NCBI RefSeq assembly: GCF_019740355.2
Contig: NZ_CP091819.1
Span: 806,001 to 870,000, forward strand
Length of the DNA: 64,000 bases
Direction of reading: 5' to 3'
Source: Paracrocinitomix mangrovi
GTDB taxonomy: Bacteria; Bacteroidota; Bacteroidia; Flavobacteriales_D; Crocinitomicaceae
Shown here: positions 1 through 64,000 of the stretch, piece after piece
Position numbering within the stretch: position 1 is the stretch's first letter
Layout of the letters: each line of letters begins with the position of its first letter
Made by a program: the position numbers and the translations under genes
Notes under the pieces: model-generated
Told to the model about the DNA's origin: nothing
The model's input: the letters and a program-made list of their open reading frames with translations, nothing else
Database searches by the model: none

Positions 1-1
1 G

Positions 2-322
2 TTAGCAACAACAGCCATGATAATAATCGTACAATTATTGTTCTTTAGTTTAGAAACTAGAGTAAATAATGATACAATTCAATTAAGTTTTGGAATTGGT
101 CTTATTAAAAAAGAAATATCCATTGAAAATATTGAATCCATTGAAAAAGTGAGAAACAAGTTCATTTATGGTTGGGGAATTAGAAGAATTCCGGGTGCAT
201 GGATGTGGAATATTGCCGGATACGAAGCTGTTGAACTTTCTTTAAAAGATAAAAATCAAAAATTTAGAATAGGCTGTAAAAACAGTGAAGAACTGTTAAG
301 CGAAATCAAGAAAAGAATGTAA
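2..322 (+). CDS. Hypothetical membrane-associated protein, 5' end cut by window
   Basis: The frame is open to the left edge of the window, so the first in-frame ATG at 17 need not be the start. The visible part begins with a hydrophobic stretch (about 15 residues) followed by roughly 85 soluble residues. The soluble part has alternating beta-strand-like segments and the pattern IxxIESIEKVRN, which recalls small bacterial PH-like domains seen in membrane proteins that set up a short C-terminal beta domain after a transmembrane hairpin. That family link is inference from pattern only. It is followed after 43 bases by another gene on the same strand that has its own promoter-like box. Confidence 0.6.
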   Translation, partial: LATTAMIIIVQLLFFSLETRVNNDTIQLSFGIGLIKKEISIENIESIEKVRNKFIYGWGIRRIPGAWMWNIAGYEAVELSLKDKNQKFRIGCKNSEELLSEIKKRM

Positions 323-344
323 CCATTCAATTTATTTTTGGTTT

Positions 345-352
345 TAAATTTG
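345..352 (+). promoter_or_regulatory. Bacteroidota-type -7 box (TAAATTTG)
   Basis: TAAATTTG matches the Bacteroidota -7 consensus TAnnTTTG and lies 13 bases before the ATG at 366. No well spaced -33 TTG is visible, so this is a partial promoter match. Confidence 0.4.
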
Positions 353-365
353 TAGAGAGATCATT

Positions 366-797
366 ATGAAATCACTAACAACTGTACTATTTTTTATTTC
401 CATCTCAATTATTGGATTTTCTCAAAGCAAAGAAGATCTAATCAAATCATCTCCTAAGGATTCAGTAGTAACATACGAAGGAGAAGGTAAATTGAAGAAA
501 GGAAACTGTCTTTTAATCAAATTCACAGGTGATCCTGTTTTATTCTTCAATGAGTTAATAGCAATGCATGTTGTAAAAGATGATCAATTAGAAATGACCG
601 AGAACAGCATGGTGATATATGAAACTTCCAAACCATTTTGGGTATATAATACATATACCGTTTATGCTTCATTCTCAAAAAAAGATGGTTACAGTTTGAT
701 TGAAGTCTCTTTTAAAGCTTATGCTAACCCTTATAACTATCAAATGGCCCAAGCTCCAAAAGCTTATCAGGCGATCATAGAAAAATTACTTAAATAA
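366..797 (+). CDS. Small exported hypothetical protein
   Basis: This 143-residue protein starts with a clear signal peptide (Lys at position 2, hydrophobic residues about 4-17, cleavage plausible after FSQ near residue 20). The mature part has no motif I recognise. It is a mixed alpha/beta sequence with several aromatic residues (FWVYNTYTVYASF around residues 90-103). It is followed by proC after 67 bases, which contain proC's own -7 box, so it is probably monocistronic. It is likely periplasmic. The function is unknown. Confidence 0.75.
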   Translation: MKSLTTVLFFISISIIGFSQSKEDLIKSSPKDSVVTYEGEGKLKKGNCLLIKFTGDPVLFFNELIAMHVVKDDQLEMTENSMVIYETSKPFWVYNTYTVYASFSKKDGYSLIEVSFKAYANPYNYQMAQAPKAYQAIIEKLLK

Positions 798-840
798 GTA
801 TTCTTATCTATTTGGTACTAACACTTTGGTTTTTAACTCT

Positions 841-848
841 TAGTTTTG
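841..848 (+). promoter_or_regulatory. Bacteroidota-type -7 box of proC
   Basis: TAGTTTTG matches TAnnTTTG and ends 16 bases before the proC ATG. TTG triplets lie 12 and 26 bases upstream, both outside the usual spacing, so only the -7 element is convincing. Confidence 0.4.
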
Positions 849-864
849 CAAAAAAGATTTAAAA

Positions 865-1662
865 ATGGAAGTACCAAAAATAGCAGTTATTGGATGTGGA
901 AATCTGGGATTAGCCATAGTTGAAGGATTGATTGACAATAACGATATCCCCAACAAAAACATAACTGCTACCAGAAGGTCGCTTCCTAAAATTCAGCATT
1001 TAGTAGCAAAAGATGTAAATGTTACAGATAAAAATGAGTTGGCCGTTAAAGAAGCTAAAATTGTCATTTTAACTGTAAAGCCGTACAATCTTCTAACAAT
1101 TGCTAAAGAACTCAAAGCTGATTTAGCTCCAGGAACTGTAATCGTTTCAACTGCAACAGGTGTAAGTATTCAAGAAATAGCTGATGCCATAGGAACTGAT
1201 TTTTCTATTGTGAGAGCTATGCCCAACACAGCAGCTGAAGTGAGAGAAAGCTTAACATGTATTTGTGATAATGGCGTAAGTAAAGAGGATTATCAATTAG
1301 TGGAGATGTTGTTTAATTCAATTGGTAAATCCATCCGTATTCAAGAAGATTTGATGGACGCAGCCACGGTTTTAGGAGCTTGTGGTATTGCGTATGTTTT
1401 AAGATTTATGCGCGCCATGGTACAAGGTGGAATTCAAATTGGATTTGATGCAAAAACTGCTAGTGCCATTGTAAATCAAACGGTAAAAGGAGCAGCTGAA
1501 TTACTTACCGTCAACGGGCATCATCCCGAGTATGAAATTGACAAAGTAACAACTCCAAAAGGCTGTACTATAGTAGGGATTAATGAAATGGAGCACAATG
1601 GATTCTCGTCCTCTTTGATAAAAGGAATAGTTGCTTCACATGATAAAATAGAGGAAATCTAG
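865..1662 (+). CDS. proC: Pyrroline-5-carboxylate reductase
   Basis: ProC catalyses the last step of proline synthesis, the NAD(P)H-dependent reduction of 1-pyrroline-5-carboxylate to L-proline, in the cytoplasm. The 265-residue length is normal. The N-terminal Rossmann motif GCGNLG is at residues 10-15. The family signature follows: a conserved segment reading VRAMPNTAAEVRES, then GACGIAYVLRFMRAM in the dimerisation domain, and a VTTPKGCTIVGINEME segment near the C-terminus that corresponds to the usual (V/T)TSPGGTTIAGLxxLE pattern. No other proline gene is nearby. It converges on the DUF4294 gene with only two bases between the stop codons. Confidence 0.93.
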   Translation: MEVPKIAVIGCGNLGLAIVEGLIDNNDIPNKNITATRRSLPKIQHLVAKDVNVTDKNELAVKEAKIVILTVKPYNLLTIAKELKADLAPGTVIVSTATGVSIQEIADAIGTDFSIVRAMPNTAAEVRESLTCICDNGVSKEDYQLVEMLFNSIGKSIRIQEDLMDAATVLGACGIAYVLRFMRAMVQGGIQIGFDAKTASAIVNQTVKGAAELLTVNGHHPEYEIDKVTTPKGCTIVGINEMEHNGFSSSLIKGIVASHDKIEEI

Positions 1663-1664
1663 CC

Positions 1665-2327
1665 TTAATCGCAGTCTTTATCGTTCTGCTTTTTGCGCTT
1701 TTTGTATTCACGTTGACGCTGGCGTTGTTTCTTTTGATCTTCTTTGTATTCGTCTTTAGTAACACGAACTACCTTAGAATTAAAGGTAATTTTTCCTGAT
1801 TCAATGTCTTGAATGACATGTTCCGCAATTTTATCTTCTCCTTCAGGATCATATTTTGCCTTTACATCTTGATCCCACAGTTTACCCATTACATTAAACA
1901 TGGTAGCACTGTTTTGTCCTTTGTACTTTTTAGCAATATCGTAAACTGTCATCCCAGTTTCTCTGTGAATCAACTTCATAAGCATCTTACCTTCAGAAGT
2001 ATAAAAATCAAGGAAAACGAACTTAAAATCTTGTTTTAAATCTTTATAAGCTTCTTTATAGAATTTCTTTTTCTTTCTCTCCTTGGCAATATTTTCTGCA
2101 TCAGATTCCAGTTCATATAAAACATCTGAAGCATAAAGCGCATAAGGATAAACTTTTTTGATAATACGTTTGTATCTATTGTACTGACGAAGATAATCTT
2201 TGGTATAAACCGGAACCGGATCAGTTTCATAAGACAATAAACTGTCTAACTGATCATCAACGCCGCTTATCTGTCCAAAAGAAACTGAACAAATAAACAT
2301 TCCCAATATCGCCACAATCGTTTTCAT
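1665..2327 (-). CDS. DUF4294 family exported protein
   Basis: I recognise DUF4294, a Bacteroidota family of unknown function, from the YxRYxRxIKKVYPYALYA segment near the start of the domain and the LIHRETGMTVYDIAKKYKG segment in its middle. With the start chosen here the protein has 220 residues and begins with a signal peptide ending at FGQ. A further in-frame ATG at 2354 would add nine polar residues in front of the signal peptide and is less likely. The C-terminus is a strongly basic Lys/Arg/Gln tail (about 25 residues), which may bind nucleic acid or anionic lipid. It is likely periplasmic. Confidence 0.85.
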   Translation of the reverse strand: MKTIVAILGMFICSVSFGQISGVDDQLDSLLSYETDPVPVYTKDYLRQYNRYKRIIKKVYPYALYASDVLYELESDAENIAKERKKKKFYKEAYKDLKQDFKFVFLDFYTSEGKMLMKLIHRETGMTVYDIAKKYKGQNSATMFNVMGKLWDQDVKAKYDPEGEDKIAEHVIQDIESGKITFNSKVVRVTKDEYKEDQKKQRQRQREYKKRKKQNDKDCD

Positions 2328-2426
2328 ATAACTTATTTGATTATCATGAATCAAGTTCTATACCAAAAGATACGATTTTTTTAGTTAAATGTTGTATTTT
2401 GGTGTTGTTAAAATTTTCTAACTATT

Positions 2427-2849
2427 ATGAGACACATCTTCTTACCTACCTTATTTATTGCAATTGGCCTAATGTCATCTTGTAAATGTGAGCCATCTTT
2501 TGAAAACAACATTGACAATGCTATGGACAGCCTTTATGCAGATAACAGCATTAGTTTTGAAGCAGAAGCGAATGAAGGTGAATATGTAGATGAAGAAGTA
2601 GAAACTGAAACACTTATTGAAGAAATTTATGGTGAGCAGTGGGAGTTTTGTGATTGTGTAGTGAAAAATGACTCAATTAACAAAGTTGTAGAAGGCGCAG
2701 GAGATGATGCAGATTATGATGCCATCTTTGCAAGAATGGAAGTAATTGATCAGCACTGTAAAGGTATGTTGACAACGCCAAATACAACACCTGAAGAAAG
2801 AGACAGACACGAAAGACGCGTAAGCAAGTGTCTTAGAGATGCTCGATAA
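2427..2849 (+). CDS. Acidic lipoprotein, hypothetical
   Basis: This 140-residue protein has a type II signal peptide with lipobox LMSSC (Cys19 lipidated), so it is predicted to be membrane-anchored in the envelope. The mature N-terminal 50 residues are very rich in Glu and Asp. The C-terminal part contains three further cysteines (the CDC segment and CKG) and ends in charged HERRVSKCLRDAR, suggesting a small disulfide-stabilised helical domain. I do not recognise a family. The gene points toward the DUF5683 gene (convergent, 31 bases apart). Confidence 0.75.
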   Translation: MRHIFLPTLFIAIGLMSSCKCEPSFENNIDNAMDSLYADNSISFEAEANEGEYVDEEVETETLIEEIYGEQWEFCDCVVKNDSINKVVEGAGDDADYDAIFARMEVIDQHCKGMLTTPNTTPEERDRHERRVSKCLRDAR

Positions 2850-2880
2850 TTTATCCTGATTTTATTATTGAAGTTGTAGC

Positions 2881-3504
2881 TTATAAAAAGTTGAACTGCC
2901 AGCTGAATCCAATTGTCTTTGAATCCATCATTCGAGGGTAAAAGCTCATGCTCAAATCTTCTGACACGTCAAAAGTAACGAAGTGTCCATCTACATAAGC
3001 TTCTACTATGCTAAGCGCATAAATTGCAATTGAGGCGCCTAAAAAGATGTCTCTTCTCTTAGCTGTTAAATCATATCCAGGCTTAAAATATCCATCTAAA
3101 CCGGCATATCCATTAATTAAATCATCTTCAGAAGTTGCATTTGCAAATTGTGGGTACAATAATGTTGAATCGCCATTTTCTCTTCTAAAAAGCACTTCCT
3201 CTTTAAGTAATTTACCCTGCTTGTAGTTTTGATACCAAAAATATCCACATGTTCCTATCCCTCCATAAATGATAGGCACTTTCCACCAGGCTCTGTTTCT
3301 TTTGTGCGGAATTCTACGATAACCAACTTCATTATAGATTTGCCCTGCTCCGGGAAATAATCCCCATAAAGCTGCTCTTTTTGGCTTGTGCTCATAGTTA
3401 GCCCACTTATCATCCTTAGTTGTCGGAATGGTATCAGACACCTGTGCTTCAACTGAATAGTGAAACAATAGTAAAAATGACATCAGTGAGATTATTCTGT
3501 ACAT
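2881..3504 (-). CDS. DUF5683 family membrane protein
   Basis: This 207-residue protein has an N-terminal signal peptide (cleavage near VEAQ), then the KRAALWGLFPGAGQIYN segment that marks the DUF5683 family, and two or three hydrophobic segments (IIYGGIGTCGYFWY; IFLGASIAIYALSIVEAYVDGHF). In Bacteroidota this gene typically follows parA-parB, as it does here, 39 bases after parB. In many relatives dapB and lepB come next (recollection of family synteny). Here they are absent and a convergent lipoprotein gene takes their place. The function is unknown; envelope location is predicted. Confidence 0.85.
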   Translation of the reverse strand: MYRIISLMSFLLLFHYSVEAQVSDTIPTTKDDKWANYEHKPKRAALWGLFPGAGQIYNEVGYRRIPHKRNRAWWKVPIIYGGIGTCGYFWYQNYKQGKLLKEEVLFRRENGDSTLLYPQFANATSEDDLINGYAGLDGYFKPGYDLTAKRRDIFLGASIAIYALSIVEAYVDGHFVTFDVSEDLSMSFYPRMMDSKTIGFSWQFNFL

Positions 3505-3543
3505 GACATTACTCTTTACGACTCACTGAGCTTAAAAGTTTGT

Positions 3544-4437
3544 TTAGGCTTGTATCTTCTCAATTATAGCATTGAGTTGATCTTCTGAGTCGAAATTGAT
3601 AACGAGTTTTCCCTTGCCTTTATTGTTAGCAGATAACTGAACTTTTGCAGATAATTTTTCAGCCAATCTATTACTAAAAGCAACCACATCTTCATCAAAT
3701 GAATAAGACTCTTTAGCAGCAGGAGCAGTAACAGGAGAATCACTTTTTCTACCTTTTACCAAAGCTTCAACATCTCTTACAGATAAACCATCAGCAATGA
3801 TTTTCTTAAACATGTTGATTTGAGTATCTTCATCACCTGCAGAAACCAATGCTCTTGCGTGCCCCATACTGATTAAACCTTCTTTAATTCCAACCTGAAT
3901 TGGAACAGGAAGTTTTAATAGTCTTAAGAAGTTTGTAATGTTTGATCTACTTTTCCCGAGTTTTTGACTCAATTTTTCTTGTGTCAAATTACACTCGTCA
4001 ATTAATCTTTGATAAGACAAACCAACTTCAATAGCATTTAAATCCTCTCTTTGGATATTTTCTACCAAAGCCATCTCCAACATTGTCTGGTCATTGGCGA
4101 TACGGATATAACAAGGAACTTCTTCTAGTCCTGCTAATTGAGCTGCTCTAAATCTTCTTTCTCCTGAAATCAACTGGAATTTATCTCTTCCTAACTTACG
4201 AACGGTAAGTGGCTGAATGATTCCATGATTCTCAATAGATTCTTTTAATTCATTTAAGGCTTCTTCCTCAAAATTGGTTCTTGGGTTCCATGGGTTAGCC
4301 TCAATACTCTCAATAGGAATAGTAGCAACTGAACCAACTACTTTTCTTTCAGAGCCAAACGACTTGGTTGTTACATCCGAGTCTGCACTTTCTAACAATG
4401 CACTTAATCCTTTTCCTAATGCCTTTTTCTTCGCCAT
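3544..4437 (-). CDS. parB: Chromosome partitioning protein ParB (Noc/Spo0J family)
   Basis: ParB binds parS sites near the origin, spreads along DNA as a CTP-dependent clamp and stimulates ParA. The 297-residue length is typical. The N-terminal KKKALGKGLSALL peptide is the usual ParA-contact segment. The ParB CTPase box GERRFR is at residues 92-97, followed by a helix-turn-helix (about residues 150-172, LTQEKLSQKLGKSRSNITNF), and a C-terminal dimerisation domain ends the protein. The gene lies 10 bases downstream of parA in one operon. No parS consensus palindrome was found in the window by eye. Confidence 0.95.
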   Translation of the reverse strand: MAKKKALGKGLSALLESADSDVTTKSFGSERKVVGSVATIPIESIEANPWNPRTNFEEEALNELKESIENHGIIQPLTVRKLGRDKFQLISGERRFRAAQLAGLEEVPCYIRIANDQTMLEMALVENIQREDLNAIEVGLSYQRLIDECNLTQEKLSQKLGKSRSNITNFLRLLKLPVPIQVGIKEGLISMGHARALVSAGDEDTQINMFKKIIADGLSVRDVEALVKGRKSDSPVTAPAAKESYSFDEDVVAFSNRLAEKLSAKVQLSANNKGKGKLVINFDSEDQLNAIIEKIQA

Positions 4438-4447
4438 ATCAATCTCC

Positions 4448-5248
4448 TTAGATCAGTTGTTTGTCTTTATTTTTCATTTTAGTTAAGTCGTTCTTTTGAA
4501 GAATCTCTCTTGCAAAATTCAAGTAATTGATAGATCCTTTACAAGTAGCATCATGCATTATGATGGTTTCCCCAAAACTTGGAGCCTCTCCTAACCTTGT
4601 ATTTCTGTGAATGATCGTATTGAACACCAAATCCTGGAAGTGAGTTTTCACTTCATCCACAACCTGGTTAGCCAATCTTAATCTGGTATCATACATGGTC
4701 AAAACAATTCCTTCCATGTCTAAATCCTCATTCAATCTATTTTGAACGATTTTAATAGTATTCAATAATTTTCCTAATCCCTCTAATGCAAAGTATTCAC
4801 ATTGTACAGGAACAAGAACTGAGTCGGCAGCCGTTAATGCGTTAACCGTAATCAAACCAAGAGAAGGTGAACAATCAATGATGATAAAATCATACTCATC
4901 TTTAATTGAATCCAAGGCCATTTTAAGCTTATGCTCTCTGTTGGTTTCATTGATCAATTCCAATTCAGCACCAACTAAATCAATGTGAGCAGGAATTAAA
5001 TCAAGGTTCGGATTTTCTGTTTCAATAATTACATCATGCGGATCCATGTCATTGATCAAGCAATCATATATGCTTTTATCAACTTCACGCGGATCAAATC
5101 CAACTCCTGAAGTGGCATTTGCTTGCGGATCAGCATCCACAATCAAAGTTTTATACTCCAAAACCCCAAAACTAGCTCCTAAATTGATAGCTGTTGTGGT
5201 TTTTCCTACTCCCCCTTTTTGATTCGTTATTGCAATTATTTTACCCAT
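4448..5248 (-). CDS. parA: Chromosome partitioning ATPase ParA (Soj)
   Basis: ParA is the Walker-type ATPase that drives segregation of ParB-bound origins. The 266-residue protein has the deviant Walker A motif KGGVGKTTT at residues 11-19 (signature Lys11), followed by the switch region with DADPQANAT near residue 40 and the IDCSPSLG Walker B/switch II motif near residue 125. The short N-terminus, without a helix-turn-helix, marks the chromosomal Soj type. It is the first gene of the leftward parA-parB-DUF5683 operon. The upstream 451 bases hold an AT-rich, origin-like segment and a dispersed repeat. Confidence 0.95.
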   Translation of the reverse strand: MGKIIAITNQKGGVGKTTTAINLGASFGVLEYKTLIVDADPQANATSGVGFDPREVDKSIYDCLINDMDPHDVIIETENPNLDLIPAHIDLVGAELELINETNREHKLKMALDSIKDEYDFIIIDCSPSLGLITVNALTAADSVLVPVQCEYFALEGLGKLLNTIKIVQNRLNEDLDMEGIVLTMYDTRLRLANQVVDEVKTHFQDLVFNTIIHRNTRLGEAPSFGETIIMHDATCKGSINYLNFAREILQKNDLTKMKNKDKQLI

Positions 5249-5272
5249 TTATACTCGGCTTTTGACGAAGGG

Positions 5273-5280
5273 TAAAGATA
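5273..5280 (-). promoter_or_regulatory. Possible -7 box of the parAB operon
   Basis: On the minus strand this reads TATCTTTA, seven of eight positions of TAnnTTTG, 24 bases before the parA start codon. No matching -33 element is seen. Confidence 0.3.
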
Positions 5281-5302
5281 CCCATTTTAGCCCTCAGATC
5301 GG

Positions 5303-5413
5303 TAATTGTTGAAAACTTAAGTTATCGACCTTTTGCGCTTTAAATTTCGCTGTTTATCACACCATTAGTTTATTCACAAACTGTTAACAACCTTTTGATT
5401 AATTGTTGAAAAC
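5303..5413. other. AT-rich segment upstream of parA with DnaA-box-like sites (candidate origin)
   Basis: Two exact 14-base direct repeats (TAATTGTTGAAAAC at 5303-5316 and 5400-5413) flank a segment holding TTATTCACA at 5370-5378, which fits the DnaA box form TTATnCACA, and the degenerate relatives TTATCGACC (5324-5332) and TGTTAACAA (5382-5390). The segment sits directly upstream of parAB, a common neighbourhood of oriC. Only one good box is present and no dnaA gene is in the window, so the origin call is tentative. Confidence 0.3.
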
Positions 5414-5437
5414 CTTGAAAGAAACTGATTATTAGAG

Positions 5438-5641
5438 CAAAGAGAAAGGAAAATGGAGCAAAGATGAAAGATCAAAGACAATAGACTTTAGATGTTTGAC
5501 GTTAGATTATGATTTGGGGCCTTTGAGCAATGCAGCAAAGCTTTATTGCTCAAAGCGGGCTTTCGCTAGTCGCCGGGAGGGCTTCAACTCTACTCCGCTA
5601 AAGCTTCATAGCGTTACACAAGCCGCTCAATCCCTTTGCCG
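5438..5641 (+). repeat. Dispersed 204-bp repeat, copy A
   Basis: This segment is repeated in the same orientation at 7678-7881 with seven mismatches by eye; bases 5494-5621 are identical in both copies. It starts with a purine-rich part (AAAGATGAAAGATCAAAGAC) and continues into a GC-richer part with the 11-base inverted repeat CTTTGAGCAAT / ATTGCTCAAAG (5521-5531 and 5545-5555) and a second short one (CGCTA / TAGCG). No ORF of note lies in it. Together with the origin-like segment it fills the gene-free stretch 5249-5699. The GC-rich core resembles dispersed non-coding repeats of flavobacteria (recollection). Confidence 0.9.
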
Positions 5642-5699
5642 GGAAGACATTTTATTTTTTATATTAGTTATGTAATGTGTTGTCAATAGTTGATATCTA

Positions 5700-6143
5700 A
5701 TGAAAAATAAGAGGAGAATATATTTTTTAATTTTGATATCCGTGGTTCAATTAGCCTGTAGTCAAGTTAAAAAAAGCTCTGAGCAAAGGGTAAAGTTTCC
5801 TTTTTGCTCTGAGTCATCTATAAATCTATCGATATCTTTACAAGATCGAAAAAATGATGTTTTAGAAAAATTCTCTGCTCTAAATTTGCCATATCAAAGG
5901 TTCGATAATTCTAATTCATTGATACATAATTTTAATTCATTGAAAGAGGGTGTTCGCTACGAAAACAACAATTTTTATTGTGATATATTCTTTTCAATAA
6001 ATGATGTTGTAAAAATTATAATTTTAGAATTTTACCTTATAGAAAATTGTCAGGAAGTAGAAACTTTTAGAAATGAATATAATTCTCACATTTCAGATAA
6101 ATTCAGTGAATTTGGTTACGACGAAGTATATATAATTGAATAA
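5700..6143 (+). CDS. Orphan lipoprotein-like protein
   Basis: This 147-residue protein has a basic N-terminus (KNKRR), a hydrophobic segment and a Cys after VQLA near residue 20, compatible with a lipoprotein signal although the -3 residue (Gln) is not ideal. The mature part is rich in Asn, Ser, Phe and Ile and the gene is noticeably AT-rich. I recognise no family. It lies between the two 204-bp repeats with a 42-kb-wide core region on neither side of the same composition, which fits recent acquisition, though this is inference. Confidence 0.6.
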   Translation: MKNKRRIYFLILISVVQLACSQVKKSSEQRVKFPFCSESSINLSISLQDRKNDVLEKFSALNLPYQRFDNSNSLIHNFNSLKEGVRYENNNFYCDIFFSINDVVKIIILEFYLIENCQEVETFRNEYNSHISDKFSEFGYDEVYIIE

Positions 6144-6243
6144 AAAGCTATGTAGGACTATTTAATTATACAAGTTCAAAGACATATGAAGCTTTTATAG
6201 AATTTTAATGCAACACTACATAGAAATAGATATCGAGCTGTTA

Positions 6244-6735
6244 TTAATTAGAAATGTTTTTAACATCATTGATTAAATTTATCATCCATTGTGTGCATTC
6301 ATTTTTCAGACTTATTGTAGAGTAAAATTCACTTTTATTAGCAATTGATAAACCTGATCTACCACAACTAATTGTAATAACATTATAGAGTGAGTCATTT
6401 TTAAAAAACAAAAAGTAACCTTGATCGCTATCTGTTCCACATTCATCTATTAAAGAATAATCATGGCATGATTCATCAGATAAAATATGTAGTAATTCCA
6501 TTTTATTCTGATTTGATAGAAGAAATAGATTACTTTGAGGTAAGCAAAAGATTGAATCATTCAGCCACAGAGTATTTGGCTCATCCCAAGGATTAAAACG
6601 AACATCTACAAATTTGATTTTGTCAGAATCTTCTAGGCTCCAAGATTTTTGATTCACTTCAATTCTTTGATTTTCATTACAAGCGCAAATACAAAAAATG
6701 CAGCTATACAAAATAATCGATAGTTTAAATTGCAT
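6244..6735 (-). CDS. Orphan lipoprotein-like protein
   Basis: This 163-residue protein begins with a short hydrophobic signal ending in a Cys-rich stretch (CIFCICACNEN); the last Cys (near residue 19) is the likely lipidation site. The remainder has several acidic segments and three or four further cysteines (SDESCHDYS, DECGTDSD, ISCGRSG) that could form disulfides. No family is recognised. It is the second orphan exported protein between the repeat copies and is transcribed leftward, away from its neighbour at 6841. Confidence 0.6.
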   Translation of the reverse strand: MQFKLSIILYSCIFCICACNENQRIEVNQKSWSLEDSDKIKFVDVRFNPWDEPNTLWLNDSIFCLPQSNLFLLSNQNKMELLHILSDESCHDYSLIDECGTDSDQGYFLFFKNDSLYNVITISCGRSGLSIANKSEFYSTISLKNECTQWMINLINDVKNISN

Positions 6736-6840
6736 CTATATCATTTTTTCTACTTTTCTACAATTCTTTTATCTCCTCGCATCTAACCAACATGCTGTAT
6801 ATCGTGGTTTATAACTTCACCAACTTTCTATAAATCACTA

Positions 6841-7530
6841 TTAAAACGTAAACTTCTTTTCATCTCCTTCAAATTCTTTTCCTACTGCACTTAAATAAGT
6901 TTTTTTATATCCATACATACTGTTCAAAATGAGATAATCACCTTTTTGTAATTGGTATTCAAATACTTCTTCAATTGTTGATTTCTTTAACTTCCCAGCA
7001 GCTGCAAAACCTTCACCTAGTTTCTCTCCATTTTCTTTAAACACCGTAAAGTTTGCCGCACAGACTTGATAATTCTGTTCATTGCTTTTATTATTTGAAT
7101 CATTCATATGAAATTGTATTGAATTTTGAATCTGTTTTATTTCCACATCAAGATCAGGGAGAGGATGAACATAAAAAGTATCTCTTAATATCAATGTATC
7201 ATCATCAAATACATAATCAAATTCAAAATAAATTTCCCCAGTGTCCAAAGGAGTAAATTTATAGCCAAAAAAAGACCTTTTGAACTCTGCATTTCCATAG
7301 GCTTTCCCAATGATGGTGTCTGGTTTACAGTCAAAATAATCGGCTCCAATAGATTCCTCATAGCCAACAAAAATATTTCTCCCCCTTGCATCCGAACAAT
7401 CTCTGGCATTTACATACAGCTCAATGTCATATTTTAAGGAGTCTTGCGCAACTGATTTAAACGACAGAAGAATTAAAGCAGTTAAACTCAAAAGCCTTTT
7501 TAATCTCTTTAAAAAATTAGAGTGATTCAT
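6841..7530 (-). CDS. Exported hypothetical protein
   Basis: The start chosen gives 229 residues and places a standard signal peptide at the N-terminus (FLKRLKRLLSLTALILLSF, cleavage near VAQ). An in-frame ATG at 7548 would add six residues. The mature protein appears beta-rich, with repeated short strands such as GEIYFEFDYVFDDDTLILRD and a closing KGDYLILNSMYGYKKTYL segment; this resembles the Ig-like or GldM C-terminal style of Bacteroidota envelope proteins, but I cannot assign it. It is the third orphan gene between the two dispersed repeats. Confidence 0.65.
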   Translation of the reverse strand: MNHSNFLKRLKRLLSLTALILLSFKSVAQDSLKYDIELYVNARDCSDARGRNIFVGYEESIGADYFDCKPDTIIGKAYGNAEFKRSFFGYKFTPLDTGEIYFEFDYVFDDDTLILRDTFYVHPLPDLDVEIKQIQNSIQFHMNDSNNKSNEQNYQVCAANFTVFKENGEKLGEGFAAAGKLKKSTIEEVFEYQLQKGDYLILNSMYGYKKTYLSAVGKEFEGDEKKFTF

Positions 7531-7677
7531 TTGTTCTGGGTTAATCAAAGTTTAAGTTAGTGAATTTTGAGATGTCTCCACAAGAGTGACATGACTATTC
7601 ATTTTTTGTTTGAAAATTATTTCATGTATTTAGCCTACCACTTCCACAAAACTTTCTCTACTTTGAAAGGTAAAAAA

Positions 7678-7881
7678 CAAAGAGAAAGGAACAAGGAGCA
7701 AAGATGAAAGATCAAAGACAATAGATTTTGAAAGTTTGACGTTAGATTATGATTTGGGGCCTTTGAGCAATGCAGCAAAGCTTTATTGCTCAAAGCGGGC
7801 TTTCGCTAGTCGCCGGGAGGGCTTCAACTCTACTCCGCTAAAGCTTCATAGCGTTACACAAACCGCTCAATCCCTTTGCCG
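7678..7881 (+). repeat. Dispersed 204-bp repeat, copy B
   Basis: This is the second copy of the element at 5438-5641, in the same orientation and offset by exactly 2240 bases, with seven mismatches, six of them in the purine-rich first quarter. The 11-base inverted repeat around TTTGAGCAAT is intact. The repeat accounts for more than half of the gene-free stretch 7531-7949; the remaining flanks hold no feature that I can support. Confidence 0.9.
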
Positions 7882-7949
7882 ATAATTACTAATTTCAAAA
7901 ACAATATTATTCTTAACCCAAACAGATGGATTTCACTAATCTAAATCAA

Positions 7950-8426
7950 ATGAAAAATACTATGCTAATTACTATCAGTGTTCTTTTAAATTCTGTTGTA
8001 TTTAGTCAATCAGTATTTAAAGCTTATTTCATTCCTGATTCAGTTGTAATCAACAATAATTTAATAAAAACAGATAGCAGCTCATTTACCATTAATAAAA
8101 ATGGAACTACAAGAATTATAGTATGGAACTATGACAACAACGCAGTGTCTGTTCTGTTTAAAATTAAGGACAACGATAAAAGAACAAAAGTAAAATCAAG
8201 AACTGAGATTTTAAAAAAAGGTAGATGGCATAGACCTAAATCGAAAGTGAAATTTTTCCATGAAAAACGTTTAATTAAAATTTATAATTGGTCATCAAAC
8301 TTTGCTTTACCTCATTATGATGATGTGAAGTCAAAATCTGAGGATAGAATAAGGAGTTCGTTTGTTGGTGATAATAATGATACAATATTAATTGTTGGTA
8401 ATCTGAAGGTTTTATGGCACGATTAA
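7950..8426 (+). CDS. Exported hypothetical protein
   Basis: With the start used here the protein has 158 residues and a clean signal peptide (KNTMLITISVLLNSVVFSQ). The ATG at 7926 would put eight polar residues before it and is less likely. The mature part is basic, with KRTKVKSRTEILKKGRWHR in the middle, and appears beta-rich. No family is recognised. It overlaps the next gene by 13 bases in a different frame, which suggests the two are translated together and form a pair. Confidence 0.6.
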   Translation: MKNTMLITISVLLNSVVFSQSVFKAYFIPDSVVINNNLIKTDSSSFTINKNGTTRIIVWNYDNNAVSVLFKIKDNDKRTKVKSRTEILKKGRWHRPKSKVKFFHEKRLIKIYNWSSNFALPHYDDVKSKSEDRIRSSFVGDNNDTILIVGNLKVLWHD

Positions 8427-9400
8427 TTTTTTCCGGAAATCATATTAACTTTCTCAAAGAATTTAAAAGCGTGCTTAGGGTCTTTATCATTTTCATTTTT
8501 TTTGGCGGATTCTCCAATACTGTTAAGGCATTCAACTTTAATCAATTAAAAACGGATTTTGAAGTTGAAAATTTCTTGAAAGATCATTTTCCAAATCGTT
8601 ACGATTCAAAGTTCAAGCTCAAATTACCTAATAAAAACATCCCACTTGAGCCTCTAAAACTTTGGTATTTGTTAGATATGAATGCTGACGAAGAATCGGA
8701 ATTACTAGTCAACATTCCGCAATCTAATTATTACGATTTTGAACAAGTAGTTTTTTACAATGATGGTGATAGTGTCAATTTCATTGAGATAATAAATCCT
8801 CACAACTATAATTCTCCAGCAATGAGAATGGCAAGTGTTTTAAAAAGTGATAGCTGTGATTTGATTGTTTGCCAATCTAAAATAATTAGATCGTTTCAAA
8901 ATTTAAAAGACACTTTAATCTTTGATACTTTAATCAATTTTGAAAAACATTTTATTGAATACAATGATCAAACAAAACATGAAAATGACATAGTTAAGGT
9001 TCATTTTAATTTTGATGTGATGGGTGTTGAAGCAGAATTACCAGGCTTCAATACTTACTACGACTTCCGCACTGACCAATCGAACATTACAAGCTGGTAT
9101 TATAACCCAGCTTTGGAACACTTGGTAATTAATAGACCATTAAATCAAAAAGAAAAGCATTATTTAAAATCAATTATTTCTTATTACACCACCAAACAAC
9201 TGGCTAAAATCTCAACCAAAACTGTCTTCAGAACTGATCAACCTACAGGAAAAATAAAACTCATCACGTCTGAAAATGACACAATCTCTTTTGAAGATTA
9301 TAGCTGCTATGGATCGTACAAACTAATTGCACTTTACGAAGTAATTTTTGACGCAAACATTCCTCCACAAGAGCTATTATACCCGAAGAAAACAGAATGA
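8414..9400 (+). CDS. Exported hypothetical protein, paired with upstream gene
   Basis: This 328-residue protein has an N-terminal hydrophobic segment (about residues 20-40, VFIIFIFFGGF) that acts as signal peptide or membrane anchor, then a soluble region rich in Asn, Asp, Tyr and Phe. A segment reading WYLLDMNADEESELLVN resembles the Asp-rich loops of FG-GAP or VCBS-like beta propellers, which would fit a secreted protein, but the match is weak. The start overlaps the stop of the preceding gene by 13 bases. The last third (KLITSENDTISFEDYSCYG) is also beta-like. The function is unknown. Confidence 0.6.
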   Translation: MARLIFSGNHINFLKEFKSVLRVFIIFIFFGGFSNTVKAFNFNQLKTDFEVENFLKDHFPNRYDSKFKLKLPNKNIPLEPLKLWYLLDMNADEESELLVNIPQSNYYDFEQVVFYNDGDSVNFIEIINPHNYNSPAMRMASVLKSDSCDLIVCQSKIIRSFQNLKDTLIFDTLINFEKHFIEYNDQTKHENDIVKVHFNFDVMGVEAELPGFNTYYDFRTDQSNITSWYYNPALEHLVINRPLNQKEKHYLKSIISYYTTKQLAKISTKTVFRTDQPTGKIKLITSENDTISFEDYSCYGSYKLIALYEVIFDANIPPQELLYPKKTE

Positions 9401-9473
9401 GGATGGAGAATGAGGATTGAGAATGAGAATGAGGATGGAGAATCTTGATTCTTGGCTCTTGACTCTTGAATCT
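9396..9473. repeat. Short-unit purine/pyrimidine repeat between convergent genes
   Basis: The plus strand carries near-repeats of GAATGAGGATGGA / GAATGAGGATTGA (9396-9443), then a pyrimidine-rich run with 7-base units TCTTGAT TCTTGGC TCTTGAC TCTTGAA (9443-9471). It begins in the last codons of the gene ending at 9400 and reaches the glycosyltransferase stop. Its composition is like the purine-rich part of the 204-bp repeats, so it may be a remnant of the same class. Confidence 0.65.
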
Positions 9474-10203
9474 ATCTATACTTAACAATCGCCCACAAAA
9501 TTTTGTACCCCGCCATAAAGGTTCCTTTGATGGTTCCGGATACTTTTGATTTACCAATTCGCTTTTTGTAGTTGACAGGAACTTCGCAGGTTTTGAATTT
9601 GCGTTTTGCTGCTTTGATCTGCATCTCAATGGTCCAGCCATAAGTTTTATCACTCATTTCTAATGCCATGAGTTTATCATACTTGATTGCTCTAAACGGA
9701 CCTAAATCCGTAAACTTAACGCGATAAAAAAGACGCATTAATCTTGTTGCCAACCAGTTTCCAAATACTTGCGGAACTGTCATTGATCCCTTTGCTCTTT
9801 TACCCAAAGCTCTTGATCCGATAACCATGTCCACATCCTCATTAAGAATGGGTGCAACTACATCAGGCATTTCCTGAGGAAAATCTGAATAATCGCCATC
9901 TATAAAAACAATGATATCTGGTTTTTCTTCCATCTGCTCACAGTAATCCATCCCCTTTAAACAAGCCCAACCATAACCGGGTCTTGGTTCATCCAAAACG
10001 GTAGCTCCTGCCTGTTCAGCATTTAATTTGGTATTGTCAGTAGAATTGTTGTTGCAAACTAAAACTTCAGACACAAGGTCTTGTGGTATATCCTTAACAA
10101 CTTTAGCAATTGAACCCTCTTCGTTCATTGCAGGAATGATCACTACTATTTTAGGTGGATTTTTCAAGCGGTGCAAATTTCGTATAAATTTCATTATCCC
10201 CAC
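9472..10203 (-). CDS. Family 2 glycosyltransferase (polyprenyl-phosphate hexose synthase-like)
   Basis: GT2 enzymes of this type move a sugar from a nucleotide donor to a lipid phosphate or glycan acceptor. The 243-residue protein has the N-terminal PAMNEEG motif (residues 24-30), the metal-binding DGD (residues 102-104, in FIDGDYSDFPQEM), and an acceptor-side GSRALGKRAKGSM segment that is characteristic of DPM1/DPG-synthase-like enzymes. No transmembrane segments follow the catalytic domain. ATG codons at 10203 and 10194 are both possible starts. It converges on the orphan exported gene pair across a short repeat. Confidence 0.85.
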   Translation of the reverse strand: MGIMKFIRNLHRLKNPPKIVVIIPAMNEEGSIAKVVKDIPQDLVSEVLVCNNNSTDNTKLNAEQAGATVLDEPRPGYGWACLKGMDYCEQMEEKPDIIVFIDGDYSDFPQEMPDVVAPILNEDVDMVIGSRALGKRAKGSMTVPQVFGNWLATRLMRLFYRVKFTDLGPFRAIKYDKLMALEMSDKTYGWTIEMQIKAAKRKFKTCEVPVNYKKRIGKSKVSGTIKGTFMAGYKILWAIVKYR

Positions 10204-10336
10204 CTCAAATCAAAGTATTTTACTCATAATTTGGATAGCTGCAATATTTTGTTAGGTTAAGGCACAGTGTGTCAGCTAATACATCAATCATTTATTAAAA
10301 TTTCATTCACCGGCACACTTAAAGACACTTATTAAG

Positions 10337-11824
10337 ATGGAGATACACTATATCGACCTAATCATTTTTGTTGTTTATCTAATTATCATGCTACTTGTAG
10401 GCGTATACTTCATGCGCAAAAACAAATCAAACGAAGATTACTACGTTGGAGGAAGAGGTATGGGTGCCGGACATATTGGCCTATCAGTGGTTGCCACAGA
10501 TGTAGGTGGAGGATTTTCCATAGGATTAGGTGGATTAGGATTTGCAATGGGAATTAGCGGAAGCTGGATGTTATTTACCGGTTTAATAGGCGCTTGGCTA
10601 AGTGCTGTATTGCTGATACCAAAAGTTTATCCGATTGCAAAAAAATACAAGTTCATAAGTTTCCCTGAAGCTTTGAAACATTACTACAATGCAAAAGTTG
10701 CTTTGGTGGCAGCCATCATTTCATTGATCGGATATTTAGGGTTTACGAGTTCGCAAATTTTGGCAGGCGCCAAATTGGCATCTGCTACATTTCCTTCAAT
10801 TGGAATTAATGATGCTGTACTACTAATGGGAATTATTGCTGTAATCTATACAGTGCTTGGTGGAATTAAAGCAGTAATCTATACCGATACCGTACAATGG
10901 ATAATATTAATGGGAGGGCTAATTTTTATTGGAATACCTTTAGGTTACTCTGCTATTGGAGGTATAGATGCAATCCAAAAACACCTTGGCCCTGAATTTT
11001 TATCACTTGGAAATATTGGTTGGTCTGATATTTTTAATTGGATGATTACAATAGTTCCTATTTGGTTTGTTGGGATGACCCTTTATCAAAGAATTTATGC
11101 GTGTAGAGATGAGAAAACAGCTAAAAAAGCATGGAAGATAGCCGGATTATTTGAGTGGCCGGTTATGGCATTCATGGGTGTGTTATTGGGATTATTTGCC
11201 AGAGTAGCTTTTGAACAAGGAATGTTTACTGCAGACGGGTATCCAATAGGATCAAGTATGGATCAAGAGTTAGGATTACCATTACTATTGCGAAATATTT
11301 TACCTATTGGATTAATGGGGTTAATGATGTCAGCTTATTTTTCAGCAATTATGAGTACTGCTGATAGTTGTTTGATGGCTGCATCCGGTAATCTAAGTCG
11401 TGACATTTTAGGTAAATTGTTGAGAAAAAACAAAGCTGAAATTGATCATAGGGCAGAAATTAAAAATGCCCAATGGATGACATTTGCTATTGGTGCCATT
11501 GCCATTTTACTTGCCATGTTAATGACTGAAGTTTTAGAAATGATGCTGTATTCCTATGCCTTTATGGTTTCAGGTTTGTTTGTTCCAGTAATAGGTATGT
11601 TGGTATTAAAAAAACCTTCATCCACAGCAGCTATATCAGCAATGATTGTGGGTGGTTTAACCACAGTTATAATTACAGTATTTTTGAAATTAGAAAACAG
11701 CAGTTTACCTTATAAATTAGATCCAAATCTAGTAGGTATAATTTCTTCTGCGATCATTTTCATAATTGTTAATAGATGGCACAATTCAAATTCTGCTAAT
11801 ATTCAAATGGAGGCTATTAAGTAA
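10337..11824 (+). CDS. Sodium:solute symporter (SSS family)
   Basis: This 495-residue membrane protein has about 13 hydrophobic helices and the features of the sodium:solute symporter family. These include an N-terminal first helix followed by NEDYYVGGRGMG, a glycine-rich second helix (DVGGGFSIGLGGLGF), the GGIKAVIYTDTVQW segment after the fifth helix, and a conserved SAYFSAIMSTADSCLMAASG segment in the sodium-site helix. The substrate cannot be told from sequence; members take up sugars, amino acids, pantothenate or short organic acids with Na+. It has no paired gene and is transcribed alone. Confidence 0.92.
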   Translation: MEIHYIDLIIFVVYLIIMLLVGVYFMRKNKSNEDYYVGGRGMGAGHIGLSVVATDVGGGFSIGLGGLGFAMGISGSWMLFTGLIGAWLSAVLLIPKVYPIAKKYKFISFPEALKHYYNAKVALVAAIISLIGYLGFTSSQILAGAKLASATFPSIGINDAVLLMGIIAVIYTVLGGIKAVIYTDTVQWIILMGGLIFIGIPLGYSAIGGIDAIQKHLGPEFLSLGNIGWSDIFNWMITIVPIWFVGMTLYQRIYACRDEKTAKKAWKIAGLFEWPVMAFMGVLLGLFARVAFEQGMFTADGYPIGSSMDQELGLPLLLRNILPIGLMGLMMSAYFSAIMSTADSCLMAASGNLSRDILGKLLRKNKAEIDHRAEIKNAQWMTFAIGAIAILLAMLMTEVLEMMLYSYAFMVSGLFVPVIGMLVLKKPSSTAAISAMIVGGLTTVIITVFLKLENSSLPYKLDPNLVGIISSAIIFIIVNRWHNSNSANIQMEAIK

Positions 11825-11855
11825 AAAATCTCCCGACCAACAATGATCGGAAGAT
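11823..11855 (-). terminator. Rho-independent terminator of the T9SS gene
   Basis: Arms ATCTCCCGA (11828-11836) and TCGGAAGAT (11847-11855) form a nine-pair stem with one mismatch. On the minus strand the stem is followed by a T run (plus-strand AAAAAA at 11823-11828), so it serves the leftward gene at 11893-14232. Confidence 0.65.
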
Positions 11856-11892
11856 TCCTAAAAATTTAATTCAGTTTTAAATACCTAAGTCC

Positions 11893-14232
11893 TTATTTTA
11901 CAATAAACTTAACAACTCCTGTTTTGTCATTGTTGGTAATAGTTAAATAATATACTCCAACTGATAAATTCAAATCATCAAAATATAAAACACTGTTATT
12001 TACTTGTGAATTTTCAAATATCAATTGACCAATTCCGTTGCGCAATGCAAGGTAGGTGTTGTTGATTTCCAGTGCGCCTAAATCAACAGTGAAAGAACCA
12101 TTATTAGGATTTGGATACACTTTAACTTGATCCAATTCATTCTCACCAAAACCAACTCCTAATATTACAGTACAAGCAGATGTTGATGAACATCCGTTGT
12201 CTGTTACTATAACAGCATAAGTTCCGTCCTGAGTTGCTACAAACTGCTGCCCTGTTTCACCATTAATAGGAGCAAAAGAATTATTACAATCTACCCATTG
12301 ATACTGTAAACCAGCCGTCACTGCAAAAATTGTATCTGCATTGTTAGTTGTAGCGGCATTTGGTAACGGAGTAACTGTCAAGTTTGTATGAATAATACTA
12401 TCACAAGTTCCATTATTAAGTACCAAAGTGTCAGAATAATTACCTGTAGAAGTATAAGTTGAAGTACCTACAACATAAGTATCTCCCTGACAAATATTAA
12501 TTGTATTGGTAGTTTCATAAGGAGTATCAACAATGATAGTAGTTTCAACAATACTATCTCCTCCATCTACTGCTGTATAATTTTCCGTTACAACTGTTGA
12601 ACTGTAATAATAAGTACCATTAACGTCAACCGAATCTCCCTGACAAATTGGAGCTGTATTTTGGATGAAATAATCCTGAACTGTACCTACACTCACCATA
12701 ATAGCATCAGGATTTGATAAACTAAAAAGCGATCCGGAAGCAAATCCTAAAACAGAACCCTCAATTGTAGGCTGAGCTGTTGCAAATGACGTTTCCGGAG
12801 ATCCTCCATAATGTCCGGCACAAACCAAAATAATTGAACCTGCATTAACAGGTATTGGCGAAAAGAAATCTAGACTAACTTCATTCCCTAAATCACCACT
12901 TGTTATTACATAGTCATTTGTTTGCCCTGCCCAGTTGAAATTAACTCCATCATAAACATATACAGTACCGTACATTAATTGACCGATATTATCCGTTACA
13001 TCATTGACCTGAATTCCAATATTAAAAAGGTTTCCATTATTGAAAATCTCCATAACATTCCCAATTTCCATTGGATTACCAGAGTTTGATGCCACATTGG
13101 TTATTGCACCTTCTTGCACTGGTCTTGCTCTTGAATATTTACCGGATGTAACAGTTATATAATCTGTTAAGGTGTCATTATTTGTTATTTGCTCGGCATT
13201 GGTACCGCCAACATTCCAGTTGAAATCGTAAATACCATTTCCTGAAGCTGGAGTATAAGTTGCTACTACAAATAAAGAATCCGAAACGTAAGGAACTAAA
13301 TCTACCGTAGATGAAGTGTTACTAAAAACATTTCCTGCATAATCAACATTTGCTTGCAACTTAACCCCCGTATGGGTTTGTGCGCCATTGTTATAAGCAA
13401 TTGCTGAAAAATTAATTGTCGTCAACTGATTTTGCGGAACAATATAATACTCTAAACCATCAGGATCATATCCTGTTCCTGATCTGAAATAAGCATCTGT
13501 GATTTCAACGTCATAATTAGCTCCTTCTACAACTCTCACGTTATCAACAAACCATGCATATTCCAAGTAATTCATTTGAGGACCATTCATTTGTCCATCC
13601 CATAATAATCTAATTGAAACATTAGAGGGATCACCTGTGATGAGCGGAGCTATATTAGCTGAAACCGTCATTGGCTTAGGATAAATGCTTCCTCCTCCTG
13701 ATGTTAAAGGTGTAATATCATTGTTATTAACAGCTTCGTACCATGTAGTACCTCCATCAGTACTTACTTCAACTGCTTGAAGCGTAATAAATCTTGCTCC
13801 GTATTGTTCAAACTGCAAATGTGGTGCAGGAATTCCGGTTAAGTCGATAGTTGAATTATACTCCAAAGTAAATGGACCATTATTAATAACTGCCGGTCCA
13901 CTTCCTGTAGGATCACCATTCACAAATCTTGCAAAATTACCGGAAGTACCCATATCTCCTGAAGTACCAAAGTACCAACCTAAGGTGGTGGTTCCAATTG
14001 ACCAACCATTATCAAGAAAGTTAGTTGATGGACCTGCTGCCGTCCAATTGGCTGGTGTACTAAAGTCATCAGACCAAATAATGTCTCCTATGTTTCTATC
14101 TGAAACTTGAGAAACAGGACGTTCTGATTGAGTTGGAATAAATTCTGTAACAATTGTTTTTTCTGCACTTAATTGCCCAAACAAGCAAAATTGAGAAAAT
14201 AGAAATACTGATGAAAATATAGACTTCTTCAT
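11893..14232 (-). CDS. Large secreted protein with T9SS type A sorting domain
   Basis: This 779-residue protein has an N-terminal signal peptide (SIFSSVFLFSQFCLFGQ) and a C-terminal type IX secretion sorting domain of about 75 residues with VKVYPNPNNGSF and a GVYYLTITN strand. The body starts with a segment reading WSDDFSTPANW and repeated jellyroll-like parts typical of adhesion or cargo proteins, then PICQGDSVDVNGTYYYSS and ICQGDTYVVGTSTY motifs, the SprB-like or gliding-adhesin style repeats. No catalytic motif is visible. It should be exported across the outer membrane and either released or anchored to the surface. Confidence 0.88.
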   Translation of the reverse strand: MKKSIFSSVFLFSQFCLFGQLSAEKTIVTEFIPTQSERPVSQVSDRNIGDIIWSDDFSTPANWTAAGPSTNFLDNGWSIGTTTLGWYFGTSGDMGTSGNFARFVNGDPTGSGPAVINNGPFTLEYNSTIDLTGIPAPHLQFEQYGARFITLQAVEVSTDGGTTWYEAVNNNDITPLTSGGGSIYPKPMTVSANIAPLITGDPSNVSIRLLWDGQMNGPQMNYLEYAWFVDNVRVVEGANYDVEITDAYFRSGTGYDPDGLEYYIVPQNQLTTINFSAIAYNNGAQTHTGVKLQANVDYAGNVFSNTSSTVDLVPYVSDSLFVVATYTPASGNGIYDFNWNVGGTNAEQITNNDTLTDYITVTSGKYSRARPVQEGAITNVASNSGNPMEIGNVMEIFNNGNLFNIGIQVNDVTDNIGQLMYGTVYVYDGVNFNWAGQTNDYVITSGDLGNEVSLDFFSPIPVNAGSIILVCAGHYGGSPETSFATAQPTIEGSVLGFASGSLFSLSNPDAIMVSVGTVQDYFIQNTAPICQGDSVDVNGTYYYSSTVVTENYTAVDGGDSIVETTIIVDTPYETTNTINICQGDTYVVGTSTYTSTGNYSDTLVLNNGTCDSIIHTNLTVTPLPNAATTNNADTIFAVTAGLQYQWVDCNNSFAPINGETGQQFVATQDGTYAVIVTDNGCSSTSACTVILGVGFGENELDQVKVYPNPNNGSFTVDLGALEINNTYLALRNGIGQLIFENSQVNNSVLYFDDLNLSVGVYYLTITNNDKTGVVKFIVK

Positions 14233-14257
14233 ATAAATTGGGTTAAGATTATCATCC

Positions 14258-14290
14258 CAAATATATGAAATTAAATTACTTACACATCAA
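14258..14290 (-). promoter_or_regulatory. Promoter of the T9SS gene (TTG-N22-TATATTTG)
   Basis: On the minus strand TTG at 14290-14288 is followed after 22 bases by TATATTTG at 14265-14258, a full match to TAnnTTTG. The start codon lies 25 bases further on. The -33 element falls inside the last codons of the upstream 4Fe-4S gene. Confidence 0.55.
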
Positions 14291-15872
14291 TTTTAAAACC
14301 GTCGTTTCCTAAGACGATTGGGCCTTCATTTCCAAATCGACCCTCTTCAGGACCGTTTTCCAATTTAAGCACTCCTCTTGGGCAAACTGCTGCACAAACG
14401 CCACATCCTACACATGAAGAACGGACAATATTTTGTCCCTTTTGGGCATATGCACGAACATCAATTCCTTGCTCGCAGTAGGTTGAACAGTTTCCACATG
14501 AAATACATTGTCCACCATTTGTAGTAATTCTGAAGCGAGATTTGAATCTTTGAACAATTCCCATATATGCTGCCAACGGACAACCAAATCGGCACCATGA
14601 TCTATTACCTAATATTGGATAGAATCCTGTTCCAATAACACCTGCAAAGATGGACCCAATAAGGAATCCGTACCAACTACGAACATCATAAGCAGACAAG
14701 CCAAATAAGATATCCTTTCCGTCCATATCCGGATTATTGTACACATTGTAAGTGTGATAACCAGTATAGATTGTCATGATTACAGCAAATACAAGCACTC
14801 CGTTAATCAGCCATCTTTCTAATTTCCAAGTCCAAAGCTTTTTGTTAGACAATTGTCTGTAAGGATCTCCTAAAGTTTCTGCTAGTCCTCCACATCCGCA
14901 AACCCAACTGCAGTACCATCTTTTTCCAAAAAAGTAAACCATTACCGGAACTACGATAATTGACAAAATAATTCCCCAGAAGAAAAGAAACTTTCCAAAA
15001 TGACCACTGCTCAACAATTGCTGTACATTCCAATCAAATAGGAAATAATGGTCTAATGGCCAGGCATTTTTTAAATCTTTCGCAGGTAAATCAAACAATG
15101 GTAGAATCTCCACCATTAGGAAAGCAAAAATCAACTGAAACAATACTACTGTAATGGTTCTTACTACTTGATACTTATTGTGTCGGTACTTAATCAGCAT
15201 TCTGATTCCCATCACTATCATAGTAACGGTATACAAAAAGCCATACAAAAACCATTGTGAAGCTCCAGCCTCTGGATTAAACAAATGTTTAACCGGATCT
15301 ACAACATTGGTCAGATTGACAATGATATGCGGATTGAAATAAAGAAGGACGTAAAAGGATACCAACCATAAAAAAGTGACGATACCAATCCAACCTCTGT
15401 TTTGAGCAGCACTATGATATACTCCGTCATTCTTGATTCCAGCAGGTCCTAACAACTTTAAATCTTGATAGACATAGATTAACGCACCTAAAATTCCCAA
15501 TCCAAAAGAAAGGAAGAATAATAGTAATTTGTTATCTGCCACGAAGCCTGTAGTGGAAGCTTTGGCTAATTTGAATGCAAATTCTTTTTCTTGGGTATAC
15601 ATTACCTTATCCCACTCCTCATTTGCTTTTAGCTCTTCATTTTTAGTATTATAAATGTCAATTACTGCATTACCAAAAGCTGAAGAGGTTCCAAATTCAA
15701 CATCAATAATTTTCTCTTCAAAATCTGATTGTAAATTACCCAATTCCTGCTCACTCAATTGTTCAAGCATGATTTGCTCAGACATTTTAAAAGACCCCAA
15801 AAATGGAAGTGCAGTAAAAATTACTAATCCAAGCAAAAAGATGGCGAGTCCTATGTTTTTCAACAACTTCAT
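14280..15872 (-). CDS. NosR/NapH-like membrane protein with two 4Fe-4S clusters
   Basis: This 530-residue protein has about six membrane helices, an extracytoplasmic segment after the first helix, and two cysteine pairs of the NosR/PceC type (WYCSWVCGCGG and WCRFGCPLAAYMG, with Cys427 and Cys431 in the second). A C-terminal ferredoxin-like domain carries ligands Cys456/459/462/466 and Cys487/490/493/497 for two 4Fe-4S clusters. Members of this type pass electrons across or along the membrane to periplasmic reductases or maturation systems. It starts within the stop codon of the FAD oxidoreductase gene (ATGA overlap), so the two products probably act as one electron chain. The final acceptor is not encoded nearby. 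Confidence 0.85.
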   Translation of the reverse strand: MKLLKNIGLAIFLLGLVIFTALPFLGSFKMSEQIMLEQLSEQELGNLQSDFEEKIIDVEFGTSSAFGNAVIDIYNTKNEELKANEEWDKVMYTQEKEFAFKLAKASTTGFVADNKLLLFFLSFGLGILGALIYVYQDLKLLGPAGIKNDGVYHSAAQNRGWIGIVTFLWLVSFYVLLYFNPHIIVNLTNVVDPVKHLFNPEAGASQWFLYGFLYTVTMIVMGIRMLIKYRHNKYQVVRTITVVLFQLIFAFLMVEILPLFDLPAKDLKNAWPLDHYFLFDWNVQQLLSSGHFGKFLFFWGIILSIIVVPVMVYFFGKRWYCSWVCGCGGLAETLGDPYRQLSNKKLWTWKLERWLINGVLVFAVIMTIYTGYHTYNVYNNPDMDGKDILFGLSAYDVRSWYGFLIGSIFAGVIGTGFYPILGNRSWCRFGCPLAAYMGIVQRFKSRFRITTNGGQCISCGNCSTYCEQGIDVRAYAQKGQNIVRSSCVGCGVCAAVCPRGVLKLENGPEEGRFGNEGPIVLGNDGFKIDV

Positions 15873-17203
15873 GCGTTAGTAATTAGTTTTCGCCACCAGG
15901 TTTTAGGCTTTAGATCAACATTTTTGTGAGTTTCTTCCACAAACTTTTGAATGATATCTTTTTCGTAATGACTGTAGAATTCTGGATCAAAATTGGCTGT
16001 TTTAAGATTCGCCATCACTTCTTCAACTTTAGCTTGTCCTTTCAACCATTGATCAAAAAGTTGATGTCTCATTCTGATTCCAAATACATTGATTCCTTTA
16101 AATACTGATGTACTAGAATCCCAAACTATATGAAGTGCAATTTTACCTTTTGGATGCTCCCAATAAAAATCTTTTTCTCCTTCTTGCAACTTAGCAAACA
16201 CCCATCCATACGTTTGATACTCAATATCAAAAAACTTAGCTGAATTAAACCAAGGTCCGGGATTGTAAGCCATTTTATTACCACAAATTGTTTGGGCCAA
16301 TGTCTCTCCCATTATTCTACCGGTGTACCAAACTTGTTCAATATTTCTTCGGCCATTTACAGATTTTGTAAACTGAGCACAGTCTCCTATTGCATAAACA
16401 TCCTGAATATTGGATTCAAAATATTCATTAACAACCACTCCTCTATCAATCTGAATATTTGATTCTTTTAAAAAATTCACATTAGGAGTTACTCCTACAG
16501 TTAATCCTACTATTTGACAATCAATTTTTTCGCCATTTTGTGTGATCACAGCAGCAACATTTCCATTGCCATCATCAACAATCTCCTTCAACTCAGTGTG
16601 TAATCTTAATTTAGCGTGATGTTCCTTGATGTGTCTATTGATGAGCTCTCCATCTTTTTGAGGCAATACATTTCCCCAAAAGACAGATTCTCTCACTAAA
16701 AGAGTCACTTCAATTCCTCTTGAGATCATCATTTCTGCCATTTCAATCCCAATTAAACCGCCACCAACAATAACTGCTGATTTTGCCGTTTTGGAATTCT
16801 CTTCAAGCATTTCTAGATCCTGATAAGAATATAAGCCTTGAACACCATTCAGATTCTCCCCCGGCCAACCAAACTTATTTGGTTTAGAACCAGTAGCTAT
16901 GATTAATTTATCATAGTTAACAGACTGCCCTGATTTTAATTGTAGAGATTTAGTATCAGTATCAACCCTTTCAACATAATCAAACTTTAAATCAATTCTG
17001 TTTTTCTCCCAAAACCAATCTTCATATGGTTTAATATCTTGAAAACGCATATGTCCCATAAAGACATACATCAAAGCTGTTCTTGAAAAGAAATGTTCTG
17101 TTTCAGCTGAAATGATTAGGATTTCATTGTCACTGTTTTTTCGGATGTGTCTAGCTGCAGTAACACCTGCAATACCATTTCCGATTATGACAATTTTCTC
17201 CAT
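15869..17203 (-). CDS. FAD-dependent pyridine nucleotide-disulfide type oxidoreductase
   Basis: This 444-residue flavoprotein has the N-terminal FAD Rossmann motif GNGIAG (residues 8-13), the ATGSKP loop (residues 103-108), a second NAD(P)H-binding motif VGGGLIGIE (about residues 146-154), and the late FAD motif VYAIGDCA. No redox-active CxxxxC disulfide is seen, so it belongs to the NADH:ferredoxin/rubredoxin or NirB-like reductases rather than to the disulfide reductases. It would feed electrons from NAD(P)H to the membrane iron-sulfur protein encoded next, with which it overlaps by four bases. An inverted repeat lies in its leader. Confidence 0.88.
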   Translation of the reverse strand: MEKIVIIGNGIAGVTAARHIRKNSDNEILIISAETEHFFSRTALMYVFMGHMRFQDIKPYEDWFWEKNRIDLKFDYVERVDTDTKSLQLKSGQSVNYDKLIIATGSKPNKFGWPGENLNGVQGLYSYQDLEMLEENSKTAKSAVIVGGGLIGIEMAEMMISRGIEVTLLVRESVFWGNVLPQKDGELINRHIKEHHAKLRLHTELKEIVDDGNGNVAAVITQNGEKIDCQIVGLTVGVTPNVNFLKESNIQIDRGVVVNEYFESNIQDVYAIGDCAQFTKSVNGRRNIEQVWYTGRIMGETLAQTICGNKMAYNPGPWFNSAKFFDIEYQTYGWVFAKLQEGEKDFYWEHPKGKIALHIVWDSSTSVFKGINVFGIRMRHQLFDQWLKGQAKVEEVMANLKTANFDPEFYSHYEKDIIQKFVEETHKNVDLKPKTWWRKLITNA

Positions 17204-17215
17204 TTATAGATTTTA

Positions 17216-17236
17216 TCAGCTCTTAAAGTGAGCTGA
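17216..17236. promoter_or_regulatory. Perfect 7-bp inverted repeat upstream of the FAD oxidoreductase
   Basis: TCAGCTC (17216-17222) and GAGCTGA (17230-17236) are exact inverse complements separated by seven bases. The site sits 12 bases upstream of the start codon of the FAD gene and within the 81-base gap after the MscS gene. It may be a protein operator or a leader hairpin. No T run follows, so it is not a terminator. Confidence 0.5.
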
Positions 17237-17284
17237 AAAATACAAAGATTTTCGACTCAAAATGAAAGGGTTGAATAATATTTA

Positions 17285-18016
17285 TTACCTAAGTCGTTGT
17301 TGTAAGAATTCCTCCGTTTTTATGATAGAAGCTCTATCCACTGCATACACAGTTAACTGAACCAAACCTCCACCAATTACTTTGATTTTAGCTTTTTCAT
17401 TCATAACAGCCCAAGGACACTCATACAACCATCTTTGCAAAAGAGGAGTAATTTCCTCAGCAGTTCTGTTTCCTACATTAAGATTTAGCTGTTCTGAATG
17501 CAACTTACCTTTTGCTTGTCGTTTGATAAAAATTTCGTTGTTCAGTTTTCTGAATGGGATGGTAATCAATTCTTCTTTGTCCGATTTAATCCTAATGTTT
17601 CTACTGTTTATTTCACTCAATGTGCCATTGTAGTTTTCAAACCTTACCGGATCATTAATTTTAAATTTATCTTCTAATCTGAAAGCTATCCCCGTTAAAA
17701 CATCACGCCAAATATTCCAGCCGGCGGTAATACTCAACACTACAATTGCTCCGGTTATATATAAACTGTCACTGAACAATTGATATAAGCCAAATACTAC
17801 GTAAATAACCCATGCAGCAACTTCAGCTCTGTACAAGATAACTGTCATTTTCTTTACTGCTTTTCTTGAACCTAAATAGGGTACTACATACTTTCTTGCC
17901 AGAAAAAAGAATGCATATAAAACAGCCCCGATTATCAATAAAAAGACAACCGTTTGAACAGATATAGTTCCTATCTGATTGGCGTTAATCGTTCTATTTA
18001 ATAAATCCGTGTTCAT
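17285..18016 (-). CDS. MscS-family mechanosensitive channel, short form
   Basis: MscS channels open on membrane tension and release osmolytes. This 243-residue protein has three hydrophobic segments (about residues 20-42, 66-82 and 86-107), the last running into the pore-lining helix and a beta domain with the family-type segment RLEDKFKINDPVRFENYNGTLSEI, then a C-terminal alpha/beta domain. It is shorter than the E. coli protein and divergent in its third helix. The gene overlaps the 3' end of the cotransporter-ATPase gene by 23 bases in another frame, which points to coupled translation and a joint role in volume or ion control. Confidence 0.85.
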   Translation of the reverse strand: MNTDLLNRTINANQIGTISVQTVVFLLIIGAVLYAFFFLARKYVVPYLGSRKAVKKMTVILYRAEVAAWVIYVVFGLYQLFSDSLYITGAIVVLSITAGWNIWRDVLTGIAFRLEDKFKINDPVRFENYNGTLSEINSRNIRIKSDKEELITIPFRKLNNEIFIKRQAKGKLHSEQLNLNVGNRTAEEITPLLQRWLYECPWAVMNEKAKIKVIGGGLVQLTVYAVDRASIIKTEEFLQQRLR

Positions 18017-21000
18017 TTAACCAATTTTCTACATAAGGTTTGGCGATAGGATCAATAAAATGGGCTTCACGTTCATTGACCTTTATTAATTTGGATTGTA
18101 ATAAAACATTTAATGTTCTGTCAATCCAGTTTTTGTGTTCCTTACCGTAAATTTTATAAAGTTCATTTTTTGTCAATCCATAATGGATCAACAATTGATA
18201 AATCAAATTCTTTAGTTCTACTCTTTCTATACCAGGAAATTCAATTCTCTTTGGTGCGCTAACAAATAAATCATTGTCTTCTTTTCTATCGATACTTGCT
18301 ACCCATTGAGACAAGGCTAAACCAACAACTCCATTAGATGTTGAATGGTATTTAGCTAAAAACTTTTGAATTTTTCCAATTGATAGATGTCTTTGACTTT
18401 CATCATTTATATGAGCAATAAGTCCACCGGTTTGATGTCTTGCCCAAATTGCGTCAACTATTTGCCTAGAATTAAGCGGTGCTAAAATAACTGATCTACT
18501 TACTACAGACTGAATATGTGTTGCATTTGAAATCAATTGATAAGAGTGGATATTGGCATTTAAAATGAAGTAATGCTTATGCCCAAACTGGTTAATCAGT
18601 TTGGCTAATTCATTGATTAAAATATCTCCATCCTTGGCCTTCATCCACCAACGTTCTAAATCCTGAAATACAAATGTTGATTTTTCAGGAATGGTATTCA
18701 TGATTACTTCAATAGATTCCTGTACACCTGTAGCTCTTTTAAAGGCTCTTAATAGATCTTCTTTTTTTCTTGTTTTATTGATAGGAGGATGCACATGATA
18801 AGTTTTTCCTTTTAACATGAAGTTAGCCACATGTGTAGTTAAAAAGGACTTACCACTTCCGGCAGATCCAAGAATCAATACCGCACCTCCTGCTCCTGAG
18901 TCAATTCGTTTAATGGCAGATTTAATATTCTCAATCTCCACTTTTCTATTCTCAATTCCTTTGCCCTCAGTAAATCCAACTGAAGTATACAATTGAAGAT
19001 AATAAAACGGCAATTCAGTTTTTGGCGAAACAGCATCCATGAAATCACCAATTATTCCCTGTTCAGAGATAGAAGTTCCAAACTTTCTTTTATATTCTGT
19101 TGCTGTAATATCTTGCTGCTTCTCTTTGAAATAAGCCAAACCTGACTTTAATGTGCCAATGATAGTTTTGTTAATAGCCTTTAAAGATTCCTTAATTCCG
19201 GATCTTCTTTTATGCTGTTTAACATACTGAGAAAGCGTATCAATCTTTTCAATAATCTGATTGATTTCCAGCTCTTTTCTCAAGCCTTCTCTCCTATCTC
19301 TTAATTCAATTTGAAAAGCATCCTTAGCCGTATGAATCCAGTTTTCACAATCGTCAATTTCATTTTTCGCCTTTAATATTGAATCTTTTAAAGGCTCTAA
19401 TTGCTCAGAGGTTGCAAAACTGTCTAATCCGGATTGTAACAGATTTGATGCATTCAGCATTTTACCAATTGACCTTTTTAATTGATCGTAGAATATCTGA
19501 ATTTGTTCATGAATTGGGTCAGCAAATTCTCTTTTAGTCAGATACTCAGCAATGTCTCTCAATCCAATTTGTTCAGTTTTTACATTCAATCCCTGAACGT
19601 CTCTAATTCCGTTGATAGATTGAGTAGTCATCATTACTAAATCTTCCGGAATCTTAAGTAAAGACTTCTCAATAGAATCTGCCAATTTACCAACTACTAA
19701 TTCAGAGTTTAAAAACACCTCTTCTGTTAGTTGAACATCAGTCGCGACAATCTCCTCTTTATTGTTTTTATCAATATTGGCTTCTAAAGCTGCTATTGTG
19801 CTTTTTAAAACTTCAATATTGTTGTTCAACCCTTTTAAATAGTTCAATTCAGTATAGTCTACAGCTTCATCAGAAAATTCTTGCAAACTAACTGAATAAG
19901 CCATCAACTGAACATCTGCTTTTAAGTGACCTGTGAAGATTTTAATATTTCGCTCCCAATAAGAAGGGAAAGAAATAAGTTCTTTTCGCAATGATTTGAT
20001 AACTGTAGGACCAGTTGCTGGATAAGTTTCTCCAAGAATTTTTAAGTACTTTTTTTGAAGTATGATATCGCTTAACTGATTGATATTTTCTCTCTCTTTG
20101 TTTCTAATTCTTCTGTAAAAATTAGCCGACAAATTGAGTGCATCCTCATCAATCTGTAATAAAGCTTTATCCAGTTTACTTTTTAGCTCAACTACCTTGT
20201 TTTTTAAACTCTCATTTTTTCTAATCGCCAGTAAAAAGTCCCAAATGATAGTGTGCAACAAATTTTTTGATTGATGCAATAGGATGATGTTTTGATATCC
20301 AAATTCTAAAAATTGATCATAAGACTCAAGGATTCCCTCAGAAAACCAAATACGTTGAACGGCGGCTCTAAATTTTACTTTTCTATTTACACTTTTCAGC
20401 TCATTGTGCTTATCATACATTAATGTAAGCGGAATTGATCCAGGCAAGTGATTAATAAAATCTTCTTTGTGCTTAACGTATAACTCTACATCTTTATCAA
20501 ATTCATCTGCCACTATTGACAATTGATTATCAGTAGCATCTGTAAGTACATTTTCAACTTTGTTTAAAGCAGCTATTAACTTTTTATGGATATCCACAAC
20601 AGCCAAATCATCTGATACTTCATCCAAAAAACCATCCATTATCTCAATTACCTGAGAAAATATGCGGTGATGGTAATTCTCAATTCGTTCTACAGAATTC
20701 TCGGTAAGATCTCTTAAAATCCTATTAAGTTGGATATCAAATTTATGTGCTAGCTCATTGAACTTCTCATCTTTACAATGATTCAATGGGATCACACTGG
20801 CCTCATCAATTGATTCAGTTTCTGCTTTGATATCAATGTGTTCAATTTTCAAATCAGTGACATCAAATTGAGATGAAGCCTTTACCAAAAGTGTAGTACC
20901 AATAGTCCTAACCAGACTGTTTGTTTCATTAACAAATTCTTTTACATCACTTTCTTCAATTTCAGGAATACCGACAAAAACCAAATCTGCTTCAGAAGAA

Positions 21001-23048
21001 TGAATTTTCATTAATTCATATAGCGGCTTCCTGTCTAGCTCATTATTAACAATTTTTATCTCTGCACCTACTCTAAATTGATCTAAAACATACTGAACTC
21101 TATTTTCAATAATCTTAAAATCAACATTGGTATCATTAACAATTAACACCCTTACCGTTGCTTGTGACCAATCAGGAGAAGATGTAATAAACTTAGCCAG
21201 CAACAACATTAATTCAGAGTTGTTACTCATTCCTCTCCACCACAAATCAATCTTTTCTTGTTTTCTAAATCCCCAACGCTCATCATAATCCAGGTATAAA
21301 ACATTGTAATCCAATTCGATTAATTTTTGCGTCATTTGGGTAAACCAAATTGGATGTTCTGTTTCACCGGGCCAGGCCATTAAAACAGTATTAGGTTCAA
21401 TTCCTGAAAAACCAAAGGTACAAGCGATAGATTCTATTCCTCTAAATGTGTTCTGAACCTCTAATTTTCTACCAAAAATCCCATACTTTTCAAGCTCCTC
21501 ATCCTTCACAGCTTCTTTACTTTTTGGGAATAGAACTGAGGCATTTTCATTTTCTGTCAAATCAAAGTTGGTTATGATTCCGTTTTGACCAGAAACAGAT
21601 TTAGAAAACTCAATCATTTTTGATCGATTCTTAGTACCTGTACTAAATAATAAGGTATTTGGCTTCCAGTTTCTTTTATGATCCTTAACGGCCTCCATTC
21701 TCTTCAACCCTTTTTTAACAATGGTTGACCAAACAGATTGCCATATATCCCCTGTTCCCAGCGCTACTTGTCTTCTGGATAAGTAATAAAAGATTCCAGT
21801 AATAATGATAATCGCAATGATCATGGCCAAAGCATTAAGCTGAGACATGATGAAGAAGGTGGTTATGAAACCAACTAAACCAACCCATTTTTTTACTTTG
21901 AATGTTGGGTTAAAATCTGAACTTGCCCAACTTTCAAGGAAAAATGAGAGATTAATAAATCCATAAGCTGCCAAATAGAACATTGACACAACCTCTGCGA
22001 TCACGTTTAAGTCTCCAATCAAAACTCCCGCTTCAGCAATTATTACTGTTAAGATTAAGGCATTTCTAGGTTCATTATCTTTCCCTACTCCTACAGCAAA
22101 AATGGAAGGTGTAATTCTATCTACAGACATAGCTTGTAGAATTCTAGGACCACCTAAAATACCGCCTAGCGCAGAAGACAATGTAGCTCCCCAAACTCCT
22201 CCAAAAACCAGAAAAGGCAACCAGGCCATATCAAAAATGGCATTGGGATTGGTGATTAAAGCTGTTTCATCTACCGCAAAATAAAGTACTACCGCCAACA
22301 ACATGTAGATTACAAAACCTACGGCTATTGCTCCCATTGTACCTATGGGAATAGATTTTTTAGGATCTTTTAAATCACCAGACATGGCAACTCCTGCCGT
22401 AAATCCTGTAACAGCAGGGAAAAATATTGTAAAAACAGCAGCTAATCCTACTTTGCCAACCATTGCTCCATCTTCTGCTAAAGGCTTAACTTCTGATCCG
22501 TCACCAAAAAATATAGAAATCAATGACAAACCAATTAATCCTAAAATGACAAACTGTGTTTTTAATGCAATGGATGTACTTATAAAGGCAATAATTGTCA
22601 AGAATAATAAACCTAAACTACCTGTCAATCTCAGGTTGTTGGCATAAGCCGGACCTCTGACTAATTCTCCAGCATCATTATGGATATATCCAATGTGAAA
22701 ATATTCATTAAAACTTTCAGCAAACCCCACCATATATAAGGATATACTCAAAGAGGTAGCCACAAATAGTGTTAAACCTAGTGCTCCACCAATTGGGAGA
22801 CCCAAACTTCTGGACAACACATAGTATACTCCACCTGCTCCAACTTTTTTATCTGTAGCAATTGAGGAAATACTTAAACCGGTAGTAATTGAAATTAGAT
22901 GAGCAAAGAGTATTACTCCAATAGTTCCAAACAAGCCGGCGTTACCAACAACCCAGCCCATCCTCATATACATGATCACACCAAGAATGGTGAGAATAGA
23001 GGGTGTAAACACACCTGCGAAAGTTCCAAACTTTTTAGGTTGCGACAT
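17994..23048 (-). CDS. SLC12-type cation-chloride cotransporter fused to a C-terminal AAA+ ATPase
   Basis: The product has 1684 residues. Residues 1 to about 423 are a 12-helix APC-superfamily transporter of the cation-chloride cotransporter kind (FGTFAGVFTPSILTILGVI, GGVYYVLSRSLGLPIGGALG). Residues about 430-760 match the cytoplasmic domain of SLC12 proteins, with IDLWWRG (Asp601, Trp603, Trp604) in place of the usual DxWWL hallmark and a late LVRTIGTTLLV segment. Residues about 770-1370 are helical and rich in Lys/Glu/Leu. Residues about 1380-1600 are an AAA+ ATPase: Walker A GSAGSGKS (Lys1400), Walker B FVFQDLE (Asp1463, Glu1465), sensor-like ILNAN. The C-terminus is winged-helix-like. Known bacterial and archaeal SLC12 homologues are far shorter, so the ATPase fusion is unusual. 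It overlaps the MscS gene. Confidence 0.9.
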   Translation of the reverse strand: MSQPKKFGTFAGVFTPSILTILGVIMYMRMGWVVGNAGLFGTIGVILFAHLISITTGLSISSIATDKKVGAGGVYYVLSRSLGLPIGGALGLTLFVATSLSISLYMVGFAESFNEYFHIGYIHNDAGELVRGPAYANNLRLTGSLGLLFLTIIAFISTSIALKTQFVILGLIGLSLISIFFGDGSEVKPLAEDGAMVGKVGLAAVFTIFFPAVTGFTAGVAMSGDLKDPKKSIPIGTMGAIAVGFVIYMLLAVVLYFAVDETALITNPNAIFDMAWLPFLVFGGVWGATLSSALGGILGGPRILQAMSVDRITPSIFAVGVGKDNEPRNALILTVIIAEAGVLIGDLNVIAEVVSMFYLAAYGFINLSFFLESWASSDFNPTFKVKKWVGLVGFITTFFIMSQLNALAMIIAIIIITGIFYYLSRRQVALGTGDIWQSVWSTIVKKGLKRMEAVKDHKRNWKPNTLLFSTGTKNRSKMIEFSKSVSGQNGIITNFDLTENENASVLFPKSKEAVKDEELEKYGIFGRKLEVQNTFRGIESIACTFGFSGIEPNTVLMAWPGETEHPIWFTQMTQKLIELDYNVLYLDYDERWGFRKQEKIDLWWRGMSNNSELMLLLAKFITSSPDWSQATVRVLIVNDTNVDFKIIENRVQYVLDQFRVGAEIKIVNNELDRKPLYELMKIHSSEADLVFVGIPEIEESDVKEFVNETNSLVRTIGTTLLVKASSQFDVTDLKIEHIDIKAETESIDEASVIPLNHCKDEKFNELAHKFDIQLNRILRDLTENSVERIENYHHRIFSQVIEIMDGFLDEVSDDLAVVDIHKKLIAALNKVENVLTDATDNQLSIVADEFDKDVELYVKHKEDFINHLPGSIPLTLMYDKHNELKSVNRKVKFRAAVQRIWFSEGILESYDQFLEFGYQNIILLHQSKNLLHTIIWDFLLAIRKNESLKNKVVELKSKLDKALLQIDEDALNLSANFYRRIRNKERENINQLSDIILQKKYLKILGETYPATGPTVIKSLRKELISFPSYWERNIKIFTGHLKADVQLMAYSVSLQEFSDEAVDYTELNYLKGLNNNIEVLKSTIAALEANIDKNNKEEIVATDVQLTEEVFLNSELVVGKLADSIEKSLLKIPEDLVMMTTQSINGIRDVQGLNVKTEQIGLRDIAEYLTKREFADPIHEQIQIFYDQLKRSIGKMLNASNLLQSGLDSFATSEQLEPLKDSILKAKNEIDDCENWIHTAKDAFQIELRDRREGLRKELEINQIIEKIDTLSQYVKQHKRRSGIKESLKAINKTIIGTLKSGLAYFKEKQQDITATEYKRKFGTSISEQGIIGDFMDAVSPKTELPFYYLQLYTSVGFTEGKGIENRKVEIENIKSAIKRIDSGAGGAVLILGSAGSGKSFLTTHVANFMLKGKTYHVHPPINKTRKKEDLLRAFKRATGVQESIEVIMNTIPEKSTFVFQDLERWWMKAKDGDILINELAKLINQFGHKHYFILNANIHSYQLISNATHIQSVVSRSVILAPLNSRQIVDAIWARHQTGGLIAHINDESQRHLSIGKIQKFLAKYHSTSNGVVGLALSQWVASIDRKEDNDLFVSAPKRIEFPGIERVELKNLIYQLLIHYGLTKNELYKIYGKEHKNWIDRTLNVLLQSKLIKVNEREAHFIDPIAKPYVENWLNEHGFIK

Positions 23049-23188
23049 GCTGATTAATTCTTGCCCGGTTTAGTTAGGTGATTTTACGTAAAAATAAACA
23101 GATTTGTTAGATATGTTGGATCAATCTAATTAAACTTAATATTAACTCTTTGATAACATCAATACCACATTCTAAATTTAATATTACC

Positions 23189-23196
23189 TATCTTTG
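23189..23196 (+). promoter_or_regulatory. -7 box of the DinB-fold gene (TATCTTTG)
   Basis: TATCTTTG matches TAnnTTTG perfectly and ends 18 bases before the ATG at 23215. A -33 TTTG is seen only at 23149-23152, further away than usual, so the pairing is uncertain. Confidence 0.5.
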
Positions 23197-23214
23197 ATTT
23201 AAGATTAGAAAGTG

Positions 23215-23814
23215 ATGGCGAATACTTTAATGAGAAAACGTCCTTCGGATGACCTGATTACGGAGCTTAGCGAAATGACTCGCCATATTACTGACGTTGC
23301 CAAAACAGAATTTGATAATCTCAGTACTGAACAACTTTTCTGGCAGCCCGACAAAAATTCATGGAGTATTGCTCAATGTTTTGCACATTTAAATGCCTTT
23401 CACAGGTTTTACGTTCCCACTTTTGTTGAGCGTATTAAAAATTCAAGATTTCAAGAACCAGCTGATTATTTTCAAAGTTCTCCATTAGGGCACAGTACCT
23501 ATATGAAAGTAAAGCTGGGAAAGTTGAAAAACGTCAAGCGAAAATTGATTTCTCCTAAGGATTATAATCCATTGGTAAATAAAAATCTAAAGATTGATAC
23601 TGTAATGGAAGACTTTTATAAGTATCAGGATCGATTGTTAGAAGTAATGGAGAGTGCCAGAAAAATTAATATCCGCAAAACAAAGACTTCTTTTTCTGTT
23701 CGTCCTATCGTAAAATTGAGATTGGGAGATGCTTTTCAATACATTGTTTATCACGCCGAAAGACATATAGAACAAGCTAGAAAGGTTAAAAACCACCCTA
23801 GATTCCCCAAGTAA
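23215..23814 (+). CDS. DinB-fold metal-dependent hydrolase-like protein
   Basis: DinB/YfiT-fold proteins are four-helix bundles that usually bind a metal through three histidines and act in thiol-dependent or stress reactions. This 199-residue protein has the fold's typical layout: a long first helix, then EQLFWQPDKNSWSIAQCFAHL with the first His, and a last helix with YHAERHIEQARK that supplies the other two. The GTG just before the ATG could also initiate, but the ATG at 23215 is preferred. It ends one base before the convergent acyltransferase gene. The substrate is unknown. Confidence 0.85.
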   Translation: MANTLMRKRPSDDLITELSEMTRHITDVAKTEFDNLSTEQLFWQPDKNSWSIAQCFAHLNAFHRFYVPTFVERIKNSRFQEPADYFQSSPLGHSTYMKVKLGKLKNVKRKLISPKDYNPLVNKNLKIDTVMEDFYKYQDRLLEVMESARKINIRKTKTSFSVRPIVKLRLGDAFQYIVYHAERHIEQARKVKNHPRFPK

Positions 23815-24735
23815 TTATCTAAATTTCTCTTCGAATCTTTTTTGATGTGCAGCTTTAATTTCTTCAAGATTTGAAGGAATCTCTTTTTTCCATCTTTTGT
23901 GTGACCATAACCAATATTGAGGGTTTGCAATTATCGCTTCTTCTAATTGGTTAACATATTCTTGCGTGATAAATCCATAAGACTCTTTTCTTGGATCCTT
24001 AGTAATCAGCTTAAGTTCGATTTCATAGTACCCCTTTTTGACCTTGTGTATAATTGCGTTTACCACTGGTGAATTATTTTGATTGGCCAATACCTCTGCC
24101 CCAAAATAGAAAGCGGTTTCTTGATTTAAGAAATTAACCCAGTAACAATTTTCATCTTTACCCGGAGATTGGTCATTTAAAATAAGTGTAGCTGTCAAAG
24201 TATCTTTAAATTCTGCAATAACTTCCTTATAATTTCCGGCATTCACAACTTTCATTCCGAAACGTTCTCTGCGTTCATTCAACTTTTTATCCCAAAATTT
24301 ATTGGAGAGCGGCATTCCAATACCTACAGCTTGAAAAGGAAATAAAAGGCTTTGCCCATTAATTAAAAATTCCCAGTTGTTATAATGGGAAGAAAGCAAT
24401 AAGACACTTTTACCCTCTTTGTGTAACTCTTCCATTATTTCTGGATTTCGAACTACTAATCTCTTGCGCAATTTCGCTTCCGGTATGGTTAGGTTTTTTA
24501 CAGATTCTGCAAACAAATTGGCAAAATACCGGTAGAATTTTTTAGTGATTAGTTTGACCTCTTTATCAGATTTCTCCGGGAATGATTTTCGAATATTGTC
24601 AAGGACAACTTTCTTTCTGTAGGGTATCACAAATCTGATTACAAAGTAGAACATATCTGCCAACCTGTAAATCATCCATAATGGCATATACGACCATGGA
24701 ATTGTGATACAATAGTATAGAAACTTGTCTAGCAA
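23815..24735 (-). CDS. Lipid A acyltransferase, LpxL/HtrB family
   Basis: Enzymes of this family add a secondary acyl chain to lipid A at the inner membrane. The 306-residue protein has an N-terminal hydrophobic anchor region, then the HxxxxE catalytic motif at His117-Glu122 (SSHYNNWEF), and an ILNDQSPGK segment in the region that binds the acyl donor. The C-terminal QYWLWSHKRWK motif is the usual arginine/lysine-rich ending. It stands alone with no lpx genes close by, as is common in Bacteroidota. Confidence 0.9.
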   Translation of the reverse strand: MLDKFLYYCITIPWSYMPLWMIYRLADMFYFVIRFVIPYRKKVVLDNIRKSFPEKSDKEVKLITKKFYRYFANLFAESVKNLTIPEAKLRKRLVVRNPEIMEELHKEGKSVLLLSSHYNNWEFLINGQSLLFPFQAVGIGMPLSNKFWDKKLNERRERFGMKVVNAGNYKEVIAEFKDTLTATLILNDQSPGKDENCYWVNFLNQETAFYFGAEVLANQNNSPVVNAIIHKVKKGYYEIELKLITKDPRKESYGFITQEYVNQLEEAIIANPQYWLWSHKRWKKEIPSNLEEIKAAHQKRFEEKFR

Positions 24736-24815
24736 AATTGGATTTTATTACTAATCTACGATTTATTCTTTTGTAAACTACTCAAGAAATTACCGAAGTA
24801 TTAACGATAAAAAGT

Positions 24816-25367
24816 TTAGTTATTGGCAAAATTTAAATCGCCATTCCTCATTTTCTTATAGTAAATAGCAAGATAACCTAACATTTGTGAAATATGACCA
24901 AAGGCTTCTTCAGTTGAAGCTGTAAAACTTTGTCCCTTTAGTTTAAGAATAATTTTACCGTACAATGCATTCAAAGCAACTTCAACAATATTAATGTCAG
25001 CAGAATTACTTTTGTGTTGAAAGTCTTTTAAGGCAGGAAGTGCTTTTTCAAAACGCTCCTTATAACCTTTATCGTCAAGAATATTCAGTAAGGTATTATG
25101 CAGCATCAACAACTCCATAATTATCTCGTTAATATCTGATGTATGTCCTTGTTTAGCAACACCTTCACGTTTCATTTGCTTTATAAGGCCACCATACCAT
25201 TCCTTATATTTTTCCAACAAATTTTCATCTTGAATTTGTGGTTCAATAATAGTTGTGATGATTGTATCTAAATCAAGCTGATTAGCTCGAATCAAATCTT
25301 CAATTTGAAACATGTAGATAACATGTTCCGCTATGTTACTTTCTTTGGTTTTCTGCGCTATGAGCAT
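24816..25367 (-). CDS. DUF4924 family protein
   Basis: I recognise DUF4924, a helical Bacteroidota family of unknown function, from the N-terminal IAEHVIYMFQIEDLIRANQ segment and the LLMLHNTLLNIL segment in the middle. The length of 183 residues fits. No signal peptide or membrane segment is present, so it should be cytoplasmic. Its start overlaps the stop of the OmpH/Skp-like gene by one base (TAATG-type junction), so the two are one operon and translation is probably coupled. Confidence 0.85.
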   Translation of the reverse strand: MLIAQKTKESNIAEHVIYMFQIEDLIRANQLDLDTIITTIIEPQIQDENLLEKYKEWYGGLIKQMKREGVAKQGHTSDINEIIMELLMLHNTLLNILDDKGYKERFEKALPALKDFQHKSNSADINIVEVALNALYGKIILKLKGQSFTASTEEAFGHISQMLGYLAIYYKKMRNGDLNFANN

Positions 25368-26038
25368 TAATGATCAGCTTCTACTTTTTTATCCCCTTCT
25401 TTTTCCTCTTTGCCTTCTTTATCAGAAGCACCCAAGTACTCTTTGTTCATGTGATTAGTGAATTCTTTAGTTACGTCTAGCTTTTTACTGGCGTAAATAA
25501 CACCTCCACCTCTTGAGTAAGCAAGCAATAAATCAATGTTGTTTTCTTTACAGAAAGACTCACCATATTTAGCAATTCTAGTAAACATAGTACTCATCAA
25601 ACTCTCTGTTTGCATTTGAGCATCCATTTGAACTTGCTGCTGTAATTGAGCATATTCTTGCTCAAGTTCCATTTGCTCTTTTTGAGCTTGTTCCATTTCT
25701 CTTGGCAATAATTGACCTTTATCGTTCCATTTCTTCTGCCAGTTAATGATTTCTTGCTCTTTTCTCTGAATTTTACCTTGAGCATCAATAGAAACTTGCT
25801 GGATATCTTGTTGAACATCCACCATAAATTGCGCATTGATATTTAATGAATCATTGTCAAAATAAGCTACGCGAATAGGTTCATTATCTGAAAAATTCAC
25901 TTTTGTATTTGTAGTGTCATCAGCAGCAACTTCTTCACTACCTCCACTTGGCATTTTTACAAATAAAAAGATTACTGCAATAACCAAAACAAGGTTAATT
26001 CCGAGTGAAAGTTTTGCTAAAGAGTTTGAATTTTCCAT
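25367..26038 (-). CDS. Membrane-anchored OmpH/Skp-like chaperone
   Basis: Skp-type proteins hold unfolded outer-membrane proteins in the periplasm. This 223-residue protein has an uncleaved-looking N-terminal membrane helix (residues 9-28), a linker with AADDTTN, and then a long coiled-coil tentacle of the OmpH family rich in Gln, Glu and Met (residues about 65-150). A closing beta segment follows (IDLLLAYSRGGGVIYASKKLDVT). The C-terminus is a Lys/Glu tail. The anchor distinguishes it from classical soluble Skp. The gene precedes the DUF4924 gene in an operon. Confidence 0.85.
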   Translation of the reverse strand: MENSNSLAKLSLGINLVLVIAVIFLFVKMPSGGSEEVAADDTTNTKVNFSDNEPIRVAYFDNDSLNINAQFMVDVQQDIQQVSIDAQGKIQRKEQEIINWQKKWNDKGQLLPREMEQAQKEQMELEQEYAQLQQQVQMDAQMQTESLMSTMFTRIAKYGESFCKENNIDLLLAYSRGGGVIYASKKLDVTKEFTNHMNKEYLGASDKEGKEEKEGDKKVEADH

Positions 26039-26061
26039 AGGTCAATTTTAATTTCGATTGG

Positions 26062-26069
26062 CAAAAGTA
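26062..26069 (-). promoter_or_regulatory. -7 box of the OmpH-DUF4924 operon (TACTTTTG)
   Basis: On the minus strand these bases read TACTTTTG, a full match to TAnnTTTG, 23 bases before the start codon at 26038. No suitably spaced -33 TTG is visible. Confidence 0.4.
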
Positions 26070-26142
26070 AAACAATATCTACAATAAACAGGATGATTCT
26101 TTGATTTAGTGTGTTGTTTTTAGATGTGTTAAGATTAATTAA

Positions 26143-26178
26143 CAAAAAACCCCCCGCAAAAAATGCGAGGGGAAAAAA
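26143..26178 (-). terminator. Rho-independent terminator of the SiaC-like gene
   Basis: On the minus strand CCCCTCGCA (26172-26164) pairs with TGCGGGGGG (26158-26150) with one mismatch, followed by TTTTTTGTT. It lies 23 bases after the stop of the gene at 26201-26620. A T-rich run on both sides may allow function in both directions. Confidence 0.75.
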
Positions 26179-26200
26179 CCAATTGTATTTAAATTAATAT

Positions 26201-26620
26201 TTAAGAAGCTTCAACCAAAGTTGGCTCGTTCAATGAATACTCAATGAACTCAAAAGGAAACTTAACCATAAAGGCGTAATCCTGACCAACTTCAAACATA
26301 TCTTCGTCAGCTTTATTGTAAAACCACTGAACCTTTACAGATTTCTCAGAACTTGCCAGTTCATTTAGTTTATACAATAAAAACAACAACCTTTTAGAGG
26401 ATGAAATATTGAAATATTCAAGATTGATCTTTAATACCGTTTCTCCTAAAGGATTAGCGACATAGTCATCTATCCAATTTAAAACTTCTGTGTAAAAATC
26501 TTCCGCATTGTCAGGAACAGACTTACCCTTAATTTCGAAAATGCTATTAGCAGGATCAAAAATTATTTCAGGTGTTTTAGCTGTTTCTCGAATTCGTAAT
26601 GCTTCCATATAGTCAGTCAA
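26201..26620 (-). CDS. SiaC-like regulatory phosphoprotein (DUF1987)
   Basis: DUF1987 proteins include SiaC of Pseudomonas, a partner of a diguanylate cyclase whose activity depends on phosphorylation of a Ser/Thr. This 139-residue protein has the family pattern, with TPEIIFDPANSIFEIKGKS (residues 16-34) and YFNISSSKRLLFLL (residues 69-82), where the NISSSK stretch carries the likely phosphosite. No kinase, phosphatase or GGDEF gene is next to it, so its partner is elsewhere. ATG codons at 26620 and 26608 could both start it. Confidence 0.85.
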   Translation of the reverse strand: MTDYMEALRIRETAKTPEIIFDPANSIFEIKGKSVPDNAEDFYTEVLNWIDDYVANPLGETVLKINLEYFNISSSKRLLFLLYKLNELASSEKSVKVQWFYNKADEDMFEVGQDYAFMVKFPFEFIEYSLNEPTLVEAS

Positions 26621-26734
26621 AATTCTGTAACATAAATATCCGAAGAATTTTGGAAAAGGTTACATTAATTTCTACTAAACTAAGAAAAGATTAGACAAAA
26701 ATATCAATTCTTGAGACGATCAAATTAAAACGGT

Positions 26735-27562
26735 TTACGACTGTTTTTGATGGAAATCGAACAATCTTTGAACTGGACTTTCAATACATTGTTCCAACTC
26801 CAAATTATTACTCATTGATAACGTGCGAATTACACTATAAAATCCCGTTCCTAAACTTCCAATGATTGAAAAATTGTTGGTATTAAATTCCTTAGTCAAA
26901 GGGATCACATCCTGATCAAAAAAATCTTGAAAATATTTTTTTACAATTGAAATAATTGCTTCATCTTTCATCTCAGGAACAAATTTTGTCACGGAAGCAA
27001 TAAAGTGTAAATCCTTTTCTTGATAAATTTTAGCAACTATTTGATCTTTTGAAGTTCCTAAAATTTCTTCTAATGTCATTTGGGTTGTTTCTTCCAGGTC
27101 ACCATTTAACCAGGCGGCTAAAACTCTTTTACCCAATTCTAATCCTCCTCCTAAATCATCTACTAAAAAGCCATATCCTCCTCTTCTTTTTACAATTCTT
27201 TGCCCATTATAATAAGCAGCCAATCCACCTGTACCCATTATACATATTATTCCCGGAGACATTTTAAATGCGGCTCTGGCAGCTCCTAAAATATCATCAC
27301 ACACTTTGAGCTTACTTTGCTCATGGAACTTAAAGATCTCCCTTACAATGGATTTATTTTTATCGCTTTCCAAACCGCTTCCATAGAAATAGACATCAAC
27401 ATCATCTATTAGTTTAACACCTTCTTGAACAGCAATTTCAAATGCACCATTATCTCTGTTAGGATTAAAACCCGGCAATTTTGTTTCTGTCTTCTCACCA
27501 TTTATATATGACAAAAAATCAGTTTTGGTGGCACCTGCTTCAAATAGATAAAAATTCTTCAT
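26735..27562 (-). CDS. N-acetylglucosamine kinase-like protein (BadF/BadG family)
   Basis: This 275-residue ASKHA-fold kinase has the N-terminal phosphate motif (EAGATKTD), the DDILGAARAAF segment with the catalytic acid, and the GTGGLAAY adenosine-side motif. In Bacteroidota such proteins are annotated as N-acetylglucosamine kinases; the sugar specificity is family knowledge, not seen here. An ATG at 27586 would start inside the aconitase terminator and add eight residues, so the start at 27562 is preferred. The gene is transcribed leftward just after the aconitase gene and is separated from it by that terminator. Confidence 0.82.
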   Translation of the reverse strand: MKNFYLFEAGATKTDFLSYINGEKTETKLPGFNPNRDNGAFEIAVQEGVKLIDDVDVYFYGSGLESDKNKSIVREIFKFHEQSKLKVCDDILGAARAAFKMSPGIICIMGTGGLAAYYNGQRIVKRRGGYGFLVDDLGGGLELGKRVLAAWLNGDLEETTQMTLEEILGTSKDQIVAKIYQEKDLHFIASVTKFVPEMKDEAIISIVKKYFQDFFDQDVIPLTKEFNTNNFSIIGSLGTGFYSVIRTLSMSNNLELEQCIESPVQRLFDFHQKQS

Positions 27563-27570
27563 ATAGGGAC

Positions 27571-27605
27571 AAAAAAAAGATCCCAAACTACTACAGTCTG
27601 GGATC
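27571..27605 (-). terminator. Rho-independent terminator of aconitase
   Basis: On the minus strand GATCCCA (27605-27599) pairs with TGGGATC (27585-27579) across a 13-base loop and is followed by eight T (27578-27571). It lies 16 bases past the aconitase stop codon and directly before the kinase start. Confidence 0.85.
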
Positions 27606-27621
27606 CATTATTGAGATATTA

Positions 27622-29892
27622 TTATGCTTCTTGCTGTTGCTTAATCAAGTTTAAAGCAGAACCAGCTCTGAACCATTCAATTTGCGCTTCATTATATGTA
27701 TGATTCAATTGGATAGTATCTTTTGATCCATCTGCATGAACAACTTCTAAGTGCAATGGTTTACCTTCTGAGAAGTCAACCAAATCAACAAAGTTGAATG
27801 TATCATCTTCTTTGATTTTGTCATAATCACTTTCATTAGCAAAAGTCAATCCTAACATTCCTTGTTTTTTCAAGTTAGTTTCATGGATTCTTGCAAATGA
27901 TTTTACGATTACCGCTCTAACACCTAAATGTCTTGGCTCCATTGCTGCGTGCTCTCTTGAAGATCCTTCACCATAGTTATGATCTCCAATAACAATTGAA
28001 GGAACACCAGCTGCTTTGTATGCTCTAGCTGTAGCAGGAACTTCTCCATACTCTCCAGTCAATTGATTTTTCACCTTGTTAGACTCCATGTTAAATGCAT
28101 TTGTAGCACCAATTAACATGTTGTTTGAGATGTTATCCAAATGTCCTCTGTACTTCAACCATGGACCAGCCATAGAGATGTGGTCAGTTGTACATTTACC
28201 ATGTGCTTTAATCAACAATTTAGCACCAGTGATATTTTGACCATCCCAAGGTTTAAAAGGAGTTAACAACTGTAATCTATCCGAAGTAGGACTTACGACT
28301 ACATTAATTCCACTTCCGTCTGCTGCTGGAGCTTGATATCCGTTATCATCTACCGCAAAACCTTTAGCAGGCAATTCAATTCCTGAAGGATCTGAAAGTT
28401 TTACTTCCTGTCCATCTTTATTTATTAAAGTATCAGTTAATGGATTAAAATCTAATTTACCTGCAATTGCTACTGCTGCAACCATCTCTGGTGATGTAAC
28501 AAAAGCCATTGTATTTGGATTTCCATCAGCTCTCTTTTTAAAGTTTCTGTTAAACGAGTGAACTATAGAGTTCTTTTCTTGTTTATCAGCTCCATCTCTA
28601 TCCCACTGTCCAATACAAGGTCCACAAGCATTGGTAAAGATTCTGATGTTTTCTGCTCTTCCAAAGATGTCAAATAATCCATCTCTTTCTGCAGTGAATC
28701 TAACTTGTTCAGATCCCGGATTGATACCCAATTCTGATTTTACTTCTAATCCTTTATCAGTAGCATCTTTAATGATTGATGCAGCTCTTGTTAAATCCTC
28801 ATATGAAGAGTTAGTACAAGATCCAATCAAAGCCCACTCAATTTCAGTTGGCCAATCATTTTTAGCAGCTGCAGCTTTCATATCGTGAACTGAAGTTGCT
28901 AAATCCGGAGTAAAAGGTCCGTTTAAGTGAGGTTGTAATGTATTTAAATCAATTTCGATTACCTCATCAAAATATTTTTCTGGATTTGCGTATACTTCAG
29001 CATCTCCAGTTAAGTGCTCAGCAACTTGATCCGCAGCTTCTACAACATCAGCTCTTCCTGTAGCTTTTAAATATCTTCTCATTGAATCATCATATCCAAA
29101 TGTTGAAGTTGTAGCTCCAATTTCAGCTCCCATGTTACAGATAGTTCCTTTACCTGTACAAGATAAAGACTCTGCTCCTTCTCCAAAATATTCAACAATT
29201 GCTCCTGTTCCACCTTTTACAGTAAGAATTCCAGCAACTTTTAAGATTACATCTTTAGGTGCAGTCCAACCACTTAATTTACCAGTTAACTTAACACCAA
29301 TCAATTTAGGAAACTTTAATTCCCAAGCCATTCCGGCCATTACATCAACAGCATCTGCTCCACCAACACCAATTGCTACCATTCCCAAACCGCCGGCATT
29401 TACAGTGTGAGAATCCGTACCAATCATCATTCCTCCAGGGAAAGCATAATTCTCCAATACCACCTGGTGAATGATACCTGCTCCCGGTTTCCAGAATCCA
29501 ATTCCGTATTTGTTACAAACTGAACTTAAAAAGTCAAAAACTTCACCATTAGTGTGTTTTGATCTTTCCAAATCTTCTTTAGCTCCATCTTTTGCAAGAA
29601 TAAGGTGATCTGCGTGTGCTGTTGAAGGCACAGCTACTTTATCTTTTCCTGCTTGCATAAATTGCAACAAAGCCATTTGAGCAGTCGCATCTTGCATAGC
29701 AACACGATCCGGCTTAAAATCAACATAAGATTTTCCTCTTTCAAAAGCTTCAGTTAAAGGATTATCCCATAAATGAGCATAGAGAATTTTCTCTGCTAAT
29801 GTCAATGGTTTGTTTACAATTTCTCTGGTTTTGGCGATACGCTCTGGATATTTGGCGTATACCTCTTTAATCATTTCAATGTCGAATGCCAT
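27622..29892 (-). CDS. acn: Aconitate hydratase (mitochondrial type)
   Basis: Aconitase interconverts citrate and isocitrate in the TCA cycle through a [4Fe-4S] cluster. The 756-residue length and the ligand cysteines Cys359 (GSCTNSSYE) and Cys423/Cys426 (NACGPCIG) correspond closely to the mitochondrial enzyme (Cys358, 421, 424). The swivel domain is present at the C-terminus with [19 protein letters not shown], the substrate-binding loop. It is a single gene with its own terminator. It is unrelated to its neighbours beyond central metabolism. Confidence 0.96.
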
Positions 29893-30001
29893 ATTTTGGT
29901 AAATTAAGTTAGACTTATAGGCCTACGAATTTAGTCATTTTAAAACCTATTTTAAAAAATCCTGGGTACTTTTAAGCTTAACTGAATCAAATAATTGATT
30001 A

Positions 30002-30430
30002 ATGAAGCATTTTGACAGACTATTAAAGATGTATGAACTGGCTCCAATCCATGAATTTTACAAGGGAATTCACATGGAGTTAGCAGATAAAAAAGCAAGC
30101 ATTACATTACCGGTAGATAAAAGATATTTTCATGCAGGCATGTCTGCACACGGTTCAGTTTACTTTAAATTATTAGATGATGCAGCTTATTTTGCCTGTC
30201 AAACAGTTGTAGAAGACTACTTTATTGTAACCACTTCATTCAGTATTAATTTATTGCGACCCATCACTTCAGGAATAATAAAAGCTGAAGGAGAATTGGA
30301 TTTTATGAGTAAACAGATGTTTACTGCCAGTTCAAAATTATTTGACGAAAAAGGAAGATTGGTTGGAACCGGACAAGGAAGCTTCTTGAAAAGTGCATTA
30401 CCTATTCAGCATGTTGAAGGCTATTCATAG
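30002..30430 (+). CDS. PaaI-family hotdog thioesterase
   Basis: This 142-residue single hotdog-domain protein has the central HAGMSAHGSVYFKLLDDAAYFA helix region that carries the catalytic site of PaaI-type acyl-CoA thioesterases, and the TTSFSINLLRPITSG strand after it. It should hydrolyse aromatic or short-chain acyl-CoA, as a homotetramer in the cytoplasm; the substrate is not certain. It is followed after three bases by the beta-propeller-like gene, so the two may share one transcript. Confidence 0.85.
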   Translation: MKHFDRLLKMYELAPIHEFYKGIHMELADKKASITLPVDKRYFHAGMSAHGSVYFKLLDDAAYFACQTVVEDYFIVTTSFSINLLRPITSGIIKAEGELDFMSKQMFTASSKLFDEKGRLVGTGQGSFLKSALPIQHVEGYS

Positions 30431-30433
30431 ATA

Positions 30434-31621
30434 ATGAAGAAATCTACAAGAAATTCAGCTATTGCACTCATCCTATTTGTAGGGGTGATGATTTTTTTGT
30501 TTGTGGGTAACAATGTTTTAAAAAAAGACAAAAGAGACACCCTGGAACGTATTTGGTTCATTGAGACAACACAATCAGATTATGTATTACTAATATCAAA
30601 TGAAGAAAGAAAAGTAGGTAAATTTTTCAAAGATTTCATTCATATATCACTGCTTAACATAGATAATGGTGAGATTATTTCTACTTATGAAATTGAGAGT
30701 GATAGCTGGGATCATTTTGAAGTTTTATTCTACAATGACAATCAACTATGGTTTAGCTTCAATAATGAATTCTCTTGTCTGCAGATTCCTGAATTAACAG
30801 ACTTATATGACCATGAATCTGTCAAAGTAAAATTGTTGGATGCTCATCCTGAAATAAAAGATATCTATAAACTTGACTGGGACTTTAGTAATGATAAATT
30901 TCATGTAGAAAATAGCCAAGCAGAAAATTTTTATTACTCCCCCGCAGAGTTTATGACTAATGAAAATGTAGGCCAATACAATTCACTGGATTACTATCAA
31001 CAGTTTGGAACTTCTGCATTTTATGAGAGTATTGAAAAATCAAAACCAAAAGGAATAGAAATCACCGTAGAGAATTTTTCAGATCAAAGAAAAGAAGCAA
31101 TTCTTCCCTCAATGACCTTAGAAGAAAAACTAAATGTAAAAGATGATTTTGCAAAGAATTATACTGTTATCACCAGAGACACTACATGCTTACTATTAGA
31201 TGAGAGCAAACGGAGAATAATAAAAAAGTTGATTGCCTCAGACACAGCCTTGATATGGAAAGAACTACAAGAAGATAGTATTTGGTTAAATGGTGAGTTT
31301 TTAAGACCAATTAAAGATATTGGAGAAATCCCTAGAAATAGAAATGTGATTCATATTGATAAAATGGTTTTTGTTTTCAGCCACACCTCAATAGATGCAG
31401 ATAAAGACCAACCCAGGCTAACCGCTATTAATTATGATTCAGATGAAATAATTTGGGAAAATCAAATTTATAAAGAGGGTATTGATCAAACCTATCATCC
31501 ATCTAGGAATATCATTTACAAAAACTATATCATAACTGTTTGGGAATCAGACAATCACCTGTTCTATGTGACATCAATCAATCCAGCTAATGGTAAACTA
31601 AATTGGAAATTTGAAGGCTGA
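30434..31621 (+). CDS. Membrane-anchored protein with possible PQQ-like propeller
   Basis: This 395-residue protein has one N-terminal membrane segment (residues 8-27) and a large outside domain. Motifs such as SYEIESDSW, ITRDTTCLLLDESK and the closing INPANGKLNWKFEG follow the PQQ-like beta-propeller pattern (xxGxxxWxxE). This is structural inference; no cofactor residues are seen and no function can be assigned. It starts three bases after the thioesterase stop and converges on a lipoprotein gene with four bases between. Confidence 0.65.
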   Translation: MKKSTRNSAIALILFVGVMIFLFVGNNVLKKDKRDTLERIWFIETTQSDYVLLISNEERKVGKFFKDFIHISLLNIDNGEIISTYEIESDSWDHFEVLFYNDNQLWFSFNNEFSCLQIPELTDLYDHESVKVKLLDAHPEIKDIYKLDWDFSNDKFHVENSQAENFYYSPAEFMTNENVGQYNSLDYYQQFGTSAFYESIEKSKPKGIEITVENFSDQRKEAILPSMTLEEKLNVKDDFAKNYTVITRDTTCLLLDESKRRIIKKLIASDTALIWKELQEDSIWLNGEFLRPIKDIGEIPRNRNVIHIDKMVFVFSHTSIDADKDQPRLTAINYDSDEIIWENQIYKEGIDQTYHPSRNIIYKNYIITVWESDNHLFYVTSINPANGKLNWKFEG

Positions 31622-31625
31622 CCTT

Positions 31626-32291
31626 TTAGTAAAACCAGTTAACTGAAATAGCTGAACACTTATAATCTTGAGATTTATAAAAAATGAAACTCACGGATTT
31701 ACTAAAATCTTCGGCATCATACATTATTGTTTTAATGACGTCTTGTTTTAATTCAGTTTCATTTGATTTTCTTGGTTCACCCATTTTCTCAATCACTTCT
31801 TTTTCGGTCATTCCTAACCATTGCGCATCACATTCCGGAATATTATATCTTGTAACGACACTGTCAATATCTGATTGAAAATAAGGTTCAATACCCGTCA
31901 CTTCAAGGTAAATAATTTCAACTCTGGCAGTTTTGGCACTGGTCCATACAGAAATAGGTGCTCCAGGCACTTCTCTGTAATACATCACAAAATTCATTGA
32001 GTCATTCATATAAGTAGCACCATTTGTATTTCCTAAAATGCTATCCAATGCAAATTCAGAGGCACCATAAGGAATCCCCAGAAAGTTATCCCAATCTTCT
32101 ATTGAAGTTTTGTCACAAGTATCTACACTAAATGGAATGATATCTTTAAATATGAGTGTATCATCCTGATGATCTGCATGATCTTCATTAACTAACTCTA
32201 TTGTATCACTTTCAATGGGTTCTCCTTCTTCTCCACACGAAAACAAAGCCAGCACTGAGGCCATTAGCGATATTAAAATTGACATGCGCAT
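31626..32291 (-). CDS. Lipoprotein, hypothetical
   Basis: This 221-residue protein has a lipoprotein signal peptide with a Cys after ALFS (near residue 19) followed by a strongly acidic linker (EEGEPIESDT). The mature domain includes WLGMTEKEVIEKMGEPRK near residue 170, which is the motif of SmpA/OmlA (BamE) family domains, small beta-alpha modules of outer-membrane lipoproteins. That suggests a BamE-like fold, but the role is not known. A second ATG three residues in is also possible. Confidence 0.7.
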   Translation of the reverse strand: MRMSILISLMASVLALFSCGEEGEPIESDTIELVNEDHADHQDDTLIFKDIIPFSVDTCDKTSIEDWDNFLGIPYGASEFALDSILGNTNGATYMNDSMNFVMYYREVPGAPISVWTSAKTARVEIIYLEVTGIEPYFQSDIDSVVTRYNIPECDAQWLGMTEKEVIEKMGEPRKSNETELKQDVIKTIMYDAEDFSKSVSFIFYKSQDYKCSAISVNWFY

Positions 32292-32490
32292 TATTTATTT
32301 AAAGAATGTTAATTGTTATTGTTTCGGCTAATATACAGCAAACGGTTACTAAATGAAAGTCGTTACATATAATAACAGTTCAACTGCAATTTACTACCGA
32401 TTAATCAAAAACCGGTCCGATTTAAAAGAACTGAACGTTTCGGCATGCAAATTGTATTTAACTTAAGTAGAAACAAAAAAAATAATTGCC

Positions 32491-32613
32491 ATGCTATCTA
32501 TACCATTAACAAAACAAACAAAGGGAAGTAAATTAAGTATCGATAAAAACTTATTGAACTTAGGAGGTAAAGTTTTATTAACTGAATTGATTAAAAATCC
32601 TAAAAAGGGTTAG
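32491..32613 (+). CDS. Small ORF of 40 codons
   Basis: An ATG at 32491 opens a frame of 40 codons to the TAG at 32611-32613. The peptide starts MLSIPLTKQTKGSKLSID and ends LLTELIKNPKKG, is basic, and has a hydrophobic middle with LNLGGKVLL. Its last 14 bases overlap the 3' end of the SDR gene on the other strand. Codon choice is like that of neighbouring genes (TTA for Leu, AAA for Lys). No promoter box is seen upstream and no family is recognised. It may be a true small protein or a chance ORF in the 199-base gap. Confidence 0.35.
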   Translation: MLSIPLTKQTKGSKLSIDKNLLNLGGKVLLTELIKNPKKG

Positions 32614-33307
32614 TCGCAAAAACTGATACTTCCGGAATATATCCCCTTCTGTCCATTTTAAGGGCAGCTATTAAAACGTCGGCTATTTCTTGAGGACGCA
32701 ATTTGTTCTCAGCCAATTCCTTTTCAACACGGTCTTCCTGACCAAATGCCGTTGGTACTTCACTAGGATTTATGCTTATTACTCTTACATTAAAAGGACG
32801 CAGTTCTGCAGCCCAACTTTGGGACATTGAGCGCAAGGCAAATTTAGATGAAGAGTAAATTGAACCTGTAGCATATCCTTTCATTGCTGCAGTAGATGCA
32901 ATATTTACTATATCACCATACTTTTGCTTTTTAAACAAAGGAGTAACTTTTGAAGCCAGCATGGCTGCTCCAAATACATTCACTTCATAAACCTCCCTCA
33001 TTTTTTCTCTACTCAATTCTTCAATAGGCGTTCTTACACCTATCCCGGCATTATTGATAATTCCGTCAATTTTCCCAAACTTATTTAAGGTAAAGTCAAT
33101 TAATTTATCAATGTCTTCATCACTTGTCATATCTGCATGAAACCAAAGGCAATTTGAACCAAGCGAAGAAGCAACATCTTTTAGTTTTTCCAGATCTCTA
33201 CCTGTAATTACCACATTGGACAAATTCATTACCAATTCATGCGCAAAGGCTTTACCTAAGCCTGAGCTTCCTCCTGTAACTATGTACACTTTTTCTGCTA
33301 TATCCAT
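32600..33307 (-). CDS. Short-chain dehydrogenase/reductase (SDR)
   Basis: SDR enzymes oxidise or reduce hydroxyl or carbonyl groups with NAD(P)H. With the start used here the protein has 235 residues. The TGGSSGLG coenzyme motif is near residue 10, NNAG near residue 82 and the catalytic Ser-Tyr-Lys triad in the STAAMKGYATGSIYSSSK region (Tyr and Lys of YSSSK). The in-frame ATG at 33340 would lie in the promoter box at 33338-33345, so the later start is preferred. The substrate is not predictable. Confidence 0.88.
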   Translation of the reverse strand: MDIAEKVYIVTGGSSGLGKAFAHELVMNLSNVVITGRDLEKLKDVASSLGSNCLWFHADMTSDEDIDKLIDFTLNKFGKIDGIINNAGIGVRTPIEELSREKMREVYEVNVFGAAMLASKVTPLFKKQKYGDIVNIASTAAMKGYATGSIYSSSKFALRSMSQSWAAELRPFNVRVISINPSEVPTAFGQEDRVEKELAENKLRPQEIADVLIAALKMDRRGYIPEVSVFATNPF

Positions 33308-33337
33308 GTTTAATTGACTGTTTGTAAGCGTAGAGAC

Positions 33338-33345
33338 CAAAGTTA
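33338..33345 (-). promoter_or_regulatory. -7 box of the SDR gene (TAACTTTG)
   Basis: On the minus strand these bases read TAACTTTG, a full match to TAnnTTTG, 30 bases before the start codon at 33307. This placement argues against the upstream ATG at 33340 as start. No clear -33 TTG is seen. Confidence 0.45.
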
Positions 33346-33443
33346 AGTAAACGGTAATTTATATTCTTATTAATTCTTGAGATAATTCGAAAAAGCTTAA
33401 AATACAATGAAGTACTGATTTTTTTATGTTTGAAATTGCCTTT

Positions 33444-33478
33444 TTGACAAGCTTTCAGCTAAAATATTGCTATCTTTA
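33444..33478 (+). promoter_or_regulatory. Probable promoter of the fused E1 gene
   Basis: TTG at 33444-33446 (in TTTTTGACAAG) is followed after 24 bases by TATCTTTA at 33471-33478, seven of eight positions of TAnnTTTG. The start codon is 21 bases further on. Confidence 0.5.
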
Positions 33479-33499
33479 TCCACTTAAATTCAATCATAA

Positions 33500-35908
33500 A
33501 TGGCCGAACAAGAAGAAGTTTTGAACGCAACCGATAAAAAATATATCACTGAAGTTTTAGAAGATTATAAATTGGCAAGAATTTCACGCGAAGCTTCATT
33601 GATGGGAAGAAGAGAAGTTTTAGGTGGAAAAGCCAAGTTTGGAATATTTGGAGACGGAAAAGAATTGGCTCAAATCGCTATGGCGAAACAATTCAAGAAT
33701 GGAGATTTTAGATCAGGATATTATCGTGATCAAACATTTATGATGGCTATTGGAGCCTTGACAGTAAAAGAATATTTTGCTGCGCTATATGCTCACACTG
33801 ATCCTGAAAAGGAACCGGCATCTGCAGGAAGACAAATGGGTGGACATTACTCTACTCGTAGTTTAAATCCTGATGGAAGCTGGAAAAATTTAATGGAACA
33901 AAAAAACAGTTCTGCTGATATTTCGCCTACTGCGGGTCAAATGCCAAGATTGGTTGGACTTGCTTTGGCTTCTAAAGTTTACCGTCAAAACAAAGACCTT
34001 CACAAAATGACCAACTTCACCAATAAGGGTAATGAAGTGGCTTTTGGAACGATTGGTGACGCCAGTACTTCAGAAGGCCCTTTTTGGGAATCTATCAATG
34101 CAGCAGGAGTTTTACAAATACCATTTGCCATCTCTATTTGGGATGATGGTTACGGAATATCTGTTCCTAAAAAATATCAAACAACAAAAGGTAGTATTTC
34201 AGAAGCTTTGTCAGGAATGCAGAGATCTAAAAAATCTACCGGTTATGAAATATTTAAAACCAAAGGATGGGACTATGCACATCTATGCGAAACATATGAG
34301 AAAGCTATCAAATTATGTAGAGATGAGCATGTACCTGTTATGATTCACGTTGAAGAAGTGAACCAACCTCAAGGTCACTCTACTTCAGGATCTCACGAAA
34401 GATACAAGTCTGAAGAAAGACTACAGTGGGAAACTGACATGGATTGTATTGAAAAATTCCGTGAATTCATTCTTGATGCTGAAATAGCAACCGCAGAAGA
34501 ATTAGAAAATATTGACAAAGAGGCAAAAAAACATGTTAGAGATCAAAAAGGTGAGGCATGGAAAGAGTTTAACGCCTTAATCAGTGATGATTTAAACAAG
34601 GCTGTTGAATTAATGAATGCAATGGCTAAAGGATCAGCTAACGCAGTGTTCATAGAGAAAGTAGCTAAAGATTTGAAGGACACAATGGGTCCTATCAAAA
34701 GAGACATTTTCGCAGCCACTTACAAAGCATTGCGATACATGCGTGGAGAAGAAAGTCCGGCTAAAACTCAAATGATTGCCTGGCTAAAAGATAAAGAAGC
34801 AGAGAACTGGGATATGTACTCATCTTATCTTCATTCAGAATCTGAAAGTTGCGCTTTAAATATTGAAGGTGTTGCTCCGGTTTATGAAGGAGATGAATTA
34901 ACAGATGGAAGAATTATCCTAAGAGACAATTTTGATAAAGTATTTGAGAGCAGACCTGAAGTATTAACATTTGGTGAAGATGTTGGGAAAATTGGAGGAG
35001 TAAACCAAAGTATGGAGGGAATGCAAGAGAAATTTGGTGAACTACGCGTTAGTGATACCGGAATTAGAGAATGCACCATCATTGGACAAGGAATTGGAAT
35101 GGCCATGAGAGGATTACGTCCAATTGCTGAAATTCAATATTTGGATTACTTGTTATACGCAATTCAAATATTGAGTGATGACCTTGCAACAGTTCAATAC
35201 AGAACTAAAGGTGGTCAAAAAGCACCGCTTATTATCAGAACAAGAGGTCACCGTTTAGAAGGTATCTGGCATTCAGGATCTCCAATGGGAATGATCATTA
35301 ACGCCTTGAGAGGAATGTATGTTTGTGTTCCTAGAAATATGACAAAAGCAGCTGGTATGTACAATACTTTATTGGCATCAGATGAACCTGCTTTGGTTGT
35401 AGAGTGCTTAAATGGATACCGTAAAAAGGAAAAAGTTCCTGCAAACTACGGAGAATTCATGGAGCCTTTAGGTAAAGTAGAGGTGGTAAAAGAAGGTACA
35501 GATGTTACTGTTGTTTCATACGGATCAACTTTTGCTATTTGTGAAGAAGTTGCACAATCATTAGAAGAAGTAGGTGTATCAGTTGAATTAATAGATGTAC
35601 AAACATTAATTCCTTTTGATTTAGACCATGACATTGTTAAGTCTATTGCCAAGACAAATAAATTGGTAATTGTAGATGAAGATGTTTCAAGTGGTGCCAC
35701 TGCATATATGCTAGATCAAATTATGGTTAAGCAAGAAGCTTATTATCATTTAGATTCAAAACCTGTTACGATTTCTGCAAGAGATCACAGACCGGCTTAT
35801 GGAACTGATGGTGATTACTTTTCAAAACCAAACTTTGAAAGTATTTTCAATGGCATTTACAATGTAATGTCAGAGGTGGATCCTCAGCAGTATCCTAGGA
35901 TAATGTAA
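33500..35908 (+). CDS. 2-oxoacid dehydrogenase E1, alpha and beta subunits fused
   Basis: The protein of 802 residues joins an E1 alpha half (about residues 1-400) to an E1 beta half (about 460-802) of a thiamine-diphosphate dehydrogenase complex, most like branched-chain 2-oxoacid dehydrogenases. The TPP-binding GDASTSEG segment is at residues 186-193 with DDGYGIS after it, and the beta half has TFGEDVGKIGGV and RTRGHRLEGIWHSGSPMG motifs. It decarboxylates the 2-oxoacid and passes the acyl group to E2, which is not encoded here. The stop overlaps the following lipoprotein start by one base. Confidence 0.9.
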   Translation: MAEQEEVLNATDKKYITEVLEDYKLARISREASLMGRREVLGGKAKFGIFGDGKELAQIAMAKQFKNGDFRSGYYRDQTFMMAIGALTVKEYFAALYAHTDPEKEPASAGRQMGGHYSTRSLNPDGSWKNLMEQKNSSADISPTAGQMPRLVGLALASKVYRQNKDLHKMTNFTNKGNEVAFGTIGDASTSEGPFWESINAAGVLQIPFAISIWDDGYGISVPKKYQTTKGSISEALSGMQRSKKSTGYEIFKTKGWDYAHLCETYEKAIKLCRDEHVPVMIHVEEVNQPQGHSTSGSHERYKSEERLQWETDMDCIEKFREFILDAEIATAEELENIDKEAKKHVRDQKGEAWKEFNALISDDLNKAVELMNAMAKGSANAVFIEKVAKDLKDTMGPIKRDIFAATYKALRYMRGEESPAKTQMIAWLKDKEAENWDMYSSYLHSESESCALNIEGVAPVYEGDELTDGRIILRDNFDKVFESRPEVLTFGEDVGKIGGVNQSMEGMQEKFGELRVSDTGIRECTIIGQGIGMAMRGLRPIAEIQYLDYLLYAIQILSDDLATVQYRTKGGQKAPLIIRTRGHRLEGIWHSGSPMGMIINALRGMYVCVPRNMTKAAGMYNTLLASDEPALVVECLNGYRKKEKVPANYGEFMEPLGKVEVVKEGTDVTVVSYGSTFAICEEVAQSLEEVGVSVELIDVQTLIPFDLDHDIVKSIAKTNKLVIVDEDVSSGATAYMLDQIMVKQEAYYHLDSKPVTISARDHRPAYGTDGDYFSKPNFESIFNGIYNVMSEVDPQQYPRIM

Positions 35909-36585
35909 TGAGAATTCGGCTTTATGTAATTTCAATATTGACATTTTCTTTAAGTTGTTCTACAAATAACAACAAGGAATTCGAGGTTGAAAGACATAGC
36001 ATTTTAAAAGATTCCATAGTTCAAAAAAAACGAATTCCTGAGATTCATAAACTTGAGGAGTTAAAAAGACTTTTTTCATCAGAAGATTATACCTATACCT
36101 TAGATAGGGATTTACAAGAATTTCTGGAGCTTGACCAGTACACCCCATTAAAGACTCCATTGTACACATTTAAGTATATTTTATGTTCTGATTACAGCAT
36201 ATTTGTAAGCAACAAACAACTTCTAAATTCCAGTAAAAACGATTATTTTGATATTTATCTATCAGTTGTAAATAATAAAGGATTGTTATTAGGAAGTAGA
36301 ATATTAAATGTTACCAATGATGAACTTAATATTGACACATTGAACGCAAACATACTCAAAGTATATAATCAATATTCAGAATCATATTGGAACGGAGAAA
36401 TAAAAGAAAATCTGGATGAAAATTTTGAATCAACTGTTTACTTTTATATTGACTCTACACAATTTGTAGAGATTAATGAATTATCCTCACATTCTTCAGA
36501 TAGCATTTATAAAGAATTGGTATTGAGTGATTCTAATTTACTGTTAACCGATTCCATTTTATTTCAGACATTAAAGAGCAATTAG
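35908..36585 (+). CDS. Lipoprotein, hypothetical
   Basis: This 225-residue protein has a short signal peptide with Cys17 in FSLSC as lipidation site. The mature part is rich in Ser, Asn, Asp and Leu and shows no known domain. Its start codon shares one base with the E1 stop (TAATG), so it is probably translated from the same message by re-initiation, though a functional link to the dehydrogenase is not obvious. It is likely attached to the outer membrane. Confidence 0.65.
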   Translation: MRIRLYVISILTFSLSCSTNNNKEFEVERHSILKDSIVQKKRIPEIHKLEELKRLFSSEDYTYTLDRDLQEFLELDQYTPLKTPLYTFKYILCSDYSIFVSNKQLLNSSKNDYFDIYLSVVNNKGLLLGSRILNVTNDELNIDTLNANILKVYNQYSESYWNGEIKENLDENFESTVYFYIDSTQFVEINELSSHSSDSIYKELVLSDSNLLLTDSILFQTLKSN

Positions 36586-36621
36586 AATTAATTTCTATTT
36601 TGGCTCCATAAACCAAAACTT

Positions 36622-37563
36622 ATGGAATCAATTTTAGATCACAATCAAAAAAGGAACACCTTTTATTATCAACCTTCCGGAAAATCTGATATTACTTCAG
36701 TATTCTTCTTTGTAGGTTTATGCCTGTTAATCATACCATTTGCTTTTATTTATTCATTAGCTATTTGGTACATTCCTTTTCCTTATATCAACTATTTTAT
36801 CACGGCAGGATTTGGTTTGCTAGTTGGATTAGGAGTCAATTACCTTGTTTTAAAATTTGGTAAAGTTCGAAACGTAAAGACCTCTATTTTATACGCTTCA
36901 CTTGCAGGCATTTTTGCATGGTACGCACAATGGGCATTTTATGCTGACTTTCTATTGCATACAACGAATTACGTAGGCAATTCTACATTTGGAATGGCTG
37001 TTACAAGTCCTAACTTGCTAAGAGGTATAGGACAGATTTTTAGACCGGGTGAGATTTTCACCATAATGGGTGTACTCTATACTTATGGCAGTTGGGGAAT
37101 TTTTGGCATTACTTTCACCGGACTTCCTTTAGCATTAATTTGGATAGGTGAATTGGGGATTATAATAGCAACATCCATTTCGCTTGTCACCAAAACTTCT
37201 AAAAAACCATTTTGCGAATTCACTAACAAATGGTTTAAAGAACAAAAAATTGGACCTTTTGAGTATATCTATGACAAACCGGCTTTTCGCAACAAGCTTG
37301 AGCAAGGAGACACTGATTCATTTGATGAATTAGTTTACACCAAAAATGATGGTAAAAATCATGTGCTTTTCAATCTTTTTCAATCTCCACAAGGTGAAAA
37401 TTATCTTGCTGTAACTAACATAAGAGTATCCATAAATAATGGGAGGATGAAAAAAAGTGAAGAGCAATTTGTTCCTCCTATCTCTATAAATGATAGGATG
37501 ATTGAAATGCTGATGAATAAAACTGATGGATCTGCAGAATCGGTAGCAAAAGTTCGGATATAG
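36622..37563 (+). CDS. Integral membrane protein, hypothetical
   Basis: This 313-residue protein has four or five hydrophobic segments (about residues 25-48, 52-75, 88-105 and 155-185). These are followed by a cytoplasmic C-terminal domain of about 120 residues, including ENYLAVTNIRVSINNGRMKKSEE. The repeated Gly-rich pattern GFGLLVGLGVNYLV in the second segment is typical of helix packing. I recognise no family. It may share a transcript with the E1 and lipoprotein genes, with 36 bases between. Confidence 0.65.
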   Translation: MESILDHNQKRNTFYYQPSGKSDITSVFFFVGLCLLIIPFAFIYSLAIWYIPFPYINYFITAGFGLLVGLGVNYLVLKFGKVRNVKTSILYASLAGIFAWYAQWAFYADFLLHTTNYVGNSTFGMAVTSPNLLRGIGQIFRPGEIFTIMGVLYTYGSWGIFGITFTGLPLALIWIGELGIIIATSISLVTKTSKKPFCEFTNKWFKEQKIGPFEYIYDKPAFRNKLEQGDTDSFDELVYTKNDGKNHVLFNLFQSPQGENYLAVTNIRVSINNGRMKKSEEQFVPPISINDRMIEMLMNKTDGSAESVAKVRI

Positions 37564-37680
37564 GCAATTTTACCTTCCTAATACTAAGTCTTATTAACCG
37601 AATACTAATCAAAGTCTTAATATTCTAGGGTTTAGCATTTTTTAGTTTAATTTCTTACCTTGAAAAAAACAATTAAGAGT

Positions 37681-39018
37681 ATGAAGAAAACTTTACTATC
37701 TGTTTCGGCTTGTTTTTTAACCTTGTTAGGAACAGCCCAAACACAATTATTTTTTGAAGATTTTGAAGGAGGAGCCGGTGGCTTTTCTTTAAATACAGCA
37801 GACCAGGGAGGAGTTGTTGGAACCGGAGGTGACAATATGTGGGTAGTTAATAGCTCCTATGCAGGAGGTACAATTACTTCTTCAATTTGTTTAGCCGGTA
37901 ATACTGTGCCAATTGGAACAACACCTTCTCAACCGGGAGGAATTAGCTCGGCAAATGGAGGTTACCTGCATATTTTAAGCCAGGAAGCTTTTGCAGATGG
38001 TGGAGTTCTAAACGCTAACTATGCTTTAGCTGATAACGCTTTGTGCTTTTTTCCGGCCAGCAATTTTGTCAAAATGACAGCAGACATTAGTACCACTTCA
38101 TATACAAATGTTACCTTAAGTTTTTGGTGGCTTAATCAAGCTAGTCAATTTGCTACAGGACAACTTTATTATAGTACAGATGGAGGTACTACATGGACTC
38201 AAAAAACAGGGACTAATTACTACGGACAAGGAACCTGGGTTCAACAAACATTAACTGATGCAGCATGGGATAATCAGGCAAGTTTGCGATTTGGAATTAG
38301 ATTCAATAATGCAACAGATGCAGGATTTTCAGGATCAGATCCTGCATTAAGTATTGATGATTTTGAAATTGTAGGTACAGCTGGAACCCCATGTTCAAAC
38401 ACAACGAGTTCAATTACAGAAACAGCTTGTTTTACATATACAGTTCCTTCAGGTGATGAAACTTATTCAACTGCCGGAACAATGACAGTTATGGATACCA
38501 TTCCTAACATTGGTGGATGTGATAGTATCATCACCATTGCATTGACGATTAATGATGTAGATACGAGTGTAACTGCTGGGGTGAACTCATTAACAGCTAA
38601 CTCAAATTTAGGCACATTTCAGTGGTTAGATTGTGGAAACAGTTATGCGGTAGTTAACGGAGCAACTTCAAACATTTACAACGGTAGCACAGGAAATTTT
38701 GCCGTTGAAGTAACTGCAAATGGTTGTGTTGACACATCAAGTTGTTATGCATTAACTTTAAGTTTTGACGAATATGAATTAGGAGGTTTGAATATTTATC
38801 CAAATCCAAACAATGGAAGCTTTGCCATTGATTTAACAGCCTTTAATCAAAATCAATTATTGACAATTACAGACATGAAAGGAGCAACCATCTATACTGA
38901 AACTGTAAGTTCAGGAACTGTTGCCCAATACAACTTAAACCTGGAGTCAGGTGTTTATCTAATTAATCTAATGGATGCGGAAGGCATTATTAGAAGAGGT
39001 AGACTTGTGATTGAATAA
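37681..39018 (+). CDS. Secreted protein with T9SS type A sorting domain
   Basis: The start chosen here gives a 445-residue protein with a standard signal peptide ending in LLGTAQ. An in-frame TTG at 37660 is too far upstream to be preferred. The first 220 residues resemble a carbohydrate-binding or jellyroll module (FFEDFEGGAGGFSLNTADQ, then FWWLNQASQFATGQLYYS). A Cys-rich linker with TETACFTYTVPSGDE follows, and the last 75 residues are the sorting domain with LNIYPNPNNGSFAIDL and GVYLINLMD. It should be exported by the type IX system. The function is unknown. Confidence 0.88.
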   Translation: MKKTLLSVSACFLTLLGTAQTQLFFEDFEGGAGGFSLNTADQGGVVGTGGDNMWVVNSSYAGGTITSSICLAGNTVPIGTTPSQPGGISSANGGYLHILSQEAFADGGVLNANYALADNALCFFPASNFVKMTADISTTSYTNVTLSFWWLNQASQFATGQLYYSTDGGTTWTQKTGTNYYGQGTWVQQTLTDAAWDNQASLRFGIRFNNATDAGFSGSDPALSIDDFEIVGTAGTPCSNTTSSITETACFTYTVPSGDETYSTAGTMTVMDTIPNIGGCDSIITIALTINDVDTSVTAGVNSLTANSNLGTFQWLDCGNSYAVVNGATSNIYNGSTGNFAVEVTANGCVDTSSCYALTLSFDEYELGGLNIYPNPNNGSFAIDLTAFNQNQLLTITDMKGATIYTETVSSGTVAQYNLNLESGVYLINLMDAEGIIRRGRLVIE

Positions 39019-39039
39019 AATTATTCTTCAAGTATATGG

Positions 39040-39069
39040 AATAGGTCATTGAGAAATCAGTGACCTATT
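39040..39069 (+). terminator. Bidirectional hairpin terminator, T9SS gene versus biotin carboxylase
   Basis: Arms AATAGGTCATTGA (39040-39052) and TCAGTGACCTATT (39057-39069) form a 13-pair stem with one G.T pair and a GAAA loop, followed by TTCTTTTTT. It terminates the plus-strand T9SS gene. The stop codon of the biotin carboxylase gene (39065-39067) lies inside the right arm. Confidence 0.8.
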
Positions 39070-40531
39070 TTCTTTTTTGCCATGCTGAAAAATGCTGATC
39101 TTCTTGAACCGGAATTGCTTGTTGCTTGATTTCTTTCAATACTTCATAAGCTAATTCACCTACCTCAGCAGGTAACTCTACTCTCAACATTTCTGGCTTA
39201 TAGTAGTCTCCAACGAAGTTAATTGTAAAGTTTCCATTTCTGAACTCTTCATGATCCACTGCAAAATGACAGAATCCTAAAGTTGTACTAAAACCAATAA
39301 TTTCATATTCATCTATGGCTTTTAACAATCTTTCAATTGCTTCATCTCTATCTTTACCGTGAACAATCAGTTTAGCAATCATTGGATCATAAGTCAAAGG
39401 AATTTTCATTCCTTCAGTATAACCATCATCAACCCTAACTCCCAATCCTTTTGGCTTTGTATATTTCACAATCTTACCTAAATCAGGTAAAAAGTCATTT
39501 TCCGGATCTTCTGCGTAAACTCTAATTTCAATTGAATGCCCATTGAGTCCAACATCTTCTTGCTTAAGTGATAACTCTTCACCTCTAGCAACTTGAATTT
39601 GAAGTTCAACTAAATCTAATCCTGTAATTTGTTCAGTAACCGGATGCTCTACTTGCAAACGTGTATTCATTTCCAGGAAATAAAAATTCTTGTCCTTGTC
39701 CAACAAAAACTCTACAGTACCTACTCCTTCATAATTACAAGATTTGGCAACATTAACGGCAGCCTCACCAATTTTGGCTCTTAAAGCCGCATCAACTACT
39801 GGAGATGGAGCTTCTTCAACTACTTTTTGATGTCTTCTTTGAATAGAACATTCTCTTTCATTCAAATGAATCACATTACCATGAGCATCTGCCAAAACTT
39901 GGATTTCAATATGCTTAGGCTGTTGTACAAATTTCTCAATAAATACCGCTCCATTTCCAAATGAAGAAACTGCTTCTGAAACTGCACGATCAAATTGTTC
40001 CTCAAATAAATCTTCACTTTCAACCACTCTCATTCCTTTACCTCCACCACCGGCTGAAGCTTTGATCAATATAGGGTATCCAATACCTGCTGCAATTTTT
40101 TTAGCTTCTGCGATATCTGTAATTGCTTCATCAGTACCAGGAACCATTGGCACATCAAAAGCTTTAACAGCCTGTTTTGCATCCAATTTATCTCCCATTA
40201 CTTTGATTGCCTCAATAGAAGGTCCTATGAATTTGATTCCGGCTTTATCAACTTTTTCAGCAAAAATTGCATTTTCAGACAAGAATCCATATCCAGGATG
40301 AATCCCTTCAGTATTAGTAGTTATAGCAACCTCAAGAATTTTATCCATGTTTAAGTAACTTTCTGAAGGAGTTGCTTCACCAATGCAAAATGCTTCATCA
40401 GCAAATTTCACAAATGGAGCATCTTCATCCACATCAGAATAAACAGCTACTGTTTGGATATTCATCCTTTTAAGAGTTTTCATTATTCTTAAGGCAATCT
40501 CGCCTCTATTAGCTACTAATACTTTTTTCAT
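39065..40531 (-). CDS. accC: Biotin carboxylase
   Basis: Biotin carboxylase uses ATP and bicarbonate to carboxylate biotin on its carrier protein. The 488-residue protein has the ATP-grasp fold with the glycine-rich loop ASAGGGGKGMR (near residue 160-170), the HIEIQVLADAHGNVIHL and ERECSIQRRHQKV active-site segments, and the EMNTRLQVEHPVTE segment with catalytic Arg. It is about 40 residues longer at the C-terminus than E. coli AccC. No biotin carrier gene is adjacent. It follows tamB on the same strand with nine bases between, so the two probably share a transcript. Whether it serves acetyl-CoA or another acyl-CoA cannot be told. Confidence 0.92.
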   Translation of the reverse strand: MKKVLVANRGEIALRIMKTLKRMNIQTVAVYSDVDEDAPFVKFADEAFCIGEATPSESYLNMDKILEVAITTNTEGIHPGYGFLSENAIFAEKVDKAGIKFIGPSIEAIKVMGDKLDAKQAVKAFDVPMVPGTDEAITDIAEAKKIAAGIGYPILIKASAGGGGKGMRVVESEDLFEEQFDRAVSEAVSSFGNGAVFIEKFVQQPKHIEIQVLADAHGNVIHLNERECSIQRRHQKVVEEAPSPVVDAALRAKIGEAAVNVAKSCNYEGVGTVEFLLDKDKNFYFLEMNTRLQVEHPVTEQITGLDLVELQIQVARGEELSLKQEDVGLNGHSIEIRVYAEDPENDFLPDLGKIVKYTKPKGLGVRVDDGYTEGMKIPLTYDPMIAKLIVHGKDRDEAIERLLKAIDEYEIIGFSTTLGFCHFAVDHEEFRNGNFTINFVGDYYKPEMLRVELPAEVGELAYEVLKEIKQQAIPVQEDQHFSAWQKRK

Positions 40532-40540
40532 GTTGCAAAT

Positions 40541-43500
40541 TTAATTAGTTCCGGTAGAATCTGTTTCAATTGGTGGAACCTTTACTCGTCTTCCTGTATT
40601 TCCACTTTTCACATCTACCCTATTTTCTTTCTTTCTGAATATGTTTAAGAATGTCTGTAACAACTTAAATTGTTTAGTTGTATGGAATGTCTCCTGGTAG
40701 TGTAAAGAGACTCCTTGCGTATATTTTCCAGACTCTGCAGAAGCTGACGTATTAGACTCGTTAAAGAAATTCATAGTAAAGGTACCGTCGTCGTTCAATC
40801 TGTATTCTACATTTACATCTCCAACAAAATCTCCAGAACCTTCAGAACCATCATTATTGGCAACACCTACAGCAGTAGAAATTGTAATTTGGTCAGTAAT
40901 TTTAGTTTCAAAACCTATAGTTTTAGATTCATCTGAAATACCCGCTTGAATATTATAATTCTCCGACATCCCACTTAGTAGTGCATTTACTTGAGATTCT
41001 AATAATGCCATGGCGTTATTTCCCCCTGTTGTTCCGTAACGCGGAATAAAAGATTTGAAAAGCAACAATGAAAAGAACTGTTTATTCAATTCATCTCCAT
41101 CTGCACGTACTTCCATCAAAGCTGTTTCACCTAACTGATCCGTATTAGGAGCCAAAATATCAAACTCCAGCTTAGGGCTCATCAATGTATGTTTCATTCT
41201 AAGTTCTCCTAGTACTAATTCCTTTCCTCTATTTGCGCCTGTTTCAGGAGGAATAATTGGCTGAAGAGATGTATTTCTTTCAAATTGTGCTGCCAGATTA
41301 ATGTTGGCATCTTCAGAATTTCCTGTCCAACTGACAGTTCCACCCTCTTTAAGTTTGAATGTTTCATCAACCACTTGCTTGATGCGCATATCATATCTTC
41401 CGTTCTTGATGACATATTCCCCAAACATTTTCATATCTCCAAAATCATCAATATTGATGGCTAGATGCCCAACACCTCTTGAAACTATTTGGTCTTCTAA
41501 AACTGGGTCAAAAACTATCTTAACTTGAGCTGCTCTGGTAACATCAAACTCCATATTCATGGTTAAACCATAACGTTTAACATTTTGAAGATCTTCATTG
41601 CTATTCTGTTTTAAACTATCCGGCTTGAAATAGTCTTCATCAAAAATGATGAATGAATTTTCGGATAATTCACCACTACCATACATTGGAAGAACTAGAT
41701 CTGTCCCTTCCTTGGTTTTAACATTCACCTCAATTTCTGTTTGGTCTCCAAAACCAGAAATAGCTACATAACCAGATACATATGCCTTACCATAATAATA
41801 ATCTCCTTCTTTGTAATAAGTATTCATGGCCAGGAATTTATCTGACAATCCAGGAACGTCCATGTCTAAATTCACATTATAAACCCAATCTGCCCAATCG
41901 TAGTGGTAAATTTGAAGTTGTGCATCTGCTTTGTTACCTTCTTGATCCAACACCCTTAAGTGATCAGCAATAATTTCTCCATCACTGAATTTGATTTTTC
42001 CTCCTGCTCCAAAAAATACATTGAACATTGGCACTTTTACTCTTGCATTTACAACATCCAATGCTCCGGTAATTATTGGATTATCAAGTTCACCTTTGAT
42101 TAGAAGTTTACCATCAAGCATTCCTTGAATGTTGGTGTACAATTCAGGATCTTCAAACGCACTTAAGAAACTAATGTCTGTTTGGGTAAAATTGGCTGTG
42201 ATATCAATATTCTCTTTTTCTCTATCTAAAAAGTAGTTTCCTTTAAATGTGAATGTTCTTGCCTTGTTTCTTCTCAAGTCTCCGTTTAAAGCAATACTCT
42301 TGATCTCATTATTATACCTGGCCGTTAAGGCAACTTCTCCAACTTCGTATTCATTTAATGCAAAACCATCAATACTAGACTGGGCTTCCATTTTAACATC
42401 TTCATACAAACCGGCTATTCTACCCTGAAGATTGAGTATTCCGTCAAGAATCACCACATCACCAATAATATCATTCAAATCGGCCAGGTTAAAATCATGC
42501 ACCTGAAAATTCAACCACTCATTCGGATTTTGAGAAATAGTTCCATCCAAGCCAACGTATTGACTGCCATGGGAGATCTTCATTCCTCTAATGGCAATTT
42601 CTTTTTCATGCACCAACACCTCTGACTGACGCTCTACATCATACTTATGTCCTTTTAAATAAAAGAATGAAGGTCTGAATGCCGTTAAAATACTTTGATC
42701 TTCTAAAATACTAGTTTCAAAAGCGAACAATGCAGGTTCAGATTTATCTATTCCTTCCCAGGCAAATAGATTAGTTGATTTATTGTCCTGAATATATGAC
42801 TCAAGAGACATATCTGATACAGCAAAGCTATCTGTCACTTGCACGTAATCTGCCATGTACGCTAAATTCACCTTTTCACTGTACATGTGATTCTCAATTT
42901 TTACTTCTTTGAATTTAATTCCTTGATAACCTAGTTCATAAGCATTAACATCTAAAATAAAACTCTTGTCTGCATAATTGTATTCAGATTTTACTTCAGT
43001 GTTCTCCCCTATGAAAATATTTTCATCTACAAACTTCATCAAAGGATTGACATTTTTAAGATTGACGGACAGTTCATAATGCTCATTATAATCCTTCATT
43101 TCAGTTTTGTAGTCAACCTTTATCAAATTGGACATTACGTAAGAAAATTGCTCCACCACCGCATGTCCAACATCATTTAAGTCATACTTACCATACAAAT
43201 CGAAATCTATGTAAGGTGATCGCAGTTTTATTGTATCATTTTCTTCATTTCTACTCACATCTAGCGTCAGCTTATCCATTTGCAATGCCACCTTCCCATC
43301 ATTGTAATTAAAATCATCTAACTCTAGTTTACCGTAGAACTTATTGATATCAGTTCCGGTAATATCAACCTTAATTTTAGAAACTAACTGTTGGTGTATC
43401 TCTTTGTTTTTACCCGTCAATTCATCTAAAGCAGCACTATCAATTCGTACATCAAATTGAAAATGCATTTGCCCTTTTAAGTCTACCGAACCGTCATACA

Positions 43501-45010
43501 ATAAGGCCAGATGATCATCATCTACCGTTATTTGACCTACAAATTTGTTATTGGTAAAATGACCATTCTTAACATAGATCCCTGAGTATTCATATCCATA
43601 AATACCTACTTGATGAAGATCTCCGTCAAATTCTACGTCTAGATTCTTTTCATTGAAACCTCTTCCTTTTAAATGGATGGTACCACTAACCATATCCAAA
43701 ATATCTGTTCCGGATATAGCCCCCATGTTTAAATTCTCTACAATGATGTTTCCTTTTTCATCATTTTCAGAACTAGAGTAGTAATAAAGATCATCTATCA
43801 TTTTAAATTTCAAACCTCTATCTAAATCTACATTTCCTATACCGGATGTAAGTTTACCGTCAACAACAAAATCGGTAATATATCCAATCATACTACCATC
43901 TGTTAATTCAACCACATCCGCGGCAGCATATTGATTCAATGTTTTCTCCAAAGTCTTTATGCCTGATGCATCTAAAATTCGATCAAGCCTCATTTTTCTA
44001 ATGTCACTAATTGAGGTTCTGAATAATGCTATGTTTTCCTGAAATAGCGTACTATTAATGTCTCCAAGTTTTGGTATAATGAATGATCCTTTGATTTTAG
44101 TAGTATCCAACAAATCAAGATCCAATTCTTTAATATTCATTCCTGAAACCGCGCCTGAAGTGGTCAATTGATTGATATCTATTCTACCTTCCATTCCCCA
44201 GATATCATGAACGAAGTATGATAAATCCTGAATGTATAACACTGATTTTTTAAACTTGGAATTGATTTGAACTTTATTGACAAAATCGCCCCAATCTTCT
44301 CCTCCATTAGGCGTTTTAAATTGTAAATATTCTGCGGCTAGATAAGTACGATTTAATCCAATTTTCAGATTATTTAAGGTGACACCTTTACTATTGAATT
44401 TTACATCCGTGTATAAATTGCTCAAAGTCAATCCTGAACTGCCAATAAACTCTAAGTCGTCTAAGGTGACCCCAATGTCTTCACCAAAAAGTTCAAAATT
44501 TGAGAAACCTCCAGACAAGTGCATTAAATCGATATGGCTAAAATCCATACCTTTTGTAGAATCTGCATTTTGATCATCAAAGACAAAGTGCATATCATTT
44601 AAATTAAAAGATTCAACCTTTACTTTGAATTTTGAACTGGTGGTATCTTCACTATCAGATTCAAAATAATCAACAATGTGCTGAAAATTTAAGGTAGAAT
44701 CACCTTCATACACTTTCATATGAATATGTCCCTCATCTAGGGTAGCATTAGAAATATCAACAAATTCATCTCTTAAGCTCCAATCAGCAATATCAATATG
44801 GATCGCTTTTGTGTAAAGGAAGGTGTCTTTTTTTATGTCTTCAAGATAAACTCCTTTTATATCGGCCTGATCAAAAAGATTAATATCAACCTCTTCAATG
44901 TAAACTTTCGTCCCAAATTCTTTTGAATAATAAGCACTTGCTTGTTGAGCCAACCAGGTTTGAAACCAGGATGTTCTTATCGCTAATACCAGGAAAATCA
45001 ACACAAACAT
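40541..45010 (-). CDS. tamB: Translocation and assembly module TamB
   Basis: TamB is an inner-membrane-anchored periplasm-spanning protein with a long beta-taco used in lipid transport and outer-membrane protein assembly. The 1489 visible residues contain the AsmA-like N-terminal domain (IRTSWFQTWLAQQ onward) and the C-terminal TamB (DUF490) domain (about residues 1030-1440, including AIMDIG-like strands and QVNALLSGMSENYNIQAG). The annotated ATG leaves only about eleven hydrophobic residues as anchor. The same frame continues open upstream (to about 45131) with KLRKILLW and more hydrophobic residues, but without ATG, GTG or TTG. It overlaps nothing and is nine bases from accC. Confidence 0.9.
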   Translation of the reverse strand: MFVLIFLVLAIRTSWFQTWLAQQASAYYSKEFGTKVYIEEVDINLFDQADIKGVYLEDIKKDTFLYTKAIHIDIADWSLRDEFVDISNATLDEGHIHMKVYEGDSTLNFQHIVDYFESDSEDTTSSKFKVKVESFNLNDMHFVFDDQNADSTKGMDFSHIDLMHLSGGFSNFELFGEDIGVTLDDLEFIGSSGLTLSNLYTDVKFNSKGVTLNNLKIGLNRTYLAAEYLQFKTPNGGEDWGDFVNKVQINSKFKKSVLYIQDLSYFVHDIWGMEGRIDINQLTTSGAVSGMNIKELDLDLLDTTKIKGSFIIPKLGDINSTLFQENIALFRTSISDIRKMRLDRILDASGIKTLEKTLNQYAAADVVELTDGSMIGYITDFVVDGKLTSGIGNVDLDRGLKFKMIDDLYYYSSSENDEKGNIIVENLNMGAISGTDILDMVSGTIHLKGRGFNEKNLDVEFDGDLHQVGIYGYEYSGIYVKNGHFTNNKFVGQITVDDDHLALLYDGSVDLKGQMHFQFDVRIDSAALDELTGKNKEIHQQLVSKIKVDITGTDINKFYGKLELDDFNYNDGKVALQMDKLTLDVSRNEENDTIKLRSPYIDFDLYGKYDLNDVGHAVVEQFSYVMSNLIKVDYKTEMKDYNEHYELSVNLKNVNPLMKFVDENIFIGENTEVKSEYNYADKSFILDVNAYELGYQGIKFKEVKIENHMYSEKVNLAYMADYVQVTDSFAVSDMSLESYIQDNKSTNLFAWEGIDKSEPALFAFETSILEDQSILTAFRPSFFYLKGHKYDVERQSEVLVHEKEIAIRGMKISHGSQYVGLDGTISQNPNEWLNFQVHDFNLADLNDIIGDVVILDGILNLQGRIAGLYEDVKMEAQSSIDGFALNEYEVGEVALTARYNNEIKSIALNGDLRRNKARTFTFKGNYFLDREKENIDITANFTQTDISFLSAFEDPELYTNIQGMLDGKLLIKGELDNPIITGALDVVNARVKVPMFNVFFGAGGKIKFSDGEIIADHLRVLDQEGNKADAQLQIYHYDWADWVYNVNLDMDVPGLSDKFLAMNTYYKEGDYYYGKAYVSGYVAISGFGDQTEIEVNVKTKEGTDLVLPMYGSGELSENSFIIFDEDYFKPDSLKQNSNEDLQNVKRYGLTMNMEFDVTRAAQVKIVFDPVLEDQIVSRGVGHLAINIDDFGDMKMFGEYVIKNGRYDMRIKQVVDETFKLKEGGTVSWTGNSEDANINLAAQFERNTSLQPIIPPETGANRGKELVLGELRMKHTLMSPKLEFDILAPNTDQLGETALMEVRADGDELNKQFFSLLLFKSFIPRYGTTGGNNAMALLESQVNALLSGMSENYNIQAGISDESKTIGFETKITDQITISTAVGVANNDGSEGSGDFVGDVNVEYRLNDDGTFTMNFFNESNTSASAESGKYTQGVSLHYQETFHTTKQFKLLQTFLNIFRKKENRVDVKSGNTGRRVKVPPIETDSTGTN

Positions 45011-45039
45011 GATTAGCTCTGCTAAAACATATATGACAT

Positions 45040-45072
45040 TTGATGTCCAAAGTAGTATTTTGCGTAGTTTTG
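45040..45072 (+). promoter_or_regulatory. Promoter of tsaD (TTG-N22-TAGTTTTG)
   Basis: TTG at 45040-45042 is followed after 22 bases by TAGTTTTG at 45065-45072, a full match to TAnnTTTG. The tsaD TTG start at 45107 lies 34 bases further on. Confidence 0.5.
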
Positions 45073-45106
45073 AGATCTCGAAATATTTGGTATAAAAATA
45101 ATCATT

Positions 45107-46129
45107 TTGGCGGCAGAAGACATCATTATTTTAGGAATTGAATCATCTTGTGATGATACATCAGCAGCTATACTGAAAAACGGTAAAATGTTATCTAATA
45201 TTGTTGCTGGACAAAAGGTTCATGAAGAGTTTGGAGGAGTGGTTCCAGAACTGGCATCCAGAGCCCATCAACAAAACATTATTCCGGTTGTAGATACAGC
45301 AATAAAAAGAGCAGGAATTGAGAAAAATCAAATTAATGCAATTGCTTTTACCAGAGGTCCGGGATTATTAGGTTCACTCTTGGTAGGAGTATCTTTTGCA
45401 AAAAGTTTCGGTCAAGCTTTAAATGTTCCTTTGATTGATGTTAATCACATGCAAGCTCACATTTTAGCTCACTTCATTAAAACTGGAGCAAATGAAATTC
45501 CTCAATTTCCATTTATTTGCCTAACCGTTTCAGGAGGACATACACAAATAGTTTTGGTCAAAGATTATTTTGACATGGAAATATTAGGAGAAACATTAGA
45601 TGATGCTGCAGGAGAAGCTTTTGATAAAGCAGCAAAGCTTTTAGGACTTCCTTATCCGGGAGGACCATTGGTTGACAAATATGCTAAAGAAGGTGATCCA
45701 CACAGATTTGAATTTCCAATTGCCAGTATTAAAGGATACGATTATAGTTTTAGTGGGCTCAAAACAGCATTGTTATATTTTTTGAAAAAGGAAGTTGAAC
45801 AAGACCCTAACTTTATTGAGGATAATCTAAACGATATTTGCGCCTCTTTTCAACACACCATCATAAAGACTTTATTTAATAAGCTGATTAAGGCTTGTAA
45901 CAAATATCAAATTAATCAAGTGGCTATTGCGGGAGGTGTTTCTGCCAATTCTTTATTGCGAAGTGAACTTGAAAGGATAGGAAAAGAGAAAAACTGGAAG
46001 ACTTTTATTCCGCCTTTTGAATTTTGTACAGACAATGCCGGGATGATAGCCATAGCTGGGTATCACAAATATCTTAAGCACGACTTTGTAGGACAAGAAA
46101 CAGTTCCTTTAGCAAGGCTAAAATTCTGA
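45107..46129 (+). CDS. tsaD: tRNA N6-adenosine threonylcarbamoyltransferase TsaD
   Basis: TsaD transfers threonylcarbamoyl to A37 of ANN-decoding tRNAs together with TsaB, TsaE and TsaC. The 340-residue protein has the N-terminal ATPase motif ILGIESSCDDTSAA (residues 8-21), the metal-binding NHMQAH (His114 and His118), VSGGHTQIVL and the late CTDNAGMIA motif. The start codon is TTG: no in-frame ATG or GTG occurs between the promoter and the conserved ILGIESS motif. It is divergent from tamB. No other t6A gene is near. Confidence 0.95.
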   Translation: MAAEDIIILGIESSCDDTSAAILKNGKMLSNIVAGQKVHEEFGGVVPELASRAHQQNIIPVVDTAIKRAGIEKNQINAIAFTRGPGLLGSLLVGVSFAKSFGQALNVPLIDVNHMQAHILAHFIKTGANEIPQFPFICLTVSGGHTQIVLVKDYFDMEILGETLDDAAGEAFDKAAKLLGLPYPGGPLVDKYAKEGDPHRFEFPIASIKGYDYSFSGLKTALLYFLKKEVEQDPNFIEDNLNDICASFQHTIIKTLFNKLIKACNKYQINQVAIAGGVSANSLLRSELERIGKEKNWKTFIPPFEFCTDNAGMIAIAGYHKYLKHDFVGQETVPLARLKF

Positions 46130-46360
46130 TAATCAGCATATTTTTATTATGCACTCATAGTAATCTATTCGAAAACTAGATTTATCTAAACCTTTTAGGT
46201 CTTTGTCGAATAATTGATCTTTTTCCATTGACAAGGGTTTTAATTCTTCTTAACTTATGAGGAGAAACCAACCAATTTATCCTTTGAACTAAACATAAAC
46301 CTACATTAAGGGTGGCTGTTACAAACTTATTCAAAGGACTTTGAACCAACCTCAACCCCT
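46130..46360. other. Intergenic stretch with inverted repeat, between tsaD and the T9SS gene
   Basis: This 231-base gap holds an inverted repeat TATTCGA (46166-46172) and TCGAATA (46206-46212), with a small inner ACCTTTTAGGT stem, then a near-consensus promoter element TATCCTTTG (46279-46287, one extra base between TA and TTTG). It may contain the tsaD terminator and the promoter of the downstream gene. No ORF longer than ten codons stands out. Confidence 0.35.
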
Positions 46361-47563
46361 ATGAAAGTGCTAACCCTTCTTTTCCTTGTTTCAATATCAA
46401 TCAGCCCCCTTTTTGCATCAAATGGTGTCGAAAACGACGCGCCCTGCGACGTACCCGATTTATTTTTTACTGACACCACGTATGACATCCAAAATGGAAA
46501 TCTGGTTTACACGGTTAATATGACCATAAACGGAGATCCATTTTGGTGCACATACGACCCTTCTACCGGAAATACAACATCTAATTTACCCTGGTACCAA
46601 TATATGGTAGGATCAGGTGGATATGCAGATGCTGTTTTAGTATATAACATTGTAAGCGCAGTTGGTTGCGAAGGCGTTCGTGATTCATTGTATTTTATTG
46701 AACCCCAGGGTGATCCAATTTCACAGCAAGGAGATGACGACGTAGTCATTTTCGATCCAACCGGAGATCCTATTGGCGGAGGAGATGATCCTTATGATCC
46801 GATTGACGATCCAATTAGCAGACCCGGAGACGATAATGGTGGTGGCGGTGATGATGGTGATGATGACCCACCAGGAGGAGATGATGATGACAATGGAAAT
46901 GATGATCCCGGAAATGGAAGTGGTGATGACAATCCTCCAGGCGGAGATGATGATGACGACAATGGTAATGACGATCCCGGAAACGGCGGTGGCTGTGGAA
47001 ATGGAGATGATGGACCACATGGCGGTAGCAATGGAAATAACGGTAACGGAAATGGCAACGGTGGAAATTGTGGTGGAAACAACGGTAACGGAAACAATGG
47101 AGGCTCAGGTGGATGTGGAGGAAATGACAATGGTAATAATGGTCATGGAAACAATGAAGACGGCGTAGATTCTTCAAACCCGGGAAATGGAAATGGTGGA
47201 CCAAATGGTGATGATGATTTATCAGGAAATATTGATGATGAAAATGGAAATAACGGCGGCAATGGTGGTTCTGGTGGAAACGGTATGGTACAACCTTTAA
47301 TGCCTCCTGTTGTAGATGTAGATGATTTCAAATTATATCCTAATCCTGCAGTAGAAAAAATATTTGTTAACTATTCGCTCAAAACGGACGAGCAAAATGT
47401 AATATTTCAATTAGTCGATAAAAATGGTAGCATACAGTTAACCAGATCCATTTATATGGATCAGCAGGAGATCAATGTTGATAGTGTAAACAATGGCGTT
47501 TACTACTATTATGTATACTCATCAGGATCTCTTGTAAAAAGCGGAAAGTTAATGATTAACTAA
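46361..47563 (+). CDS. T9SS cargo protein with long Asp/Gly/Asn-rich repetitive tract
   Basis: This 400-residue protein has a signal peptide (first 20 residues), a globular N-terminal part to about residue 125, then a 185-residue low-complexity tract rich in Gly, Asp, Asn and Pro. Near-repeats such as DDDDNGNDDPGNG occur and a few Cys lie at wide spacing. The C-terminal 75 residues are the type IX sorting domain with FKLYPNPAVEKIFVN. The tract is highly acidic, so calcium binding or a flexible spacer at the cell surface is plausible, though not shown. It has its own terminator. Confidence 0.82.
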   Translation: MKVLTLLFLVSISISPLFASNGVENDAPCDVPDLFFTDTTYDIQNGNLVYTVNMTINGDPFWCTYDPSTGNTTSNLPWYQYMVGSGGYADAVLVYNIVSAVGCEGVRDSLYFIEPQGDPISQQGDDDVVIFDPTGDPIGGGDDPYDPIDDPISRPGDDNGGGGDDGDDDPPGGDDDDNGNDDPGNGSGDDNPPGGDDDDDNGNDDPGNGGGCGNGDDGPHGGSNGNNGNGNGNGGNCGGNNGNGNNGGSGGCGGNDNGNNGHGNNEDGVDSSNPGNGNGGPNGDDDLSGNIDDENGNNGGNGGSGGNGMVQPLMPPVVDVDDFKLYPNPAVEKIFVNYSLKTDEQNVIFQLVDKNGSIQLTRSIYMDQQEINVDSVNNGVYYYYVYSSGSLVKSGKLMIN

Positions 47564-47571
47564 TTCGTGCC

Positions 47572-47630
47572 GACGGGAGGAAATAGCGTCACTTCCCCTT
47601 CTCCTCGCAATTTTCCTCTCGTCTTTTTTT
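47572..47630 (+). terminator. Rho-independent terminator of the T9SS gene
   Basis: GACGGGAGGAAA (47572-47583) pairs with TTTCCTCTCGTC (47612-47623) with one G.T pair across a 28-base loop, followed by TTTTTTT (47624-47630). The lhgO stop codon at 47629 is right next to the T run, so the two genes converge here. Confidence 0.75.
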
Positions 47631-48855
47631 ATGCTTTTAATCCAAATTTTTCTTCTGCCATTTCAGCAACATATTCACCAATTGCCAATGATGCAGTTGC
47701 AGCAGGAGATGGAGCATTTAATACGTGAATTGAATTCTCAGTATGTTCAATTCTAAAATCATCTCTAGTATCACCATCTGTTCCTAACAAAAGTGCTCGC
47801 ACACCGGATCTACCAGGTTTTAAATCCTCCATTTCCAAAGAAGGAATTAAGCCTTGTAGGGTTTTTAAAAACAATCTTTTTGAAAAAGCTCTTCTGTATT
47901 CATTGATACCAAACTTCATATTTCCAAAAAACAACTTCCAAGTTCCACCATAACTCAAAGCATTCATAGTGTCTTTAAAACTGAAATCTGTTTTGCCATA
48001 CCCTTCTCTCTTGAAAGTAAACACTGCATTAGGTCCACATTCTGTTTCACCATTAGTCATTCGTGTAAAGTGCACACCTAAAAATGGAAAATCAGGATTT
48101 GGAACAGGATAGATCAAATTCTTCACTTTATGTTTAGCCTCATCCGTCAATTCATAGTAATCACCTCTAAATCCAACTACCTTTTCTTTGAGCTTAACGC
48201 CATCTTTTTTGGCCATTCTGTCTGCTTGTAAACCTGCACAGAAAATCATTCTTTTAGTTTGAACTTTTGCTTTATCTGTAACAATGATGTGCCCATTATC
48301 CAAGTCTTGTATCTCTATTACCTCATGCCCCAACATCAATTTTGAATTGGCTTGTTTAGCTAAAGCAATCTCAGCCATTTTCTCTGTAGCACCAACAAAA
48401 TCTATAATTCCTGTACACGGTACCCAAATACCACCAATTCCTTCTACATAAGGCTCAATATCTTTAATTTGCTCAGCATTTATCTTTTCAATTCCCTCTG
48501 TATTGTTAGCTAAACCATTATCAAAGATCTTATTCATGAAAGGCAATTCAGATTCTTTAGTAGCCACAACAACTTTACCACAAACATCATGATCCACATT
48601 GTTTTCTTTTGCAAAAGCAACTAATTCATGTCTGCCTTTAACACAGTTTTTAGCTTTTAAAGATCCCGGTTTGTAATACAATCCTGAGTGAATTACTCCT
48701 GAGTTGTGTCCTGTTTGATGAGCCGCTAGACGCTCTTCTTTCTCTAATAGCACTATCTTTAAATCTGGGTTACGCAATTGTAATTTATAGAAAGTTGCTG
48801 CTCCAACTATTCCACCACCAATGATGGCAACGTCAAATGTTTCTAAATTTTCCAA
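47629..48855 (-). CDS. lhgO: L-2-hydroxyglutarate oxidase
   Basis: LhgO is an FAD enzyme that oxidises L-2-hydroxyglutarate to 2-oxoglutarate and passes electrons to the quinone pool. The 408-residue protein has the FAD motif AIIGGGIVGAA (residues 10-20), HNSGVIHSGLYYKPGSLKAK (residues about 49-68, the hallmark of the family) and GRSGVRALLL near the C-terminus. The start codon is TTG, preceded by AAAGGA, a Shine-Dalgarno-like element that is rare here. The first 19 bases overlap the divergent acyltransferase ORF. A -7 box is at 48875-48882 on the same strand. Confidence 0.92.
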   Translation of the reverse strand: MENLETFDVAIIGGGIVGAATFYKLQLRNPDLKIVLLEKEERLAAHQTGHNSGVIHSGLYYKPGSLKAKNCVKGRHELVAFAKENNVDHDVCGKVVVATKESELPFMNKIFDNGLANNTEGIEKINAEQIKDIEPYVEGIGGIWVPCTGIIDFVGATEKMAEIALAKQANSKLMLGHEVIEIQDLDNGHIIVTDKAKVQTKRMIFCAGLQADRMAKKDGVKLKEKVVGFRGDYYELTDEAKHKVKNLIYPVPNPDFPFLGVHFTRMTNGETECGPNAVFTFKREGYGKTDFSFKDTMNALSYGGTWKLFFGNMKFGINEYRRAFSKRLFLKTLQGLIPSLEMEDLKPGRSGVRALLLGTDGDTRDDFRIEHTENSIHVLNAPSPAATASLAIGEYVAEMAEEKFGLKA

Positions 48856-50021
48856 AATCCTTTAAATTTGATAGCAAAATTAAACAAAGCAAAAGTTTGG
48901 GCAGTAGTTCTCATAAAAATTTCCCGGTGGTTCATTTTAAAAACTTAGATGCCCTTAGATTTATAGCGGCTTTTAGCGTTTTTATTTTTCATCTTTTCGC
49001 AGACCTAAAAGGTTATTTTCCGGATATCAAAGACAATTGGATCTTTGACAAGCTATACGTAATTGTTGACAAAGGACACCTGGGAGTGAATTTCTTCTTT
49101 GTGCTTTCAGGTTTTTTAATCACATATCTCATACTACACGAAATCAAATACAAGGGGAAATTCTCTTTAAAGAATTTTTTAATTAGAAGAACACTTAGAA
49201 TTTGGCCATTGTATTTTATTGTGATTTTGATAGGTTTTGTCATATTTCCACTTATAATTGATGGCTATAGTACCAACCACAACCCATTAATGTATGTTGC
49301 CTTTTTAGCCAATTTTGATGAAATCAATGTGGGAGCTACGGATTCAATCAACTTTCTTACATCTCCATGGTCAATAGCTGTTGAAGAACAATTTTATCTT
49401 TTTTGGAGTTTGATTTTTGTGGTTATTCATCAACTTAAAAAAATTAAATTGATCCATCTAATTATCATTCTCTATATAGGCGCATTTGTTTTCAGATGGC
49501 TTTATATGGATAATGAACGTGTGCTTTATTATCACACTTTGGCTGTTTGTCAGGATATTCTTACAGGTGCATTTATCGGACTTTCACTATTTGAAGGAAA
49601 GAAATGGCTAGAAAAATTAAAATCACTTCAGCTAATCTGGGTAATTGCTATTTATCTATTAGGTTTAGGTATTTGTATTGCCAAGAATAAAATATTTATT
49701 GGAGAAGCTGTAATTTTTGAAAGGTTTGTATTGAGTTTGTTTTTTGGATTTGTCATTCTGGATCAAGTAAGAGGAGAACATTCATTTTTTAAATTTGGAA
49801 AGATTAGCGTCTTTAATTTTCTTGGCAAAATCTCCTATGGTTTATATATGTATCATTTAATAGTGATGTATTTATTGTTGGATTATTTTCTGGAATTAAA
49901 TCTATCAAGTCCTTTGATCGGTATTTTATATTTATCTTCAAGCTTAGCGGTGATCATACTAACATCAGTAATTAGCTACTACTTTATTGAAAAACCACTG
50001 CTTAAATTAAAACCTCATTAA
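48837..50021 (+). CDS. Acyltransferase family 3 membrane protein
   Basis: Acyltransferase 3 proteins transfer O-acetyl or similar groups to surface polysaccharides. The protein has the usual HFKNLDALRFIAAFSVFIFH start of the domain (His and Arg of the active site) and about ten membrane helices, with VNFFFVLSGFLITYL and SPWSIAVEEQFYL as the conserved motifs. The ATG at 48837 gives a 394-residue protein with about 35 residues before the domain, but a promoter box lies inside that stretch, so TTG at 48897 or GTG at 48927 are possible starts. It is one base from the NlpC/P60 gene. Confidence 0.88.
   Translation: MFLNFPKSFKFDSKIKQSKSLGSSSHKNFPVVHFKNLDALRFIAAFSVFIFHLFADLKGYFPDIKDNWIFDKLYVIVDKGHLGVNFFFVLSGFLITYLILHEIKYKGKFSLKNFLIRRTLRIWPLYFIVILIGFVIFPLIIDGYSTNHNPLMYVAFLANFDEINVGATDSINFLTSPWSIAVEEQFYLFWSLIFVVIHQLKKIKLIHLIIILYIGAFVFRWLYMDNERVLYYHTLAVCQDILTGAFIGLSLFEGKKWLEKLKSLQLIWVIAIYLLGLGICIAKNKIFIGEAVIFERFVLSLFFGFVILDQVRGEHSFFKFGKISVFNFLGKISYGLYMYHLIVMYLLLDYFLELNLSSPLIGILYLSSSLAVIILTSVISYYFIEKPLLKLKPH
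48863..48870 (+). promoter_or_regulatory. -7 box for the acyltransferase gene (TAAATTTG)
   Basis: TAAATTTG matches TAnnTTTG on the plus strand. It lies downstream of the ATG at 48837, so transcription would begin near 48876, after that codon. No -33 element is clear. This conflicts with use of that ATG and favours TTG at 48897 or GTG at 48927 as start. Confidence 0.35.
48875..48882 (-). promoter_or_regulatory. -7 box of lhgO (TAATTTTG)
   Basis: On the minus strand these bases read TAATTTTG, a full match to TAnnTTTG, 19 bases before the lhgO TTG start at 48855. The box is only four bases from the divergent box at 48863-48870, so the two promoters overlap. Confidence 0.45.
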
Positions 50022-50022
50022 A

Positions 50023-50802
50023 ATGATTACAGATTACGGAATTTGTCAGGTTTCCATTGCACCGGTTAGAGCCCAAGCAAGTGATGAAGCCGAAATTGTG
50101 ACGCAACTACTTTTTGGAGATTATGTCAAAATTCTTTCACTGGAAAAGCCATGGGCCAAAATTTACTTTCCTGCTGATGATTATGAAGGGTACATGGATT
50201 TTAAGCAATTGTACTTTGTGGATGAATCTACCTACCAAAAAGGAGTTAATGTGGAACATGACACTGTCAACACTGGAATACTTCCAATAGAAGGCCCTTT
50301 AGGGAAACAGCACATCATTTTTGGTTCTAACTTACCTTTTATTGAAGACGATAAGTTTTATCTGGGAGATCAAGAATGCACTACCCTACTCGTTAATCCT
50401 GACATTTCTGAATCATTTATTGACACCGCCTTACTTTATCTCAACACACCTTATTTGTGGGGAGGTAAAGGAATCTTTGGTATAGACTGTAGTGGATTAA
50501 CACAAATGGTTGCTAAAATTCACGGAATTCAATTACCAAGAGATGCTTCGCAGCAATGTGAGGTTGGACAAAGAGTTGATTACAATGACAGAAAAATAGG
50601 CGACTTGATGTACTTTATTAACAAAAAGGGTACCGTGCATCATGTAGGAATAATTATTAATGAGAAAGAAATTATTCATGCTGCAGGATACGTGCGTATT
50701 GACACTTATGACGAAAAAGGAATCTTTAGAAAAGACTTTAATGACTATACTCATCAATTTCACAGCATTAAAAGGATATGGAACAATTCAACATCCGATT
50801 AG
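50023..50802 (+). CDS. NlpC/P60 family peptidoglycan hydrolase with SH3-like domain
   Basis: NlpC/P60 (C40) peptidases cut the D-Glu to diamino acid bond in peptidoglycan. The 259-residue protein has an N-terminal SH3b-like region (residues 1-70) and a catalytic domain with Cys156 (GIDCSGLTQM), His207 (HHVGIII) and His219 (IIHAAG). No signal peptide is seen, so a cytoplasmic muropeptide role, as for the YkfC-type enzymes, is possible. Its last 25 bases overlap the start of the YjbQ gene. Confidence 0.9.
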   Translation: MITDYGICQVSIAPVRAQASDEAEIVTQLLFGDYVKILSLEKPWAKIYFPADDYEGYMDFKQLYFVDESTYQKGVNVEHDTVNTGILPIEGPLGKQHIIFGSNLPFIEDDKFYLGDQECTTLLVNPDISESFIDTALLYLNTPYLWGGKGIFGIDCSGLTQMVAKIHGIQLPRDASQQCEVGQRVDYNDRKIGDLMYFINKKGTVHHVGIIINEKEIIHAAGYVRIDTYDEKGIFRKDFNDYTHQFHSIKRIWNNSTSD

Positions 50803-51185
50803 AAAGTAAATCAAGAGGATTTCATCTTATAACCAGAGAAATTTTATCCAATATTCCTGACTTACCTCAACAAGGAATTTTTCATTTGTTTATTCAACAC
50901 ACTTCTGCCGGAATATGTATTAATGAAAATGCAGACCCGACAGTTTTAATGGACATGAATAACTGGTTTGACAGAAACATCAAGGAAAATGAACCATATT
51001 ACCAACATGTATTTGAAGGAGCAGATGATATGCCTGCACATATCAAATCAGTATTAACAGGTACTTCAATTTCTATTCCTATAGTGAATGGTAAATTGGC
51101 ACTTGGAACCTGGCAAGGGATTTATTTAGGAGAATTTAGAGATCATGCTTCAGGCAGAAATTTAATTGTATCCATACTTGAATAA
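50778..51185 (+). CDS. YjbQ family protein (UPF0047)
   Basis: UPF0047/YjbQ proteins were named as secondary thiamine-phosphate synthases from a complementation effect, but the physiological role is unclear. The 135-residue protein shows the family pattern, with FIQHTSAGICINENADPTV (residues about 34-52), MPAHIKSVLTG and LGTWQGIYLGEFRDH near the C-terminus; the His residues are the conserved ones. It overlaps the preceding NlpC/P60 gene by 25 bases, so translation is coupled, with no obvious functional link. Confidence 0.9.
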   Translation: MEQFNIRLESKSRGFHLITREILSNIPDLPQQGIFHLFIQHTSAGICINENADPTVLMDMNNWFDRNIKENEPYYQHVFEGADDMPAHIKSVLTGTSISIPIVNGKLALGTWQGIYLGEFRDHASGRNLIVSILE

Positions 51186-51274
51186 ATTGCGTAAAACCAA
51201 TTAGATTTTTAAATGTTTATGGGGAATAATTGCATTTAAAAAGTTAGTTTAGTAAAGTAAAGCATTCAAATTTA

Positions 51275-53458
51275 ATGGCACGAATTCTACTATCAATAGT
51301 TGTTTTGATGATTTTTGGCTTTGGAGTTAATGGGCAAGAAAGCGCAAGAAAATCATTGATGCAAGCTGAAAAATTTCATAAAAGAAATGACTTTTCACCT
51401 GCTTTAAAGGCTTACAAAGAAGTATTAAGCCTGGAACCAAATAACAAAAAAGCTTTAAAAGGAATAGTTGATATTTATTTAAATGTCTATCAGGTTTATG
51501 ATTCAGCTGCCATGTATATCGACAGACAGTTAACAAACATTGAAGAAGACACCAATTATCTAATTTATTACAACAAAGCCAATGTATTGCGATTTCAAGA
51601 GCAACATGAAGAGGCTATTAAAACCTACAATTTCTTCAAAGAATACGGAATTAAAAAGTACACTTTAACAAGTGAAATAGAGCAAGATGTTGATAAAAGT
51701 ATCAGGTATTGCCTTAATGCAATGAACAATCAAGAAACTATCTATGAGCCATACAAAGTGGAAAACATGGATTTCTTCATCAATAGTATTGAATCTGAAT
51801 ACACACCAGTGTACCTGGATGATATGGGGATTTTACTTTACAATGCGCGTTACAAAGATTATGATTCAGAAAGAAGAGATGCCGATAATATGTTTTTTGA
51901 AAACATCTATTACTTTGACTTAGAAGAATCTGTTGCATCCACTTTTAATCCAAGTATTGAACAAACTACTCATCAGTGCGTAGTAGGAAAGGTATTTGGA
52001 ACAGACAGTGTATTGGTTTTCTATCAGAATAAAATTTGGATATCTACCATGTCTGAAGATCGTCTTAATAATTTAAAACCATTACCTGCAGAATTTGGGA
52101 GCTACTACTTTCAACCACATGGAGTTTTTTCAAGAGACATGAAAACTTTCATTTTTAGTGCAAGATCAGAAACCGGAAATTTAGATTTATACATAAGTGA
52201 AAATAAAAGTGGAACATGGTCTAATCCAAAACCAATTAGTTTCAGAATTAATTCAGAGGAAGATGAAGACGCACCTTTTCTAACTCCTGATGGAAAAACA
52301 TTGTACTTTTCTTCTAAAGGACATAACTCCTCAGGTGGATATGACTTCTTTTATTCAGTAAGAGAAGGAAATGATTGGAGTGCACCACAAAATATGGGGT
52401 ATCCAATGAATTCTACAGGAGATGACATTTACATCAGCTGGAACAGTAATGGTAGAGGTGGTTATTTCTCGTCAAACAGAAATGGTGGTTTTGGAATGAT
52501 GGACATCTATTCATTTGGTCTAATAAAAAAATCAATTGAAGGGGTAACAATGGATAAAGACAGTAATATCCTGGCCAATGTATCTGTTCAAATGAAAAAT
52601 TTAGACACTGAAGAAATTGAAACTTTTACAAGTGATGAAAATGGTAAGTTTTCTGTTTTAGTAGATCCTGAAAACAAATTTGAATTTTTTGGTACAAAAG
52701 AAGGTTATTTTGAAGATAAATCAATGGTTGAGACCTTTGGTGAAGAAGAGATATTTAGCACTACACTTGTGCTTGAAAAAGATCCTGGCCTTTCATTATT
52801 TCTTTTGGTGAAGGATGCAAAAAATCAAACACCTTTGGACAGTGTGAAAATTGTGATATTGGACAACATGATTGACAAATACAAAGACAGCACCATTACC
52901 GATATTTCAGGTTCTTTCAACCTTCCTTTACCTGACAAAAAATTGGAAGACAGAGGAAGTTATAATATTACATTAACCAGACCGGGATACCTGGCACAAA
53001 CAGTAACTTTCAATGTCTTATTTGATAAAGAAGGTAGATACAATGTATTTGAAGATTTAGATGTTAAAATGGAAAAAGTTGAAATAGGTAATGATCTTAC
53101 TAAAATTATTGATTTGAATCCTATCTACTTTGATTACAATAAGGCAATCATCAGACCAGATGCTGCAATTGAACTAGACAAAATTGTTCAGGTAATGAAT
53201 GACAATCCAAATATGAGAATTGAATTGGGTTCTCATACTGATTCAAGAGGTTCAGATAAGAAAAATCAAAGCTTATCTGACAGAAGAGCAAAAGCTTCTG
53301 CTGATTATATTAAAAAGCGTATCTCAAATCCGGATAGAATTACCGGAAAAGGATATGGTGAATCAAAATTGATTAATCACTGCTCAGATGGTATTGATTG
53401 CTCAGAATTGGAGCATCAACAAAACAGACGAACCGAATTCATTATTTTGGAGATGTAA
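51275..53458 (+). CDS. Outer-membrane-associated protein with TPR, PD40 and OmpA domains
   Basis: This 727-residue protein has a signal peptide (residues 1-20), a TPR-like helical region (about 25-160), a WD40-like PD40 repeat region (about 270-420, with DEDAPFLTPDGKTLYFSSKG), a CarboxypepD_reg-like beta domain (about 430-490), and a C-terminal OmpA domain (about 610-727; PIYFDYNKAIIRPDA, GSHTDSRGSDKKN) that binds peptidoglycan. This order matches PorE-like components or accessory proteins of the type IX system; which one it is cannot be told. It is a single gene. Confidence 0.88.
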   Translation: MARILLSIVVLMIFGFGVNGQESARKSLMQAEKFHKRNDFSPALKAYKEVLSLEPNNKKALKGIVDIYLNVYQVYDSAAMYIDRQLTNIEEDTNYLIYYNKANVLRFQEQHEEAIKTYNFFKEYGIKKYTLTSEIEQDVDKSIRYCLNAMNNQETIYEPYKVENMDFFINSIESEYTPVYLDDMGILLYNARYKDYDSERRDADNMFFENIYYFDLEESVASTFNPSIEQTTHQCVVGKVFGTDSVLVFYQNKIWISTMSEDRLNNLKPLPAEFGSYYFQPHGVFSRDMKTFIFSARSETGNLDLYISENKSGTWSNPKPISFRINSEEDEDAPFLTPDGKTLYFSSKGHNSSGGYDFFYSVREGNDWSAPQNMGYPMNSTGDDIYISWNSNGRGGYFSSNRNGGFGMMDIYSFGLIKKSIEGVTMDKDSNILANVSVQMKNLDTEEIETFTSDENGKFSVLVDPENKFEFFGTKEGYFEDKSMVETFGEEEIFSTTLVLEKDPGLSLFLLVKDAKNQTPLDSVKIVILDNMIDKYKDSTITDISGSFNLPLPDKKLEDRGSYNITLTRPGYLAQTVTFNVLFDKEGRYNVFEDLDVKMEKVEIGNDLTKIIDLNPIYFDYNKAIIRPDAAIELDKIVQVMNDNPNMRIELGSHTDSRGSDKKNQSLSDRRAKASADYIKKRISNPDRITGKGYGESKLINHCSDGIDCSELEHQQNRRTEFIILEM

Positions 53459-53498
53459 TTCTTACCGAAATTGCTGACAATATGTTTCAGATGCTTTA

Positions 53499-53506
53499 TA
53501 TCTTTG
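53499..53506 (+). promoter_or_regulatory. -7 box of the YggS gene (TATCTTTG)
   Basis: TATCTTTG is a full match to TAnnTTTG, only four bases before the ATG at 53511. A TTG at 53471-53473 lies 25 bases upstream. If active, the transcript would begin at or near the start codon. Confidence 0.5.
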
Positions 53507-53510
53507 AAAC

Positions 53511-54173
53511 ATGATTAAGGACAATCTACTTCAAATCAAAGACAATTTACCTGAGGAAGTTCAATTAATTGCGGTATCCAAAACTAAGCCTATTGAAATG
53601 ATTCAAGAAGCTTATGATGCCGGTCAACGCGCATTTGGTGAAAACAGAGCGCTTGAACTTGCTGATAAATTTGAAAAATTACCTAAAGATATTGAATGGC
53701 ACATGATTGGTCATTTACAAAGAAATAAGGTAAAATACATTGCTCCTTTTGTTCATCTTATTCACGGAATAGACTCCCCTAGACTATTAGCTGAAGTAAA
53801 CAAGCAAGCCGAAAAATTTAATCGTGTTCAAAAAGTGCTTTTACAATTTCATATTGCTCAGGAAAGTTCAAAATTTGGTTTCTCTCTGGAAGAAGCTATT
53901 GAATACTTGAATGGTGACGAATTCAATTCAATGCAAAACGTTGAAGTTTGTGGAGTTATGGGAATGGCAACTTTTACTTCAGACACCAGACAAGTAAGAG
54001 AAGAATTTCATGACTTGAAGAAAATCTTTGATCATTTAAAGACCAAACATTTTTCAGACGCAACTGAATTTACTACTATCTCTATGGGAATGAGTGGAGA
54101 TTATGAAATTGCAATATCTGAAGGTAGTACAATGGTGAGAGTTGGAAGTGCAATTTTTGGAAGTAGAAATTAG
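53511..54173 (+). CDS. YggS/PLPBP family pyridoxal phosphate-binding protein
   Basis: YggS-type proteins bind PLP and keep vitamin B6 and amino acid pools in balance. The 220-residue single-barrel protein has the PLP lysine in LIAVSKTKP (Lys near residue 24), then the ENRALELADKFEKL segment (FGEN) and the closing SMGMSGDYEIAI and GSTMVRVGSAIFG motifs (phosphate-binding part). It ends one base before the stop of the convergent histidine kinase gene. Confidence 0.92.
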   Translation: MIKDNLLQIKDNLPEEVQLIAVSKTKPIEMIQEAYDAGQRAFGENRALELADKFEKLPKDIEWHMIGHLQRNKVKYIAPFVHLIHGIDSPRLLAEVNKQAEKFNRVQKVLLQFHIAQESSKFGFSLEEAIEYLNGDEFNSMQNVEVCGVMGMATFTSDTRQVREEFHDLKKIFDHLKTKHFSDATEFTTISMGMSGDYEIAISEGSTMVRVGSAIFGSRN

Positions 54174-54174
54174 A

Positions 54175-56109
54175 TTAAAACTCCAATTCTATCTTTGTTC
54201 CATCTGTATTTGTGATTTTAGCTTCGCCTCCAAGCTGTTCACTTAATATACTGATCAATTCTATCCCCAAACTTTCAATTTTACCGTTCAGGTATTCTTC
54301 CGGAATACCCTTACCATTATCAGTAATTAATAAGTGATATTTACCTTGACCATTTTGGTTGAAACTCACATTTATCTCAGCTTCATCATAAGAATCAAAT
54401 GCATATTTAATTGAATTGGTCACAGCTTCATTGATAATCAAACCTATTGGGATAGCCAGCTCAAGGTCCATATTTTTGACATTACTATCAACACTGAATT
54501 TTACCTGATTAAAATCTTCAACATAATAGCCAATCACCATTCCAATCAACTCATTTGTATAATCAGCAAAATCAATACTTTTTACCTCATTTTTACGATA
54601 AAGCATTTCATGCACAAGCGACATAGATTGAATTCTTCCCTGCGCGTCTGTCAAAACCTTTTTACCTCTTTCATCCTCCTCTATTCCCTGTTGTAAACTC
54701 AACAAACTTGAAATAATCTGGAAATTATTCTTAACCCTGTGATGCACTTCTCTGAACAATATTTTATTTTCTTCAATTGAATTACTTAAATCCGCATTGA
54801 TTCTTTTATTCCTTCTAAATGCGTTAGCAATAACCATTATAATTATGATCAAACATAGGATTGAAACCAAGAACAAAGTATAAATCCAAACTTCTTTTTC
54901 TCTATCATTTTTAATCTGTAGCTCTAATTTTTCTTTTTCCTGTTTATTTTTTAAGCTCTGAATTCTGTTATTAAGTTGAACTTCCTCATCTTCAATAAAA
55001 TCTACAAACTCTGTCACAAACCCTTTATCATTGCTCAAATAGATCTCTTTTCTGAGTTTTAAGGTTATCCTCAAATAATCATTGGACGTATCCAAATCAC
55101 CTTTTTGCTGATATATATTGGCCATCAGTTCGTAAAACTCTGCTTGATCATCTTTTGTAAACCTTGTTAAATAAATCTCTTCCAGCGGCTTTAGTTTCTC
55201 CATGGATTTATCATAATTACCCATTCTATAATAGCACTCAGCTCTTAAAAAATCATTTTTATGCATTTCGTCGGAATTATTTAGAATGCTGAATTTCTCA
55301 TCCGACTCTTTCAAGTAACGCAAACACAAATCATATTTTGATCTTTCATATGCTATCTTGGCCAGCAACTGATAACTGTATCCAATTGAACTCTCCTGAT
55401 TAAGTTTTTTCTTTTGCTCCATTCCGGCTATAGCATAGCTTTCAGCCTGTTGAAAATTATTGAGATTCAAATACGAAATCCCCATATTATTGAGAACAGC
55501 AGATCTTAATACTTCACTTTCCCAACTTTCTACTCGGTGCGATAAGCGCAATGATTTTCTATAACTCTCTAACGCTCCTTCGTAATCATCCAAATCGTCT
55601 AATACAATACCAATACTTGCATAGCAATAAGCCCTGTTCAAATGCACCATTTCTTCATCAACAATAACATATTGTTCAAAATTGTCTTCAATGATGTTTG
55701 CCGCTCTCTTAAATTGCACAAGCGCTTCAATGTGATTTCCTTTAGCTAACAAAAGGTTACCTTGGTTGTATTCTGCCAAAAAATATTCAATTGAATCTGG
55801 ATACTCCTTTAACATCTCCATTGAATAGTTTCCATATAAAATGGCTGAATCTATTTGATTACTGTAAAATTTGGCCCTGGCGTATAATTGATAGGTTTTA
55901 CCGACATAGTAATCCGACTGCATTTCGTTGGCAATCATCATACAACTGTCCATATACATTTGGGCAGAATCCAGATTAAGGTTTTGATAACGCGCAGCTT
56001 CGTCATGATAAGCGTTATATGTTTTATATTCAGCAAGTGAAGTTTGCTGCGCATATAGCTGAAACGCAACAAATAACATTGTTATATGTAAAACAATTTT
56101 TCTAAACAA
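54175..56109 (-). CDS. TPR-containing sensor histidine kinase (HisKA_2)
   Basis: This 644-residue protein starts with a signal peptide (residues 1-20), then about ten TPR units in the periplasm, one membrane helix near residue 415-435, and a cytoplasmic kinase part. The HisKA_2 motif VHHRVKNNFQIISSLLSLQQ has His456 and His457; the ATPase has NEAVTNSIKYAF (N box) and ITDNGKGIP (G1 box). HisKA_2 kinases often respond to signals through TPR or other outside domains. No response regulator or output gene is adjacent, so its target is elsewhere. Confidence 0.9.
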   Translation of the reverse strand: MFRKIVLHITMLFVAFQLYAQQTSLAEYKTYNAYHDEAARYQNLNLDSAQMYMDSCMMIANEMQSDYYVGKTYQLYARAKFYSNQIDSAILYGNYSMEMLKEYPDSIEYFLAEYNQGNLLLAKGNHIEALVQFKRAANIIEDNFEQYVIVDEEMVHLNRAYCYASIGIVLDDLDDYEGALESYRKSLRLSHRVESWESEVLRSAVLNNMGISYLNLNNFQQAESYAIAGMEQKKKLNQESSIGYSYQLLAKIAYERSKYDLCLRYLKESDEKFSILNNSDEMHKNDFLRAECYYRMGNYDKSMEKLKPLEEIYLTRFTKDDQAEFYELMANIYQQKGDLDTSNDYLRITLKLRKEIYLSNDKGFVTEFVDFIEDEEVQLNNRIQSLKNKQEKEKLELQIKNDREKEVWIYTLFLVSILCLIIIIMVIANAFRRNKRINADLSNSIEENKILFREVHHRVKNNFQIISSLLSLQQGIEEDERGKKVLTDAQGRIQSMSLVHEMLYRKNEVKSIDFADYTNELIGMVIGYYVEDFNQVKFSVDSNVKNMDLELAIPIGLIINEAVTNSIKYAFDSYDEAEINVSFNQNGQGKYHLLITDNGKGIPEEYLNGKIESLGIELISILSEQLGGEAKITNTDGTKIELEF

Positions 56110-56216
56110 ACCTTTCTATTATAATTACTTAGACGAAATTTTGGCAACTAGGTTCAAATAATACTAATTTTTTCTTAAAAGTTAACAATGATGGGCTCGC
56201 TAATTGAATTTAGGTG

Positions 56217-56224
56217 TAAATTTG
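56217..56224 (+). promoter_or_regulatory. -7 box of the RlmI-like gene (TAAATTTG)
   Basis: TAAATTTG fully matches TAnnTTTG and lies 19 bases before the ATG at 56244. The nearest TTG is ten bases upstream, too close for a -33 element. Confidence 0.4.
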
Positions 56225-56243
56225 TCCCTCACTTTTATTAAGC

Positions 56244-57425
56244 ATGTTAACAGTAAGAATAAAACCGGGCAAAGATAAGTCCATCATCCGTAAACACCCC
56301 TGGATATTTTCAGGTGCTATCAAAGAATTAGACCAAAGCATTAAAGAAGGCGATTGGGTTGAAGTTATAGCCAATAAAGGGAGAAAATTAGGTATTGGAC
56401 ATTATTCAGGAGGTTCTATTGCAGTTAGAATGTTATCTTTTGATGAAGTTAATGACATTGCTCAAATGTATTTTGACAAAATCAAAAGTGCTTATGATCT
56501 AAGGTCATCTTTAGGGTTAACAGATAATTCTGAAACAAACATTTATCGTCTGGTTCATGCTGAGGGTGATTATTTACCGGGACTTATCATTGACCATTAT
56601 GCAGATAATCTGGTAGTACAATGTCACAGTTCAGGGATGTACAATGATATTGAGCATATAAAAAATGCTTTGGTCAAAGTATATGGAGATAAACTAAAAA
56701 GCATTTATCTAAAGTCTCAATCAACATTGCCAAAAGATACCGTGAATTACATGGGAGATCAATTTATTCATGGAGAAGTTGAAGTTCCTTTAGTAGCAAA
56801 AGAATATGGCAATAAGTTTTACATCAATTGGATTACCGGTCAAAAGACAGGATTCTTTATTGACCAAAGAGAAAACCGAGCCTTGCTAGCAAAATATTCA
56901 AAAGGTAAAAAAGTACTTAATACCTTTTGTTACTCAGGTGGGTTTAGCATTTTTGCTTTGAATAATGAAGCTACTTTGGCCCATTCATTGGACGCCTCAC
57001 AAAAAGCAATTGATTTAACAGATGAAAATGTGGCTTTAGCTGATTTTGATAAAAAGCGACATGAATCGATTGTTGCTGATACAATGGAGTTTATCAAAGA
57101 CCTTAAAGAGGATTACGACATTATCATTCTTGATCCACCGGCTTTTGCAAAACATAGAAGTGCGAAACACAATGCAGTTCAAGGATACAAGCGCTTAAAT
57201 GCACATGCCATGCGCCAAATTAAACCAGGCGGAATAATTTTTACGTTTTCTTGTTCTCAAGTAATTGATAAAGTATTGTTTACTAACACTATTATCGCTG
57301 CGGCCATTGCTGCAGAAAGAGAAGTTAGAATTCTAGAACAATTACATCAACCGGCAGATCATCCAATAAATGCAGCACATCCAGAAGGTGAATACTTAAA
57401 AGGCTTGGTTATTCAAGTGTTATAG
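56244..57425 (+). CDS. rlmI: Class I SAM-dependent rRNA methyltransferase (RlmI type)
   Basis: RlmI methylates C1962 of 23S rRNA. The 393-residue protein has an N-terminal PUA domain (residues 1-75, with RKHPWIFSGAIKELD), a middle EEHAD-type domain, and a Rossmann methyltransferase domain with GFFIDQRENR, LNTFCYSGGFSIFAL (SAM loop) and IILDPPAFAKHR (catalytic). No cysteine of the RumA type is required. The specific position in rRNA is inferred from the family. It is followed by the MATE gene after three bases, so the two share a transcript. Confidence 0.85.
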   Translation: MLTVRIKPGKDKSIIRKHPWIFSGAIKELDQSIKEGDWVEVIANKGRKLGIGHYSGGSIAVRMLSFDEVNDIAQMYFDKIKSAYDLRSSLGLTDNSETNIYRLVHAEGDYLPGLIIDHYADNLVVQCHSSGMYNDIEHIKNALVKVYGDKLKSIYLKSQSTLPKDTVNYMGDQFIHGEVEVPLVAKEYGNKFYINWITGQKTGFFIDQRENRALLAKYSKGKKVLNTFCYSGGFSIFALNNEATLAHSLDASQKAIDLTDENVALADFDKKRHESIVADTMEFIKDLKEDYDIIILDPPAFAKHRSAKHNAVQGYKRLNAHAMRQIKPGGIIFTFSCSQVIDKVLFTNTIIAAAIAAEREVRILEQLHQPADHPINAAHPEGEYLKGLVIQVL

Positions 57426-57428
57426 AAA

Positions 57429-58787
57429 ATGCTGGAATTAAGCTATAAGCGGATATTGATCATTGCTTTACCATTGATGTTCGGAACTTTTGTTCAGTCA
57501 GTTATAGCTATAACCGACGGTGCATTTGTTAGCGAACTTGGTAATACTGCCTACACTGCTGTAGGTAATGGAAGCTTAATGTACATGGCTTTGTTTATGT
57601 TGTGTAGAGGACTTGCTGATGGCGCACAAATTACCATTGCAAAAAAATATGGCGAGCAGAAGTTTTCTGAAATTGGATTGACATTATTCAATGCCCAGTT
57701 TCTACAAATTCTTTTGACAACGCTTATTTTTGCCGCATTTCAGTTGTTTGCAGACATACTGATATCTTCAACAACAAAATCAGTTGATATCGGAACTGCC
57801 ATGTCTGATTTTATCCATTACAGAAGTTGGGGAATTTTCTTTGCAGGCTTGCAAGTGACAATGATTGCTTTTTTTATTGGGCTGGGAAAAACCCGCATCA
57901 TTATTACCTCTACTCTAATTATGGCGTTGACAAATATCTTGCTTGATTATGGATTGATATTTGGAAAACTTGGATTGCCTCAACTGGGAATGAAAGGAGC
58001 ACCCATAGCTTCTTCTATTGCAGAGGCTGTCACATTCTTCTTTCTATTATATGTTGCTATTAAAGGCAAAGCTTACCAACAATTTAATTACAATCTCAAA
58101 CTTAAACTCAATAAGTACATCTACTTGCCTTTAATCAAGTTATCATATCCATTGATGTTTCAAGGAGTAGTTTCATTATCTACCTGGTGGATATTTTTTA
58201 GTATGATTGAACATCTAGGTACTGAGAATTTAGAAGTAGCACATAACATTAGGTATATGTACTTTATAGCATTTGTGCCAATATTTGGATTTGCTTCGGC
58301 CACCAGAACATATGTAAGTAATTTGGTTGGACGAGAAGAGCAGCAAAAAATACCATCCATTCAATTTAAAATTGGATTGCTTTCATTTTTAAGTATTGTA
58401 GCATTATTTCATGGTTCAGTATTATATCCTGAATGGATGATTCAAATTGTTGAGCGTAACCCAACGGCAAACTCTCAAATAATTCAAGACAGTGTAGACG
58501 CTTTGAGATTTGTTAGTGGTTCTATCGTGATCTTTGCTGTTGTTGTAGTACTGTTTCATTCAGTATCCGCATTGGGAAAGACAATGCACTCCTTTATTAT
58601 TGAGTTAATTTCAATTCTCATCTACCTTGTTGCTTGTTATTTGTTCATTGAAAAATGGAAATGGGACATTGTAAGTATTTGGTGGGTTGAATACATTTAC
58701 TTTATTGCGCTTGGAATTGGAAGTGGAGGATACTTGATATATTACTTTAGAAAACGTCAATTAAATTTGACTGCATCCAAAAATTAA
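57429..58787 (+). CDS. MATE family efflux transporter
   Basis: MATE exporters use Na+ or H+ gradients to expel organic cations and drugs. The 452-residue protein has twelve hydrophobic helices and the repeat symmetry of the family, with MFGTFVQSVIAITDGAFVS in the first helix and FQGVVSLSTWWIFF in the seventh. The gap to the RlmI-like gene is three bases. The 3' end contains part of the promoter for the following universal stress protein gene. The substrate cannot be told. Confidence 0.88.
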   Translation: MLELSYKRILIIALPLMFGTFVQSVIAITDGAFVSELGNTAYTAVGNGSLMYMALFMLCRGLADGAQITIAKKYGEQKFSEIGLTLFNAQFLQILLTTLIFAAFQLFADILISSTTKSVDIGTAMSDFIHYRSWGIFFAGLQVTMIAFFIGLGKTRIIITSTLIMALTNILLDYGLIFGKLGLPQLGMKGAPIASSIAEAVTFFFLLYVAIKGKAYQQFNYNLKLKLNKYIYLPLIKLSYPLMFQGVVSLSTWWIFFSMIEHLGTENLEVAHNIRYMYFIAFVPIFGFASATRTYVSNLVGREEQQKIPSIQFKIGLLSFLSIVALFHGSVLYPEWMIQIVERNPTANSQIIQDSVDALRFVSGSIVIFAVVVVLFHSVSALGKTMHSFIIELISILIYLVACYLFIEKWKWDIVSIWWVEYIYFIALGIGSGGYLIYYFRKRQLNLTASKN

Positions 58788-58800
58788 TTTGATATATTTG
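58767..58800 (+). promoter_or_regulatory. Promoter of the universal stress protein gene (TTG-N23-TATATTTG)
   Basis: TTG at 58767-58769 is followed after 23 bases by TATATTTG at 58793-58800, a full match to TAnnTTTG. The start codon is 39 bases further on. The -33 element lies inside the last codons of the MATE gene. Confidence 0.55.
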
Positions 58801-58839
58801 ACTGTTGCTTAATTGCGACAATGCAAAAATTAAAACCCT

Positions 58840-59676
58840 ATGGACAATCTTACCATTGACAAATACTTAGTTCCTTACGACTTTACTCCTGTAACTGAAG
58901 AGGCATTTCACTATGCACATCAATTAGCTGAAACAGGTGGTGGACAGGTTATGTTATTACATATTGTTAAAAAGAAGGAAGAATCAAAAGCGGCTGAGCT
59001 TAAGCTTTCTGATTTTGTAAAGAACTTACCTGAGAATTTGAAAAAAACTACTGAGTATAAAGTAATGGTGGGTAACATTTTTGAGGATATCAACAAATTT
59101 GCTCAGTCTACCAGCGCTTCTGTTATTGTAATGGGAACACATGGTAGTTCAGGATTGAAAAAGTTTTTTGGAAGTGATGCCATGAAAGTGGTAGCCAATT
59201 CTTCTGTTCCTTTTATTCTTACACAAGAACATCAAAAGAAAACAGAGATCAATGACATTGTAATGCCATTTAGCTTCCAAAAAGAAAGTGTACAAATTAC
59301 TCACTTTGCCGCTTCATTGGCAGAGAAGTATGATGCTACAATTCACTTGGTTGGTTATAGAGGTGCTGACGAATGGCTGTTGAGAGATATGAAAACAAAT
59401 CAGGCTATCGTTAGAAAACACCTGATCCAAAATAATGTAAAGCACAATATGGTGACTTTACCTGGAAAAGATTCGTATGAAAAAGAATTGATGGATTACG
59501 CAAGAGTAGTTGATGCAGACTTAATTGCTGCTGCCTATTTCTCACAAGGTATTCGTGCTATGTTCCATAAATTTTTAGAAGAGATGATTAACAATGATCA
59601 AAAAATTCCGATTATAACAATCAATGCTCCTGAGGTAATGGCCGTTAATTCAGGTTTTTCTTTCTTGACGATATAG
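58840..59676 (+). CDS. Tandem universal stress protein (UspA)
   Basis: This 278-residue protein has two UspA domains (about residues 5-145 and 150-275). The first domain keeps the ATP-binding loop GTHGSSGLKKFFGSDAMK; the second has only a weak counterpart, which suggests one active site per chain. Usp proteins bind ATP and help survival under stress. It is cytoplasmic. It is followed by a hairpin terminator and then fmt. Confidence 0.88.
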   Translation: MDNLTIDKYLVPYDFTPVTEEAFHYAHQLAETGGGQVMLLHIVKKKEESKAAELKLSDFVKNLPENLKKTTEYKVMVGNIFEDINKFAQSTSASVIVMGTHGSSGLKKFFGSDAMKVVANSSVPFILTQEHQKKTEINDIVMPFSFQKESVQITHFAASLAEKYDATIHLVGYRGADEWLLRDMKTNQAIVRKHLIQNNVKHNMVTLPGKDSYEKELMDYARVVDADLIAAAYFSQGIRAMFHKFLEEMINNDQKIPIITINAPEVMAVNSGFSFLTI

Positions 59677-59691
59677 TTATACAAAACAAGA

Positions 59692-59740
59692 ATGCTTTTC
59701 AGATTTAAATTTTGTTGATTGAAAGGCATCTTATTTCTTT
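59692..59740 (+). terminator. Probable terminator of the universal stress protein gene
   Basis: ATGCTTTTCA (59692-59701) and TGAAAGGCAT (59720-59729) form a ten-pair stem with one G.U pair and an 18-base loop, followed by a T-rich run (CTTATTTCTTTT). The long loop makes it a weaker case than the others in this window. Confidence 0.45.
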
Positions 59741-59772
59741 TATAACTTCCTGTATATTCTTAAAATTGCAGC

Positions 59773-60717
59773 ATGCAACAAAAGATTATTTTCATGGGAA
59801 CTCCTGACTTTGCAGTTGAATCCCTTAAACAAATAATTCAGGGAAATATTGAAGTAGCCGCAGTAGTTACTGCACCAGACCGCCCTGCAGGAAGAGGACA
59901 AAAACTTACTGCTTCTGCGGTTAAGAACTTTGCCCTTGAAAATAACATACCTGTTCTTCAACCAGAAAATTTGAAAGATCCTGAATTCATTGCGGAATTG
60001 GATAAAATTGATGCACAGCTTTATGTTGTTGTTGCTTTTAGAATGTTGCCCGAAATAGTTTGGGCAAAACCTTCACTTGGTACAATTAATTTACATGGTT
60101 CACTTTTGCCTCAATATAGAGGAGCGGCTCCAATTAACTGGGCCGTTATAAATGGAGATGCAAAAACCGGAGCAACTACCTTTTTTATAGAGAAACAAAT
60201 TGATACCGGAAATATAATTGATCAGGTAGAGATTGAAATTGATAAAGCTGATAATGCAGGAATGGTACACGACAAGCTAATGGTGAAAGGTGCCGAACTG
60301 TTGGTAAAAACAATTCACAATATTTTTGATGGAAAAGCTATTGGCAAGCCACAGTCTGAATTAATTAGTGGTGAACTAAAAGATGCGCCAAAAATTTTCA
60401 AAAAAGATTGTCGAATTCAATGGGCAAATAGTACTGCTGCTATATATAATAAAATAAGAGGGCTTTCACCCTACCCTGCCGCATGGACAGAAATTATTAA
60501 AGATGGCAAAGTAAAGTCTCTAAAATTATATGATGTTATTCCACATTTTGATGGTCTTAATCACAACAGGCAAATCAAAATTGAAAATCATCAATTGTAC
60601 TTTGGAACTTCAGATGGTTGGATTGAAGTTTTACAAATGCAGCTTGAAGGAAAAAAACGAATGTCTGTTTCAGATTTTCTTTTGGGTTTTGATATGAAAG
60701 ATGTTGATTTAATATAA
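59773..60717 (+). CDS. fmt: Methionyl-tRNA formyltransferase
   Basis: Fmt formylates the initiator Met-tRNA with 10-formyl-THF. The 314-residue protein has the N-terminal FMGTPDFAVESL motif (residues 7-18), the catalytic Asn106, His108 (NLHGSLLPQYRGAAPINWA) and Asp144 (KQIDTGNIID region), and the C-terminal tRNA-binding OB-like domain. It is followed after six bases by a cupin gene in the same direction. No def or rsm gene is next to it, unlike in many bacteria. Confidence 0.95.
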   Translation: MQQKIIFMGTPDFAVESLKQIIQGNIEVAAVVTAPDRPAGRGQKLTASAVKNFALENNIPVLQPENLKDPEFIAELDKIDAQLYVVVAFRMLPEIVWAKPSLGTINLHGSLLPQYRGAAPINWAVINGDAKTGATTFFIEKQIDTGNIIDQVEIEIDKADNAGMVHDKLMVKGAELLVKTIHNIFDGKAIGKPQSELISGELKDAPKIFKKDCRIQWANSTAAIYNKIRGLSPYPAAWTEIIKDGKVKSLKLYDVIPHFDGLNHNRQIKIENHQLYFGTSDGWIEVLQMQLEGKKRMSVSDFLLGFDMKDVDLI

Positions 60718-60723
60718 AGCAAG

Positions 60724-61125
60724 ATGAAAAAAGGAATGTTGTTTGTTTCGTTGATTTTTGGTCTGGTTATTTTCGCTCAAGACATATATAATACAAAAGA
60801 CATTAAACCCGATTCATCTTATGACAACATCCATGTAAAAAAAATTGCTGATGATTCATTACAGACATCATTTGTCATTTGGGTAAAAGAATCGGTTCGT
60901 CCACACAAGCACGCTCACCACACCGAAAACATTTACGTATTAGAAGGAAAAGGGGAAATGACTGTTGGTGACGAAAAATTCGTCATTAAAAAAGGTGATT
61001 ATTTCAGCATTCCAAAAAATACTCCACACGCACTAAAAGTACTTTCATCTAAACCTATTAAAGTTTTGTCTATACAATCACCAAAATTTGCTGGCAAAGA
61101 CAGAATCTTTCTGGATGAACAATAA
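60724..61125 (+). CDS. Exported cupin-domain protein
   Basis: This 133-residue protein has a signal peptide (residues 1-19, cleavage near FAQ) and a single cupin domain. The first motif contains HKHAHHTENIYVLEGKGEM (His pair and Glu) and the second IPKNTPHALKVLS (His), giving a set of metal ligands. It may be a small metal-binding dioxygenase-like or sugar-binding protein; no function can be assigned. The gene begins six bases after fmt, so it may be cotranscribed. A fully open frame at 61088-61291 overlaps it but is not thought to be real. Confidence 0.8.
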   Translation: MKKGMLFVSLIFGLVIFAQDIYNTKDIKPDSSYDNIHVKKIADDSLQTSFVIWVKESVRPHKHAHHTENIYVLEGKGEMTVGDEKFVIKKGDYFSIPKNTPHALKVLSSKPIKVLSIQSPKFAGKDRIFLDEQ

Positions 61126-61223
61126 AAAGGTCGCAAACCCTTATAAAATCAGGTGTTTTAGTCGACTTTATCAACATTTTGCCGAATTTATTAACAAAAT
61201 GGGGGTAATTTGTGCTGTAACCC

Positions 61224-61253
61224 TTGTGTGGTATGGATATTCGAATATATTTG
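61224..61253 (+). promoter_or_regulatory. Promoter of the HU gene (TTG-N19-TATATTTG)
   Basis: TTG at 61224-61226 is followed after 19 bases by TATATTTG at 61246-61253, a full match to TAnnTTTG with the spacing usual for Bacteroidota. The start codon is at 61317, so the leader is about 57 bases and contains the palindrome at 61281-61299. Confidence 0.6.
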
Positions 61254-61280
61254 TCCTGTTATTAAAAAATTGTTTAACCA

Positions 61281-61299
61281 GTCACGTATAATACGTGAC
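61281..61299. promoter_or_regulatory. Perfect 19-base palindrome in the HU leader
   Basis: GTCACGTATAATACGTGAC is an exact inverted repeat (nine bases on each side of a central A). It is placed 17 bases before the HU start codon and downstream of the predicted promoter. It may be an operator for a dimeric regulator or a leader hairpin with an 8-bp stem and a TAA loop. It contains TATAAT but no matching -35. Confidence 0.6.
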
Positions 61300-61316
61300 A
61301 AAAATCAAAATTGATT

Positions 61317-61589
61317 ATGAACAAATCAGAATTAGTAGATGCAATTGCATCAAAATCAGGATTGTCGAAAGCAGATTCAAAAAGAGCTTTAGAAGGATTT
61401 ATCGCTGCAACTGAGACTGCATTGAAAAAAGGAGACAAAATCTCTTTAGTAGGATTTGGATCTTTCTCAATCTCTAAAAGAGCTGCTAGAACAGGAAGAA
61501 ACCCTCAAACAGGAAAAGAAATTAAAATTTCTGCTAAAAACGTTGTTAAGTTTAAAGCAGGAGCTGACCTTTCTAAAAAGGTAAACTAA
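61317..61589 (+). CDS. HU family DNA-binding protein
   Basis: HU dimers bend and compact DNA in the nucleoid. The 90-residue protein has the full family length: an N-terminal helical part (NKSELVDAIASKSGLSKADS), the KKGDKISLVGFGSFSI strand region and the DNA-binding arm with GRNPQTGKEIKISAKN, followed by the last helix. A TTG six bases upstream is in frame but the ATG at 61317 gives the usual N-terminus MNKSEL. It has its own promoter and terminator and an unusual palindrome in its leader. Confidence 0.95.
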   Translation: MNKSELVDAIASKSGLSKADSKRALEGFIAATETALKKGDKISLVGFGSFSISKRAARTGRNPQTGKEIKISAKNVVKFKAGADLSKKVN

Positions 61590-61613
61590 TAACATTAGTT
61601 TTTATAAATTTCG

Positions 61614-61638
61614 ACCCCCGCAATAGCGGGGGTTTTTT
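61614..61638 (+). terminator. Rho-independent terminator of the HU gene
   Basis: ACCCCCGC (61614-61621) and GCGGGGGT (61626-61633) form an eight-pair GC-rich stem with an AATA loop, followed by TTTTTT (61633-61638). It lies 24 bases after the HU stop codon. Confidence 0.9.
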
Positions 61639-61657
61639 GTTTCTATAAATTTGTGAT

Positions 61658-62350
61658 ATGACTAAAAATGAATGGATGCTCAATAAATTTTATGAGCATA
61701 TATCTGAAAACAAGCAAAATCTATTTGAGAACATTGTTCTTGATAGAACCAGATATGTTACCATTGCATTAGAAAATATATTCCAACCACATAATGCAGC
61801 TGCAGTTTTAAGATCTTGCGATTGCTTTGGAATTCAAGATGTTCATATCATAGAAAACGAAAATAAATATCAGCCCAACAAGGACATTGATATGGGTTCT
61901 TCAAAATGGCTCAACATCAACAAATACAATCAATTAGAAAACAATACCGTTGCAACAATTAATCATTTAAAAAGTCGGGGATATAAAATTGTGGCAACAA
62001 CTCCACATGAAAATGACTGTTTAATAGATGAATTACCGCTTGATCAACCGGTAGCACTATTGTTTGGAACAGAATTAACCGGATTATCCGACATAGCAAT
62101 TGAGCATTCAGATGCAGCTGTAAAGTTACCTATGTATGGTTTCACTGAAAGTTATAACATTTCTGTTTCTGTAGCATTGGCGCTTTATGCACTCACAGAT
62201 CGAATCAGAAAAGAAAAGGTGAATTGGCAATTATCACAAGATGAGCAAACCGCTATTAAATTACAGTGGGCAAAAAAAGTGGTTAAACACGGTGATAAGG
62301 TGGAAAGAATTATCAATGAATCTTACGCTAACGATTTCCCAACTGAGTAA
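61658..62350 (+). CDS. trmH: TrmH family tRNA/rRNA 2'-O-methyltransferase (SpoU)
   Basis: The 230-residue protein has the three SpoU motifs: motif 1 near residue 40 (LENIFQPHNAAAVLRSCDCFG), motif 2 around residue 130 (VALLFGTELTGLSD) and motif 3 around residue 155 (LPMYGFTESYNISVSVALALY). The length and layout match TrmH, which methylates G18 of tRNA; the exact target is inferred. The last 23 bases overlap the 3' end of the convergent hutF-like gene. Confidence 0.88.
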   Translation: MTKNEWMLNKFYEHISENKQNLFENIVLDRTRYVTIALENIFQPHNAAAVLRSCDCFGIQDVHIIENENKYQPNKDIDMGSSKWLNINKYNQLENNTVATINHLKSRGYKIVATTPHENDCLIDELPLDQPVALLFGTELTGLSDIAIEHSDAAVKLPMYGFTESYNISVSVALALYALTDRIRKEKVNWQLSQDEQTAIKLQWAKKVVKHGDKVERIINESYANDFPTE

Positions 62351-63701
62351 TTGCTTTTACAAATTTTGCACTTGTTGAATTGGCAAGGAAGTGCTTTCCT
62401 TCCTTTACTACCAACTTACCTTTTGAAATAGTACCATATTGCATACTTACATCAGTGCTATAAACAAATGTACTTGCCAAATTGGCTTCTTTTGAAGTTT
62501 GTATCAGTGCACTTGAAGCATCCATCAACACAGCATCCAATGGTTCTCCTATTTTAAAATAAATAGACTCATTATTTCCCATTGCTTTTCTACCAGCTAT
62601 TAAACTTTGATTGATTGCAAACTTTCCTGCATCTCCCTCCTCTTGAGTGTAATACGTGTTTCTTTTATGAGATGTTAATCGTTGTCCATAATCCAAAATC
62701 CTCAACTCTTCAAAAGGGTTTAATCCAATATGAGAATCTGTACCAATGCTCCATGCTCCATTCATGGAAATAAAATCTCTTAAAGGAAAAATGCCATCTC
62801 CTAAATTCCCTTCTGTTGATGGGCACAAAACAACATTTGCTCTACTATCGGCTAATAATTGAGTTTCCTGTTTTGTTAGATGTGTAGCATGAACTAAATG
62901 AAATCTATCATTCAAGTTTACTGTATCTAGCAACCATTCAACTGGTCTTTTTCCCAAATAATCTAGGCAATCTTCAATCTCTTTTAATTGTTCTGCAATA
63001 TGAATATGAAAAGGTACATCCTGCCTACCCTGCTCTGCAACCTTAACAATATCAGTGGGCTCTACTCCTCTCATTGAATGAATTCCAATACCAACATTGG
63101 CGTGCGAATAGTACGAACAAGATTTTTCGGATGCTTCTAATAAAGTGTAATAATCTTCAATTGTTGCGGATATAAACCTTTTTTGCCCTTCTGTTGGATT
63201 CTTCCCAAACCCTCCTTTTTGATAAAAAATCGGAACCAACGTAATCCCTATTCCCACAGTAGATGCAGCCGCTACCAGACGTTCACCCATTTCTGAAATA
63301 TTGGCATAAGGTTTTCCATCCTTATCGTGGTGTACGTAATGAAATTCGGCAACATTTGTATACCCATGTCTTAACATTTCTGAATACAATTGCTGTGCAA
63401 TAGCTTGTAAATGATCTGGCGAAATACTTAAGGCTAATTGATACATTGCTTCTCTCCATGACCAAAAATCATCAGGTGTTCTATCGGTCGAATGAATTTC
63501 AGCTAATCCTGCCATGGCATACTGAAAAGCATGTGAATGTGCATTTTGAAAACCAGGAATAGCATAAACATTTAACTTATTAGCCTTACCCGTAAATTGC
63601 TGACTTATCGCCGTTATTATGCCTTTATCATTTACAGTAATAAAAGCGTCATCCAGCCATCCTTCATTTGTGAGTAATCCTTTAAATTGATAAGTTTCCA
63701 T
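62328..63701 (-). CDS. hutF: Formimidoylglutamate deiminase (HutF family)
   Basis: HutF is a metal-dependent amidohydrolase that removes ammonia from N-formimidoyl-L-glutamate in one branch of histidine breakdown. The 457-residue protein has the metal ligands His55 and His57 (FQNAHSHAFQY), HIHIAEQ (His), HATHLT (His) and GTDSHIGLNPFEE (Asp), in the proper order for the family. The N-terminal 50 residues make the usual beta domain. No other hut genes are in the window, so histidine use cannot be inferred from context. It ends inside the TrmH gene on the other strand by 23 bases. Confidence 0.88.
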   Translation of the reverse strand: METYQFKGLLTNEGWLDDAFITVNDKGIITAISQQFTGKANKLNVYAIPGFQNAHSHAFQYAMAGLAEIHSTDRTPDDFWSWREAMYQLALSISPDHLQAIAQQLYSEMLRHGYTNVAEFHYVHHDKDGKPYANISEMGERLVAAASTVGIGITLVPIFYQKGGFGKNPTEGQKRFISATIEDYYTLLEASEKSCSYYSHANVGIGIHSMRGVEPTDIVKVAEQGRQDVPFHIHIAEQLKEIEDCLDYLGKRPVEWLLDTVNLNDRFHLVHATHLTKQETQLLADSRANVVLCPSTEGNLGDGIFPLRDFISMNGAWSIGTDSHIGLNPFEELRILDYGQRLTSHKRNTYYTQEEGDAGKFAINQSLIAGRKAMGNNESIYFKIGEPLDAVLMDASSALIQTSKEANLASTFVYSTDVSMQYGTISKGKLVVKEGKHFLANSTSAKFVKAITQLGNR

Positions 63702-63720
63702 CTGCTATATTTCAGTGCAA

Positions 63721-63755
63721 TTGCCAAAAATAGAATTTTAGCTTGATTATCTTTG
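63721..63755 (+). promoter_or_regulatory. Promoter of the Nif3-family gene (TTG-N24-TATCTTTG)
   Basis: TTG at 63721-63723 is followed after 24 bases by TATCTTTG at 63748-63755, a full match to TAnnTTTG. The ATG at 63760 is four bases later, so the message may have almost no leader. Confidence 0.5.
63725..63732 (-). promoter_or_regulatory. -7 box of the hutF-like gene (TATTTTTG)
   Basis: On the minus strand these bases read TATTTTTG, a full match to TAnnTTTG, 23 bases before the start codon at 63701. No -33 TTG is evident on that strand, and the box overlaps the divergent Nif3 promoter. Confidence 0.4.
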
Positions 63756-63759
63756 TTAT

Positions 63760-64000
63760 ATGAAAGTAAAAGAAGTTGCCAATTATTTAGAATCCTTAGC
63801 TCCTTTGAGTAGCCAGGAAAGTTATGATAATTCAGGTTTGATAGCTGGAAACCCAGATGTTGAAATTACCGGAGTTTTGGTTTCATTGGATTGTACTGAA
63901 GAAATTGTTCAGGAAGCTATAGATAAAAAGTGCAACTTAATTATTTCACATCATCCAATTGTATTTAAAGGATTAAAGCGTTTGACCGGTAAAAATTATG
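63760..64000 (+). CDS. Nif3-like dinuclear metal centre protein, 3' end cut by window
   Basis: The frame opens with ATG at 63760 and runs to the right edge (80 codons visible). The sequence starts MKVKEVANYLESLAPLSSQE, then has YDNSGLIAGNPD and LIISHHPIVFKG, which is the hallmark of the Nif3/YbgI family (the HHP histidines bind the dinuclear metal). Members are about 250 to 370 residues long. The family has been called GTP cyclohydrolase type 1-like, but the true function is unsettled. Confidence 0.9.
   Translation, partial: MKVKEVANYLESLAPLSSQESYDNSGLIAGNPDVEITGVLVSLDCTEEIVQEAIDKKCNLIISHHPIVFKGLKRLTGKNY

Follow-up and report, generated by a model that had tools for sequence, protein, structure and literature searches.

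What is an ATPase doing at the cytosolic end of a cation-chloride cotransporter, and why should the gene for such a fusion overlap that of a small MscS channel? This question is raised by a locus in our window, by which we mean the whole stretch of 64,000 nucleotides that was analysed (positions 806001-870000 of a 4.37 Mb single-contig genome). The original prediction described a 1684-residue ORF and an overlapping MscS gene, and both genes were found exactly where it had placed them (17994-23048 and 17285-18016, respectively). The same is true of the motifs that it named, namely IDLWWRG at residues 600-606 (W603, W604), GSAGSGKS at 1394-1401 (K1400), and D1463.

The fused gene and its surroundings

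The features of the locus, all on the minus strand, are as follows:

17994..23048 (-): fused gene, 1684 aa, encoding an SLC12/CCC transporter, cytosolic CCC domain, helical region, AAA+ ATPase and winged helix (ORF list, Pfam, PDB, AlphaFold2)
21609..23048 (-): transporter membrane domain, aa 1-480, predicted to be NKCC-like (Pfam, NKCC1 alignment)
20799..21608 (-): SLC12-type cytosolic domain, about aa 481-750, with IDLWWRG at 600-606
19029..20798 (-): helical region, about aa 751-1340, some 570 residues (structure model; Pfam, PDB and fold searches)
18249..19028 (-): predicted AAA+ domain, Orc1/Cdc6-like, about aa 1341-1600 (AlphaFold2, profile and fold search)
18987..19013 (-): family motif LPFYYLQLY, aa 1346-1354, ahead of the P-loop
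18846..18869 (-): Walker A GSAGSGKS, aa 1394-1401
18654..18677 (-): Walker B strand TFVFQDLE, aa 1458-1465
18423..18446 (-): family motif WARHQTGG, aa 1535-1542
17994..18248 (-): predicted C-terminal winged helix, aa 1601-1684 (AlphaFold2, profile match)
17285..18016 (-): small MscS channel gene, 243 aa (PF00924)
17994..18016 (-): 23 bp shared by the fused gene and the MscS gene

The source genome carries one copy of the fusion and eight MscS genes. The overlap spans the stop codon of the fused gene and recurs in 9 of 65 adjacent fused loci; in most fused loci, the two genes either overlap (by 1, 4 or 23 bp) or are only a few bases apart. In the lineage of the window, the flanks encode aconitase, OmpH, DUF4924, a flavoprotein and a ferredoxin-type protein, and show synteny with relatives. 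This housekeeping context is conserved within the genus as well as in several members of the family. The flavoprotein oxidoreductase and the ferredoxin-type protein (window 14280-17203) lie immediately 3' of MscS, a position kept in most of the genus and family relatives examined.

A scan of contigs from about 85,000 species returned 142 relatives of the ATPase part, 80 of which were kept. Together with the relatives found by other searches, they yielded 72-73 distinct fused proteins of similar size from Bacteroidota, Myxococcota, Gemmatimonadota and others. Nearly all complete fused relatives are single ORFs of 1600-1750 aa, and full-length single-ORF relatives were found at the level of genus, family, order and phylum. 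Crocinitomix catalasitica, Crocinitomix algicola and Lewinella cohaerens are among the named sources; further sequences come from drafts labelled Gemmatimonadetes, Ignavibacteriaceae, Neomarinimicrobiota, Chlorobi, Polyangiaceae and Proteobacteria, and such labels might be wrong due to mis-binning. A frame error, which the original prediction had named as a possible cause of the fusion, is ruled out by 72 distinct fused proteins, and so is an assembly join. The topology of the transporter tree (short search, arbitrary root) fits one gain of the fusion and at least two losses of the ATPase (L036; L034/L035), and the three loci concerned are also devoid of MscS.

As for the transporter part, AA_permease (PF00324) covers residues 13-464 of the fused protein with an E-value of 4e-48, and the SLC12 C-terminal domain (PF03522) was matched at residues 596-684 below the curated cut-off (E 1e-4). 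Relatives in the PDB are KCC and NKCC structures, with E-values down to 7e-70. The NCBIfam model TIGR00930 gave an E-value of 1e-108, yet remained under the cut-off of that full-length model. A simple hydropathy scan counted 11 transmembrane segments in the window protein and 10-13 in its relatives, which is compatible with the usual 12 and with the 12-helix transporter originally proposed. We compared the ion sites with those of human NKCC1, using the positions given in PMC7889885. The counterparts of the Na+ site (L19, L22, A288, S291, S292), the K+ site (T20, I21, Y105, P211, T214) and the Cl- site (G23, V24, I25) are all in place, and the R29/E111 pair and Y362 are kept as well. Two backbone contacts of NKCC1 differ, N298 being replaced by Thr and W300 by Leu. 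Across 77 fused rows, the Na+, K+ and Cl- site counterparts are invariant or nearly so, including both serines of the Na+ site. Since these residues are conserved, Na+ coupling and a K+ site are predicted, and the transporter would thus be NKCC-like.

An ATPase family and its MscS neighbour

Profile search and structure prediction had been proposed for the ATPase part, and they lent support to the suggested AAA+ domain with a winged-helix end (residues 1340-1684). The AAA_16 match at residues 1368-1414 stayed under the Pfam cut-off (E 2e-6). However weak this match, the AlphaFold2 model of residues 691-1684 (mean pLDDT 84) shows a predicted AAA+ fold with a winged helix at the C-terminus, and its best PDB fold match in Foldseek was Cdc6/Orc1 2qby (E 5e-8). 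The window protein gave no NCBIfam ORC match, and one relative scored 16.7 bits vs. a cut-off of 181.3. Modelled alone, the helical region consists of confident long helices (pLDDT 87). No Pfam family matched it in the window protein, searching 53 relatives against Pfam returned only scattered single weak matches, the PDB profile search found only coiled coils and designed helices, and the fold search against the PDB gave nothing at an E-value under 0.04. On these searches we rejected the idea that the helical region is a known domain. All of the other parts are known folds or families.

A search with the AAA alignment revealed free-standing proteins of about 1000 aa, along with proteins of about 1500 aa, in Bacteroidota; family members also occur in 38 of the 141 sampled genomes from the phylum of the Polyangiaceae locus. 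The fused helical and AAA portions aligned with the free-standing ~1000-aa ATPases over 839 columns in hhalign (probability 100, E 5e-59). Such an alignment indicates that the fusion combines two entire proteins, an ATPase and a transporter, and, judging from sequence, the helical region and the AAA+ domain (with the winged helix) appear to be a complete family of its own, about 1000 aa long. The family is unnamed in the libraries that we searched (Pfam, NCBIfam and PADLOC). Its transporter part varies: some members have SLC12, some a CPA2 antiporter and some another 12-TM protein, while others have no transporter at all. In many ~1500-aa members, a CPA2-like antiporter is fused to the N-terminal end, as SLC12 is in our fusion. 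One Gemmatimonadota genome (G452) has three family members (L258, L259, L140): free-standing, CPA-fused and SLC12-fused. Two further members (L230:8062-12459 and L277:5753-9805) possess a 12-TM N-terminal domain that matched nothing in the PDB or NCBIfam; L230 adjoins TrkH and MscS, and L277 adjoins MscS and an antiporter.

The 243-aa product of the gene overlapping the fusion contains the MscS beta-domain PF00924 (E 3e-10, 40.7 bits vs. a cut-off of 20.2). A survey of gene order in relatives, suggested by the original prediction for Bacteroidota, showed that conservation of the pairing with MscS extends well outside this phylum. MscS adjoins the ATPase in 63 of the 73 distinct SLC12-fused loci and in 67 of the 76 other family loci, and it lies upstream (reverse order) in about 12 of these other loci. 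The same neighbour was found beside none of the 36 SLC12 genes that have no ATPase. As the family loci were retrieved via the ATPase sequence, and as some of the genomes are relatives of one another, the counts are not independent events. Since about 12-14% of family loci have no adjacent MscS, the channel may be dispensable there or encoded elsewhere. Among such loci are the SLC12-ATPase fusions L113, L123, L129, L134, L138, L150 and L160, from drafts labelled Bacteroidales or Chlorobi. Another locus (L108), where AAA and MscS read as one 702-aa ORF, was discarded as evidence, since it could just as well result from frame shifts in a draft assembly.

In the MscS tree, the window MscS falls among those linked to other members of the ATPase family, and is separate from the seven further MscS in its genome. 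The partners cluster largely by ATPase class, SLC12-fused ones composing one group and reverse-order ones another, with many long branches. Such a topology is supportive of a dedicated partner, but not decisive. Several loci are ordered ATPase, MscS, Na_H_Exchanger, and in another TrkH is followed by a 12-TM ATPase fusion and MscS. In Bacteroidota, L227, L203, L213 and L216 show an operon of a 10-TM protein, a CPA2-ATPase fusion, MscS and a 13-TM TrkH-type gene; in L227:3727-13005, TrkH and TrkA were confirmed by Pfam. One CPA2-fused operon encodes, in this order, a 414-aa membrane protein, CPA2-ATPase, MscS, TrkH and TrkA. Overall, what remains constant beside the ATPase is MscS, and what is exchanged is the transporter. 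The original prediction, which placed the ATPase on the regulatory side of the carrier, is supported in part: the fusion is real, but the ATPase is not a simple add-on to a carrier, since the channel stays and the carrier changes. An ion or osmotic role would fit the family, because its other members sit with CPA2 antiporters, TrkH and TrkA.

What the ATPase may do

The Walker A lysine (K1400) is retained in 64 of 66 fused relatives, and the Arg of WARHQTGG in 63 of 66. The Walker B motif with Asp1463, as first proposed, was borne out in part: D1463 is present, but the strand ends in Q1462-D1463, Gln replacing the usual first Asp. Position 1462 is mixed among fused relatives (D/E/N/H/Q), and position 1463 is Asp in 55 of 66. 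Many free-standing family members have an altered Walker B region, and CPA-fused members have Asn at the D1463 position. This branch keeps Walker A but varies in Walker B, which is altered in its sister branches, and the pattern seems to favour a slow switch or sensor over a motor. Several free-standing members and most of the MscS-upstream group have lost the Walker A Lys, so that ATP hydrolysis cannot be needed in all of the family. In the loci with MscS upstream of the ATPase (L231, L232, L234, L235, L238, L240-L243, L246) this Lys is mostly replaced by Arg, and nucleotide handling may differ in this subgroup for that reason.

We lean, if only slightly, towards the view that the locus represents one branch of a widespread, unnamed AAA+/STAND-like ATPase family that works with a private MscS in ion or osmotic balance and is tethered here to an NKCC-like cotransporter. 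A bolder scenario is a multi-phylum control system, where the ATPase directly gates MscS, is combined with exchangeable transporters (SLC12, CPA2, TrkH), and exerts ATP-state control over uptake and release within one complex. Taken as a whole, we find this scenario finely balanced, with the scales tipping a little against it. In the view towards which we lean, the AAA+ domain would bind ATP and probably hydrolyse it slowly. The nucleotide state, perhaps together with a second signal arriving via the helical region or the winged helix, would alter the helical region, which might touch the cotransporter and the channel at their cytosolic portions; contact between the ATPase and MscS is suggested by gene order. 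In one state, uptake would be permitted and the channel held shut, and in the other, uptake would be restrained and the channel eased open. Being linked to an NKCC-like Na+/K+/Cl- cotransporter at its cytosolic end, the ATPase core would thereby set uptake against release.

A chaperone or assembly factor with a MoxR-like role, which serves to assemble or remodel the ring of MscS and the dimer of the transporter instead of switching them, is the alternative that survives best, although we regard it as unlikely. The Clp/ClpB profile matches of the AAA+ fold and the constant pairing with a membrane oligomer speak for it; nevertheless, a covalent 1:1 tether to the transporter would be odd for such a role, and Walker residues are altered in several subgroups. 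Less probable still is an abortive-infection immune device: on sensing infection, a STAND-like ATPase would open MscS, the effector that damages the membrane, and the transporter would be a mere membrane anchor. The AAA domain does show weak nSTAND, NACHT and NB-ARC similarity, with one NLR among its fold matches. However, the transport sites are fully conserved, the neighbours of other family members are ion transporters and not defence genes, and PADLOC gave no match for the window proteins and only weak mad8/mad3 matches in two relatives, none of them convincing. On this result and on the syntenic housekeeping flanks, we rejected a defence island as the context. We would rate just as low a pure scaffold, i.e., an ATPase that clusters MscS with the transporter as a structural linker and undergoes no nucleotide switching. 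The confident long helices and the replaced Walker A Lys in the MscS-upstream and several free-standing members would agree with it, yet the near-complete retention of this Lys in the branch of the window does not. Finally, it is very improbable that the ATPase energises the cotransporter and turns a secondary carrier into a primary ion pump: Walker A Lys and D1463 are largely conserved in SLC12-fused members, but the same ATPase occurs without any transporter and still with MscS, CPA-fused members have Asn in place of this Asp, and the intact Na+/K+ sites suit secondary transport.

Comparison with known systems

We found no description of such an ATPase-MscS-transporter module in the open-access papers searched. 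Neither the combination nor the ATPase family was found in these papers or in Pfam, NCBIfam and PADLOC. For a large protein family that is unnamed in the searched libraries, our results supply likely partners. A conserved ATPase that nearly always lies beside MscS and swaps cation transporters suggests that many bacteria balance uptake and release by a nucleotide-controlled device, a question that is testable in cultured species such as Crocinitomix catalasitica and Lewinella cohaerens.

The window protein resembles SLC12 cation-chloride cotransporters (NKCC1, KCC; TC 2.A.30) in its membrane fold, a trace of the cytosolic domain and the ion-site residues. Unlike them, it has about 930 extra residues beyond the cytosolic domain, and an AAA+ ATPase was not reported for SLC12 members in the open-access literature examined. 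To our knowledge, bacterial SLC12 carriers are nearly unstudied. The window MscS shares membrane segments and the beta-domain with small-conductance channels (PF00924), but has a genetic link to one family of ATPases. Channels of the MscS type are usually seen as passive emergency valves and are not known to have an ATPase partner. With Orc1/Cdc6 and STAND ATPases, the window protein has in common an AAA+ core followed by a winged helix, 2qby being the best fold match; the long helical region in front, the transporter fusion and the MscS partner set it apart, and the gene context is not that of replication.

CPA2 antiporters and TrkH/TrkA K+ systems likewise combine cation transport with cytosolic control, and they occur beside or fused to the same ATPase family. 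Their known control, however, relies on RCK/KTN domains or on nucleotides bound to TrkA, and not on an AAA+ ATPase with MscS. In the SUR1/Kir6.2 KATP channel, a nucleotide-binding protein sets the activity of an ion channel; this is an analogy only, as its proteins are unrelated to those of the window. The device that we propose would be comparable to the volume control that animal cells achieve through NKCC and KCC.
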